Origin: Colius striatus
Taxonomy: Eukaryota; Chordata; Aves; Coliiformes; Coliidae
Direction: 5' to 3'
Length of the DNA stretch: 64,000 bases
NCBI RefSeq assembly: GCF_028858725.1
Contig: NC_084774.1
Coordinates: forward strand, 11,072,001-11,136,000
Part shown: piece by piece, positions 1 to 64,000 of the stretch
Layout: each line of letters starts with the position of its first letter
How positions within the stretch are numbered: position 1 is the first letter of the stretch
The notes under the pieces: generated by a model
What the model saw: the letters and a program-made list of their open reading frames with translations, nothing else
What the model was told of the DNA's origin: nothing
Databases searched by the model: none
Position numbers and translations under genes: made by a program

Positions 1-446
1 TTCCCTTGCCCCTGCTGCAGGCTGTTGGCAGGGCCATGGCTGTGCTGCTGTGCTGCTGCCTGCACACGGCATCCGCCAGGCAGAGCCCAATGTTTGGGAG
101 CAAATGGGCTTTTGTAGGGCTTGATTTGTCACTGATAGCTGACCTTTTGGGGATGAAATCACACATTCCCCTTTTCCTTGACCAAAACTTCTCTCAGTCT
201 CCCAAAATGCACATAAATACATGTGACTAGGTGGGATAAACATTGCAGCTTCTATTGTTTTTCTCAGAAGATGAGGCCTTTTGAAGCAAAAGCAAAGCAT
301 GAACGTGTATGTTATTTATAACCCATGTTTCTGGCTGCTTTGATGGTGGTGAAGGTCAGGCAGACAAAAGAGGTTACTGGTGGGAAGCCTTGAGTGCAGG
401 AGTCCCCGTGCCCTGCAGCTCCAGCAGTTGCTGTCCTCTCTTGCAG
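1..446 (+). other. LAMA5: LAMA5 intron upstream of the first exon in the window
   Basis: No exon is seen here. The short open frames do not match laminin. The stretch ends in a pyrimidine-rich acceptor (cctctcttgcag) that feeds the LE exon starting at 447. Confidence 0.7.
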
Positions 447-3400
447 CGTGCCAGTGCTCCCAGGAGGGCTCCCTGCACAGCACCTGCGAGCAGGAGACGG
501 GGCAGTGCAGCTGCCGGCCAGGGGTGACGGGGCTGCGCTGCGAGAGCTGCCTGCCCGGAGCCTATGGATTTCCCCACTGTGAAGGTACCTCATCTCCTCC
601 CTGACAGGGAGGGACAGCAAGCTGAACGTGGGCCAGCAATGTGCCCTCATGGCCAGGAAGTCCAATGGCATGTTGGGGTGCATTAAGAAGAGTGTGGGCA
701 ACAAGTTGAGGAAGGTTCTTCTGCCTCTGTACTCTGCCCAAGTAAGGGCACATCTGCAGTCCTGTGTCCAGTTCTGGGCTCCCCAGCTCAAGAGGGACAG
801 GGAACTGCTGGAGAGAGGCCAGTACAGGGATACCAAGATGATCTGGAGCATCTCTCTGGTGATGAAAGGCTGTGGGACCTGGGGCTGTTTAGCTTGGAGA
901 AGAGAAAGCTGAGATGGGACCTTAACAATGCTTAAAAATACCTAAAGTGTGGGTGTCAAGAGGATGGGGATGGTCCTTTTTCTGTAGTGCCCAGTGACAG
1001 GACAGGAGGTGACAGGCACAAGCTGGAACACAAGAAGTTTCACTTCTTTGCTGGGAAGGTGAGGGAGCCCTGGCCCAGGCTGCCCAGGGAGGGTGTGGAG
1101 GCTCCTTCTCGGGAGGTTTCCAAACCCAGCTGGACACGTTCCTGTGCCCCCTGATGGAGGGGAACCTGCTTCAGCAGGGAGTTGGGCTGGAGCAGCTCTG
1201 CAGGGCCCTTCCAACCCCCATCATTCCAGGATTCTGTGACTCCGGTGTCTTGCTACAAGGAATCATAGAACAGTTTGGGTTGAAACAGGCTTGTCATTCC
1301 CTAAGAGCTTTGCAAGGGACGAAATATCCCCCTTTAGGAACAGCTGGTGTGTGAGCCATCTCTTTATAAATCCCTCCTGTGCCTCTGTTTTCTAGTGGGC
1401 TCCTGTAACCCAGCAGGGTTGGTGACTGCAGATCCCTCGCTGGCCCCGGTGAGTGTCAAGTGAACACACCAGCCCCTGCAGGACATTTTTGTCTGATCCC
1501 CTTTTACTGTCTTTTGCCCAGGTCCTTCCTTAAGCCTGAAAACAACCATTTCCCACATTCTGCCACCGTGCTGCAGATTCTCAGTTGCTCTTTTCTCCCT
1601 CTCCCTTTCCCCAGGGCTCCTGTGTGTGTCGGGCATACGTTGAAGGCCCAGCTTGTGACAGATGCAAGCCCTTATACTGGAACCTGACTCCAGAGAACCC
1701 CTACGGCTGCCTGAGTAAGGAGATGGCACTTGCACAGCCCCAAAAAGTCTCTTCCATGCTTTAATGGGACATGACCCAAACCCAAGCCAATGGAGACCAT
1801 CATTACCCCTTCCATCTTCACCCTGAAGTGACGTATCAAAGCTGGAGTGGTCTGGGTAACCCTCACTTGGAGATTGGGATGGCTGGAGGCTGGTTTTTGT
1901 GTGGGATGAAATACAAGTCTCATACAATGAGTTGTGCCATTCCCAGCGCTCCCTGCAGACTTTCTACACGTTTCTCATGGCCAAATGTGCAGAAAGGGCA
2001 AATATCTTTGGTAATTGTGTCTTCTCAACAGTATGTCCAAAATGAAATGTGAGCCTTGTGCAGCACCACCCCTCTACCTGACCAGTTCCCAGCTCCTCTT
2101 ATCCCAGCCAATGTCTTCTGGTGTGATGGGTGCTGCCCACTGGGCTTCTTCGTAGGGGCTGACTGACCTTTTGGCTTTCTCGTTCTTCTCCCTCTCTCCA
2201 GGCTGCAAGTGTGATACCAAGGGCACCATCAGTGGCATTGCAGAGTGCCAGCAGGTGGGTTTGCTCCTCTGCCTCCAGGCACCTCCAAACATATGTTGTG
2301 TTAGAGGAGTTTCAGCTCCATCTCTTCCAGCAGCTGCTGGAGAGGCCTGTCCTGAGGCTGAGCTCTCGAAGGTTACACCACAATCTGGGCTTGCATGAGA
2401 ACAGAGGATTAAGACCTGTCATAAATTAGGCACCTAAATATTTCTGGATCTGGCCCAGGATGGCTGGATTTTTGTTTGCCTGCATTGTTGGGTAATTTAG
2501 CTTAATCTGGCCCTTATCTGGCCCACCCACGCACAGGAAGCCCTGGAGAGCATGGAGCTTCTCCAGTGTCTCAGACTAGGGCCCAAATAACTGAGAAACA
2601 GCTTAGCTGTGATGAGCAACGGGAGGGAATGAGCTTCCCTTCCATGCCTGATTCTCTCCCAGGGCGACGGGCAGTGTTTCTGCAAGCCAAACGTCTGTGG
2701 CCAGTTCTGCTCGACCTGCAAGGATGGCTACTTCAATATTGAGAATGCAAATTACTTTGGCTGCCAAGGTGAGCCCCCTTCGTGATGCATCAGGTGAATG
2801 GGGGTGGGTCACAAGAGCTGAACCTGAAGCATGTAGCTCTGCATATGCCAACTGTTGGCCTTGGAGGGGAAGAGCTGTCAGGAGCTGTCCTACGCCTTGG
2901 GTTTTGATCATACCGTGATCCAGTGCAGGGACTGGGTCTCAGATTTGGAAACATGCTTTTGCCACCAGTGGACACAGGTCCATCAGGCTGGGAAGTGAAA
3001 GGCCAGTTGCCTCCTTGGGTGGAGTTGAAGGTGGTGTTGTTTTAACCACCAGCCACATCCACGCAGCTGTACCCCTTCTGCTGGGAGCAGGTGGGCATGG
3101 CCATGTGCAGTTGGCTGCTCTCCATCATGCCCATGGGAAGAGGTGAAGCAAAGCCGTGCCCAACTGGTCCAGGCAGGGCTGGGAAGAGAGAGGAGGGCTG
3201 CTGCTGGCAGCAGGGCCACGGCACCCAGCCCCGAGGGCTCCCCACACACCCAGCGCTGAGTGCTCGCAGGCCTCGTTCCCCACAGCTGGCTGGAAATAGC
3301 TCGGCGCTGAGGTGGAAGAGGAGCTGATCCAAGCGGGGCCGGGGCCAATATGCAAACGGATACAATGGAACAAAAATAGCGTCCCTGGCCTCTGCCCGCC

Positions 3401-3574
3401 GGGACACGCCTTTGATTAGGGACCAGGAGCTCGTTAGTGCCACGGGAATGTAAACAGGCGCTTCCTGCCCGCAGGCTGCCGCTGCGACGTCGGCGGGGCC
3501 CTGGGGCCGTCCTGCGAGGAGCGGAGCGGAGCCTGTCACTGCCGGCACAGCACCCGCGGCCCCACCTGCACCCA
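447..3574 (+). CDS. LAMA5: LAMA5 exons 1-6: first LE (laminin EGF-like) array in the window
   Basis: Exons are 447-584, 1396-1448, 1615-1714, 2202-2254, 2663-2768 and 3475-3574. They encode rod-like laminin-type EGF repeats with the regular cysteine pattern, for example CQCSQEGSL and [13 protein letters not shown] in exon 1, [13 protein letters not shown] in exon 5 and [11 protein letters not shown] in exon 6. The LE rod ends at the exon 6/7 junction, where the chain enters domain IVb ([13 protein letters not shown]). The exon 6/7 junction splits a CAA codon. Intron 1 carries CR1 repeats. Confidence 0.93.
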
Positions 3575-6500
3575 GTAAGCTGCCGGCTGCAGCCCTTCGC
3601 TCCCCCTGCCGCCACAGGGATGGGCACCTCACCGCCTGGGCTGCTGTCACGTCAGCCACGTGCCTGGCGGAGGTGCCCTCCTGCCTTTCGCTGTAGCCCA
3701 GCAGGTCACGGTGCTCCCTGTCTTCCCCAGACCCGCACGGGACCATTATTTCCCCGACCTGCACCACCTGAAGTTCGAGCTGGAGGAAGGCACCACGCCG
3801 GCTGGCCGGGCCGTGCGCTTCGGCTACAACCCCTTGGAGTTTGAGGGCTTCAGCTGGCGGGGATACGCACAGATGTCCTCCATCCAGGTACGCCCGGGGC
3901 TCCAGCCCGGCTCCCCTGGGGAGGATGTGTCGGTGGAGGACTGATTGGCTTTTGGCACACATCTTTCACCCCAAGGGCTTCTCAACCACCCAAAGTCACA
4001 CGATGGCCAACATAAACAGCACAGTGTATATATAGCCTGTTTGCACAGATATTTCCTGTAGTGCTGGGGACAGCAGAGATTGATGAGGGGAAAGAGCCTA
4101 AATTGGGAATCCCCTGACATCTTAATCCATTTAGATGAAGGTGGTAGCTTGGTGGTTACTTACAGGGACATCTATAAACACGGTCTCTAGGTTTCCTTGT
4201 GCCTCTTTCATCTGACTCTGCTCTTTCCTGCAACTCTCTTTATAACCTTCCATCCTTTTTCCAAGATAAATTGGCTCCTCCTTAACTGCCACGTTCAGCT
4301 TGGACTTCTTGTTACGGTTCTGCCTCTGCTCTTGCTGTTAGCTGGTTTGCTGTAACGGTTGTTTCCACTAATCTGGAGTTATCTAAGCCCTACAAGTGAA
4401 GCTGTTTTGTCTGTTGACCCTTTTTTCTCCTTGGTGGTTTCCTCCTCTGCATGGCCCCTGTGAAAGTGTGTGTTTGTGGATGGAGTGCAGGGCAGTGATT
4501 CTCTGACAGTCTTGTCCCATGTAAGATGCTCCTACTGGTGCTGTACTTTCAGTTTTCTTCACTTATTCATGCTTAGGCAAAACAACAGAGAGGTCAAATA
4601 CATTAGTCGTTTCCCATTGAATGTGTAGGTAGGAGCTAAGCAATCAATTCTTGTTCAGCCCTAAAGCTTAAGGATGGAGCTCATGCTCAAGCTTGTGGCT
4701 TTTGTTTTGCATCCAGTGTTGATGTCTGAGATAGATTTAGGCCATGGTAGAGGGGCTAGCACATGGCTTTCTGCTGGCAGGCTCACCTGTAGTTTGCTCT
4801 CTCCAAGGTCCTTCTAGTTTGGGAAGATGGTGTGTAACTGGAGCTTTGAAGAACAGAGCCCCCATAAAGAGTCTCCCTGCACAGGAGACTCCAGCTTTGC
4901 CCTGTGGGCAGGAAAGTGTTTAAGCAGATGTTTAGTTTTCTTTGAAATGGGTCAGACTTAAGCATTTCTTTAACTGGGGTCTTGTCAAGCAGTGTCTGGG
5001 CAGGCGGAGGGCTGGCACACCCGTCAGTGGCACACGGGGCTGGCACCACTGGTCCTTAGCAGTACAGGTTGCTGAGGATGAGGCAGCAGCTCAGTTTGCA
5101 GCCTCTCCTCTCTCAGTGTCAGGGCAGGGCTGCAGCATTGGGTACCCTCTGGCAAGTCACAGCACACTTAAGCCTGAAGCAACATGCTAATAAGAACAAC
5201 TGCTTCTCAAAACCTCTGCTGTGGCGTGTGCCCTGGGAGAGCCAAAGCACCCTGCCATGCCACAGCATCTTCCAGGTGTGGTCAGAGCCTTCCCACCCCG
5301 TTCCTGCAGGCAGGTTGCTCCCTCGGTGGCTGTCCCACAGGGGACAGGGCAGCCTGGTGAGCTGCCCGTGCCATGGCTGCGCAGTAGGGCCGGTGTGCTT
5401 GTCTCCTCTTTGCGCTGTGGCATGTTGCTTTGGGAGCAGTGAGCCGAGCGGCTGCGCTTGGGCTGGTAGCTGTCAGCGGTGGAGGTAATTGAAGGTGTGC
5501 TCTGCTTCTCTCCCCTTTCTCTCTCCCACCAGCCCAAGGTAGTGGTGACTCTCAATGTGACCTCCCCCGACCTCTTCCGCCTCGTCTTCCGCTACGTCAG
5601 CCGGGGGCCCGCCAGTGTGGAAGGGAGGGTCTCGGTCGTTGAGGAAGGAAAGTTTAATGTTTGTGGCAACTGTAAGTGCATTTTTCACTTCTAGACTAAC
5701 TCAGAGCATCCCATGCTGCGACATTGCTCCTCTGCCCCTTCTCCTGCCCCAGATGTGCCCGTCCCAGGTGTGCCCGGCTGAGGCGGCCGGCCAGCGCCGT
5801 GCTGGGGGATGGCGAGGGAGGGGGAAGAGAGGCAGGCAGGCAGGCAGGCAGGCAGGCGGGATGGCCCTCCCGCAGAGGGGGTGGGCAGCCAGCAGCTGGC
5901 ACCCCGGTGACCTGTGCCCCATGTGCTCTTTTGCTTTTTGCAGAATAAAATCAGAGTCACTGTAGACGTGAAGGAGGCAGAGCTCTATCTGTTCCATGTC
6001 ATCCTGAGGTATATTAATTCAGGAGGGGCCACTGTGTATGGCAAAATTACAGCTTATCAGCCACGAAGGAGAGGTAAGGATCCCAGACTACTCTGCTCCT
6101 CTGCATCATCGCCACCTCCTCCCCATCCCAGGCAACCTTCTGCATCATCCTATCCAGAAGACACTTCCATATGGCTTTATCCCATTAGTCCTGCCCCTCC
6201 AATGCAAAGGCTGATCTGAGTTTGCAGCCTTCCCCCCGCTCATTTAACAAAGCAGAAACAAGTTGGCCCTTGGTCCTGGGGCTGCGTGCTGAGGACGGTT
6301 AGCATCCAGGCTGATGTGAGACAGGGCTGCTGTATGGTTCATTACAGCCTTTCCAACATGAGACGAGATCACTTGGTGCCCCAGGCAGAACTGAGCTGAG
6401 TTTCCACCAAAGCAGAATGGGCCGAGTGCTGGGAGCTGGATCCAAACTTTGGCAGCTGGACGTGGGTTTTCCTCGCAGGTGCCCTCGGGTGGCAGCCCTG

Positions 6501-9500
6501 CCCTTGCCTTGCGCTTCTCCCAAACCAGGCTGCTGGCTTCACACGTGCTCTGGGCTCTGGAAGTGGTGTGGAATTGTACATGTCACACAGGCATTGCACT
6601 CTGGTGCAGTATCTTCTCATCAAGCCATGAACTGCTGGAGAAGAGCCACCAAAGGATGGCTGAACAAGCCTGGAGGCCTGGACAACAAATACTGTGAGCA
6701 GACTGCATGGGGACAGACCTGTAGCCACACCAGTGCCCTTGTGGGTGGTTGGCTGATTGATTTTACCTCTTCTGATACTACGGCTACATCATTTTGCTGA
6801 AGACCACATGTGCACAGCACAAGGCTGTCAACAGCAGCTACCTAAGTTATCAGTGTGTGAAGTTGTCTCCTCTGCCTTGAATTGAAACAGAAGGTGTTTT
6901 GCCTTTGATATAATATGCAAAGCTTGAAATGCCAAGATACGATTTTTCTGCTCTTTTTTTGAGGGGAAAACAACAGCTGATAATTTTTAAGGGCAGTCAT
7001 ATTTCACAGCAGAAGGACAAGAGAAACATGAGCCATGGATCCCACCAAAGACAGAAAGTATTTGATCTGTCCTATCCAGCAGCAGAGCTCGTTTGCCTTG
7101 CAGTGTGTTTCCCTCCTTGCTCAGAAGCAGTGTTTGGTTTTTCTAGTGCTGAAGGCAAGCTGCCAGACTGACACACCAGCCATGGGATCTGCAGGGCAAC
7201 TTCCTTGATAGGGCAGATCAGCTACAAAAATGCTGAGCCACCTTCTGCCCAGGTGGAATGGGCTTCACATGGTTAAGGACAAGCAGCCTGGAAAGAAGAC
7301 AAGTTGGAAGATGTGGCTTGCAAAAAGGGAAGCCTTTTCCAAGCATATGATTTACAGACCAATTTCTCCTGTCTCACTTCCAGAAGCCATCTCATTTTGA
7401 GTTGTGTATCATCTCAGAGGGATGTGAGACTTCAGCTTGTCAAGAAAACTCCCCCATTGCCTGTTCAGGGAAATCTCTCCATTCCTTGTATAATCCCCTG
7501 TGCTTCTCATCTGAGAAAGCTGGGGCTCAGCCTCAGCTGGTGCCAAGCCTGGCACAAGAGCTAGCACACATGGGAAGGGATGACCCATCCCAGCAGTAGC
7601 ACAAGCCTTTGCTTTAGCTTCTGGCCCAGAGGGCCTTGATGTCCACGTACTCTTCCAGGATAGTCAGCGTGCCACGTTCCCCGCTTCCTTCCTCTCCTCT
7701 GCTCGCCATGCAGCCATACCCAGTGCATCCCTCTCGTGCTCTTCTCAACACTCCTGGCACTGCCAGACAGGCAGAGAGGCTGCTTCTAGGTGCTGTATCA
7801 TTGCTGCATCCAAAGTTGATGAATCCAAAGGTTATGAGGCCAAGGAGATCTTCAATGGGAACAGGATCAGGCCTTAAACCCGTTCTGTCCTGGCAGTTAA
7901 AATTAGCGTCTGAATCTCGGGTGCAGAGTCTGTGGCTGGAAAGAGAGATGGGAGCACAGCTTTGAGGGTTTGCCAGAGGGCAGGTATCTTCCCTGTGGAG
8001 CTGGGGTCAGAATATCCCTAAGAAAGAATGTATCTGGGCAATTCTTTTTGTCTGTCTCAGAATGGATTCTTCACAGATGAGTTCCTTCCTTCTCTAGCTG
8101 CCAGAACGCTCCTTGGCATGCAGCACTCCGTGCTTTGCAGTCCGGGGATGCAGAGCACGCTGCGAGAGCTGTGGATTAGCATTTAGGATTGCAGTGATTT
8201 ATTTTCTCTCTCCCATTAAGCTACTGAGCAGATTCAGAGTGGATGTCTCTGTTCCGAGACAGCGTGGGATCGTAGTGCATCTGCTACAGCAGCGCCAAGA
8301 CAGCGGGAGCCTGGGACTCCCTGCCGTGCTGCAGAGCTGCTTCCCTGAGCATAGCCTCCCGTTTGCAGCCCTAGCTTTTCCATCCCAGTCCCTTCACAAC
8401 CTCTCATCCCTCCCACTCTAGGTACAGAGCAGATCAAGCAGATTGTCTTTGCTCCCAGCACGGAGCCAGCCTTTGTCACCGTCCCCCAGAACAGCTTTGG
8501 GGAGCCCTTCGTACTCAACCCCAACACCTGGTCTCTGGTTGTTGAAGCAGAGGGTGTGCTGCTGGTAAGGACCAGCCCCCATGCTCCATCCACCACAGGG
8601 TGCTTCAGCAGCTCCCTGAGAGCATGTGTCCCAAACATAACCAACTCTCTTGTCTCTCCTCCTAGGACTATTTGGTTTTGCTACCCAGCTCGTACTATGA
8701 AGCTCCGATACTGCAGCTGAAGGTCACGGAGCCATGTACCTACCAGCCAGCCCCAGAACAAGCCAGCCAGAAGTAAGGATCTCTACATCTTTGTGCTGTG
8801 TGGGACCTATTCAGCTTCTCTTGGCCTGGGGTTAAGAAATACATAACAGTCCACACTCTGTGAGGGTCTGAATGCAATAAAGCTGCCAAGTGGAGCACAG
8901 CCATAGTTGATAAAGCCTGCTGAACCTGCACTGTCACAGAAAGCCAATGCTTTGATCTCCTCATCCAAGGCACAGGCAGTGTTTTCATGGACCATAGCCC
9001 TCTCCTCTACTAGGCTGGGTTATATGTTAGTCCACAGTGCTGGGAAATGGCTGCAGTGATTTAGGTCTTGCTGGACTGTTTAAAATGAATGGGCAGAGTG
9101 TGGTAGTGCTCTGTGCATCTGCTTACTCTGTCCACAACCTCTATCGATCTTGGCAGAAAGTCTGGTTGGGCCCTGGACACCAGTTGTCACCTCCACTGTA
9201 GCAGTGATCCCTTGGATAAAGCACAATGCAAGGGGAGCAGCTTTTTTCTGTCACTGCCATCATGGGTCCTATAATACAGAACCTCTTGCTCCATCCACAC
9301 TAACCAGAGATGTTCCTTTGGGCAGTGGAGTCTTTGTGTTGGACCAAAGCCTTTTGCAAACCGTGCTGGGATCAGGCTGTGTGGATGCTCTTGACTCTTA
9401 CAATTGAGATGTAACAACCACTTTTGTTTTTCTGGTTGTTTTTAGCTGCCTCATGTATAAATACCTGTCTGTGGATGGCTTCCCTGCAGCATCAGGGCTG

Positions 9501-12500
9501 GAGGCCGTGTGCAGGCTGGACAACCGGCTGCCCAGAGCCTGTCCCACGGAGCAGCTCACCCCATCCCACCCCCGGATGGCCACGTGCAGGGGCAGCGATG
9601 TGAGTGACACTGCTCTTCCATCCATCACCTGGGCACTACAGCATTCAGCCCCTGACATCAGCCCTCTGCTCCCACCTCATCCAAGAAGGCCAATGGCATT
9701 CTGGAGTGTATTAATCAGAGTGTGGGCAGCAGGTTGAGGGAGGTTCTCCTCCCTCTCTACACTGTCCTGGTGAGGCCTCATCTGGAGTCCTGCATCCAGT
9801 TCTGGGCTCCTCAGCTCAAGAGACTTCTAGAGAGAATCCAGTGCAGGGCTGCCAAGATGCTGAGGGGACTGGAGCATCTTCCTTATGAGGAAAGGCTGCA
9901 GGGCCTGGGGCTGTTTAGTCTGGAGAGGAAAAGACTGAGAGGGGACCTCATCAACACTTATCAGTACCTAAAGGGTGGGTGTCAGGAGGATGGGGCAACA
10001 CTTTTTTTCAGCAACAGGACAAGGGGTAATGGACATCAAGTAGGTCGCAAAAAGTTTCACTGAAACACAAGAAAAAGCTCCTTTGGTGTTGAGGGGAGGG
10101 AGCCGTGGCCCAGGTTGCCCAGGGAGGGTGTGGAGGCTCCTTCTCAGGAGGTTTCCAAACATGCCTGGACATGCCCCCTGATCAAGGGGAACCTGCTGTA
10201 GCAGGGGGTTTGAAACAGATGATCTCTGGAGGTCCTTTCCATGAATCTCACTCATCTCTCTGTCCTCCAGGTGGAAGTCCAGCTGTCCCTGCCCGTTGCC
10301 CAGCCTGGGAGATATGTGCTGATGGTGGAGTATGCCAACACCAACGCTTTGCAGACAGTGGGCATTGCTGTGAGCTCCCCACACTTACCCATGCAGCAGG
10401 GCACATTCATCTTCTACCCGTGTGTCTACAGGTATGGCCATCTTTGAGACAGAGGAGGGGTTTGGTTCTCCTCTGACATGGCAAGGACAGGCCCTCTGCC
10501 CTCAGTTGAATTATTTCTACTTTATCACATGAACAAAACAATGCTTCAGTGCTGTACATTTGAGCTGTACATGTCCAAACTCATTCTAGCTGGACATGGA
10601 TTTTAGTGACTGGCCGTGTCTGGGCAATAGGTACCTGTACCAGCACATTCCCCTACTGCCTGTGCCAGGAGATCATCTGTTGCTTCTGTTTACAGCTGGA
10701 TACATTGGTTGGGGTCTTGATTTAGGGAATGGCCCACATGCAGGTTTCTTGGTGTGGGTCAAACCGTGTCCCTTACTCCAGAAGCGTCTGACTCCAGGCT
10801 GCAACCTTCGCAATAGAAAACAAATGTCCGGGGTGTCCTTGGGAAGCTTCGCTCTTATCACTTGCCAAAGGAAGGCATCAAAAGATTTCCAAGGCCTCTG
10901 TATAAATACCTTCAGGACGTATAGCTTGGCAAGACAAGAAGTGGGCTGTGGCCTGGCTCAAGGCTGGCTGCTGAAGCTGTGTTTCCCTTACAGTTTCCTT
11001 TGCCGGGGGATTGCTGTCGATTCCCAGAGCCGCGTGGCCACGTTTGAACTGACCTCGGAGGCCACTGTTCGCTTCACCTCTGATCTGGCTGACTTCTTCC
11101 TGGTAAGGCTCCCTGCCAAGGCAGCTCTGTTGACAGGCTGGAAGGAGGTGAGGCAGGAGCAATACCTAGCTTGGAGAAGGGCTTTCTAGTGCTGTTTGGA
11201 CTGGATACTAGACCTTAGTTTATGTCATAAGCAGCCCAAGCTGGAGAACGTGGTCAGTGTTGTGTTTTGAAGCAGATCACAAGGCTGGGATTTGGGAGAA
11301 GATGGAGAGAAGCAGCTGCTCTTTGCAGAGGGAGCTCTGCAGCAGTGTGGCAGTGCCCCTTCCTGTTTTACCTTGAAGGCATTCACAGTTGCTTAGACAA
11401 AGATTGAAGAGTCCTGTAGATACCTGGAGGTCCCCTTAGGGCTCCTGCCAAGGAAGAAGGGGCAGTAAACAGAGATGTGACCTGCCTTGCATTAGCTGAA
11501 GTGTCTGATAAGGAGGTGCTTAGTGTGGACAGCTTGATGGCTGGTGTGCACAGAAGCTGCTGTAAGCTCCCAGTGTTAGGAGCTGCCACATAACTGGGGT
11601 TCTCTCCCTTGGCAGCACAAAGTGTCCCTCATCCCCACCACGCAGTTCACCAGGGAGTTCATCGAGCCCAAGGTGCATTGCATCAGCATCCACGGCACCT
11701 TCTCCCCCAACAGGTAAGAGTCTCACATCCCTCGGGGTTTTAGCATGAGTGAGGTTGTTTCTTCCCCACTTTCTTCATGTTTGGAGCCTTTTCAGTTCTT
11801 GACATAGTGGAAAGAAATCTCTGGCTGAGGTGATTGCCCACGTCCACCGAGCAGGCAGCCATGGAGTAAGGACTAGAAGTCACTGGTCCTTTACTTGAAC
11901 ACCACTCTGCCTCCTGTGGCAGGCATTCAAATGCCATCCTGAGTAGGCTTTCCTGTGCTTTCTCACATACAGTGAGAGACACTCATTGGATCTGAATTTT
12001 TGACAGTGTTTTGAATAATTATTTACACAGGAATTAGCCTGTGCAAGGTTCCTGCTCTTCCTGCTGAGCCCATGTCCCAGAGCCCCAGGGGTTAACCTGC
12101 AGATGTTAGAGGGCCTCCTCTTCCTGACAGAACTCCAGAACCTCTCTTGTCAGAGATCTTTAGATCCCTTTTTCTCCTTGTTTTGCAGCAGCTCCTGTGT
12201 TCCCTCAAGGTTCCTGAAGCTTTCTCAGTCGATCATTTTGGAGGAGGGCCAGGCCCTGCCCATCCCCCCTGATGTGCCCCTGGCTCAGGCTGTTCATGTG
12301 GCTGCAGCTGGGGCACCTCTGGAGCCTGCACCTCAGCCTCCCACAGCGCTGGACCCCACCACAGAGCTCATCCTCCTGCAGCCACCACAGGTAGTGGCAC
12401 AGCTGGGGCTTGGGCTGGTTTGCTGGTGCTTCAACACGGGGTGCCTGGGGCAAGAAGAAGTTTTCCTTCTTAGATTTAGCAATGAACAGTTTAGCATTTT

Positions 12501-15500
12501 CAGAATTTAATCAGGACTTCAAACTTGTCCCTGCACCTGTAGTTCCTCTGGACTGTCCTGTCACAGCTCCCTCCAACCCTGCTTGGATCTCTGGAAAAGC
12601 TTTGCAGGTGGCACTGTGGTTAGAGGAGGCAGTGTGGAGACATGGGGGTGATTCACCAAGTCTCAAGACCTGACAGTTGTGCAATAAGAGCACCAATTTG
12701 GGCACTAACAAAAATATCCCAGCTGTGAGTGCTGGTGTTGGATGTAGGTTTTTATCTCTTTGTTCTCCTGTCTTGGGCCAGGCTGCTGTTATGTTTACCA
12801 GCCGGATCCAGACCCTGGGACGCTATGCTTTCATCCTCCACTACTACCAGCCCAACCATCCCACCTTCCCTGTGGAAGTGTTAATCAATGGTGGACGCAT
12901 CTGGCAAGGTGAGAGGAGCAGGGACCTGAGGGAAGCCTTGGAAAGCTTTTCATTGCCAGAGGATAACCATGGGTTCTGCAAGGGAAATGTGGGATCAGTG
13001 TACCTGTTGTCTTTTCAGGTCAGACCACTGCTAATTTCTGCCCACACGGCTATGGGTGCCGGAGCCTCGTTGTTTCTGAAGATCAGATTGTCCTGGATGT
13101 TACTGACAATGATCTGACTGTGGTTGTTCGAGTGCCAGAGGACAAGCAACTGTGGCTGGTGAGCCTCTGTCTGGGAAGCTCCCAGGGTTTGTTGGACAAG
13201 GCTCCAGCAAGGCTGGAGCTTGTCCTTGGATTTTTGTCACTGTGTAGCCACAGGAATGTTTCCCACCATCACTCCATTTGGGAACTGCCCAAGAAAGTCA
13301 TAGTCTCTAACCTTAGTGGTGTAGAACTGAGGGCAGAATTTGCAGAAGCAGCATCTGTATATGACAGTTATCCCTCAGCATGTGGTTTTGATAGCAGAAA
13401 AAGGCAGAGGTGGAAGCTGTTGCTCTGTATACATAGTTTGTGATAATGCAGAATAAGCCTTATTCTCACACCAGCAATATTTTGCACCCTCGTAGCATTG
13501 TTTGCCCAGGCAAGTCTCATCATGGGAGCAGGTAGCCTTGTTATCTCAGGCTACAGAACTAGAAGATTGTCTGAAATTCAGATTAATGGCTGAAAGACAG
13601 AACCCCTCATGTCTAGAAGTTTAAGCACAGCCAGTACTGCCCTGCTGGGGTATTCTGCCTGTTTTTTCATTCCAGTGAATTTGGGCGACTCCTCACATGG
13701 AGCATTAGATTAGATGGACCCTGATGGACAGATCCCAGTAGAGAGGTGACTCTGATCTTTCCAGTACATGGGCACTTTGTGTATTGTGTTCTATCCCAGC
13801 AAGTGATGAGCTGATGAGAAGTTAAGAATGCATTTACACTTTTGAGTGTTGTCTGTCTGGCTCAGCTAAGGAGCCTGGCTCATCCATCTTGTCCTTTCTT
13901 TGTAGGATTACATTCTTGTGGTGCCTGAGGACAGCTACAGCTCTCAGTACCTGCAGGAGGAACCCCTGGACAAGTCCTATGATTTCATCAGCAGCTGTGG
14001 CATCAACAGTTTCTACATCAAGTGAGACCTTGGCTTTGGCTGCCTGCTCTGCTGTCCACGGGCTGTGCATTCCTTGGAGAGCAAAACCCTCATTCCCTTC
14101 GTGTGTGGCAGGAGAGGGATCTGGTTAAGGCTTTCCTTTTCTGGTGACCATATATATGGGTATTTGGGGGATCTCAGTGTCACGGAGCAGTTCTTCACAC
14201 CAATTCAGTACTATTACTGCAGGAGGTCCTGCTGGATGTCGGGGTGTGGGGAAGCTGTGGGGATGTACAGCACAGTGATTCCTCCTGCCTTCCTCTGCAG
14301 CCCCAGCACATCGTCGAGGTTCTGCCGGGACTCTGCCATCTCTCTCTCCCTCTTCTACAACAACGGGGCCCAGCCCTGCGGGTGCCACGAGGCCGGGGCG
14401 CGGGGCAGCCAGTGCGAGCCCTTCGGCGGGCAGTGTCCCTGCAAGCCCAACGTCATCGGCCGCGAGTGCTCCCGCTGTGCCACCGGCTACTGGGGCTTCC
14501 CCAACTGCAGGCGTGAGTTGTCCCAGCTTCTGCTCTGCCTTCCCACCACTCTTACAGGGCTGAGGCTGATTTGGGAAATGGCTGCATTTTCCAGGCTTCA
14601 GAGCCCAGCTGCCCACAGAGCCCGGGTCCTGCTCCCCCAGTCACGGCTCCTCTTTCTGCTCCTTCCAGCCTGCGACTGTGGGACCCGTCTCTGTGACGAA
14701 GTGACAGGGCAGTGCATCTGCCCTCCCCACACCCTGAAGCCTGAGTGTGTGGTGTGTGAGCCCCAGACCTTCGGCTGCCACCCCCTGATCGGCTGTGAGG
14801 ACTGCAACTGCTCCCGGCCTGGCGTGCAGGAGCTGACCGAGCCGGGCTGCGACGTGGACAGCGGGCAGTGCAGGTGAGGGAGCCCTGGCTCCTGCCAGGG
14901 GACGGGGTTTGTTGGCAGATTGCAGGGAGGAAATGTGCAGGATGGGGAGTTCCTCAGCAGCACGTGGCCCTGCCGGTGTGGGTGATACTGTGAAAGCCCA
15001 GCTGCTCCTCCACAAGGTTTCTAACACCATGGCTCTTGTGTCCCGTCCAGGTGCAAACCCAACATCATCGGGCGCCAGTGTGACCTCTGTGCCCCTGGCT
15101 TCTACCACTACCCCAACTGCCGGCCCTGTGACTGCCACCAGGCTGGCACCGAAGCGAGCATGTGTGACCCAGTCACGGGGCAGTGTCACTGCAAGGTCAG
15201 TCCCTGGGTGCCTTCCCATGGTGTGGTTCTGCCCGGCTCGGGTCTCCGGTCCCTGCAGTACAGTTGGCTCAGCTTGGGTGGGCTGGGACTGCCTGGTGTG
15301 CCAGGAGGAAGCAGGGCTGGAGAAGGAGAATGGCTGAGTGCTGAGCTGCAGCCAGCCTGCTCCATGCAGTGGTGGGTTTAGAGCACTCTGAAAGATTCCT
15401 CCTCCCCATCTTTCCTGGCTATGAGGGCCCACTTTGGGCTGTCACTGGGGACACAGGCTCTCTGAGTCCAGCCCTGTGTCAGAGCCCATTGCAGGTAAAC

Positions 15501-18500
15501 CTGTCACCACTGTTGACTCCTGCATCTGTCTGACAGCACAGTAACCTAAACTGCTGCTGAGCTACCTGCTCCAGCCCCTTTGCAGGGCTCACAAGTGCTT
15601 TCTCCAGGTGAACTGAATGTTTGGGGGTGATATGCATGCAAACCACTTCAGGGACTGCTTCATCTGATTTCAGCATCACATCACTGTGCTTTGATCACTT
15701 GTATGGCTGTCTCTGTCCTTCACTAAAGTCTAATGAATTGCTGATGACACTGTTGAGCTCTGCTTGTCTGCCAGGAAAATGTGGAGGGCCCGAGATGTGA
15801 CCAGTGCCGCCTGGGGACGTTTTCTTTGGATGCCACCAACCCCAAGGGCTGCACCAAGTGTTTCTGCTTTGGTGCAACCGATCGCTGCCGCAGCGCTGAG
15901 AAGCACCGAGCTGAGGTGAGAGGGGCTGGGGCCATCAGAGCCTGCAGCTCAGTTGTCTTCCTGCCTGGCTCCCTGCTGCCCTTGGATCTCTATCCTTTGT
16001 AAGTCCTTCAGCCTGTGCTTTCAGTTCCTTTTCCTGGTCTCTGAGGTCACACAGGGTAGAAAGTCATGGCATGGGGGCACTGTTCTAGGTGGGAGGCAGG
16101 GGTGCTGCTCAGCTTTCCAGTGGCTCCACCCGGATGCATGTGGGGTGGTGAGCCTGTTATCGTCCTTTCTGCTGCTCTGGGACCTGCTCTTCTGCAGCAT
16201 CAGCACTCACATATACTCTGTGGCTCCACCAGAAGATGGACAGTTGCTCTTCCCCCACAGTTTGTCGACATGAGCGGGTGGCTCCTGCTGAGCAGCGACC
16301 GCCAGGCAGTGCCAGTGGTCCTGAGCCTGCGGGACCAGCTCCTCCACGCTGATCTCAAGAACCTCCTGGATGCCTACCAGGAGCTCTACTGGGTGGCACC
16401 CAGCTCCTACCTCGGGGACCGGGTAAGAGCACAGTGGCAGCTGGAGCACAGTAGGCACACCCGTCCCTGTCCCCAGCAGCACGCCTGCTGACAGCCGGTG
16501 CTGCTCCTGCTCTGCTGGGCCAGCTCACAGCAGCAGCTCACAGCTCCTGCTCTGCTGGGTGTGAGCTCACAGCAGCATGTGCATCTTGGCTCTCCCTTAG
16601 GTTTCCTCCTACGGTGGGTACCTGCGCTACGAGCTTCACTCCGACCCACGCAGAGGGGATGTTTTCATTCCCATGGAGTCCCGCCCCGATGTGATCCTGA
16701 AGGTGCAGCCTGAGAAACCCCCTGGTGCCCCCTGCTGCTGCATGAGCAGGATGAGGGTGGTGACTGACTGATACCTTCCTTGCTTTTCCCAGGGAAATCA
16801 GATGAGCATCATGTTTCTGGAAGGTACTTACCCTTCTCCCGGGGAGGTACACAAAGGCCGTCTGCAGCTGGTGGAGGTGAGTTTGCAGGCACAAGGGTGT
16901 ACCAGGTGCTGAAAGGCCAAACTTAACATGTAGACAGAAGGGACAATTGCTTTGAGCTCAGCATTTTAGGTGCTGCCTCTTGCAGGAGAACTGGCTGTGA
17001 AGATCCAGACTCTTACCTGTGCAAAGGGGAGCCATCCCAGCACCAGGGAGGCACCTCTCCAGGCTGCGATGGATGTTCAAGTGCCTGTGCTTCTTGCCAG
17101 TAACGTAAGGTCTTCTCTCACTAGGGTAACTTCAGGCACACAGAGACACATAACCCAGTCTCTAGAGAGGAGCTCATGATGGTGCTGGCAAACCTGGAGC
17201 AGCTGCAGATCCGGGCACTCTTCTCCCAGCTCTCTTCATCCGTGTCCCTGCGCCGCGTGGTCCTGGAGATGGCGACTGATTCAGCTACAGGCATCCGTGC
17301 CAGCAACGTGGAGCTGTGCTTTTGCCCAGCTAACTACCAGGGGGACTCCTGCCAGGTAAGGGTGAAAGCAAACATGCTACTCCAAGTAGAGGGGAGCCAA
17401 CCAGTCAGATTTTGGGTCTGAGACACCTCATGGTTGGTGCAGGTGGCAGCTGTGAGATTTAGATGTTTGTGCAAAGCAGTGGTGCTAGTGTACCAGCTTC
17501 CAAGCTGAACCCAATTGCAATTATGGTTTAGGGTGTGTTGTAGGAAGGAACAGCATTACGCAGGCTCCACCACAGCACCCCCCTCCTAGTCCCCTCCCAC
17601 AGCACACCTGGGAGAGGTGCATGAGCTACATCTGCCCTCTTGGAAGAGACATCACAGGAAAGTTGTTCAAGTGTTGCAAACCAAGATTACATGCATGCAG
17701 TACCTTGGAAGAGATCCTTCTGTCGTGGTAGTTATCTCCCACTGATGAGGAGCAGAAAGGAGCTGAACTGAAAAATCTCCAGTGTTGCTTTTAATCTCTT
17801 CTCCATCAGTACAAGCCTGTGGGAACTCTGTCATGGGAACTAAATTAGTTTCTTTGCTTTGCCTGAATGTATCAGGCTGTTTTTCAGACCTCTGGCTTTT
17901 TCTCTGTCCTCAGGAATGTGCTCCAGGTTACTACAGGGACACCAAGGGGCTCTTTCTGGGAAAATGCATCCCGTGTCATTGCAATGGCCACTCAGATCAG
18001 TGCCTGCCGGGCTCTGGGATATGCCTGGTAAGTAAACAATGTAGCAGCATGACATCTGGGAGTTCAAAAATCTGTGGCATGTGATTAAAAAGCTCTTCAC
18101 ATAGTAATGGACCTAGCAGGACTTCATCTGAATTAGAACATTAGCTTCATGTGCCATCTCAGGGGTGCTCCCACTCAGGGTCAGCTTAAGGTGCAAGACA
18201 GTTCTGGGCAAGAGGAAAGACTGAAGCATCCAGACACCTGGTGAGGAATTCTTTGTGCAACCCATCTCTTGCTGTCCGTGCTGAGCCTGCAGCCTGTCTT
18301 TTCTCTGCAGAACTGCCAGCACAACACAGAAGGAGACCACTGTGAGCGATGCAAGGATGGCTACGTGGGCAGCCAATCTGCTGAAGAGCCCCTGCAGTGT
18401 GTTGGGTGTCCGTGCCCTCTTTCAGTTGCCTCCAACAAGTAAGCACCTGTGGCTGGGACTGTTTCACCACCGGGAACCAATCTGTGCTGCACTGGGGCAC

Positions 18501-21500
18501 TGGCACATGTGCCCCAAACCATGTCCATGACCTCTGACCCAAGGCCCCAGCAGCCCACAAATGAGGGATCAGGTCCCCTGGCACCACGTCAGGGGTAACT
18601 GCACCTTCCTGTGTACCCCTTATCGTTCCAGTTTTGCCGTGGGTTGTGTCCATAAGGGCTCCAACACGCAGTGCCTCTGCAAGCCTGGCTACGCGGGACC
18701 CAGCTGCGAGCGGTAAGGGTGCTGGCACCCATCTCCTGAGAGCCTCACACACACTTGTCCCATGCAGCCACTGCTGTGGCACAAATTGTCCTAGTAAAGA
18801 CTGCAGAGGAAATGGTTGGCTCTGGCCTCACTGTGCTGTGTTCTGGCAGCATTTCTTTCCATCCTTTCCAGCCTGTGAATACTCTGTTGTCTCCACTGCT
18901 GAAACACTGTGTTTCCTGGGTGTATTACTCTGTGCTTTGCTTTGACTGGCAGTGTGGGATAAATGCACCTTTCTGGGGCAAAACACAAAGTACTTTGAGA
19001 TCCCTGAGGGCTGCAGCAATTAGAGGTGTTGGATGCTGGCACTGTAGTCATTGTTCAGCTCAGGCAGGGTGCAGGCAGGAGCTGGGGGGATGCCCCTGAT
19101 GCTCCTGCTGCTTTAACTTGCCCTGTTTCTCCAGGTGTGCCCCAGGATACTACGGCAATCCCTTGGTGATTGGCAGCTCGTGCCAGCCCTGCGACTGCAG
19201 CGGGAACACAGACCCCAACATGCTGTTCAGCAGCTGTGACCCGCTGACGGGCGCCTGCACGGGCTGCATGCGGCACACGGCCGGCACGCGCTGCGAGCGC
19301 TGCGCCCACGGCTACTACGGCGATGCCCTGGCAGCCAAGAACTGCACACGTGAGTGGGGGTGTCTGTGGAGCACAAGGCTGATGGGGAGCAGCTGAGGGA
19401 ACTGGGGGTGTTCAGCCTGGAGAAGAGGAGGCTGAGGGAAGAGATGTGGTTGATCTCTGCAACTCCCTGACAGGAGGATCAGTCTCTGCTCCCAAGTAAC
19501 AAGTGGTAGGACAAGAGGAAATGTGCTCAAGTTGCCCCAGGGGAGGTTTAGATTGGAGATGAGGAAGAACTTTTTCCCTGAGAGAGTTGTCAGCCCATGT
19601 CCCAGGCTGCCCAGGGAGCTGGGGAGTCCCCAGCCCTGGAGATATTGCAAAGCCGTGGAGCTGAGGTGCTGAGGGCCGTGGGCTTGGCAGGGAGAGGGGA
19701 GGTGGGCTTGGACTCAATCATCATAAAGGTCTTTTGTAACCAGAAGCATTATGCAGCTCTGTGGATGTGCTCAGTGCTTTAACCAGGCTGTACATTGCCC
19801 CACTGAGTCACATGCTTGGTTGCACACATTGCAGACATTTCTAAGGACAATAATAAGGAAAAAAACCACTCCAGAAACCTGCTCTCCAGCATCACAACTC
19901 CATAACTTTCAGTCCACCCCTGAGTGAGAGCTGCCAAGCTGCACTCAGGCTGCAACAGTCCTGCCCCAAGCAGCTCTTATGGCACTGACTCTCCCTTGAG
20001 TGTGTGGGTCTGCACAGCCCACTCCCAGCACTGCTCATCTCCCTCTGAGGAGCTGCAGCCACGTTGCAGCTCACAAGAGAGGGTTTACCCTGGATGAGTG
20101 TCATGGGAATAAGCTCCTGTCAGCAGGAGCAAATAAAAGGGGAGAGAGGCTCTGACTGGGATAGACAAGGGGGAAATGGGATTCACTGTTGGGAATAAAG
20201 TTTCTGAGTGGCTGAGTGGGCTCTTCAGTGTATAACTGGGCACATTTTTCTCTGGCAGAGTGTAACTGTTCGCCCTGTGGGACTGAGTCGTGCCACCCAC
20301 AAACTGGCCAGTGCTTCTGCAAGGCAGGGGTGACGGGCCAGCACTGCGACCGCTGCAAGGTGAGGGCTGCTGGGGAGGGGGCTGGCTGAGCTCTGGATGG
20401 CACTTCCAACCACCACCATTCTGGCATAGGAGTTTTGTGGTGCTCAGAACACCCCTAGAAAGCAAGGCTGGGGTCCCCCATCGCCTCTGCCTGCCCCGGG
20501 GGGAAGCACACAGGCTCCCTTGCTGAACAGGGCACCTGTGTCCCGCTTCTCCCCAGGAGGGATACTACGGCTTCGAGGGATGCTCGGGCTGCCGGAGCTG
20601 CGACTGTGCCGTGGGCGCTGTGGGGAGCAGCTGCCACGAGCAGACGGGGCAGTGCAGGTGCCAGCCCGGCGTCAGCGGCTCCCGCTGCCACCAGTGTGCC
20701 CCGGGCTACTGGGGCTTCAGCCAGAGCGGCTGCACAAGTGAGTCCTGTGGCCGGGGCTGCCTGTGTGGGAGCAGGGCAAGGCAGTGGGTGGCACGGGGTC
20801 TTGGCACATGGTTAAAGGTGGGAAACAACTCACTGCTCTCTGAGGCCTTGGGCATGAGTCATCAGTGATGTCAAGTTGCCCCAGGGGAGGTTGAGATTGG
20901 AGCTGAGGCAGAACTGTTTCCCTGAGAGGGGTGTCAGCCCCTGTGCCAGGCTGCCCAGGGAGGTGGGGGAGTGCCCAGCCCTGTGGCAATCCCAAAGCTG
21001 TGGAGCTGAGGTGCTGAGGGCTGTGGGTCAGTGCTGGGCTGGGCAGGGTGAGGGGAGGGCTGGGACTCAATCATCATAAAGGTCTTTTCCAGCCAGAGCA
21101 ATTCTGCGTGGCTGCATTGCACAGGGAAACCCGCAGCAGGGGCATGTAGATAACCAGAGATGCAATTGCACAGCTGGAATAAAACCACTGCTGCCCTTCT
21201 CTCTGGGGTGGCAACAGCTCAAACTGATGCCACGGGCCTTTCCCTGTTGTTAACCCCATCAGAGTGTGAGTGCAGAGGGGGCTCCTGTGACCCCCGCACC
21301 GGGGAGTGCACCTGCTCCAGCGGGCTGACGGGCAAGCAGTGCAACGTCTGCAGCAACCACAACGAGATCCTGGTGGCCAACAGCCCAGACAGCGTGAGGT
21401 GTGAAGGTCTGTGTGTGGCAGCCCTCGGTCAGGGGTGAGGGGACCCCTGGGACAGGGCCCGGCGCTGACCGCTCCGTTCCCCTGCAGTGTGCGACGGCTG

Positions 21501-24500
21501 CGTCCTGCTGCTGCTGGAGGATCTGCAGAGCATCGAGACGTCCTTCCCCTCCATCCGCAGCCAACTGGGCACCCTCAACGCCAGCTCCATCGCCTGGGCT
21601 CGCCTCCACGGCCTCAACAGCACCCTGGCCGCTGTCGCTGTACGGGGCAGGTTTACTGTCACTCTGTGCCCGCCTTTCCTGGTGCTCAGCCTCATGGCAT
21701 CCCTCTGCTTTGTTCCAGAATCAGCTCCGTGAGCACCAGAGAGCCAAGAACAAGGTCAGGCAAAGGGCTGACGAGCTGGAGGATGAGAATGTGGATCTCA
21801 CACAGGACCTGAACGCTCTGCAGCACAAAGTAGGGTATTTCTCCATCTTTCACCAGAGCACAAGTCCCTCCTTTTACCTAAAGTGAGCCATGAGGAGCCT
21901 AGTTGAGGCAGAGTGCTTCTCCTGCCCAGCCAGCACTAGGCTTGCACATCAGGCTTAGATGCCCATGCTGGATTACCTGCTTTCCTCCCAAACTAGATTA
22001 CCTGCTTTCCTCCCTTGGAGGGCTATTCAGCAACTTGTGATATTGATGGTTGTTTCTTGATTTATTACGTGCTCTTGAGGTGACTCCAACTTGAACCAGT
22101 AAAAATCAGGTCAAAAATATCTCCTTTATAGAAGGTTATGAGGAAGGAACACCAACATCTGGGTCTGTCCTGGATGTTTCTATGCTCCTGGGCCCTGTCA
22201 GCAAATGAGCTGATGTTTTATATTGTCACAGTCCTTGGAGGCCTCAGATTCCCAAGCCTCCTGTGCCTTTTGGGAGCATCTTTCCTGCTGATGGATTCAG
22301 AAAATGTACTCTCATGCTTAAACTAAGCCAGTGGGTTTTTGTTGTAGATGACAATGACTCACAGAGAAGCAAACCGTGTGGACCAGCAGAGCAGAGACAC
22401 TCACCAGAGGGGGGAGCAGCTCCTGCTAAATATCCAAAGCATTCAGAGAGGCATTGCAGGTAGGTAAAGAAGGGTCTCTGTGGGCATTTTCTGCTGGGAA
22501 TGCCACGCTCCGGCTTTCAAACAGCAACAAGTCCTGCTTCACTTGGGAAGAGCTGTGGAAAGTACAAATGAAGTCAAGTTCCCTTTAAAAATCTGACCTT
22601 TTTCTGTGACCAGGCTTGCTGTGAGTCCCAGCTGTTTGGCTAAACACAATCTTGGGAAAAAACACATTAAATTTGCATAAGTGTTACTGAAAGGCATAAA
22701 ACTGGAGTAAGCAGCACTACAGCTTTGAGAGAGATCCAGCAAAACAGGGAGTAACTGGATCTAGGAGAGGGAGTAAAGCCACAGAGTGATGCTTGGGGTG
22801 TAGCATGTGTTGTGGTCATGGCCAAGGATGTGGGACAATGCCTCTGAGTGATCTCAAGAGATTTGGGTGCCTGAGTGCTGCATGGCAGCTGCCTGCAGTC
22901 TGCTGAGGGTGATGTGAGAGGAGAAGGATCTTGGGGAATTAGAAGGGCTTAGGGTGGTCAATGCTGATGGAGGATGTGGATTTCTCTGCAGACTTGGTGC
23001 GACAGATGGCCAGGTTTGGGGCAGCCAACACCAGCACCACCTCCAGCGAGGAGTTCCGGCAGAAGATGGCTGAGGTGGAAAGGATGCTGAGGGAGATGAA
23101 GGAGCGGAGTCTGGGCAGCCAGGAAGAGCTGGCAAGGCACGAGCACGAGGAGGCTCAGAAGTGTGAGTCCATCTTGGTGATGGGACAGGGCTGAGCAGAT
23201 CCTCCCAGGTCTGGCTCTTCCTGATGGTCTGGTGGCTTAGAGCTCACATGGACACTACACATCATGGGCATGTTGGGAGCGTGCTGTTAATAAACAGGCA
23301 CCCTCAATGAGTTTTACACTAGTTTCAGAGTCCCCTGTGACAGTCCAACAATCTTGAACAAGATCCTGTGCAACGCAGGCTGAGGGAGGGAGGGAGGGAG
23401 GGTCACTTCTGACCTTGATACCTGCCCAGTGAGACCAGAGCCAGGCTCTTTTGCAGCCAAGCCTGCACAGTTCTCACCAGCTCCTCCCTCCTTAGTGCTG
23501 CATCGGGTGAAGAGCGAGCTGCACAGCCTCTGGCAGTCCAACCAGGACGTGGTGGACAGTGTGAGGGACCAGCTGGCACAGCACAGCTCCCGCCTGATGG
23601 ATCTCCGTGACGCCCTCAACGAGGCCGTGAACAAAACCAGGCAGACAGAGGATCTCAACAGCCTGAACCGAAACAACCTGGAGGAGAGCCAGGTAGACTT
23701 CACCATGGGTCCTGGACTGCTGGGCAGCAATGGGGGGAACCTACCCCAGCCCCACTGGTACCTAACCCTGTGTCTGTGTGTCTAGCAAAAGAGCCGTGAA
23801 CTCCAAAAGCAGCATGTGCTGGTGCAGGAGACCTTGAGGATGGCCAAGGACTCCCTGGCCCAAGTCTCTGACTTCCTACAGAAGATGGAGAGGGCAAAGG
23901 AGGTGAGTGATGGAAGTTCTTTGGCATGAGCAGAGCCCAAGGGGGTGGCGACAGCCCTCATAGAATCATAGAATTGTTTTGTTGGAAAAGACCTTTGAGA
24001 CTGAGCCTTAATCCAACAGTACCAAGCCCACCACTAAACCATGTCTCTCAGCACCTCAGCCTCAGGAGTGTTGTGTGTCCTTGCAGGCCTACGAGAAACT
24101 GGCAGCTCTGCTGGATGGGGCAAAGCTGCCCCTGACTGAGCGGGTCAAGAAGTTCTCCCCTGCCAGCAGCAAGATCCCCATTGTGGAGCAGGCAGAGGAG
24201 CACGCCCGGCTCCTCGATGAGCTCGCAAGGAACCTGTCCAGGTGAGGCACTGGTCCTGCCACCAGCCAGGGAAGCTCCTCCCAGAGCTGAGGATGGGAAA
24301 CCAGCCACATACTGTGTCAGGAGAGCAGCAGGGTACCATCCCCAAAGCTTTATACTGGAGCACACGTTGTGATGAGGAGCCCAAAGGGGTTTGTCAGTGG
24401 GGACACAGGCAAGAGCCTAATATGAATGATCTCTGTGGACTCAGTGGCTTTTTTTCCCACCACAGCATTATCCAGGGCACAAACCAGGATGGCTTTATCC

Positions 24501-27500
24501 AGCGGGCAGTGAATGCCTCCAACGCCTACGCCAGCATCATTGAGGCTGTGAGGAAAGCCGAGCGGGCGGCCCATGATGCCGATGAGGCAGCCAGTGAGGC
24601 TCTGATGGTACGTGCTGTGGGGAGCCCTGTGAAGACAAGCAAAAGTCAGAGTCCCTCAGCAGTCCTGCAGCTTTTCACACCCACGTGTAGGGCCCTGCTG
24701 CCCCTTCCCTCTGACCCTTGAGCACTTTGTTCTGTCTCAGCGGAGCCTCTGCCACAGCTGGGGCTGGACTCTGGGGGTTTGGGTCTGCCCCAGCAGCACA
24801 CCCAACTGCAGTTGTCTGAACGAGCATTTTTGTGTGCAGTCAGAGCCAGAGACTTGAATTCCTCTTCAGAATCCCAGGGAGTATGTGTTTGTGTTACAGA
24901 GTGTCATATCAGAAAATCTCAGGGCCATCTCTAAAGAGCTGAAGAGGAACAGCAGCAACCTGGAGGAGGCTGTGAGGAGAGAGCAGAGAAAACTCAATGG
25001 GGGTGAGAGAGGCTCTTTGCAGGGTGTGATGTCCTTTGGGCTGGACTGAGATCCAGCACACACCATATGCATTCCTTTAATTGCAGCTATTAAAGGCACT
25101 CTGCAGACAGCAAGGGACAAGCTGGCTGACCTCCGCCTGAAGAAGGAGCAGCTCCTGACCCAGCTCCAGTCTGTGCAGGACATGCTGGGCAGGGACCAAG
25201 GTTTGTCCTGGGGTATCTAGATTGGTTCTCTCTGCTCCCAGGCTGTGACCTAAGGGTGCTTCCTCTCTGCTCCTGGCCATCCCAGAGATTTTTCTCCTTT
25301 CTTTCCAGAGGACACGAAGGAGGCGATCCAGAACGCCAAGGCAGCAGCTGCCGAGGCCAATGAAACTGCTGCAAGGGTGGAGGACACCCTGAGCAGCATG
25401 AGGAAGAGTCTGGATGAGTGGAAGGACCAGTATGGAGGCCTTCGGAACGAAGACCTGAACCAAGCAGTGCAGGACGCCAGGAAATCTGGTGAGTGCTGAG
25501 CCCAGTGAGCTGAGTAGCCTGAGGCAGTGCAGGGATGGATGTCCCAGACAGCTCTGTGCTTCTGGGACTGTCCTTTGCAGCTCCAGGTCAAGAGTAAAGG
25601 GAGGCAGCAGCCAATACTGGGTGCTTTAAGTCCTGGCTCTTTATTCTTCTCCTCTCCTCTCAGTGTCTGTATCAACTGTACCTCACCTGCAGGAGATTGC
25701 CTGCACCACAGCATTTCCACCACCCCCCCAGTCAAGGCTGCTGGATTTAGGGGATCATTCTGGGACTCTGCTCCCAGCTGCCACTGCTCTGACTTGCATG
25801 CCCTAAAACTGCCTGATCTTCACGTCTCCCTTCCTCACTAACCATCAAAACCCCTGGCTCTTCTCCAACCCCAGTGACCAGCCTGGAAAGCACCATCCCA
25901 CTGCTGCTGGGGAAGCTGAGCAGCCTGGAGAACAGGAGGAACAAAAACGCCACCGTGTCCGAGAACATCGTGCGGATCCGCCAGCTCATCACCCAGGCCA
26001 GGAACGCTGCCAGCAAGGTGAGCTCAGGGGGAAGAGGGCTTACCTGAGGCACAGTGCAAAGGGGAGGGCTCAGGGGCCACCAGGCAGGGTCCCTTTCTCA
26101 CTGGAAGACTCCAGAAGGTGCTTTGCCATGGTGCAGCTGGCAGAGATGCGACAGGCAGCAGCAGTGGCCTCAGTGCCGACGGGTTTGGATTTCTCTCTCT
26201 CCAGGTGAAAGTCCCCATGAAGTTCAACGGCAGCTCAGGTGTGCAGGTCCGACTGCCCAGCAACCTGCAGGATCTGGCAGCATACACAGCCCTCAAGTTC
26301 TACATCCAGAACCCCGAGCCCAGGAGCCGTCAGCGTCGGCAGGAGGGGCCGGAGGATGGGCGCTTTGTGCTGTACCTGGGCAGCCGGGAGGTGAGACGGG
26401 GCTCGTTTTGTGGCATCGAGTGGGGAGCAGGCCTGGAGGGCAGCCCCTGTGCTGCCTGAGTGGCTGTGGGGAGCAGGGACAGGCCCTGGTTGCATGGCAG
26501 CCTGGCTGGGGGCAGGGGAGCACACAGCTTGGTGCCCTTCCTGCCCCGAGTGCCAGCGCGTGGCTCTGTCTCTCCCTGTGGTCAGGCCACTGGAGACTAT
26601 CTGGGCATCGTGCTCAAGGACCACAAAGTGCAGTGGGTCTACAAACTGGGCAACGAGGAGCCAGCCTCCGTAACTGTTGATGAAGATATTGGAGAGCAGT
26701 TTGCCACCATCAGCATCAACAGGTAGGGTAGGATTGATGGGACACGTCCCAGGGAGGTTCAGCGGATGACTGTCCCTGCAGCAGGTGTGGATAGTGCTGT
26801 GCCCAAGCCCAAACAGGGTCCAGACTTACTGTGGACTCCAGTCATCCCTAAATGATCACTCAGATTCCTCAGAAAAGCCATCAGGGAGGTGGTGTTTTAC
26901 CAGGTGATGGGGGGCGGTTCCAGGGATATCTGCAAGAGAAGGAAAGATGAAGCTCATCATGGAAGGCCCAGTTGGGCTTGAGCAGTGCTGGTAACAGGAG
27001 TGCTGACTCCTCTCGTGCTGCTGCCAGGGGGCTGCCCAGTGGGACCTGCATCCCTTTGTGGTAGAGCTGTGTGGGGAGGCCCAGGTTTGCTCCTTGTCTT
27101 GCCCATCCCTCCCTGCTGCAGGATCCTGCAGTACGGGCACATGTCGGTGATTGTGGAGAGGCAGACGGTGCACGAAACCAAAGGAGACAGCGTGGCCAGG
27201 GGGGAGCAGGGGCTGCTCAACCTCGACCCACACAACGTGGTCTTCTACGTGGGTGGCTACCCCTCCAGCTTCACGGTGAGACGGGCAGCAGGGGGGCAGC
27301 CTCACCTTCCTGGGAGGTATCAGTGATACCTTTGGGGCTGCGTGGAGGGGATAACCCCTGATTTCCTGGGACAACCAGCATGAGACCTGCCCTAACTGTC
27401 TGGTTCCATCCCCAGCCCCCTCCCACGCTGCGCTATCCCAACTACCGCGGGTGCCTGGAGCTGGACACCCTGAACGAGGAGGTGGTGAGTCTGTACAACT

Positions 27501-30500
27501 TCCAGCGCACCTTCCAGCTGGACACCACTGCTGAGAAGCCCTGTGCAAGGTAGGGCACTGTGCCCAGGCTGGGGGCAGCTCTGGGCCGTGGCACTGACCC
27601 TGACCCTTGGCTGCCTGAGACCATGGCCGTTGGCTTTGCAGTGATGCTTTGGGCCTCTTCTCCTGTGTCTCAGGTCCAAGTCCACAGGAGACCCCTGGTT
27701 GACTGATGGCTCCTACTTTGATGGCACTGGTTATGCAGAGATCAAATTTGAGAGCCAGTTTGGCACAACCAAGCGCTTCGAGCAGGAGATCCGGGTGGTC
27801 TCCTACAACGGCATCATCTTCTTCCTGGAGAACCAGGCAGGTGCTGGGGAGCCTTCCAACCCTCAGCTGCTGGGCTGGGACAGTCCCACCACACTTGCAG
27901 GCACTGCCATTGCAGGACACCAGAGAAAAGAGGGCTTTGGAGATGGCAGGGCTGCTCTGAGCAGGATTCAGGCACTGTTAGTAAAAGCTCCAAGAGGACC
28001 CAGACCTCGCAGCAGTCACTTGTGCTGGAGGGACCCCTCTGAACTTGAAGAGCACCCATGCACAGACCCTCTGAGCCAGGCCAGGGTTCGCTGGGGCAGG
28101 CAGCACTGCAAGGAGCATTTCCAGCCTGTAGTGCTTTCTCTGCCCAGCACAGGGATGCAGCTGGCAGATAAATCCCCAGTAACTGTGACAGCAGCAATTA
28201 GTCCTGCACCCAGAGGTGTTGAAGGGCAGGGGGTCTCCATACCAGGGCTGTGTGCAGGGCACAGGGCTGAGGGGCTGAGCATCCCTCCTGCATCCCCAGG
28301 GTCAGTTCCTGTGTCTGGCCATCCGGGATGGGAAGCTGGTTCTTTACTATGACTTCAGCACTGGCCTGGAGATGGCAAAACCCAGCAGCAACTCCTCCTC
28401 CCTCACCATCAGCAGCACCACAAACAAAGCGGTAAGAGGAGGCTCAGCCGGAGGATGGGGAGGCACCTGGGGTTGGGGAGGGAATGCTGCAAGAGGTTCC
28501 TTGACTAGAGCCATGAATCGGACATCACCTCATGCAGCTCTCTGTGATGGCCCACATTGCCCTGGGCTGGTGGATCATTTTTCTCCTCTGTCTCCAGATC
28601 CAGATTTTCCTCCTCAAAATGAACAACAAGAAGCGGATCCTGGTGCGGCTGGAGCGTCTCACCATCTTCATGGTGGAGCAGGAGAACTCCCTGGAGAATG
28701 CTGTCTCCTACTACCTGGGCGGGGTGCCCCCATCCTTGCTGCCCCCCAGGTGGGTGCAGCCCGCTCTGGGCTGGGACAGGCCACATCCTCCCCCCGCAGT
28801 GGCACTGGGGATGCCTCTGGCTCTTTCTCAGCCACAAGCAGGGCTGTTGGAGCTGCTGGAGCTCTGGGGGCAGATTTCCTCTTCCCACTCATCGCTGTGA
28901 GCTTTTGAGGTTGGGACACCTCCATCTCTGGTGAGAGATGAGGTGCTGGTGGGTGCCACCGACCCCATCTTTGCCATGCTGGGAGCTTTGGAAGGGCCTC
29001 GTGCTTGAGGCACTGGAGACAGCTGTGGCCATCCCAGGCACTCTGAAGGACTGCAGGGCCACATCCTGCCCGGGGCTGGACCCTGCCTGAGGCTGTCCTC
29101 CTCACACTGCTTGCTTCTCCTGCAGCTTGAGAGCCCTCTTCCCCACGGGCGGGCCCATCCGGGGCTGCATGAAGGGCCTGAAGGCTCTCGGCAAGTACGT
29201 GGACCTGAAGCGCATGAGCACCGTGGGCGTGAGCTACGGCTGCACCTCCGACCTGCTGGTGAGCACAGAGCCCTGGCAGCCTGGCAGGGGACGGGGCTGG
29301 CAGGGACTGGGGGCACTGGCCTCACCTCCTCCACCAGCATGAAACCCCCAGGCCCTCGGTGCAGAGAGTGGGAGAAGGGCTCAGTGAGGTGGCCAAGCCC
29401 AGTGAGGACCTGAGCACCTCGTTCCCCCTCCCGGCACCCTGCCCCAGCAGGGCCAGGCTCTCACCTTGCCTCCATGTGCTCCCTCCCAGGTGGCTCGTTC
29501 AGTCAGTGCCCATGGCCACGGGTACCTGACCCTGGCCCTGAAGGACGTGCCGGGGCTCTGGGACTTCTACAGCGGCTTCAGCTTCCGGACGGGGCAGCGC
29601 GAGGGGCTGCTCTACCACCACAGCTCCCCGGTGGGCACGGGGCTCCTGCCCCTTGGGGAAAAGTTGGGGGTGATTTCTGTGGGGCCAGGGGGTGAATCTG
29701 CACCCCGAGGTCCTGGAGGGCAGTGGGGAAACGGGCCTTTCCTTGTGGTGCTGAGCAGCACCGGGGCGATGCTTTGTGCAGGAGGGGACGTGCCGAGTGT
29801 CGCTGCAGAGAGGCCAACTGGCTCTGGACCTGCTGGAAACCAAAGTGACCACAGAAAACGCCTATGCAGATGACAGACCCCATTATGTGGCCTTCTACAG
29901 CGATTCCCGTGGGTAAGTGAGGGGACCAGTGGCCACAGGGGACCAGTGGCCATGGGGACCCGCTCAGCCCACACTGCTCCTCCTGGCAGGATCCGGCTGT
30001 ACGTGGATGATGAGCTGCAGGGCTCAGGGGCGGGCGCTGGGCCTGGCCGGCGGCAGGATGGGCAGCTGCTCTTCCAGCTGGGGGGTTCCCCAGGGCCTGG
30101 AGCCCTCAGCAACCTCAGCGGCTGCATCGGGAACGTCTTCGTCAAGAGGTGAGCACCCCGTGCCACGGCCAGAGAGCAGGGCTCTGCCCCTTCCCCCGCT
30201 CAGCTGGCCCCGTGACAGGGACCTCTCCTCCCTGCCTGTAGGGTGTCAGAGCCACAGATGGTGGTGGACCTGCAGCAGAACGTGGAGAGCATCAACGTCA
30301 CCATGAGCTGTCCCTGGGGTGAGCAGCCACAGCAGCTCAGAGTCCCCCCGAAGAAGGACAGGCGGAAACCCAAGGTACCCGCTGCTGCTCAAACCCCTGT
30401 CCTGCTCCCTGGCCTGGGATGCCATTATGGCTCCTCACCGAGCACCTCTGCCTCATGGCGTCCCCAGGGGTGGTCCCTGACTCCCTTCCCTGGTGCATCT

Positions 30501-32838
30501 TGTGTAGGTGCCAGGCAAACCCTCCTCCAAGGACCGTCGGCACGACCAGGCCGGGCTGTGCCAGCTGCAGCCCCGCGCGCCCAGGGGCACCTTCCGCTTC
30601 GGGGGGACCCCAGGCAGCCGCTGGGAGTTCGAGGGGATCCCGGCCTTAGGGCAGAGGTGAGGCTCATCCCATGCCCACTCCACACGAGCTCAGCCCCGGG
30701 GACTGTGTCCCACGTGGCGCTGGAGAGCCGCGTGCTCCCCTCTCCCTGTCCCTGCAGGTTCCATTTCTCGCTGGAGGTGAAGCTGAACTCCTCCAGCGGG
30801 TTGCTGTGCTATGTGGCCGGTGAGCAGGGCACCTTCCTGGCCCTCCTTGTGTCCGGCGGGCGCTTCGTGTTCCTGCTGGGCGCCGGCGGGCGCCGGCTGC
30901 GCATCCGCAGCCAGGACAAGTACCGCGACCGGCGCTGGCACACGGTGAGCGGGGCCGGGGCTCGGTGCTTGGCTGGGTGCAGCCCTGCTCTGGGCAGCAG
31001 CTCCTCATTGCACTCGGGGCACCACAGGCTCAGGGGAGCAGAGGAGCCAGCAAAGCCGCAGCCGGGGCTGGCTGAACCTGCGAGCTGAGGGCTCCTTTCC
31101 CTGGGCACAGCCCTGGCACTCCTCCACACCCAGGAGGCCCCCAGCGCTGACACTGACCTTTGGTCCTTGCAGGTCTTCTTCAGCAGAGACCAGAGCCGAG
31201 CCCAGCTGGTCATTGACGGGCTGCGAGCCCAGGAAGCTGCCGTGGCCACCTCGGGGCCCTTCGTGGCCCGGAGCCCCTTGTACGTGGGAGGGGTCCCAGC
31301 TGGGAGAGCCAAGGCCCACGTTCCGGTGAGGGCTTGGTGGTCCTGTGGCCATCGCCGTGTCTCTGCCAGTTGCCAGTCCCGTGGCATCACCCCGTACCTG
31401 CCAGGCCTTGGCCCCTCTGTGCTCACTCCTGTGGCCTCTCTCTGCAGGTGGCGTTGGCCTCCAGCTTTGTTGGCTGCCTGAGGAACCTGCAGCTGGGTGG
31501 GAGGCCCCTGGGCCGGCCGGCCCGCACCGTGGGGGTGACGCCATGCTACGAGGGCCCGCTGGAGAGCGGCGTCTTCTTCACCACGGAGGGGGGATCCATC
31601 GCCCTCGGTACCCTGCAGCAGCCCAGGCTGCTCCCACGGCCCTGGGATGGGGGAGGCACATCTCCTGGGAGGCCCCTCGGCCCTCTCCTCACCAGTGGTG
31701 TTTCTCTTCCAGCTGATGCGGTGGGAACCGAGCAGGACTTGGAGGTGACGCTGGAGATCCGTCCCCGCAGTGCCTCTGGCCTCATCTTCTACATTGGCTC
31801 CAAGAGAAGCCACCAGCTCCTGCTGTACATGGAGGAGACGAAGGTAACGGGCCGGAGGCTTCCTCACAGATGTTGAGAGGCAGTGGTCACCTCCTGCCCT
31901 GCCCTGGCCAGCCCAGCCGGCTCTGATGGGTTTGTCTCCCTCCTCAGGTCACTGTGAGAGCCAACGCTGGGGCTGAGGAGTTCTCGACGTCGGTGATGTG
32001 CCCCTCTCTCTGTGATGGGCAGTGGCACACTGTGGCAGGTGAGGTGACAGCACAGGCCTTAGGGACACTGCTTCCCTCCTGCTGCTCAGCCCACAGCTTC
32101 TGGGGCGAGGCCAGCGTCCTTCTTGTGTATTTAAACCCCAGCTCCCACCTGTATGCACTGAATGTGGAGACTGCAGCTGCCATTAAGTCATTTGCTAATT
32201 AGCAGGACCCCTCCCTGATGCTATTAGTGCTGGCAGGTGGGGTGGCAGGAGGGATAAGGATATAGTGTGTTGTGGGTGGCTGCTGAGGCCAAAGGACAGA
32301 CTCTGGGGGACGTTGTCCAGATTCTGGGCATGTCCAAGAGCCAGGCCAGGTCCTCCACCCCTCGCAGCAGCTTTGCTCTCTGGATGAGGCAGCAGCCCTG
32401 ACTCTTGGTTTCTTTTGAAGTTACCAAACGGAAAAACATCATCCAGGTTGATGTGGACACAGAAGGCAACTACACCGTGGGGCCCAGCCAGCCTCCTGCA
32501 CCCAGCACCAGGGCGACCTTCCACGTGGGAGCGCTGCCAGGTGAGCTGGGAGACACACTCCAGCCCGAAACACCCCCCCAAACCGTGAGAGATCCTGTCC
32601 CAGGGGCGAGACAGAGGCACAGCAGCCCCTGCTGCCCTGGTAGCAGCCAGGCTAACGCTTGTTCTCCTTTATTCCTTCTGCAGACAGCGACAGGCTGAGC
32701 GCAGCAGCAGCGCTCCCTCCCCTCCCTCCCTTCGTGGGCTGCATCAGGAAGCTGGTGCTGAACCGGAGCCCCGTGGCCTTGCCCGGCAGCGGGGCCGTGC
32801 GGGGCTGGGTCGGGCTCGGGGGCTGCCCCGTGCTGTGA
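447..32838 (+). CDS. LAMA5: Laminin subunit alpha-5, 3' four fifths of the gene (65 exons)
   Basis: Laminin alpha-5 is the long arm-forming chain of laminins 511 and 521. It is secreted, assembles with beta and gamma chains through the coiled coil, and binds integrins and dystroglycan through its LG domains. I traced 65 exons with canonical acceptors and compatible phases; lengths sum to 9,047 nt, giving 3,014 residues plus stop after a split first codon. Human LAMA5 is about 3,695 residues, so the LN domain and first LE repeats lie before the window. Domain order (window residue numbers): LE array to about 183, domain IVb 184-760, LE to 968, L4a 969-1160, LE to 1483, coiled coil 1484-2049, LG1-LG5 2049-3014. 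Alpha-5 rather than alpha-3 is supported by near-identity to remembered human LAMA5 throughout, for example [20 protein letters not shown] in LG1 and a C-terminus GCPVL matching human GCPAA. Confidence 0.97.
612..1247 (+). mobile_element. CR1 LINE 3' fragment, sense to LAMA5, intron 1
   Basis: The sequence follows the CR1 3' region: agctgaacgtgggccagcaa, ccagttctgggctccccagc, ggctgcccagggagggtgtg, and a tail ccaacccccatcattccagg before gattctgtga. It is truncated at 5' and has no intact reading frame. Confidence 0.88.
1258..1330 (-). mobile_element. Short CR1 3' end fragment, antisense to LAMA5
   Basis: aatcatagaacagtttgggt matches the reverse complement of the CR1 3' terminus. It abuts the sense-oriented CR1, so the two 3' ends face each other. 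Confidence 0.6.
3731..14376 (+). CDS. LAMA5: LAMA5 exons 7-19 (first part): large domain IVb between LE arrays
   Basis: Exons are 3731-3887, 5533-5671 (8a) or 5944-6073 (8b), 8422-8564, 8666-8772, 9446-9599, 10271-10431, 10994-11102, 11616-11713, 12189-12390, 12782-12908, 13019-13158, 13906-14021 and the start of 14301-14512. This is the roughly 575-residue globular module found in laminin alpha-3B and alpha-5 between two LE arrays. Landmarks shared with remembered human LAMA5 include [73 protein letters not shown] and [13 protein letters not shown] beta-strand-rich motif (LF..V.RY..xG...V.GR) occurs in exon 8. Exon 8 exists in two versions, described separately. Confidence 0.93.
3888..5532 (+). 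other. LAMA5: LAMA5 intron 7, upstream of the exon 8 pair
   Basis: This is 1.6 kb with a pyrimidine-rich acceptor. No exon or repeat family is seen. Regulatory elements for exon 8 choice could sit here but cannot be identified by eye. Confidence 0.5.
5533..5671 (+). CDS. LAMA5: LAMA5 exon 8a, the version matching known LAMA5 protein
   Basis: This is 139 nt, entering in phase 0 and leaving in phase 1, with a strong acceptor (ctctctcccaccag) and donor (aact|gtaagt). It encodes [19 protein letters not shown] and then [15 protein letters not shown], closely matching remembered human LAMA5 (LNLTSPDLFWLVFRYVNRG). It ends in VCGN and completes a Cys across the junction with exon 9. The product therefore carries a C-G-N-C pair and an N-C-T sequon, the same arrangement as human TCANCTAQ. 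It is followed after 272 bp by a homologous exon 8b. Confidence 0.92.
5831..5859. repeat. (GGCA)n tetranucleotide repeat between LAMA5 exons 8a and 8b
   Basis: About seven tandem GGCA units lie in the 272-bp intron that separates the two alternative exons, roughly 85 bp before the 8b acceptor. Confidence 0.93.
5944..6073 (+). CDS. LAMA5: LAMA5 exon 8b, homologous alternative to exon 8a
   Basis: This is 130 nt, entering in phase 0 and leaving in phase 1, with a strong acceptor (cttttgctttttgcag) and donor (agag|gtaagg). It encodes [19 protein letters not shown] then [19 protein letters not shown], which aligns with exon 8a along K.xVT..V...LF.V.LRY..xG.A.V.G. It joins exon 7 (ends phase 0) and exon 9 (starts phase 1) in frame, giving QPRRRG-TEQ at the 3' junction. 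After exon 8a it would read t|aa, an immediate TAA. The open frame, conserved protein motif and good splice sites indicate a functional exon. Remembered human LAMA5 protein contains only an 8a-type segment, while the single remembered LAMA3 segment (RVILRYVNPG) looks more like 8b. Expression is not shown by sequence alone. Confidence 0.82.
6074..8421 (+). other. LAMA5: LAMA5 intron after exon 8b
   Basis: This is 2.35 kb with no third copy of the exon 8 cassette that I can recognise and no CR1. It separates both exon 8 versions from exon 9, whose acceptor (ctcccactctag) is at 8421. Confidence 0.6.
9684..10250 (+). mobile_element. CR1 LINE 3' fragment, sense, LAMA5 intron 11
   Basis: It shares ggccaatggcattctgga, agagtgtgggcagcaggttg and tccagttctgggctcctcag with the copy at 612-1247, and ends in gatctctggaggtcctttcc, the CR1 terminal region. 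It sits about 20 bp upstream of the exon 12 acceptor. Confidence 0.88.
14377..15915 (+). CDS. LAMA5: LAMA5 exons 19-22: second LE array
   Basis: Exons are 14301-14512 (its 3' part), 14669-14873, 15051-15195 and 15775-15915. Cysteine-rich LE repeats begin at [19 protein letters not shown] and continue through [35 protein letters not shown] and [15 protein letters not shown]. The last repeat is interrupted by the L4a domain, as is usual in laminin alpha chains. Intron 19 (14513-14668) is 156 bp, a multiple of three with no stop in the reading frame. Confidence 0.94.
16261..17355 (+). CDS. LAMA5: LAMA5 exons 23-26: L4a (laminin IV type A) domain with RGD
   Basis: Exons are 16261-16422, 16601-16702, 16793-16876 and 17125-17355, all phase 0 to 0, so the domain is a symmetric cassette. 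Landmarks are [45 protein letters not shown] and [20 protein letters not shown], all typical of the laminin IV type A fold. Exon 24 encodes [17 protein letters not shown], which contains an RGD tripeptide also present in remembered human LAMA5 (QRGDVF). Such a motif may be an integrin ligand if exposed. The domain returns to LE sequence at [13 protein letters not shown]. Confidence 0.94.
16503..16577. repeat. Two-copy tandem repeat, period about 40 bp, LAMA5 intron 23
   Basis: gctcctgctctgctggg followed by agctcacagcagca occurs twice in tandem, nearly filling the middle of a 178-bp intron. Confidence 0.8.
17914..21406 (+). CDS. LAMA5: LAMA5 exons 27-33: third LE array, down to the coiled coil
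   Basis: Exons are 17914-18027, 18311-18438, 18632-18712, 19135-19349, 20259-20359, 20557-20737 and 21263-21406. They encode successive LE repeats: [70 protein letters not shown] and [15 protein letters not shown]. Exon 33 ends with non-repeat sequence and CEVCDGC, the cysteines just before the coiled coil that help link the three laminin chains. Introns 30 and 32 each contain a CR1 3' end. Confidence 0.94.
19382..19752 (+). mobile_element. CR1 LINE 3' end, sense, LAMA5 intron 30
   Basis: It begins gagcagctgagggaactggg and continues through ggctgcccagggagctgggg to ctcaatcatcataaaggtct. The same terminal block recurs in the intron 32 copy. Confidence 0.8.
20870..21105 (+). mobile_element. CR1 LINE 3' end, sense, LAMA5 intron 32
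   Basis: It has aagttgccccaggggaggtt, ggctgcccagggaggtgggg and the terminal actcaatcatcataaaggtc, closely resembling the intron 30 copy but starting further 3'. Confidence 0.8.
21488..26017 (+). CDS. LAMA5: LAMA5 exons 34-45: laminin coiled coil (domains II and I)
   Basis: Exons are 21488-21639, 21719-21829, 22348-22459, 22992-23162, 23496-23692, 23786-23902, 24087-24241, 24466-24607, 24900-25002, 25087-25200, 25309-25488 and 25875-26017. The roughly 565 residues are rich in heptad-like Leu/Ala with Glu/Lys/Gln/Arg and lack the LE cysteine pattern. Examples are [20 protein letters not shown] and [20 protein letters not shown]. This segment winds with beta and gamma chains. It is less conserved against human LAMA5 than the flanking domains, as expected. 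Donors of exons 33, 34 and 43 are weak (gtctgt, gtacgg, gtttgt) but are fixed by phase. Confidence 0.93.
21971..22015. repeat. Two-copy 25-bp tandem repeat, LAMA5 intron 35
   Basis: gattacctgctttcctccc is repeated exactly with a short spacer. Confidence 0.85.
23385..23403. repeat. (GGGA)n short tandem repeat, LAMA5 intron 37
   Basis: Four to five GGGA units lie about 90 bp upstream of the exon 38 acceptor. Confidence 0.85.
23958..24062 (-). mobile_element. CR1 LINE 3' end, antisense, LAMA5 intron 39
   Basis: catagaatcatagaattgtt followed by ttggaaaagacctttgagac is the reverse complement of a CR1 3' end with its terminal 8-bp repeat. It occupies most of a short intron. Confidence 0.82.
26205..30374 (+). 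CDS. LAMA5: LAMA5 exons 46-57: LG1, LG2, LG3 and start of the LG3-LG4 linker
   Basis: LG1 is exons 26205-26390, 26586-26722, 27122-27275 and 27416-27549. LG2 is 27674-27836, 28300-28431, 28598-28749 and 29126-29258. LG3 is 29490-29630, 29782-29912, 29990-30148 and 30242-30374. These laminin G-like beta sandwiches form the integrin-binding foot. Signatures include [21 protein letters not shown]-like blocks such as [69 protein letters not shown] and [15 protein letters not shown]1 has a bird-side insertion containing R-Q-R-R (26328-26339). The exon 50/51 intron must use a GC donor. Exon 57 runs into a basic linker (KKDRRKPK). Confidence 0.95.
30508..32838 (+). CDS. LAMA5: LAMA5 exons 58-65: basic linker, LG4, LG5 and stop
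   Basis: Exons are 30508-30656, 30758-30944, 31173-31325, 31448-31607, 31713-31843, 31948-32038, 32421-32540 and 32684-32838 (TGA at 32836-32838). Exon 58 begins with a basic linker (KPSSKDRRH) between LG3 and LG4, the region processed in several laminin alpha chains. It then enters LG4 (GTFRFGG). LG4-5 usually binds dystroglycan, heparan sulfate and sulfatides. LG5 landmarks are [17 protein letters not shown] and [15 protein letters not shown]. The frame closes exactly at the stop, which independently supports the whole exon chain. Confidence 0.95.
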
Positions 32839-33925
32839 GGAGCCGCAGCTCCAGCGCTGCCGGAGGCTCCCAGCCCCTGCGGGCACAGAGGGGCAGGAGG
32901 GCAGGGGAGGCTGCTGGGAGAAGGGGCACTGTGGGGGTGCATCTTTCACAACTATAGCCAAAAAGTTGACCCGGGAGTGGGAGCCGAGGCCGAGCCCTTC
33001 CCCCGGGCTCAGGCACCAGCAATGGCCTCATCCAGAGCAGGGGCTGAGGCAGCAGCCCTGCAGTGCACCCTCAGTCCTCTTCCCTTTACCCCACACTCAC
33101 AGTGCACATAGATTTAGTTCACAGAACACTCGAGGCTATTAATAACAGGCACAGGCTGTCTCCTGCCCCTGGCTGGAGGCAGGTTCTGGTTTATAATGAA
33201 TGCAATTAGGACAAACTGGATTAATTCCATCACTCTGTGTTTCCACGAGCAAAGAGACATTGAAACCTCCCCCAAGGGCTGCCACAGCCACTCTGGGAGG
33301 GCTGCACAGGGGGGAGCCTCAGACAAAGTTCTGTTCTCAGAATTAGCATCTGCTTCTCAGATTAATTTATAAGAATCAAAACAAATAGGAACGAAACGGG
33401 CTGCAGCAAGTGCTGAGGGACAGCAGGAACGGCCCTGACTCTCTGCACCTGAGCTCAGCCCAGGCAGAGCCACTGACAAAGTCCTGTGGTGTGAAGCAAG
33501 AGACTGTTGCTTGAAAGGGAAGAAATCACGGTTACCTCGGGGTCTGGCTGGCGTGAGGCAGCTCCAGCTGCTGCCTCTCTAACCCTCACGCCACTGTAGT
33601 GCAGTTTTCACTTGAAAACAATCCTCTTTCTCCCCAGACACCCAGTTCACTCGTGCACTTACACATCAGCTATCTCTGTGTGTGTGTGTATATATCTTAT
33701 CTAGCCACGTGGGGACAAAGTCTTGCTTCTGAAACGGACTTGTAACTTATATCATTACATTGTGGGGTTTTTTATGAGGGGTAAATATTGTAAAGTGGGT
33801 TTTTAACATGTCTATCTTCAACAAATGTAATTATGAGCTGTTTTTAAGTTGTAGTATTAAAGATGGTCTTTGTAAATCACTGGTACGTACTTTGGGGGTT
33901 GAATAAAGTTTTATGTTACACTTCA
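32839..33925 (+). other. LAMA5: LAMA5 3' untranslated region
   Basis: About 1.09 kb lies between the stop codon and the polyA signal. It is GC-rich at first and AT-rich near the end, with a short TG/TA run around 33678-33695. No further exon or recognisable repeat is seen. Confidence 0.8.
33902..33907 (+). terminator. LAMA5: LAMA5 polyadenylation signal AATAAA
   Basis: A canonical AATAAA sits in gaataaagttttatg and is followed by a GT-rich stretch (cagtggtggagag), as expected downstream of a cleavage site. A weaker ATTAAA lies about 46 bp upstream at 33856-33861. Confidence 0.85.
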
Positions 33926-33929
33926 GTGG

Positions 33930-34250
33930 TGGAGAGCAGCACCTGGGCTGATGTAGAACTGGAAGAGGAATAATCAGGCCCTGAGGCTCTGGCAGAGGAG
34001 GAAGCTCAGTGTTTGCCACCAGCAGCTCCCTGGGGCAGGACCTGCCTGGCAGCAGCCCAGGGGTGATGCCAGGGTGAGCTGCAGCCCTGCAGATGACAAG
34101 CTGAGGGCTCAACCCTTTTGTCACAAGGAGAGCAGAAGAATTAGTGGAGCCTGAAGTCAAAAGCATCACAACTGAACAGCAGGAAGCTCACTGAGAACAG
34201 AACAAGTCCTGTTGTGAGTGGGCATGTTAAACAGACTGAGCAAGCAGCAT
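33930..34250. other. Intergenic gap between convergent LAMA5 and ADRM1 3' ends
   Basis: About 0.3 kb separates the predicted cleavage sites of LAMA5 (plus) and ADRM1 (minus). The stretch is unique-looking and no gene or repeat is seen. Confidence 0.7.
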
Positions 34251-34269
34251 GGCAGATAAAGAAAATTCC

Positions 34270-34275
34270 TTTATT
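34270..34275 (-). terminator. ADRM1: ADRM1 polyadenylation signal AATAAA (minus strand)
   Basis: Plus-strand TTTATT reads AATAAA on the minus strand, 94 bp past the ADRM1 stop. This implies a short 3'UTR of about 110-120 nt. Confidence 0.8.
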
Positions 34276-34368
34276 TGTAGATTTATAGAAGCATAGTATG
34301 AAGTTAGTAATCCTACTGCAGTTGCTTAAGTTAGTATCTAGGAATATCTGTAAGGAAGAGCAAATAAC

Positions 34369-35249
34369 TTAATCTAAACTCATATCTTCCTCTTCATCTT
34401 TCTTGTCCTTAGAGTCTCCTTCCTTTTGGTCTGACTTGACACTGTTCTGCATTGCTTTGGCAAAGGCTTCTACATCTGGGGGTTAAACACAGCAGTCAGT
34501 TACCTCTGCACTTTTCTCTGCTTGAGGTTAAGCTTCAGCACTTGGGAAACAAACAGTTGCTTCAGTAAGAAATCCATTAGCAGAGAAGAAAACTTTAGCA
34601 ACCTTTTGATCTATAAGGAACACACTTGGATCTCCCTGAGCATTTGGCTGCATTTTCCTGGGCAAAGGCAGCCTCAGACCAGAACTGCTTCAGTGTGGAC
34701 AGGGTGCTAAAAGCTCCTCAGGGGAAAGGGATGCCCCTCCCTCCCCTGTGCCACAGGCCCCCACAACAGTGAATCCCTGGCCCAGGTGACTGGACAGCAC
34801 CCGAGGCTCTTGCACCTCTATCAGTCACACAAAGGCTGAGGCTGCTCAGCAGCTCTCTGCCAGCCAGGCAGCAGTTAACCTGTGCTTCCCCACTCCATGG
34901 CTGTGTGCAGTGCCAAAAAAAAATCCAACCTCCCCAAAAAATCCCCACTTCATCCCCTTCCCCACAGCACCAACACTCACCTCCTTTATTGGCTGCATCT
35001 ACTGCCTCTGCGGGTAACCCGAACTGGCTCATCAGCGGGCCCAGCTGGCCCGAGGCCAAGGCAGCACTGAACATGCTCAGTGCCTGGCAAACACAGAAGA
35101 AAGACACGTTTGCATCGTGCTCCCTGGCAGCGGGTGGGGAGGAGGAGGAGGTCCCGGGGAGGGCCGGGCTACCGGCCGAAGGGGCCGGGCTACTGGGCAG
35201 CTTGGGAGCAGGCAGGGCTTCGACACGCCCCGCGGGCTCTGACCTGCAG

Positions 35250-35289
<40 letters not shown>

Positions 35290-35994
35290 GGTAACTCCCA
35301 CTGACTAAGCACAGCCACAGAACCAGGCACCTTCAGTCTCAACTGCATCCACATACTCTCAATAATGACATCCCCCGTTTCTGGGTCTTGGCTGCACAAG
35401 AGCTGCTGTAGTTTAAACCACAACCAGTCCTTCTCAGCCCCTGAATGTTGCCAATCAATAAGTGTAAGCAGCTGCACTGCCCACACACAGCCACTCCACG
35501 GCTGCTTCAAGAGGAAGGAGGGATGCTGTGCTGTGAGCAGGAGCATCTCCTCCTTTTGGTCACCTGAAATGACCTTTAAGGAGATGCTGAGAAGCTGCTC
35601 TTTGACAGGGCATAACAAATCTGTGACTCCTGTCCTTTGCCACAGACCATTTATAGCCAAGAGAAAGGTGAAGTCAAATTCCCAGAGAGAAAGTAAACAG
35701 CCCCATTGTGCTGCCCTTGGGTGGGGGCGGGAGGGAAGAGCTGGTGCTCCACTCTACCCTGTCCTTCCTTCCCACCTCCTGCTCTGAGCAGTGGCAGAAG
35801 CTGAGACAGCAGAGGCAGGAGGGCACGGGGAGGTACCTGCTGGAACTGGGGAGATGTCAGAGTGTTCTGAATCTCTTCCGCAGTCTGCGGCAGGGATTCC
35901 CCCGAGGGAAGGTACGGCATCAGCCGCTCCTGCACCTCGGCGTTGGCCAGGATGGGAGCCATGATCTCAGGAGTCAGAACAGTTGCCAGGTCAA
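34369..35994 (-). CDS. ADRM1: ADRM1 exons encoding the C-terminal DEUBAD (UCH37-binding) region
   Basis: Exons 35837-35994 ([20 protein letters not shown] then [18 protein letters not shown]), 34981-35083 ([20 protein letters not shown]) and 34369-34475 ([10 protein letters not shown], acidic tail DEEEDMSLD) match the helical DEUBAD fold. The TAA stop is at 34369-34371 on the minus strand. Confidence 0.96.
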
Positions 35995-38900
35995 CTAGGA
36001 AGAAAAACGAAGGGTTGGCTGTTAGATCATGTACAAACCCCCAGCTTCTGTCACATCAATCAGATGATGCAGGCAGAGTGCTGAGGCACAGGACAGCAAA
36101 ACAGCTCCAAAGGACCCCCCTGGCTCCAGCAGGCACTGGTCAGAGTACTGTTACCTTGCTGTCCTCCTGCTCCAGACGGCACGTTCATCGTGGCTAAAAT
36201 GTTCTGCAGGTCACTCAGCTGGATGGGCTGGGTGGGGCTGGTGGCAGAGCTGGTGCCGTTGCCTGAGCTCGGGACGGGGCTGGGGCTGGTGGCGGCGGCG
36301 GCCGCGGGCACGGCCGGGGCGGGTGTCACGCGCGTGGATGAGGTGGTGGAAGACGGTGTCACAGCAGCCGACTGGCTGCGGGAGCTGCAGGCACAAGCAC
36401 TGCCATTAACCCCCTCAAAAACACACCTTTGCTGCTTGTATTTCCACAAGCTTCGAGCCCCTTAAACACAGAGAGCTTCTGCTCTGCATTCCCACTGTAC
36501 CTCCCTCTCAACAGTCAGCATTCCTGCCCCAGCAGTGGCAGCTTCCCAGGGCCCAGCTCGGCCCCAGAGCTCAGGGGTCCTACCTTGACGAGGAGCTGCT
36601 GGTCGGGGGTCCCCCACTTCCAAGCAGACTGGCCAGCCCGGGCCCTGTCAGAGCCCCCAGCCCACCTTCCGTGAACATAAAAGAAAAAGAGGTTCAGAAA
36701 TCTGTTTCTTTGGGGTTGTTTTTGCACCTCTCTGCTCTAGAGAGGTCACTCTTGTACTTGAAAGGTTTTATTTGCTAAAACAGAGGAGGAGGGGGTGAAA
36801 GAGCCCAGACCAACCCCCCACCCCTTTGTGTAAATGACATTTCTCCTCACACCCCCAGCAGACAACTGCCTCGGAGAGCTGCACGCTCCACAAACGCCTC
36901 CATTTCTACATGTACACAGGAGAAGCGACTTTGCTTTGTGCCATAGATACAGGACCCTCGAAACACAGCCCTCTCCTCACACCTGCAGTCCCCAAAACCC
37001 CAACTTCTCTCTGAACTGGAAAGCCAAAGCCCTCAGCAGCCTTTGAGTCACCATTTCCCCACACACACTTTTGGCAGCTTCAAACCTAACGCAGAGACGC
37101 GGCAGCAGCATCAGCCAAGTCACTGGCAAAGGAAGGACAGCCCTGCACACAAAGTGCCCCCAGCACAGCAGCGATTAGGACACGGCAGGAAAGCAGCACC
37201 AATGGCCACATGCAGAAGAAGTCAGCAGCAGCCTCTTTCATCCACACATCCAGCTCTTGACAGCTTCTGGAGCTGACAGTGACTGACTGTCCCCTACGGT
37301 TCCCCTGAGCCGCACACGCTTCCCCTCCTGTGGTTTCCTGCACCACTGCTGGATCCTTCGCCCTACACAGGCACCTGCACCCGCCACCCACCTTTAGGAG
37401 AGCACCTGCAGGCAGAGGACAGACCACAGAGCTCTGTCAGCATGTGCTAAGTGAAGCTGCAGCTGGAGGGAGCAGTGGGCACCCGCTCCCCTCGCCAGCA
37501 CCCCCTGCCCAGGAAGGTGCCCTGACAGCGGCGGCTCAGCACAGAGCTCCCAGGGCAGCAGGAAGGGCAGAGTGCAGCTCACAGGGCTGCACCACAGGCC
37601 CCTCTGCTCCTCTCTAGGAGGGTTTGCCCAGGAGCTCTGCAATAAAAGGCCGAGTCCTGAGAGAGAAGCAAACCAGATGCAAAGGAACAAGGCGCTACAG
37701 GGGGAAGAGATCCAGAGAGATGCACCCCAGCCACCGTCTGCAGAGGGAAGCAGATGGTTGTCTCTGCGTTACTGCAGTGAGCATCATGTCAAGCTGTCTT
37801 ATGGCTAGATGTAAAAGCAAAGAAAGAAGAGCTGCTGAGAAAAAGTGTTGAGAAGAAGAGGAGGAAAACAGTCTCAGGAGTCCTGTGAAGCTTCAAGAAG
37901 GAAGATCAAACATGTCCTAAAAAGCCAGAATCTTCCAACTCTAACGTGAGATTCGCAACCAGACCTAAAAAGCCACGAGACAGAACCACAGAACCGACCT
38001 TTGGAGCTTAACCCCAGAACCTAGGTCACTGCTGCCTGCTAAGCATTCCTCTGCCTACAGCCCCTCGAGGCTCTGACCTCCCAGGAGACGCTCTGCTGTG
38101 TCTGGGGCATGGCCAGACCACGGCAGAGACCCCAACACATCATTACTCCCCAGAAAACCCTGTGTGGGGATTCAGGCCCTGCCCAGCACAGCTGAGAGGT
38201 GAAGCCCTAACCCCAGCCCTACTCCTAACACAGTGCTGCAGGGTGGAACACTCCAGCCTGCCCCTGTAACTCTTTCTAGTTTGCACACAAGTATTCACTG
38301 GATCAGAGACAACACGAGCAACTCTCCAGCCTGGCGAGTGGGACATTCCCCAGGGACAAGTCTCTGGTTTTCAATCCCTGCTCCAGTGAATATTTAGGAG
38401 CAAGAGGAGAGGTGGAAAAAAGGAGGAAAAAAAAGCAGAAGATTGAGTGGAGCAGAACTGCCATCCCTTGCAGATCAAGCCCCAGGATGAGTGCTGGGTA
38501 GGATCTGCCACCCTTTGTTTCCTGCATCCTTTTTTTTTGCCCCTTGGCTCCTCTTGGAGGCAGGGCCTTGCTTCCTCACACAAAAGCAGGGCTATTCAAA
38601 TCCACAGCACTACCTGAAAATATTGTCAGGTAAGATTTAACCTGGCAGGAGTAAAAAAAAAAAAAATACCACTTTGGCATAAAGATATTAAAGCATTTTA
38701 CCAAGTCCTCCTAAGCCCGTTGGTCCGATCAGCTGCATGAGCTGGTTATGGCTCATGTTTCCAAGAAGGCTTTGCAAGCCACCCTCACCTAAAAACAAAA
38801 ACATTCTGAAACACAACATATTCACAGTGGGTTGGTTGTTTTTTTTTTCACAGCACTCCAGCTCAAACAGCAGGAGATTAATTGGCATCACATTCTGGAT

Positions 38901-40030
38901 GGAAAAAACAGTTTCAAGTGCTTACTGATTCATGATGCTCATAAAAGATAAATGCAAGTGGGTTTCATAAAGAGGTAAGACTCCAGAGAATCTACTGGAA
39001 ACAAAGAGAGATTTCTCCTGGCAGTCTTAACTTTCAGCCTACACCTACTGTAACAGCACAGTTTAATTTGCTAACAGCACAGTTTACACTTCTGGTATTA
39101 ACACTGTCCCCAACTCACCCTCCAGAGCCATCAGCAATTTCTTCCTAAGGAACTATAAGCGCTTAGTCTAAAAATATTGGGGTTGTTTCTGAATACAAAG
39201 CCTCTGAGGCCAAGGAGCAGAGAATGGACTGTACCTCCCAGGGCTGAGAGCTCGTGGCCTCCACTGGCGTTGCCACCCAGAGCACCAGGCATCGGGGGGT
39301 TGTTGAGATACTCGTTCACTTTCCTGCAGTGCTCCTCATCCTTGTCTGTCTTCGGCTCCTGCAAGAGAGTTGCTCTTGGTACGAGTCAAAGGGGAAGTGT
39401 TTTGGTGTGAGATCTTTCTCATTGACCTCCCACAAACCTGCATCCAGAAGAAGAGTCGTTTTGATCCTGCCTTGAACTTCAATACGTACACACGGCCCGT
39501 GGTGCACTGAGGGACCCTCTTGAATTCACAGTCATCAGGAAAAATAATCAAATCCTGGAAAATGGGGCAGGAGGGACAAATGTTTGAGTGAAGATGTGAG
39601 TATTCCTTTTAGCCTCCCAAAGACCTCTGCCCTCCTCTTGCCCAGAACTTCTTCCATCTGCTCCTCTGAGGAGAGGATTGGAAAGTGCAGGTCTGTCAGG
39701 CCACAGCCGCATCTCCATCCTAATTTGACGTGGAGAAGCTCTTTCAGCAGTACAATTGGAACAAGAGCGAGACAGACCGTGACTTACCAGCCCAGCACTG
39801 CCACTCCAACCCCTACTCACGTCCTCAACATTGCCCGAGGTCCTGTCCTTCCAGCAGAAGTGAATGAGGGAGTCGTCGGTTTGCTGGATGTACACGAGGC
39901 CTTTTCTCTTGTCTGGGGTCACGGTGCTGCCTTTCAGGGACATCTTCCCTGCCCGAAATTCCACCAGGTATTTGCTTGAAGACCCACGGGAGCCTGGCAC
40001 CAGGCTTGGGAATAAAGCCCCTGAAGACAT
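34369..40030 (-). CDS. ADRM1: ADRM1/RPN13, proteasomal ubiquitin receptor (complete CDS, 9 coding exons)
   Basis: ADRM1 is a 19S regulatory particle subunit. Its N-terminal Pru domain docks on RPN2/PSMD1 and captures ubiquitin chains, and its C-terminal DEUBAD recruits and activates the deubiquitinase UCHL5/UCH37. Coding exons in transcript order are 40030-39821, 39554-39438, 39358-39235, 38788-38702, 36665-36584, 36384-36155, 35994-35837, 35083-34981 and 34475-34369. Together they give 1,218 nt, or 405 residues plus stop (human 407). The protein starts [20 protein letters not shown] and ends DEEEDMSLD, nearly identical to remembered human ADRM1. The ATG begins one base after the 3' splice site, so the first exon is non-coding. 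Introns are short except 36666-38701. Confidence 0.97.
35252..35288. repeat. (CA)n dinucleotide microsatellite
   Basis: About 18 uninterrupted AC units in the ADRM1 intron between coding exons 7 and 8. It is likely to be length-polymorphic. Confidence 0.97.
36155..38788 (-). CDS. ADRM1: ADRM1 exons encoding the Gly/Ser-rich central linker
   Basis: Exons 38702-38788 ([20 protein letters not shown]), 36584-36665 ([15 protein letters not shown] then Ser run) and 36155-36384 ([18 protein letters not shown], then Ala/Pro/Ser-rich, then [16 protein letters not shown]) form the low-complexity linker and the start of the UCH37-binding half. The Ala-rich stretch is encoded by a GCC/GCG run around 36290-36330. 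Confidence 0.94.
36666..38701 (-). other. ADRM1: Longest ADRM1 intron
   Basis: This is 2.0 kb between two linker exons. No coding similarity or repeat family is recognised; there is a poly-A run near 38653-38666. Confidence 0.55.
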
Positions 40031-40031
40031 C
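39235..40031 (-). CDS. ADRM1: ADRM1 exons encoding the Pru domain
   Basis: Exons 39821-40031, 39438-39554 and 39235-39358 encode the pleckstrin-like receptor for ubiquitin. Sequences such as [52 protein letters not shown] and [15 protein letters not shown] are essentially the human ones. This includes the FCW..D and LIIFPDD segments that form the ubiquitin-binding loops. The third exon ends in HELSALGG, the start of the flexible linker. Confidence 0.96.
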
Positions 40032-40379
40032 CTGGAAAGAGAGAGAGAGCAGCAGATGTGAGGAGAAACCTCCCCACGTTCTCTTCTCGTTCTCGACAGC
40101 GAGTTTCCATCTCTAGCGAGGAGCTGCACGGAAGGGATGTGGGATCTGTGCCCTGCCCGCACAACGCCCGGGGCATCCAGCCCAGCGCTGGGGATGAAGC
40201 AGCACTCGCGATGAACGCCGCCCGCTCCACAGCCCTCCCCTAATGCCGAGGAGCCAACCTGCCTGTGTGTTTGAAACCGAAAGCGCCGTCCCTCTGACGT
40301 GTCCTTCCCCGCTGCACATCCCGGTTCACAGGCCCAGGGAGCCGCCGCAGGATCACGCTCACCTGCTCCCTCCCCGCCT

Positions 40380-41060
40380 CGTCATCCGGCGCTGCCCCAC
40401 GGCCCCCCGCCCCGCACACGGCGCGGCTGCCTGGGAGCGCGGCTGCTAGCGCCCGCCCGGCGGGGCCCGGCCCGGCGGCGCGGGGCCTGCGTGACTCTGC
40501 ACCGCCGCTCCCGCCACATCGCGCTGGGCGATCCTACCGCGCCGGCCCGCCAAACAACCGATCCCGGGCCCCAGCGCGGGGCTGCCCGGGCCCGGCCCCT
40601 CCCGCTAAGCCGGGAGCGGAGCGGCGGGGCCAGGCCGGCGGCTGTGCTCGGCTCGGCCCGGCCCGGCCCGGCCCCGGGACCCGCCGCCGCCCCCAGACGG
40701 CCGCTCCCGCCGCTCCCGCCGCCCCCCGCGCCGCGGCCCCGCCCCCCGCCGCGCGCCGGTACCTGCCGCCGCCGCCGCCCGCAGGCCCCGCGCGCCCGGC
40801 TCTTCCTGCCCCGCGCGCGCCGGAACCCCTCCCGCCGCGGGGCGGGGCGGGGCCCCCGGGGCCGGCGCTGATTGGTCGGCCGGGCCGCCGGCGCGGGGGC
40901 GGGGCCGGCGCGAGACGCGCTGCTGTGTCACGGCCGCGCAAGATGGCGGCGGGAAGCGGCCGCGCCGGGCCGGAAGGAGCCTTGAGGGAGCGCGAGGCCC
41001 GGCCGGGCGGGCAGGGAGCGGGGGCCCAGGCCCGGCCCCGGGGCGCTTTAGCGCCGACGG
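40380..41060. promoter_or_regulatory. CpG island promoter of ADRM1, probably bidirectional
   Basis: This is a very GC- and CpG-dense block with Sp1-type runs (ggggcggggc around 40839-40855). ATTGG at 40871-40875 reads CCAAT towards ADRM1. The plus-strand motif CAAGATGGCGGC at 40939-40950 fits the YY1/initiator consensus. No TATA box is seen. The layout is that of a housekeeping promoter firing minus-strand ADRM1. Confidence 0.75.
40763..40840 (-). other. ADRM1: Probable ADRM1 non-coding first exon (5' boundary approximate)
   Basis: On the minus strand a GGCGGCGGCGGCAG|GTACCG donor at 40763 lies in the CpG island and can splice to the acceptor just before the ATG (ttccag|gATG at 40031). The transcription start cannot be read exactly. 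The inverted CCAAT box at 40871 suggests a start near 40800-40840. A second good donor (gagcag|gtgagc) at 40363 could end an alternative first exon. Confidence 0.6.
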
Positions 41061-41695
41061 GGAAAGAGCCGGGGATGTCTTTTCAAACGTATTTTGGGGG
41101 AAAATCGTGGATAAATGGCGAAAGAGCGACACGTGCTGCTGTGTTTGTGCTGGGGCAGCTGCAGGGCGCTGCCCGCTCGCGGGACGCGGCCCTGGGCACC
41201 GCCAGGCCGCGTGGCTGAGGAAGCTGTTCCCCACACGCAGCTGTGACACAGCAACTACAGCGTCACCCTCTGCCCTCCGCTGCAGAGCCCAGGCCCAGGG
41301 CCGTGCCTGCTCCCAGGGACACAGCCGCTGCCTGCCGTGTCGCACCCTGCTCACAGCCCGTCCCTTCCCCCCACGCCCCCTCAGGCACGGTCGTCACCCC
41401 GCCGACCCCACCTCACCCTGTACCACCTTCACCCCACGCTTCTCAGACCCAACACACCGCAGGGCCAGAGGCTGCTAAGGCACCGAGCTCACCCAAAGTG
41501 CGGGAAAAACCTTTCAGCGGGGCTTAGGACTCTGATTTAAATCATTCTCATGTAATAAGCACCATAAGGAAAACAACGTGCAGAGCCTGACGTGGCTGAA
41601 CAAAGCCAGAGTCACCTCCAGCCATCCTGCAGCCCAGCCAGACAGCTGTCCTGGTCACACGTCTCACCAAAAAAAATCTCTCTGTCACCATCTAG
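41061..41695. other. Intergenic stretch between the ADRM1 promoter and the OSBPL2 3' end
   Basis: No gene is recognised. The CpG island fades by about 41230 and composition then shifts to AT-rich. Short open frames here are GC-bias artefacts, but a divergent non-coding transcript from the promoter could cover part of it. Confidence 0.55.
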
Positions 41696-41699
41696 AGGC

Positions 41700-44300
41700 C
41701 CACAGTGTATGAAGGATTTATTATAGCTTCTTTCTAGATGGTTTCTCTACACAGCTGTATTAACATATACTAACACAGTTATCTTATATACAGCGTTTAA
41801 TCAAGTTATAAAAGTGACATTCTTTCAAAAGGTGCAAAGTTATTAATGTTTTGACACAAACTACTGAGGCGAGATCTGCGTGGAAAGTAAGAGTTGATCC
41901 CTTTCAGAGCACAGGAGTGCCAGGGCGAGCCAAGCACAGCCAGGGCAGCAGCCAGGGGCAAGGCTTTGGAAGCTTGGCAATGAGGAACAAGAAATTAGCA
42001 AAATGGATCTGGAACTAATGTGCAGTTTCACTAAAACCTTCACACTAAAGGAAGGGGAGAAGGAGGTGAAGACACAACTCACGGAGTGTTCAGTCCTGGT
42101 TTCTTTTCACATCCCATGAGGATTCTGTGCTGAAGTTGGGATTACACATGTTGTTACAACTTTTTTCATGCTTCCATGTAATGACAAGACTTTAGGTCTT
42201 TGAATTGAAATGACCATTTAGATGAGAGGGACACTAACCTGAAAGCAGAATATTTCTCTGCATAACAGAATATTTCCTTAGCAACAACTCCACAATTTTT
42301 CCCACTCAGGCAATTTCTATTGTATGTGTTACTTTGAAAACCCTGCTCCAGCATTACATGTGCTATTTAAGCAAGTTTTAACTCCTATGAGACATTCAAC
42401 TGGCTGAATGCACGAATCCTTCCAATCCCCACCTATGGAAGGGTTCCCGGCGCTGCTGGCAGCGGGTTTGGGAAGGGGTTACAGTGCCTGGCACAGCCAC
42501 CAAAGCTCAGGGGTTTCATAAAAAGCATTTTTCTGCTGTCCCATACGGACCAGTGGTGGCTTTTAAAAAGGCAAGTGCCTGTGCACTTCCTGGGAACAAG
42601 TGCAGCTCTGGTGCCTGCACTGTACTGACACGTCCTGCACACTCACACAACCAACACCAAGCAGGAAGCCTGGCAACAGAGCCAAGCTGCCACCAGCACA
42701 TTTCAGAGTAGGCCCTGCCTGGACGTTTTACAGCTTCCCAGTGAAGACAACAACCTCCTTTCCCAAGCATCTCAAGTTACTCCAACCATCAGATGTGTGA
42801 TTTGATACAAAAATGTTTCTCCACGAGCATGTTAATTTTCTTTTGCTTTTTACTCCTGTGGCTGGGAGAGAAGCACTTCAAAAATCAACTCTCTGGATGA
42901 AACCACAAATGTTTTGGATGTCAGTCAGCCCAGTTCTTCCAAGAACTCCTCCAGTTGCTGGGGCATAACACCAGTCACTTCTGAATCCCTGTAAGCTTAC
43001 AGCAGTGCAGCCACTCTCCATTTTCGCCTGGGCACTCAGTTAAAAACTTTCATCAAAGCAGCAGCATTAGGATTAGTTTTAATTACTGGACCTAATTTAT
43101 CAAGCCTCCCTCTCCCCTTAGTGTTCCACATAAAAGAAAATGAGTACCTCCATTCAGTAATGGATTAGTTGCAGTATTATATGGCTTTGATAAGGAACCA
43201 AAAGAAAATCCCACTTTTTGACATCACGTGCTCACAGAGAAAACTTGTAATAAGGTATAACTCTGCCAAAGCCTGAAATGGATTCTGCTTGTTCACCACA
43301 TACAGAACAGACATGACCTAATGATGAGAAACATGCAAACCAAAAACTTCCCCGAAATCTGAGCCTGTGGGGACAATTAATACATCCCAAAGTGCTTCCA
43401 AAGGAAAGTTTAGTCTAGGAGCATACACAGTGCCGGAGCTGCCGAAGGCAGTGCAGAGGTTAAGCCTCTGAGTGGTAGCAAGCGCTGTATTTTACATTGT
43501 AACCACCTCTACGTTCCCGCCCACTGCTTCCCGAGCTTCTCCTGTTTCCAGGCCAGCATTTGAGCCGAGAAGCAGCACATTCACACACGCCCTTCCCTTC
43601 GCTCGTCTGCCGGACGCCGCTTTGTCACAGGTACACAGTTTAATGCTCACAGTGTCCAAAAGCCTCCAAGACTGTGTAACAGACAAACTAACAGCTTGAG
43701 AAGCTCAGGTTGGCTTGTTTTGTTTTCTCCGAGTCTCTGCATTAGTGACTGACGTTGTGAGGGGCTCGGGAGCTGCAGCCCCACGTAGTGCTACATCCCG
43801 TGCGGAGCTTCACGCACGTCTCTTCACTAGATTTGATCCCACACGAGCTTTTCATCCCTGCTCCGAGCTCCAAAAGCCTTCAGTTTCTTTGCTATTGTAC
43901 TAAGTTACAAGGATCTTATCTCTATTTTATCGAAGTTAAGCAGTTTTTGTCAAGGATGTTACGTGTTCTATCGGATACGGCGGATCTTCCTGACAAAGGA
44001 AACGGCAGGAGTGGGTGGAGGGAGAGGGAAAAAAAACGAAGAACCAAAAGGTCCCTTTGAAAATTAGTGAAAAGCTGATGATTTGAGGTGCAGCTTTATG
44101 GAGAGAATGCAACAGGATGTAAATATTTGGCAATCCAACATTAGTGATAATTAAATCCTTGATTGTTGACCGATAGATATTTTTTGTTAAAATTGACTTA
44201 GAAAAGCTGGTTCTCGCTATCAACAAAACCAGAGTAACTGGCTTGGAATGAAATCTAGTAACTAGATGTCCAGATGAGATGAGCAATTGGTTCCATCATT
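41700..44300 (-). other. OSBPL2: OSBPL2 3' untranslated region
   Basis: The 2.6 kb between the TGA (44301-44303) and the minus-strand polyA signal at 41717-41722 is AT-rich and contains no recognised repeat or gene. Its 3' limit is inferred from the signal. Confidence 0.7.
41717..41722 (-). terminator. OSBPL2: OSBPL2 polyadenylation signal AATAAA (minus strand)
   Basis: Plus-strand TTTATT within gaaggatttattatag reads AATAAA on the minus strand and lies at the AT-rich end of the gene, just before GC-rich ADRM1 upstream sequence. Confidence 0.65.
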
Positions 44301-47300
44301 TCAGTATATGTCTGGACAGTCTGAGAAATTTCTATCGAAATAGCCACCTGAGTAGAGCCAATCTGAAGTCCCAGTGTAGGGGTTAGTGCCTTGCTGAAAC
44401 CATCTGTGGAAAGAAACACAAAAAGAAAGGAAAAAGGGAAAGAATAAAAGGAAAAAGAGTGAACAGTTATTAAAAGGGTAAAAAAAACCAACCCCAACAA
44501 CTGTGCTTGTTTCACAAAACACTTTAAAACAAGTGTATTTCTTCAGGAAAACAAACTCTTGGGAAACATGGACTTGGAAAAGGCAGCATTAAGCTTGCTA
44601 CATCATCAGCACCTTATAAAGCATCTTTGCGTTTCTTTAACAGCAAGTCAAGGAGGAGCAGGAAACAGATGTTAAAATTGCAGCTCTATTCCAAATAAAA
44701 TTAACACTGAGACTTTAGAGAGTATCTTTATTATATAGCCATATTTTTTTACTTTCAGAAGAACACCCAATCAGTTACACAACCCTTCTTGTAAACCTGT
44801 CCAACAGGAAGCAGTTTTGCCCTGCAGAGCTGCACTCTGCACAGAACACTAACAGATGTTCACTTTTTAGCCACATCGACTGAAAACAATTTTACGTCCT
44901 CTGGAAGAGATTTTCAAAGGCATGAGCTGGAATTGGTCTGCAGTTGCTCCTCCAGGCTTTGGGAAGAGAATGCTTTCTCTTCTGGATGGTTATGAAATCA
45001 TGGGAGCATCCCAAAGCTCTTGCCTTTGCGGGAAGCAGATGCAGTCCCTGGCCATGAACATGAGCTCGGCTGCAGAGCATCTGAAGAGCAACCTGCAGCA
45101 GCCAGATCTCCCCTGACCCCGTGATGCACTCTGTGACCAAGAAGTCACTTGAACATGCAATCAAAAAAACCCAACAAACCAATTTCTGAAGTATCCAAGC
45201 CAAGAAGTCCTCAGAATGTGAAAATAAAAGGCCCTAGAGGGCCACAACCCAACAGCCAAAAGCTGGTTAGAAGAGAGATGAGACTTCACATTCTCCTCAT
45301 TCTGAAAAAATGTGACCTGTGTAGGTTTTACAAAATTCCCAAGATGCAGCTTTACCAGAGCAGTTACTTATGACAAGCTTCAGCATTTACTACTAGATAA
45401 TTTCTCCAGGACAAAGTTATTAGCAATTTTGGCTTCCAGCTGCAAATGCTCCAAGAGACAGTACTAATGGTGCTGTCATGCAGGAAATCAAACACACTCT
45501 GTCTTGAATAAAAGCATCTCAAGCAGCACACCAAAGCATTCCAAGCATTCAACAAGTGCCCAGCTTCTTCCCCCTTACCGTGTGTGCCACTCCACTTCAT
45601 CCTTTGCACGCTCCTTGCGAGCAGCTCTTTGTTTCTCTTCTAGTCTCTCTTTTTCTTTGCTAGCCACATCTAACAAATATTTCAAGAGAAGGTGGTTACT
45701 TAGCAAAACGGGATGTGGAGAACACAGAAAAGACAGCACAGAAATGAGACAGTTCCCTTCAGCAAGAGAAAGCACTTGCAGCACACAATCTCCCTGAACT
45801 AGGAAAATCTCAGGCAACAAAAAAATCTCCCAGTGTCATTTCAGAAGACTGGCCACTACAGTCAAAACTGAGATGTTGGTGGTTTATCCATCAGAAACAC
45901 TGCACTGAGGCAGCAGGAAGGAATGTAGATTAGACACACAGCGAGGGATTTTTTCCTCTGTTTGGCCACGTGCTTTTCCTGACAAATGCCAGAGCAACAG
46001 AGCAGCATGTCTGCTCACCACATGTCTGTCCAGACAAACTCCAGAGCGAGAGAGCATGTCTGGCAGTTCCCCCAGGTTAGCAAACACATAAATACACCAC
46101 AACATAGGACAGCAGCCTCAGGATCCACCTGGGGTGCAGCATTTGCTCCCTCAGACTTCTTTGGGAGAAAACAGCCAGTACACATTGTTCAAAGGTGTGT
46201 TCATTAACACAGGGTGAAAAACAATTAAAGCTGTCTTCAGCTTCTCATTCCCAGAGCAATGTTCCTGTTCCAAGCAACCTCCCCCCAATCATCCCTCTCA
46301 AAACTCACCAACAGGAAAACATTTCCCCACACACAGACATACCCATGTTTCCATTTTCCATGTTTCTGATATCTGGGCGTAGCCGACAGTCGGTGGGGGC
46401 CAATATTGCTTCCATGCCCTTCTCTAGCTCATTGAGACTCACAGCAAAACTGGTGAAATTGTACATCTTCAAAGCAGATTAAAGAAAACATATAAGTTAT
46501 GGTGACAAAGTGGCAATGGGTTCCCTTTACTGAATGGATAGAACAGAACTTCCTAGAGAAATCACCCAGTGAAACCTCCCCTCCCTGACTACCCAGAAAG
46601 CAAGGTTAGGGTCACACAGAACTGGGTCTTTTCTTGGAGGAGATGGATAAAAAAGGGCAGAAGAGGATGGAAATCACAGCTTTTCATTTTTAATCTTTGC
46701 TTCAGAGGATCAAGACAGATTTTCCTCCATATCTGACATTTAACACGATTTTCATGCAAAGATCTAAAAGATCAAAGAGTCTTGTTGAAACCATCAAAGT
46801 TAACACGAGAGCCCAGACTTGCAGAGCAGCAGCTGCAGTCACAGTGTGCCTTCATCCTACCCACTGCCACACAGCAGTGCTGCCTTCAGCATGGGAAGCA
46901 AGCAGAGAGCTTGCTGCAGGATAATTTTACTGCTGCAGCAAGAACTGCCAGAGCCTGTCATGGTTTCCCTTGAACATCACTCATGTTCCCTTGGACAAGT
47001 TACCAGCAACACAGAGACAGACTGAAACTATTACCTGCGATGAGTTTGGTGGCCTACAATTTATTCTCCAAAGCAATTTGCTGCCTGGTATGAACTGCAC
47101 TGTATCTTGAACCTCTGGCATATCATCAGCCTCATCGTTTTCAGATTTAATAACATCTTCACTCTGAAACAGAGACAACATTTGTCAGGGGAGCAGAGGG
47201 GCAAGGGACAGTCCCATCTAGAGCTCTACAGTGACTGTTGAAGCATTGGTTCAAATCTGAGATATGAAACACTCTCCTGTACTTCTGCCTCACCTCTCAT

Positions 47301-50300
47301 GTTTGCTTTTCCTCACTCTGTGTACTGGTCCTCTCATATTTATCAGAACATCTTGCTCCTGATACTTCTGAACAGTGTCCCACCACCTATGTACATCTTG
47401 AATATCTGTTCAACCCTATTAATAGTGAATTAATGTCTTTTGGAAGTCTTTTCTCTAGCTTCCCTTCTATCCCATGCCATAGCTTCATTTCACTTAACAG
47501 AACTATTGCTTCTTCAGGTTGAAGTGAACCAAGACTGCAATTTAAACCAGTTCCCATGAAGGCATAAGGATAAATAGGGCATGTCTGCTTTTGGATATTG
47601 CAAAAGATCTGGATGTGTGATTAAAAACCAGACATGCCCTTGTTTCAATCTGATTTCCTATTTACTATTATCATTGCCAGTTTTGTCACTACAGAGACTT
47701 GGTGCTTCAGTTCATAAACACAGTCTCTTTCCCTCCAAGCTCCTCTGTTATCAGATGCACTCCTATAATGCATACCTGAGGTCTAATGCAGTTCTCGGGC
47801 TGCTCTCAGAATCTGAGAGAATCTGACTGTTGTAGGACACTGACAACTCCATGGTGGAATTTCACAGGATTTCACCATGAGAAACCATTTAAAACCTCAG
47901 TAACCAGAAGGGAAGTTTGAGGCAGTAATATCCTAGAGAGACAGTAACACAGTTTTCCTCCCTCCCCTCACTCCCATCCCTTTCCTATTTTCTTTCTGTT
48001 CCTTCTGACATGGCTCATTTATTTTATTAAAAAATACTCTATTAGGTTAAACAGGGCCTGTTTTATATGCTAGAAAACAGCTCCATATGGTTAAGAGTCT
48101 AATTTAAATCATTTGGTTTGAGCATTCATTATTTAAAGAGACTCTTTTAGGCTCCTTTCCATGTCAACATCTGGTTTACTGTTAGACAGTTTCCCATCTA
48201 AATATAGATTCAACAGGAAGGAAGAAAAGAAAGAGTTGATTTTCATAAGATGAACAGAATCTTATTATTAACAAGTCAAAATATAGGACTACACCATGAT
48301 GAAATCCAGAGCCAAAAGCAAAGTCTGTTGTTCCTCCAAGATTCTTCTCATGTGAATACTTTTTAAAAGTTTCAGCCTCTCACCATTAAGAGTGATAAGC
48401 TTCTATCTGACTTACTCTTTGCATTCTCAATGAACAACCAGGGTCTGCAAGACCCTCTTGATATCAGGAATCCCAACAGTCCTCTGCTGCACCATACAAC
48501 ATTTGCATTTCCCATTTGACCCTGAGCTTTAGGGGAAACTCACCTGACACTGCTTACATGTGATGAAAAAACCCTGCACGTTTGCAGAGCCCTTTGCTGT
48601 CAAGGCTGACTACAACAAATTCTGAAAGGCTGCATCACCAAAAAGCACCACTGGCTTTAAAAACATGTAATTTATTTATTAGGGCTTGTAATGCCCATAT
48701 CCTACTGCTTTTACATCTGGAGTTGGCAGTAGAGCCACTTTCCTCATTCAAAGACTGGACATCATCAGCTCAGGGGTTGATATTCGATGACTTCTCTGAC
48801 AAATCTCTAGCAAACCCCATTCCTATGAGCTCTCTTCCATACCAGCAGCTCACACTGCAGTCTACTCAAGTTCAAAGTTCAGTGCCTTCTCACGGGACTA
48901 ACACTGCCTTCATCCAACCCCTACCAAAAGACAGAGTCTTCTAACCCTCCATTCACCACCTGACCATTCCCATAAGGATGTTTGCCTTTCATTTCTCATA
49001 TTTCATTATCTTTTCTCCCTAAAGAATCCTTCACCTTACCGGCTTCAGTTTCTTCTGCTCACCACCTCTCTTCTCGTTCTTCTTGTAAGTCTCATACGTA
49101 GTGGGATCAGTGCACCATAAGCATTCTGTCCACTTGCCATAGATCACACACAGCTTCTTTCTGCTGCATAAAAAAAGCAAAGGAGATACAGTTTTTGTTT
49201 CTTACAAAGCCTTCCAAGCCAAGTCATGCAGGTTCTGATCTATATTAAATACCCAGATTCCTACTTTGTTGTATTTACGTTTCTTTCGAGATTTCCTAGA
49301 AGCCAGATACTAGATAATGCATAGAAAAGGTTTCAGCTCATTCCAGTCTTTCTGGCACTCAGGCCTGCAGAACAGATCCTCACAACTTAGTTGCATGTTT
49401 CTGTTACAAGTAGTGTGGGTGCAATAAAGCCAACAGTGTACAACACAGAGACTCTGAGTCATGAAAAGGGGTTTGCGCTGGATTAAACATTTCTAATAAC
49501 CATATTCTTATTATTTGAAAGTGAAGAGTGGAATCCTGACTGCACAAGAGTGAAACCAGTTGTGACTACTTTGTGTTTTCCCTGAATACTTTTTATTTCC
49601 AAAGACTGGATTGGAGACTTTTCCTAGTAACACCTAAAACTTCTTGATTCTAGGATCATCATTTAATACTGACACAGAGAACAGAAATGGGTTCCAATGT
49701 GCATTGCTAACAACTTCACAGGCACATCATTTGTGGTCACTATGCCAGAACCAAAAGAAAATGCCACAGTGCTCAGAAACAGAGACCAAAAGGCTTTTCT
49801 CACTTACTTTTTGTCCTGGATGTATCCCTCTACTCTGTGAAGCTCTTTGCCAAACAGTCCACATGGTTTAAAATTAAGGACACATTTGTCTCCAGTGCTG
49901 TAGAGGAAGTAAGTAGATGGTTAAGGAAGTGAGACTCTGAATACATTCAGAAGTTGAGGTTTTTTACCTCATTTAGTCTTTTTCATACAGTTACAGTTAG
50001 CTGGGGAGATATTGATAACATTCTTTCTCTAGCTATGGATTATTATATAACCAAGGCATCCAAAAAAGCACACAAAATTCCACAACAGACAAAAAGGAAA
50101 TCAGTGTGCACATGAAGACATCAGCCTGTGAAAGCCAACTGATAACATAACCAACCATACTTCCAGGTTTCAGGTATACTTTAATCAAAAGGACTGGGAA
50201 TAAATGCAGCCTTGCAGATTACCTAACCCACACTATTAACACACCATGTTTCAGGTTAATATCTGTTTACAGCTAATTGTCATGAGAAATAACTTTTACA

Positions 50301-53300
50301 AAGTACTTATCCAGGACAATCTAGTGAAGTGCATTCAAAAGCTACCTCTAAATTGCATATCAAAAATCCCGAACTAACCACCTAGAATTGTATTTCAGCA
50401 TCTTCCCTGCACTGAGATGTACACCTTTGTACATAATCTCTCCCAGTGAGGCATCAGGCCAGGTTTCTATATTAAGCACAAAGCACAGAGACCATTCTGG
50501 GCCTTTTGTGGCAATCTGAGAGATGGGATTGTAGGTCTGATGCTGTGAAAAGCGTCAAAACAACAGCTCTGCTGGATTAAAGCTCCCATTATTGACAGAA
50601 AAACATGCAGAAGCAGAGTTCCCACAAATTTCTCTCCCTCATCATTACAGGATGCAATTTATTTTACATAAAAGTGAAAAGCTTTTATAGAGGCAGTTGG
50701 CAGAGCAATTGATGTGCTTCAAGTTCACATCTCCCTACTCAGCAGTCTTTTTTTTCTGTGCTGTACCCTTCATTTAAGATACTCCCTAATTTTAAAACCA
50801 AACAGAGAGCCAAATCACAATCAACACGATGGAGAACCAATGCAAGCCTCCACCAATGATTCCACTGAATGGTTCTGGAGTGAAATTCAATTTCTACTCT
50901 CTGTTGATAAGGCTGAATTTGAATGAACAACTCACAAATGTAAAGCCCTTGTATCCCAGAAGCCATCTAGCCCTGTGCTTTTCCATTAACATCATGATAA
51001 TACTAAGCCCAGTCTAACAATAGTTTGAGACTGTCAGAAGAATTAACAATCCACCAAGACTTTGGACCTACAAACCAAAGCTTCCTGTGTCATCTGACAG
51101 CAGTCAAAACTCTGCTTTGCAAGAAAAGTGACCATGCACCAGTGCCTACGAGCCAGCCCTCAGTTTCATGATTAGCATTACCTGTGATTTACAATTTCTA
51201 CTGTTCCATATTGTTCTAACCACAGTTTACCAATAATTACATTATGTACACAACAGGTTGGATTTGTCCATGTGTAAGCTTCATTATGTCTGTAAAGAAA
51301 ACAGAGAAAGAAATCATTGTCTGGAGTTTGAGAGGGAATGTAAGCCTGTTTGCAATTCTCCTCATGGCAGGGCAAAACATATTTAGCACTCGTGTGAAAA
51401 GCCAGCACTTAACTTCAAAACAGAAAAGAAGCAGACTTTTTTTTGTCAGCCAACTATGTGTTGTATCCAAACACCAGTGAAAGTTATTAAAGTGTTATTC
51501 TTCCTTCTGAAAGAGTAAGTTTTACAGTTGCTGTGCTTTTGATTACAGATTCCAGCCCAAACAACAGCAGTCCAGGAATTCATCTTTTTTCCTTTTCACT
51601 TTTAAAGTTGTATGTGATAAAACAAAATACTCCCAGGAGAACTGGACTGACAAACTAACACCTAATGATGTTTGCAGCAGCACTGCAAACTTCTCCCTAA
51701 AGCTCTGTCTTGTAAACCTCTCTCATAATCTTGAGAGTAGCCTTTTTGGGATAAAACAAAAAAAAAAGCAGTTAGTCACTGCCAGTTCTCACAGAGGTTT
51801 GCTATGAACACTCTTCCTTGAGGGCTGGTCACAACAACTCACTTCAGTTTTTCATTTTCCAGACACTGGCTACTAAAGTCTTTTGAACCTGAAGAGAGTG
51901 GCACATGTCAAATTGATTCAGTGGCTTTCACAAAACCACCTCTAGCTTCCACATCAGTATATCAGGCCTGTTCCAGTGTCACTGAAGGCTGCTTTGGGCA
52001 TATGTGTGGTTTGGGGGCTGGTTTTGGTTGGTTGGTTGCCACCAGTGGCACACAATAGCACAACATTCAAGCTCTGTAAATATGACATTTAAAAAAGATC
52101 ATTTATTAGTCAATTCCATTCTTTTCTCCAAAGACTTACTGAGAAGAAGGACAAGCCCTAGAACTGAAGAATTCTCTATTTGGTTTCATTTTGGTTTCAA
52201 TGTTTTGTGGAAAGGGTTTTTAACAGAGGAGTTGCAGGTTCCAAAGCTTTAAAAGGCATTATTCTAAAAATGGATTCTGAAGTTATTCTTAAAAGGAATC
52301 AATTAAATCAATTAATAATCAAACTAAATGATGTTAATAATTAACTACATTTAAATTCTTAAATTATCCTGAAGAGGATCCCCATTGTCACTAGCTCAGC
52401 AGAGTCAAAGCCATCTATTGGCACTCATATTTCCGTGCCAGTAAATAAACGCTGAAGTTACCTGGTTGGCAACAAATCCATCTTAAGAAAGGTTGCAAAC
52501 TCTATTTTAATATTAAAAAGTACAGATGCAAGCAGTGTCATCTTTGTAATAAATGTCTTGTACTTCTACTTCCACCAAGTATGGGGAGAACACTCCATTT
52601 TAATGTTTTCAACCAGTCTGTCATTTTCCAGCACAGACAAAAACCAGACCCGACTGTTTTCCACAGCAAGTTGTCTTGAAGCATATTTCAGAACAATAAC
52701 AACTCTTCAAGTGGGGAAAAAAAATACCAGAACACCTCAAATTCATCCCACTAGTCTTAGCACACATTTTTATTCATCAGCTCCTTGATACCAAAAGCTG
52801 TATAGCATAAAAGAAAACACCAGACACTCGTGGCTAGTGCTGGTGAATTGAAGCACTTAGTCATGCTGAAGTGAGGAAGAAGTGTGTTTTCTAATGTGTG
52901 ATTTGAAAACACAGTCATGGTTAACATAAATGCAGTAGTTAACACTAGGGAGAAAAGGTACCAGTCAAAGAGTTATTGCTCACTGAGGACCTGAGCTCTT
53001 CTCAGACTCCTCAAGCCAACAGGACCGTATGTATCAACACTGAGAGGCTCAAAGTTTGGTTTCAACTTCTGCTGCTAACTTGAAGCAATTATTTAAAATA
53101 ACTGCTTTCATCATTTATATTCCAGTTTAAATCTGTGCCCTGTAATTTGATTAGGCAGAGCAAGGCTTTTAATAGTCTTCTAAATAAAGACTGTCTCTCA
53201 AGCAACAAACGTGTGTCATGCCTGTGTTCTGACACCCAGAGCTCCCTCTACGCTCTGAAGAAATTCTCTCTACTTCCATCATCATTTATATATCCAAGAC

Positions 53301-56300
53301 CAGTTCATACTGTTGTAAGCCGTGGAAGATTGGATGTCAACAGCTCAAAAATTAAAGCTCTGCTTTCAAAAGACACTACAGCCAAGGCTTGACATGGCAG
53401 GCAAGTTGTCTCTTTATTGAAACCAAATGTCTGGAAATTTCCCCAGAGGACATTTCAAAACAACCTCGGGGTTAGGCCTGAGGAAAGCTTCTATAAAAGC
53501 ACCTTCCAGTGTTCAATTGCAGAATGCTGCTTCTGCCAACCAATACCTCGTGCATCCCTGTGTCCTACCTGGGAAAGCTCCAGAGTCTTTGTGCCACCAG
53601 GGCACAAATCAACTTATGGAGGCACATACTCAGTAGAGAGGCAGTAAATCTGCAGAGGCATTGTTGATTTTGATAGGAAGGTGACAACACACAGGAAGTG
53701 TTCAGCAGGTGACAAGGCAACCCTGACAAGTTCCCCACATTCTCTCATCATGTGAGCAGCAATTGTGAAGATGCAGTGCTTTCCACACAAACCATCTAAC
53801 CCAACAACAATATTGAAAAGCAACATAGCATCAATAACCTGTAACAGGATTCACACCTTCACAGAACTTGCTTCCAGGAGCATTCCATTCTTAAGAAACA
53901 TCAACTTTCATAGTGGAAAACTGTCAAATTGCTACAGCTGTGCAGTGAAAATAAACCTTTAAATAAACTCCTACAACCTCTTTAGCAAGAGGTTTTTATA
54001 GTCACCTATGAAGAGCCAAGAAGATGATTATCACCTAATCTTTTTATTCAGGTAAATGTTAGAGAACAACATTAAAAAAAGGTATTGACTTCTCATACTC
54101 ACTTCAGAAGCTCCAAAGTAATTGTTCCCCGAGGCTCTGCTTCTATACTCTTCCCCCAGAACTTTAGTTTGGGATAGATTGATCCATGAAAAACAAAGTC
54201 TTGATTGAGGCCTTCGGAATAAAACGCACTAATAGGTGGGTGGTGGCTGACTTGCTCAGAAATAAACCTAAATCCTAAATCCTCCCTAGTAACAACAGAA
54301 AAAGAGCATTAAACAGTATTTTTTTCATGTTACAAAAGAGTTACTTGACTTCTTTTTTTTAAATGGAAGGAATTTTTGGATAAAACTGAAAGTGAGACCT
54401 TTCCTGTTCTAGTCCCACAGTTAATTGACAGTGAATGAAGTTAAAGAATAAGCATTCTGAATGCTTTCTCTTAGTTCCCCAAACCAACCCACAGCCAAAC
54501 ACTTACATGACTTCTACCCAGAAAGGCATTTGAAGAAGTATCACTGAAATAACTCATGAAAACTCTGAAGCTTTTTGGGCAGCAGCAACAGGTCGCCTGA
54601 AGATTGTTTCTGCAGACACATGACCCATTTATTTAAGCAACCTGGAAGTCCTTCAGACTTAACTCTTCTGACGTGATCAGCAAAACATTGTTTAAATTAA
54701 TTAATAGCATCTGCTCAGGAAATATTTTTGGTGGAAGAACATGGACCAATTTTTCTCTCTCTGAATAATTCAAAGAATATTCTGCCTAAACCTAGACAAG
54801 GAATTATTGGCTTTTGTAACAGCTCCTCAAAGATTTTGACACAGTTGGTGGAAAAGAATTTTAGCTACACTCAGAAATATATTTCAGTAGATTCTTATTT
54901 ATTCCACTGAAGAAGTAACCAAACTAGTATGACAGTCTGCTAACTCAAGAATATAAATAGCCCCAGCTCCCAATTTAAAAGAATTGTTACCTGGTTAACT
55001 CATAGGTTTCTCCTAACAGTGGATTAAATGGTTTGCCAGTTCTCTCCCACTGAGAAGCTACAGCAGAAACTGCAAAAGCAGCTACAGCCTACAAGCAAAT
55101 TAAGAACACATTGTTATGAGAACAATGCATTAAAAGTCTATGCTTAATATGATGATATTTGTTGCCCATTTACAGTATTTCATTATTCTTCCAGAAAGAA
55201 AGTACAACATATTGCTTAAGGCAAATACATTTTTAAGGCATAGGATAAGTGATACAGAAGTGGGAAAACAGAAGTAGTTAACAAGAATCTAATTTCCAAA
55301 AGGAATTCTTTTCTGTGGTAAATTCTGCGAGGTCACACTCTGCCCCATGCTTCTCCAAGTACCTCTGAGGGGACAATGTGGGTTTTTAGATCTACTTTTT
55401 CTCTGTTTTGATTTCCCCCCACACTCAGCTCACTGGGAACAGAGCTTTGCTTTTCCTAATGTCACACAAGCATTACTTCCAAAAACAGATGAGATTTCTT
55501 GAGTCACACCAGTAGGTACAAATGACACTTAGAAGCTCTTGCAGGCTGATAAGCAGAGGTATGTGCTCCACAAACACAGGATGAGATATACAACCCAGTT
55601 TCACTTAAGTAAAAACAGAGCTATGAGCAATACCAGTGTAATCTCATGTACACAGGCCTGGATTCACCACATTCAGTTCCTTGTTGCGAGACCAGCCAGG
55701 TACTACAACCTACAACCCAACAACAACCAGTTTGGAAAGCCACTGTCACAACAACTTTTCATCCAGTAACTTAAAAATCAAATCAATTTAGGGTGACTTA
55801 AAGCCAACATTTAATCTTCACAACAACATAAAACTACCAAAAAAAGTCACAGTCAAAGCAGTCATAAAAGAGGTTGAGGTCCTTGGGCACCATCAGTTGT
55901 GGCTCTCTCCTGCACTAGGCTTTTGGATCCAAATCTACACACAGCATCAAGTGTGAAAGTGTCACAAATACCCAATACAGCCACTGTGAAACCAGAAACC
56001 TGCCTAAACAGATAGATATGAGCATTCTTATAACCTCAGACAAAGAAATACACTCAGGTGAGAAATTGTTTTCAAATTGAAGGCTCTCTGAGAGAAAAAC
56101 TGAACCAAGCAGAAGGTGGTAGGTGTTACTTGCCTGCATTCTTTCCAGGGGGTCTGCATGGCTACAAGCCTTATTAATGAGGTATATGTGTTCCATATAT
56201 TCTGTTATCCGTTGAAGGAAACTCAATGGCTCGTTGAAGACAATAGGCATTGTAATCTTTGACAACTCCTAGGTAAGAAAGGGATAAGTTAATTTCACAG

Positions 56301-58417
56301 ACTCAATTAACAACTGACAGTAACAAGGATTTGGAAAAAGAAGTTGTTAGTTTATTTACAGCATTCTTCAAAAGACATTTGGAAGCCTATAGCAGACCTT
56401 TCAGTGCTACAACAGAAAGGGAGTAGCAGCACTGCAGAGTCCTAGTACCAATCTGAAAGAATAAACAACTTCAAAAATTGATCCAGATAAACTAGACAAT
56501 TCAAGAAAAAATGTTCCCTTCTATTCTGTGGTCTACATAAAACAGAAAAGGTTAAAATTTCCATAGATAGGAGCAATAATGTGCCAACGGGCTCATTACT
56601 GATATTTAAGTACCACGCATTCCTTTGAAACACTTACATGCCTATTTGCATAAAATCTAACTATTTCTCTGCAGTAACCACAGATTATTTTCTGAAAGGA
56701 ACAGTTACATAAAGAATAGGATTTGAATTGCTCCAGCGAATTTGAGTGGTTTTATTTAAGCAACCTGTTATTTGCATCAGAATGTTTCTCATTTTGCATG
56801 TGGATACCAGACAGATGTGAAGTTCACACAGAGATTTCCAATTCCCTGGGTCTTTTACTATATCCAAGTAAATTTGGCTCCTTAATGAAAAAGTTGCACT
56901 CATGACTGAGCACTAAAGCATTGTTTAAGTACTTAAAACTTAGTGGAAAAGATAATGGCACCAGATGAAGTTAATGCAACATTTTCCTCACACTGTCACA
57001 GGCAGCAGGGAAACAAAAAAGTTACCCCTCACTGATTTAAATTGATTTGGTCCAAGCAAAGCATTCTAGGACAGGTCACTCATCCAAACAAAAGGAGTTT
57101 TGACAGTACAGCTCTGTTTCCTCAATGACACAAGTTAAGCCAGCAGAAGGGCTCACTGACTTGTCTGTTGCATTGACAAAGGACTGTACTGGCGAATCTG
57201 GACTAGACGTGAGTGTAATTGCTTAATGCTTCTAAAAAGCAGCTGTGGAAGCAAGGCCCTCCAGTGTAAAACATTGTTTTCAATCCTAGCAAGAATGAAG
57301 TAATCAAACATGTAACTGAATTCCTAAAAGTTTAAGAGAAAACAGGATTCCTAAAGGATTAAGAGAAAATGATGGCCAATGCAAGCATCAGGGTCCTTTA
57401 CCAACAGAGAGCAGCACAACGGTCTGTGTCTCTGAGCCCAAGAATAACCTTGTGCCCCAATCACATAACACCATGAATACTCCAAATCTACACTGGGCTC
57501 TCTAAGAAACTAACAGATCCAAAACTTCTCTGTTCCTTCCATCAGATGTATGAAATTTGAGGGGGGCACAAACTGCTTAAACTATGGAGAGGGAAAAACC
57601 CCACAAGTCACACCAAAAGAAAGACTTAAATTGCATTTTGCTAAGTAAAGAATAAAAACAAGCAGAGAAAAGAGCACTGTGTTAATCAAACTCTATTTAA
57701 CTCTATTTTTAATGGCTTTAGTTAGTTTAGCTCCTACAGGACATGAGAAATGCCAATCCACATGCTCTAACAGAAGGAAATAGTACTGTTAGCAAAAGGA
57801 GGTTACGATTTGGAGAGCTGCTGTTTAACAGGATGCTCCCTACAGAAAAAAAATACAAGCAAAGTGCTCCAGGTATTTTTGTGTGTCTCAAGGTTTAAGG
57901 AAGAAAATCAACCAGTTGAAGTTAGGAGACCTATCATCAGCATGTTGCACCCCAGCTAACTTACCAGTCCAATGCACTTTTTTAATATGCTCCACACACT
58001 AAAATCACTTCTAGAAAACATTGGGGCAGGTAATGATGTCCTGTAATTGGAAAAGAAACAACTGTCATTATCAGTCTCTTAATCAACGAGACATTTTCCT
58101 TTATAGGTGCTGAAGGAAGCAAAAAGGAAGCAAAGCTTTGACCTAGAGTTGACACAGGAAGCAGACGAGTCCAGTTCCAGAGAATTAAACTCTTCCAAAC
58201 AGAACTGTAATGCCCCAAAACGTATATGAGTCAGTACTTGCTCACTTCTCATTGTATGGCACTGTTTACCTGTGTCTCTTAATTCCATTTTCTTGAATCT
58301 CTGTCTCTCCATTCTGCTTTCCTGTCCTGCTGCTTTGGTGTGGGTCTAGATCGAGCATTTCTGCAACTTTATGATTTGCTTCTGAGAAGTCTCCCGAAGA
58401 ATTGTCGGAATCGAAGC
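44301..58417 (-). CDS. OSBPL2: OSBPL2/ORP2, oxysterol-binding protein-like 2 (all but the first coding exon)
   Basis: ORP2 is a short, PH-less oxysterol-binding-related protein that transfers cholesterol and phosphoinositides between ER, plasma membrane, endosomes and lipid droplets. Coding exons in transcript order are 58417-58270, 58040-57965, 56268-56134, 55088-54991, 54285-54103, 51289-51182, 49897-49808, 49163-49040, 47163-47035, 46466-46343, 45669-45579 and 44403-44301. Together they give 1,409 nt, or 468 residues plus TGA. It begins [17 protein letters not shown] and ends [10 protein letters not shown], nearly identical to remembered human ORP2 (480 residues). The exon for the first dozen or so residues (human MNGEEEFFDAVTG, with the FFAT-like motif) was not found and should lie upstream of 64000. 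The intron after exon 56134-56268 has a GC donor. Confidence 0.96.
45579..56268 (-). CDS. OSBPL2: OSBPL2 exons encoding the ORD lipid-transfer domain
   Basis: These exons form the OSBP-related ligand-binding barrel. The family signature [10 protein letters not shown] is in exon 54103-54285 and contains the two histidines that contact the phosphoinositide headgroup in OSBP homologues. Other landmarks are [20 protein letters not shown] (56134-56268), [14 protein letters not shown] (54991-55088), [19 protein letters not shown] (51182-51289), [12 protein letters not shown]-like [13 protein letters not shown] (49808-49897), YGKWTECLW (49040-49163) and [18 protein letters not shown] (47035-47163). 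The C-terminal [17 protein letters not shown] helix is in 45579-45669. Confidence 0.95.
47164..49039 (-). other. OSBPL2: Long OSBPL2 intron without recognisable content
   Basis: This is 1.9 kb of AT-rich unique-looking sequence. Short open frames here lack splice context and protein similarity. Confidence 0.55.
51290..54102 (-). other. OSBPL2: Long OSBPL2 intron without recognisable content
   Basis: This is 2.8 kb of AT-rich sequence between two ORD exons. No exon-like segment, CR1 or other repeat was recognised. Confidence 0.55.
57319..57369. repeat. Imperfect two-copy repeat, period about 27 bp, OSBPL2 intron
   Basis: attcctaaaagtttaagag and attcctaaaggattaagag lie in tandem. Confidence 0.7.
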
Positions 58418-61400
58418 CTGCAGAAAAACCACAAGGCAATGGTTTTCTTAAGAACCTTATTATGTCACAGAGTGCCACTCACATTTTGTAACTCTCACAG
58501 CATAAGTGTACTTACACCAGGTTATTTTAAAGGATATTAAAGTAAAAACCCTTTATTAAGTGACCTAATCTCCAAGAGTGGTTAGAGCCAAGCAGTGCAT
58601 TAGAATGAGGCACTTTCAACTAATTTTTCACACTGCTGAGTATAAAACCAATTTAGAATCTTACAAGTCCTTCAGTAGCTCCTAATCAGATTAGCTGTAT
58701 TGTCTCTTCTTCAGAGCTGCAGTGTGATTATGGTAATTTTTGTCCAGTGATTTAGTTTTCCTCAAAGCCCTTAAAATTTTGCCTATTTACACTACTAACA
58801 GACAAGGAGAAAATACAAAGAATAGGTAAAAGGGCCATTTCACACCCCAACAGCAGACATCCAGGGCACTAGAGCAACAGAAATGTAGGATATCTAACTT
58901 CTTTTTGCCATTCACCAGTGCAAATAATGGTTGCAGCAAGAACCTCCGGACATCAGGTGGAATCTTTACCTGAGCTCCACAAGCGACCCAAAGCATGACC
59001 TAGAGCAGGCAGCTCCATTTCCTATGGCCCAATTCTGTCCCCATGGGTAGACAGCTACTGGAGAGAACATCCTAACCAAATGCTAGCAGCCCCAATAACA
59101 ACATGCTTTGAACAGCTTTAACCACAAGAAGAAAAGTTAAACCAAAAAGAATGTAGAGGAGCACAAGCTTTTGTAATCAAGCAGCCCTAAGTACAAGTTG
59201 GGTTAGGTCAACAACCCAAGATTTAAGCCTAATTATTTAAGGGGTCTTTGAGCCACACTACTTACACCCTTAGAATCATGACAAAGATTTTTTTGCATAT
59301 GTCTTTAAACAAGAAAATTTTATGCATATACACACACAGTTGGTCACTATCAACAGCAACAGGTCTCTTGTCAATGCTGCTACACAGACCGAGTGCAGAC
59401 ACGAAGCAATTGTTCACCGATGAAGCTCAGTTGCAGCATCAATACAGAGCACCCCAAAATAATGCATGAACACAGTCCTCCTTCACAGCTGTCAGAATCA
59501 CAACCGAAAGCTCTGCTGGCCATCACTGCTGCACATTCACCAGTGTAATAAAGGAACATTTTTGTTGAAAATAATTCAAAGAGCATTGAGTCCTTTCTGA
59601 GTGCCACCAGGGTCAATTCCTCATCGAGAACCACAAGAACACTTTAGTTTCAAGCTTCCAGTGTAAGAGCCAGAATCCAAAAGCAACATGAAAACATGTG
59701 ACTTTGCTGGCATATAATTCTTGCCACAGTTTTAAGCAGCACACTAACAGCATTTTGGTATTCCTTTCATTCCAGCTATTACAACCTGGGCAACCACTAT
59801 GTGCTGGCAGTTACCACCACTGAGCTACAGCCTATCCTAAAAGCCAGCTGTGGGTACATAAAGATTACAAAACATTACAAAGCATGTAAACACTCTAATG
59901 GAGTAAATAAATCAGTTTTGACAAAGACTATTTCAATTCTAAATAGAGGTAAAATGTTGTGATCCTCTGTTATTAACTTCTTAAAAATAGAGAGTGTCTA
60001 TCACAAGTACAACTTCAACTTTTGGGTTTTTGTTAACATCTCCAATAAGGTCTTTTTACTGTATTATAGCAACTCAGGCAAGGCAAGCATAGAATCACAA
60101 GGGTTGGAAGGGACCTCAAAAGATGACCTAGTCCAGCTCTCTTGCCAGAGCAGGACCACATAGAGTAGGTCACACAGGAACTCATCCAGCTGGGTTTTGA
60201 ATGTCTCCGGGGAATAAAAAGCTGCATCTTTTTTCAGGGATCAAGACCACAACAATTACATTCAAAACTGCACAAGGAAGTACCACCAACATGAGTTTAT
60301 TTGTTAAACTGCAGGTGTTGCCATGTAGTAAACTGTCTCCTATATTCTGATGTCACAAACATGTAATTATACAGCAATAACCACACCCCAGCACTTAGTA
60401 CTTAATTGGAAAGTATGATAGTCATACATGTATATTCAGGTCCTTAAAATGAAGGCTACCCTGAAACACTCGTCTGAAAACTAAAAAGCAAACAACAAAC
60501 CAAACCAAACAAACAACACACGCCTATTTTCAGTCAACAACAAAATGTTTATCATGTAAAAATAGCTCTTTTTTTTTAAGCTGTTTGAGTACAAGCAGAT
60601 GGAAAAGGCCAGCACTGGAGGGAACTATCAAACATCTTTTATTGCTTTGACTGATAAAGTTGGAAATAAAACAGATGAGCTTTCTCATACATGTGCCCTC
60701 ACCCAGCTCTCATAACACACCATAAGGAATAGCATCACATTTAAGGGGTGCTTCAATGAGACAAACACATCTAAATGTAATAGTGAAGCTTAATGACAGG
60801 AATAGTCAACTGGCTTATAGAAAAATAGCTATGAAAAATGTTACTGGAATTACACTCTCTACAGTGTACCTGAAACCTTGCAAATCATCAAATGTCCACT
60901 GTTTTTATCTACACTGGTCTTTCTGTTTCTGATTCAGAATTGGTTTGCCCTGTTCCTGTACAGCACAACAGGAATTTACATTAAAGCATGTGTATAGATA
61001 TTCTTTACAGACAATATGTCATTGGTAAGTAAATAAATGCCAACTCAAACAAGCACCTTACAGACAAACAACAAATACTAAATGCCCACTCCAGAGAAGT
61101 AAGATACATCAGAAGTGCAAAGTCTGCTTCATTAGAGTGCACCTCCACCTAATTACTCTAAAAAAAACAAACCAAAAACCAACCAACCCACTAAGGTACA
61201 CAGTTAGATAATCACTAGGCTTTCAACTATACTTTCAACCTTAAGTATCAATTGGCTTGCCTATTACAAGCCTGTTGAGAAAGTTTTAAAAGCTGTTCCT
61301 CAAGGACTTCTAAGTATTACAGGTCTGTGAAGAACTATCCAAAGAATGTTCTTTGCAGAGGAAGTACTGATCTGGAATAAAAAGTTGGCTGAAATGATTC

Positions 61401-64000
61401 GCTGTAGTTTTTCTAAGTCACAAAAAGAGCTTTTCTCCCACTGCTATCAAAAGCCTTCAGTGTGCAAAACTGAGTAAGTTTTATTTACAGGTCAATTTTT
61501 ATAGCAAAAAGCCACTGGAAGTGAGGATAGAAATGAGGATGTAAAAGAGAGATGGGGGAGCACACACAGAAATAACATGTCAAAAGCCAGCTTCATCAAA
61601 AGTCCTACCTTACACGTGCTAAGAGTGAAACAGAAGCTTCTTAAGTCCTACATTTTCAAAGTTAAACACTTAAGTTGGGTGCCAGTGTTAATCTATTTCA
61701 AGAGCTTAAAGAAAAGTGACTTGCCAGTAACTCTAGTTTTCTTAGCCTTCTTCTTCCACATCCTGCAAATGAAAGAAGTCTGCTCAGACTAAGCCATGCA
61801 TCCACCTACAAGGGAGCAGAGAGGCACACTGCTCTGAGTCATGTGCCAAGACACAAGACCATCCCTTTCCTACAGTCAGCAACTTCCTTAAATACTAATT
61901 AAGCCTTGTCACTCAGGGCAGAAAGGGAATGAAAATAGCATAGAACTACAACCTTCAGACACAAAAAGGGCACAGGAAGAGGGATAAACATGCTGGAAGT
62001 GTAGATAGCAAGGGAAGCAAGAGGCAGTTTTTTCCATGCCAGAAGTCCATTCTCTACTGTTCAAGTACACCTTCAGCACAGCAGCTGTACCACGCTGCTC
62101 GGGCAGGAGGCAGCCTGGCCTTTCACACCATCCATGGTATCTGAATGCCAGCTCTGGCACATTCCACTGATTCAGTTTAATCCAGACATTATAAAAAATA
62201 TGGAACTTTGGCAGCAGACCTCCCTTCATCCTCCCCAGGTGAAGGCAACAGTTTACAGGGAACAACAGCCAAGCAATAGGAAACAGAAGGGTGAAATCCT
62301 TACAGACACACCTGGCTAGATGAACCTCATGGGCACAGAACAGATTTGTGTGGAACTGCAGGTTAATATTTCAAAAGGCAATATGAAACTATTCATATTT
62401 GTCAAAAATAAACTACCCTGGAAACTAGCCATTTTCCTCTTCTATGGCACTCCTTTCACAAAACACTTTGGCAAATTGGTATCTGCCAGAGCTCAGGAAG
62501 GATGTGGTTCTTACAGGGCAGAAACTGATGACACACGGTGTTTAACAAGTCTGCAGTGTTATTAACAAATCCAAGGGGATACAGGTGAGAGGCAACTCAC
62601 AGCTACATGTTCCCCACCTCACACAAAATTTCAAAGAATCTGAAACTCAAAGGATTGAGCACTTCACCTGATCCACTGGCAGAGAAGACTGCCTCCTGCA
62701 TTTGAGAAAAAGCAGATGCTGTGCCATCAAGAATTAACTGAGACCACAAGTAACATTCCCAAGAGATTCCCGAGGGGAGTATTTACTCATGAAGTAAGGA
62801 TGTCAAGTGTCCAATTAATCAGCAGTGCTAATAACCTCTGAACATAAAGAAACTTCTCTCCATGGAAACTCTTTACTGGTCACTAACTGCATTCATCAGC
62901 TACGTAACACAGTCCAGCCTGCACATTTACAGCTGTAGTCATCATCCAGTCAGGGTGAAACCATCTGCCAGAAGGATGATTCCCAATTACACAGAGTGCA
63001 ATTCCATCACATGAGCATGTCTTTGGGATGTGATGGGGACAGTGTCAGAAGCAGGAAACTTCTTAGCCAAAGAAAATAAATCCACCTCAGTGAGAAACAG
63101 GGGTTTCCTTAAGATAGACTGCTGCTCAGTTCTAAAGTGTAACTTCCCATGTGATTCAAGTGCTTCACCAAGCCTGCTTTGCTGCTTACAGGATACAAAC
63201 CACAGCATCCAATTACTGAAATCAGGAACACATTACAGCACTCTCTGGAGAAACCAAGGCCTGGGACTTTGGGGAAGGAAGAGGAGAGTATGTGTTGTGA
63301 TGGATATACAGGAACCAGGACAGTAGGAGCAAAGAGTTGCTACAGGCATTGGCAGCTGGGGAACATAAATGCAGAAAGATCTATTTGCAGTTTGTTCTTC
63401 ACATCATATTTATGCATGACTTGGACAAGATACAGCTACAGAGCACTAGGTCTAGACTTCACTAGGTTTGTGCAGGTAATCCATCAAACTGTCAGCATTT
63501 TCTAAAGTATCTAGCTGAAGAAAGAGATTGAGTATCTGTCTTTAAGGACAGTCCCAAGGGAGGAAGAATATGAAACAAACTATTCCAGACTTTACACTCC
63601 TCTTAAATGAAGTATCTGTGGGGTACACTCCAGGGCAACACACGTATGGGGAAAAAGTTGAATCTTATTTAGTTCCTGGAGTGGCTGCTGCAGACCAAAC
63701 ACCTTCCATCAGAAGAAGGCTGTGCTGAGAGCCTATGAAAACATCAGATCTGCCTTTGCTTGGCAGCTTCTCTCCTGCCATCACATTCCTCCCTGGGGAA
63801 GAATAAGATTAGGAGGGACAAGGAGCACTCAACATAATCGATGCACAACATCCCACATCTCAGCATAGACAGCTGAGGCTGCAAGGTATTGTAACTTCTC
63901 ATGCACAAGAGCTCAGAGTCATTACCACCTTGAGCACTTGGAGAGAGAATCAATCTTTTGAGGTTGAAGAAATGGGGAAAAAAGAGAAGGAAAGAGGAGG
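58418..64000 (-). other. OSBPL2: OSBPL2 first intron(s), open at the window edge
   Basis: At least 5.5 kb lies upstream of the exon ending at 58417. Apart from one CR1 3' end (60088-60235) and A/C-rich simple sequence around 60485-60520 and 61160-61190, I see no exon, RNA gene or other repeat. The first coding exon was searched for by its expected FFDAVTG coding sequence and not found. Confidence 0.6.
60088..60235 (-). mobile_element. CR1 LINE 3' end in OSBPL2 intron (minus-strand orientation, sense to OSBPL2)
   Basis: catagaatcacaagggttgg, aagggacctcaaaagatgac and catccagctgggttttgaat are the classic reverse-complement CR1 3' terminus. Confidence 0.88.

Follow-up and report, generated by a model that had tools for sequence, protein, structure and literature searches.

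Gene content of the locus

The window (the whole stretch of 64,000 nucleotides of Colius striatus DNA analysed here) begins within a laminin alpha chain gene and also carries exons on the opposite strand. The features used below are the following:

3731..3887, forward strand: exon "7", 157 nt, ending in phase 0, open frame PARDHYF...MSSIQ
5533..5671, forward strand: exon 8a, 139 nt, phase 0 to phase 1, 46 residues (+C)
5672..5943, forward strand: intron between 8a and 8b, 272 nt
5944..6073, forward strand: exon 8b, 130 nt, phase 0 to phase 1, 43 residues (+G)
8422..8564, forward strand: exon "9", 143 nt, which needs one base, T from 8a or G from 8b
39284..39973, reverse strand: ADRM1 exons, convergent with the laminin gene, three pieces that match ADRM1 residues in tblastn (87-100% identity)
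46344..56271, reverse strand: exons of an oxysterol-binding-protein gene, found by a PF01237 family search in the same genome

The exon numbers are those of an earlier note on this DNA and differ from the numbering of the LAMA5 gene itself because the window begins within the gene. The coordinates, lengths and phases which that note had assigned to exons 7, 8a, 8b and 9 were all recovered.

Residues of human LAMA5 domain IVb aligned with consecutive exons of the window at 51-75% identity, with one additional, partly spurious alignment at 34%. These matches point to a LAMA5-like gene, and the convergent ADRM1 supports the name LAMA5. The oxysterol-binding-protein gene occupies what we take to be the OSBPL2 position, and the order of the window agrees with the human order, which we assume to be LAMA5-ADRM1-OSBPL2. 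Within the short arm of the alpha-3 and alpha-5 chains, exons 8a and 8b presumably encode the initial portion of the long domain IV. A later domain IV exon of the window (10268-10429) has, by eye, a pattern resembling that of exon 8.

Two homologous exons that each bridge exons 7 and 9

Exons 7 and 9 are joined in frame by either 8a or 8b on its own, whereas inclusion of both or of neither does not keep the frame. Scripted joining gave open frames for 7-8a-9-10 and for 7-8b-9-10. When 8a is joined to 8b after exon 7, the first two codons past the junction read TAA TAA: the earlier note had placed a TAA at the first codon of 8b, which is correct, and had overlooked that a second stop follows it directly. 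Direct joining of exon 7 to exon 9 shifts the frame, as had been proposed, and leads to a stop in exon 10. The statement that only one of the two exons can be used is therefore accurate for in-frame messages and has to be limited to those. Alternative donors near the end of 8a and alternative acceptors near the start of 8b were tried, and none above the cut-off would permit in-frame use of both exons.

The protein-level homology of the two exons, also put forward earlier, was confirmed: the BLOSUM62 local score of LAMA5 8a against 8b is 61, the mean of shuffled sequences is 19.3 and none of 2000 shuffles scored as high, which rules out chance similarity. An AGGC short tandem repeat was seen by eye at positions 5830-5857, inside the intron between 8a and 8b, and the spacing of the exons may therefore differ among individuals.

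Splice sites were scored with an approximate weight matrix, for which the 5194 AGs and 3178 GTs of the window served as reference, also for the LAMA3-like gene described below. The 8b acceptor is in the top 0.29% of AGs, the 8b donor in the top 0.35% of GTs and the 8a acceptor in the top 0.71% of AGs. These three sites deserve the description "strong" given to all of them before; the 8a donor (ACT followed by GTAAGT) does not, since it scores 3.1, falls in the top 3.84% and has T at -1. This donor is only moderate in both laminin genes (3.1 in LAMA5, 3.3 in LAMA3). On the same approximate scale, none of the eight sites belonging to the two pairs ranks below the top 3.9% of the window's GTs or AGs.

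A matching pair in a LAMA3-like gene

The whole genome (1.21 Gb in 191 contigs) was searched at the protein level with E up to 10, and the best candidates were scored. Besides itself, the 8a query (46 residues) matched one other place, C6:48560687-48560809 (E 5.1e-6 over the whole genome), and the 8b query (43 residues) also matched one, C6:48561009-48561128 (E 5.0e-6 over the whole genome). Both matches are on the same strand, 199 nt apart, and the only other place reported for the exon 7 and exon 9 queries is the same gene on contig C6, where they flank the pair. The features of this locus are:

C6:48557684-48562551: LAMA3-like locus of the pair, with the same order and phases as in LAMA5
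C6:48557684-48557840: exon 7, 157 nt, 67% identical to LAMA5 over 49 residues
C6:48560687-48560825: exon 8a, 139 nt, 23/41 residues identical to LAMA5 8a
C6:48560826-48561008: intron between 8a and 8b, 183 nt
C6:48561009-48561141: exon 8b, 133 nt, 20/39 residues identical to LAMA5 8b
C6:48562409-48562551: exon 9, 143 nt, the same length as LAMA5 exon 9
C6:48711534-48718421, reverse strand: oxysterol-binding-protein gene near LAMA3, found by PF01237 family search

Human LAMA3 LG residues align with the C6 gene at 51-69% identity and, in a single stretch, with the LAMA5 locus at 44%; LAMA3 domain IV residues align with exon 8b of the C6 gene at 67%. Judged by these alignments, the C6 gene is LAMA3-like. 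The earlier note had referred to a single, 8b-like segment in LAMA3; in this genome LAMA3 has both 8a and 8b. The orthologous tandem pair in the LAMA3-like paralogue gives strong support to the suggestion of that note that 8b may be an old alternative.

The joining behaviour is also the same. In LAMA3, either exon alone leaves the frame open, 8a followed by 8b reads TAA TGA at the junction, and a message without both exons meets a stop in exon 9. A possible second acceptor with the same score (5.0) lies at C6:48560967, 42 nt before the point where LAMA3 8b is inferred to begin; it would add 14 codons to this exon with the phase unchanged. For all six pairs among the four exons, none of 2000 shuffles scored as high as the real comparison. 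Further decayed exon copies at the two loci were looked for among 3180 open segments of at least 18 aa (91 kb of both loci) and dismissed, the next profile match beyond the four exons having an E of 1.4.

Selection and conservation

Selection was assessed from synonymous and nonsynonymous divergence between the paralogues, with Fisher tests on rounded counts. Synonymous divergence is near or at saturation in exon 7 (pS 0.89), 8b (0.73) and exon 9 (0.66), with pN values of 0.20, 0.29 and 0.30, respectively, and the excess of synonymous change is clear in all three (p 1.2e-13, 1.4e-5 and 2.9e-4). For 8a alone the test is borderline (p 0.056) because the synonymous sites of this exon are unusually conserved: its synonymous divergence is the lowest of the four exons, 14/33 sites versus 77/101 in the other three (p 0.0005, a post hoc comparison). 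This may mark exonic splicing signals. The dN values of 8a (0.32) and 8b (0.37) lie between those of exon 7 (0.23) and exon 9 (0.38).

Among seven comparisons of intron flanks between LAMA5 and LAMA3, none exceeded shuffles at the 1% level (the best had 13/300 shuffles as high), and the ends of the 8a-8b intron gave no alignment beyond shuffles (35/300 and 169/300 as high), whereas each of the four exons in the same comparison had 0/300. In unused sequence of this age, loss of frame, phases and splice sites would be expected; all are retained here.

These data bear on the possibility that LAMA5 8b and LAMA3 8a are relics, old and readable and no longer spliced in. Human reference proteins, used as probes, contain 8a in the case of LAMA5 and 8b in that of LAMA3, and loss may therefore be tolerated in mammals; the maximum likelihood branches of the non-reference exons are also longer (0.78 versus 0.35 and 0.72 versus 0.44). 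However, frame, splice sites and protein similarity have all been retained in these exons although the tested intron flanks can no longer be aligned. Furthermore, Tajima-type relative-rate counts, a weak test on few sites, are not raised for the non-reference exons (5 v 4, 4 v 3, 4 v 4 and 4 v 4), so faster evolution of these exons is hinted at by the branch lengths and not by the counts. We consider it improbable that they are relics, and favour a pair of which both members have stayed in use.

Consequences for the protein

A switch between 8a and 8b would replace 43-46 residues of domain IV. Seven alignment columns do not vary among the four exons: V9, L14, F15, R20, Y21, G25 and G31 (8a numbering). 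By eye, LAMA5 8a carries an NVT sequon and, once joined to exon 9, reads CGNCT, that is, a CxxC together with a second sequon, NCT; LAMA5 8b has none of NVT, NCT and CxxC. In LAMA3, NYT is found in 8a and NLS in 8b, again by eye. Since sequons and CxxC differ between the exons, the switch would change putative N-glycosylation sites and, for alpha-5, a potential disulphide loop.

The Pfam search returned no family for the three spliced segments; for 8a alone there was one match, bMG10 (E 0.17), which fell below its cut-off. Among PDB sequences, 8a matched two C4HR1_4r chains, with E about 3e-6 by itself and 7e-4 to 8e-4 as part of the spliced segment; going by the name, this is presumably a designed protein. 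For 8b there was no match by itself and one, at E 1.4, as part of the spliced segment. The exon 8-like pattern at 10268-10429 suggests that domain IV may be made of internal repeats, with exon 8 in the first of them.

How the choice could be made

Several mechanisms might make two neighbouring exons exclusive. Steric exclusion is unlikely, the gaps of 183 and 272 nt being well above the intron minimum and the AG exclusion zones of 8a and 8b being 36-54 nt. Spliceosome incompatibility does not account for exclusivity either, since the donors, which by eye are GTAAGT, GTAAGG or GTAGGT, read as major-class sites. With neither of these fitting, regulated choice combined with removal of faulty messages remains. 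The splicing machinery would then join exon 7 to 8a or to 8b according to cell type, exclusivity would rest on regulators of both exons, and nonsense-mediated decay would clear the messages containing 8a plus 8b as well as those skipping both. About 130 nt separate the double stop from the 8b-9 junction downstream of it, and a stop so far ahead of an exon junction is expected to elicit nonsense-mediated decay.

Competing RNA pairings in the introns were evaluated in six tests of 40 shuffles each, in which 29, 3 and 2 shuffles were as low or lower for LAMA5 and 2, 15 and 35 for LAMA3. Because the low-scoring pairings differ between the two genes, this mechanism has no support and was dropped. 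A regulatory element common to the LAMA3 and LAMA5 introns was not found. The LAMA3 8a-8b intron has two TGCATG motifs 30 nt apart within its 183 nt, and a third lies about 170 nt 3' of 8b; the LAMA5 intron has none, with two more distant ones at 4448 and 6704. Over 10 kb of the LAMA3 locus the motif count is ordinary (13 versus 9.5 expected, 41/200 shuffles as high). The pyrimidine content over 40 nt of the acceptor is 0.95 for 8a and 0.82 for exon 9 in LAMA3, and 0.78 and 0.80, respectively, in LAMA5. Since the LAMA5 8a acceptor does not exceed that of exon 9, the pyrimidine tract is not a shared sign. We take TGCATG to be an RBFOX-type motif and the pyrimidine tract to be PTB-type; control of the pair by such factors is a weak lead.

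The stops at the 8a-8b junction also allow the pair to be viewed mainly as an off-switch, in which the 8a-8b join would tune the amount of laminin or give a truncated N-terminal arm. In favour of this, the double stop is present in both genes (TAA TAA and TAA TGA) and, according to the abstract of PMC9328196, LAMA3 yields the netrin-like LaNt alpha-31 through alternative splicing. A pure poison exon, however, needs no conserved protein, yet 8b has the low pN relative to pS given above (0.29 vs 0.73), and by itself it fits exons 7 and 9 in frame. An off-switch as the main role of the pair is thus very unlikely, and an exchange of coding exons is the reading that we retain.

Descent of the exons

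In local alignments, identity is higher between genes within an exon type (8a/8a 23/41, 8b/8b 20/39) than between types within a gene (12/36 in LAMA5, 9/37 in LAMA3), and both 8a copies have a common 2-residue gap. The tree ((L5_8a,L3_8a),(L5_8b,L3_8b)) received a bootstrap of 99 and an AU p of 0.991 on 48 columns; on the same columns, the AU test rejects crossed grouping (p 0.014). Since the exons group by type and not by gene, the exon duplication preceded the gene duplication. Independent duplication of the exon in each gene has next to no chance of being correct: although it would also give two tandem pairs, each exon is nearer to its counterpart in the other gene, and the pairing within genes that it entails is ruled out by the topology test (AU p 0.017, 48 columns).

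Downstream of each laminin gene, on the other strand, lies an oxysterol-binding-protein gene, which amounts to one shared neighbour family. By our own count this family has 51 listed matches, in 13 places of the genome. With so few places, a shared neighbour is unlikely by chance and fits block duplication; the exon duplication therefore appears older than a block duplication, which we presume to be one of the early vertebrate whole-genome duplications, about 500 million years ago. We infer that the exon was duplicated in a single ancestor of LAMA3 and LAMA5 and that both copies have since been kept under protein-level selection. Going by genomic sequence, 8a and 8b are very probably a true, ancient pair of mutually exclusive tandem-duplicated exons.

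Mammals and known systems

Laminin alpha-5 and alpha-3 are among the principal chains in the basement membranes of epithelia and vessels, and we know of no coding alternative splicing inside domain IV of their short arms. A pair that is older than both genes and survives in both would suggest that some feature of this little understood domain is regulated, such as binding, glycosylation or a disulphide loop. The human LAMA5 segment matches 8a at the LAMA5 locus (64% over 50 residues), with no match reported for 8b (E up to 0.01), and the best match of the human LAMA3 segment is 8b in both genes (E up to 0.01). Likewise, we take the human reference isoforms to contain 8a in LAMA5 and 8b in LAMA3. 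These segments and reference isoforms together suggest that mammals have reached the outcome of one exon in each gene, by later partitioning. We lean slightly towards a history in which the alpha-3/alpha-5 ancestor had a regulated switch in domain IV that was kept in both genes here, mammals having frozen LAMA5 as 8a and LAMA3 as 8b. A fossilised splice choice would then account for part of what distinguishes mammalian alpha-5 and alpha-3B laminins in function, and birds would still be able to make four variants of the alpha-chain arm, mammals two.

Other ways of diversifying these chains are known. We understand the LAMA3A/LAMA3B isoforms and LaNt alpha-31 to change chain length. Like the 8a/8b pair, they create alpha chain diversity through transcript choice (for LaNt, PMC9328196); unlike them, the 8a/8b swap would exchange 43-46 residues in place.

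No relative was confirmed in a scan of viral_contigs (0/86 pattern matches) or of genome_contigs (0/21). The pair appears in no title or opening of an abstract among the literature matches listed, as far as these extracts go, and may already be present in some genome annotation. "LAMA" and "laminin" are absent from the main text of PMC5740500, PMC4465641, PMC9741552 and PMC7954323.

In passages of PMC9741552, PMC4465641 and PMC5740500, tandem duplicated, mutually exclusive homologous exons are described as often ancient and kept through gene duplication. The laminin pair resembles these tandem duplicated exon substitutions in that adjacent homologous exons would be used one at a time. The genes named in those passages include channels, kinases, enzymes and muscle proteins, with no basement-membrane protein among them. 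The kind of event is well known, whereas the gene family is unexpected and offers a testable case of partitioning between paralogues.

Three fates after gene duplication are distinguished in section 12 of PMC9741552: both genes keep both exons, one of the genes keeps both, or each keeps one. LAMA3 and LAMA5 of this genome, as read from their exons, show the first outcome. In CACNA1C/D versus CACNA1F/S, and in FYN versus SRC, YES1, FGR and FRK, the ancestral pair predates the gene duplication, as with LAMA3/LAMA5, and some descendants of the CACNA1 and FYN/SRC families retain both exons while others retain one each (PMC9741552, section 12). Unlike in these families, the contrast for LAMA3/LAMA5 would be between lineages for the same two genes. 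Should this hold, the laminin pair would be a clean case of alternative splicing turned into a difference between paralogues in one lineage and not in another.
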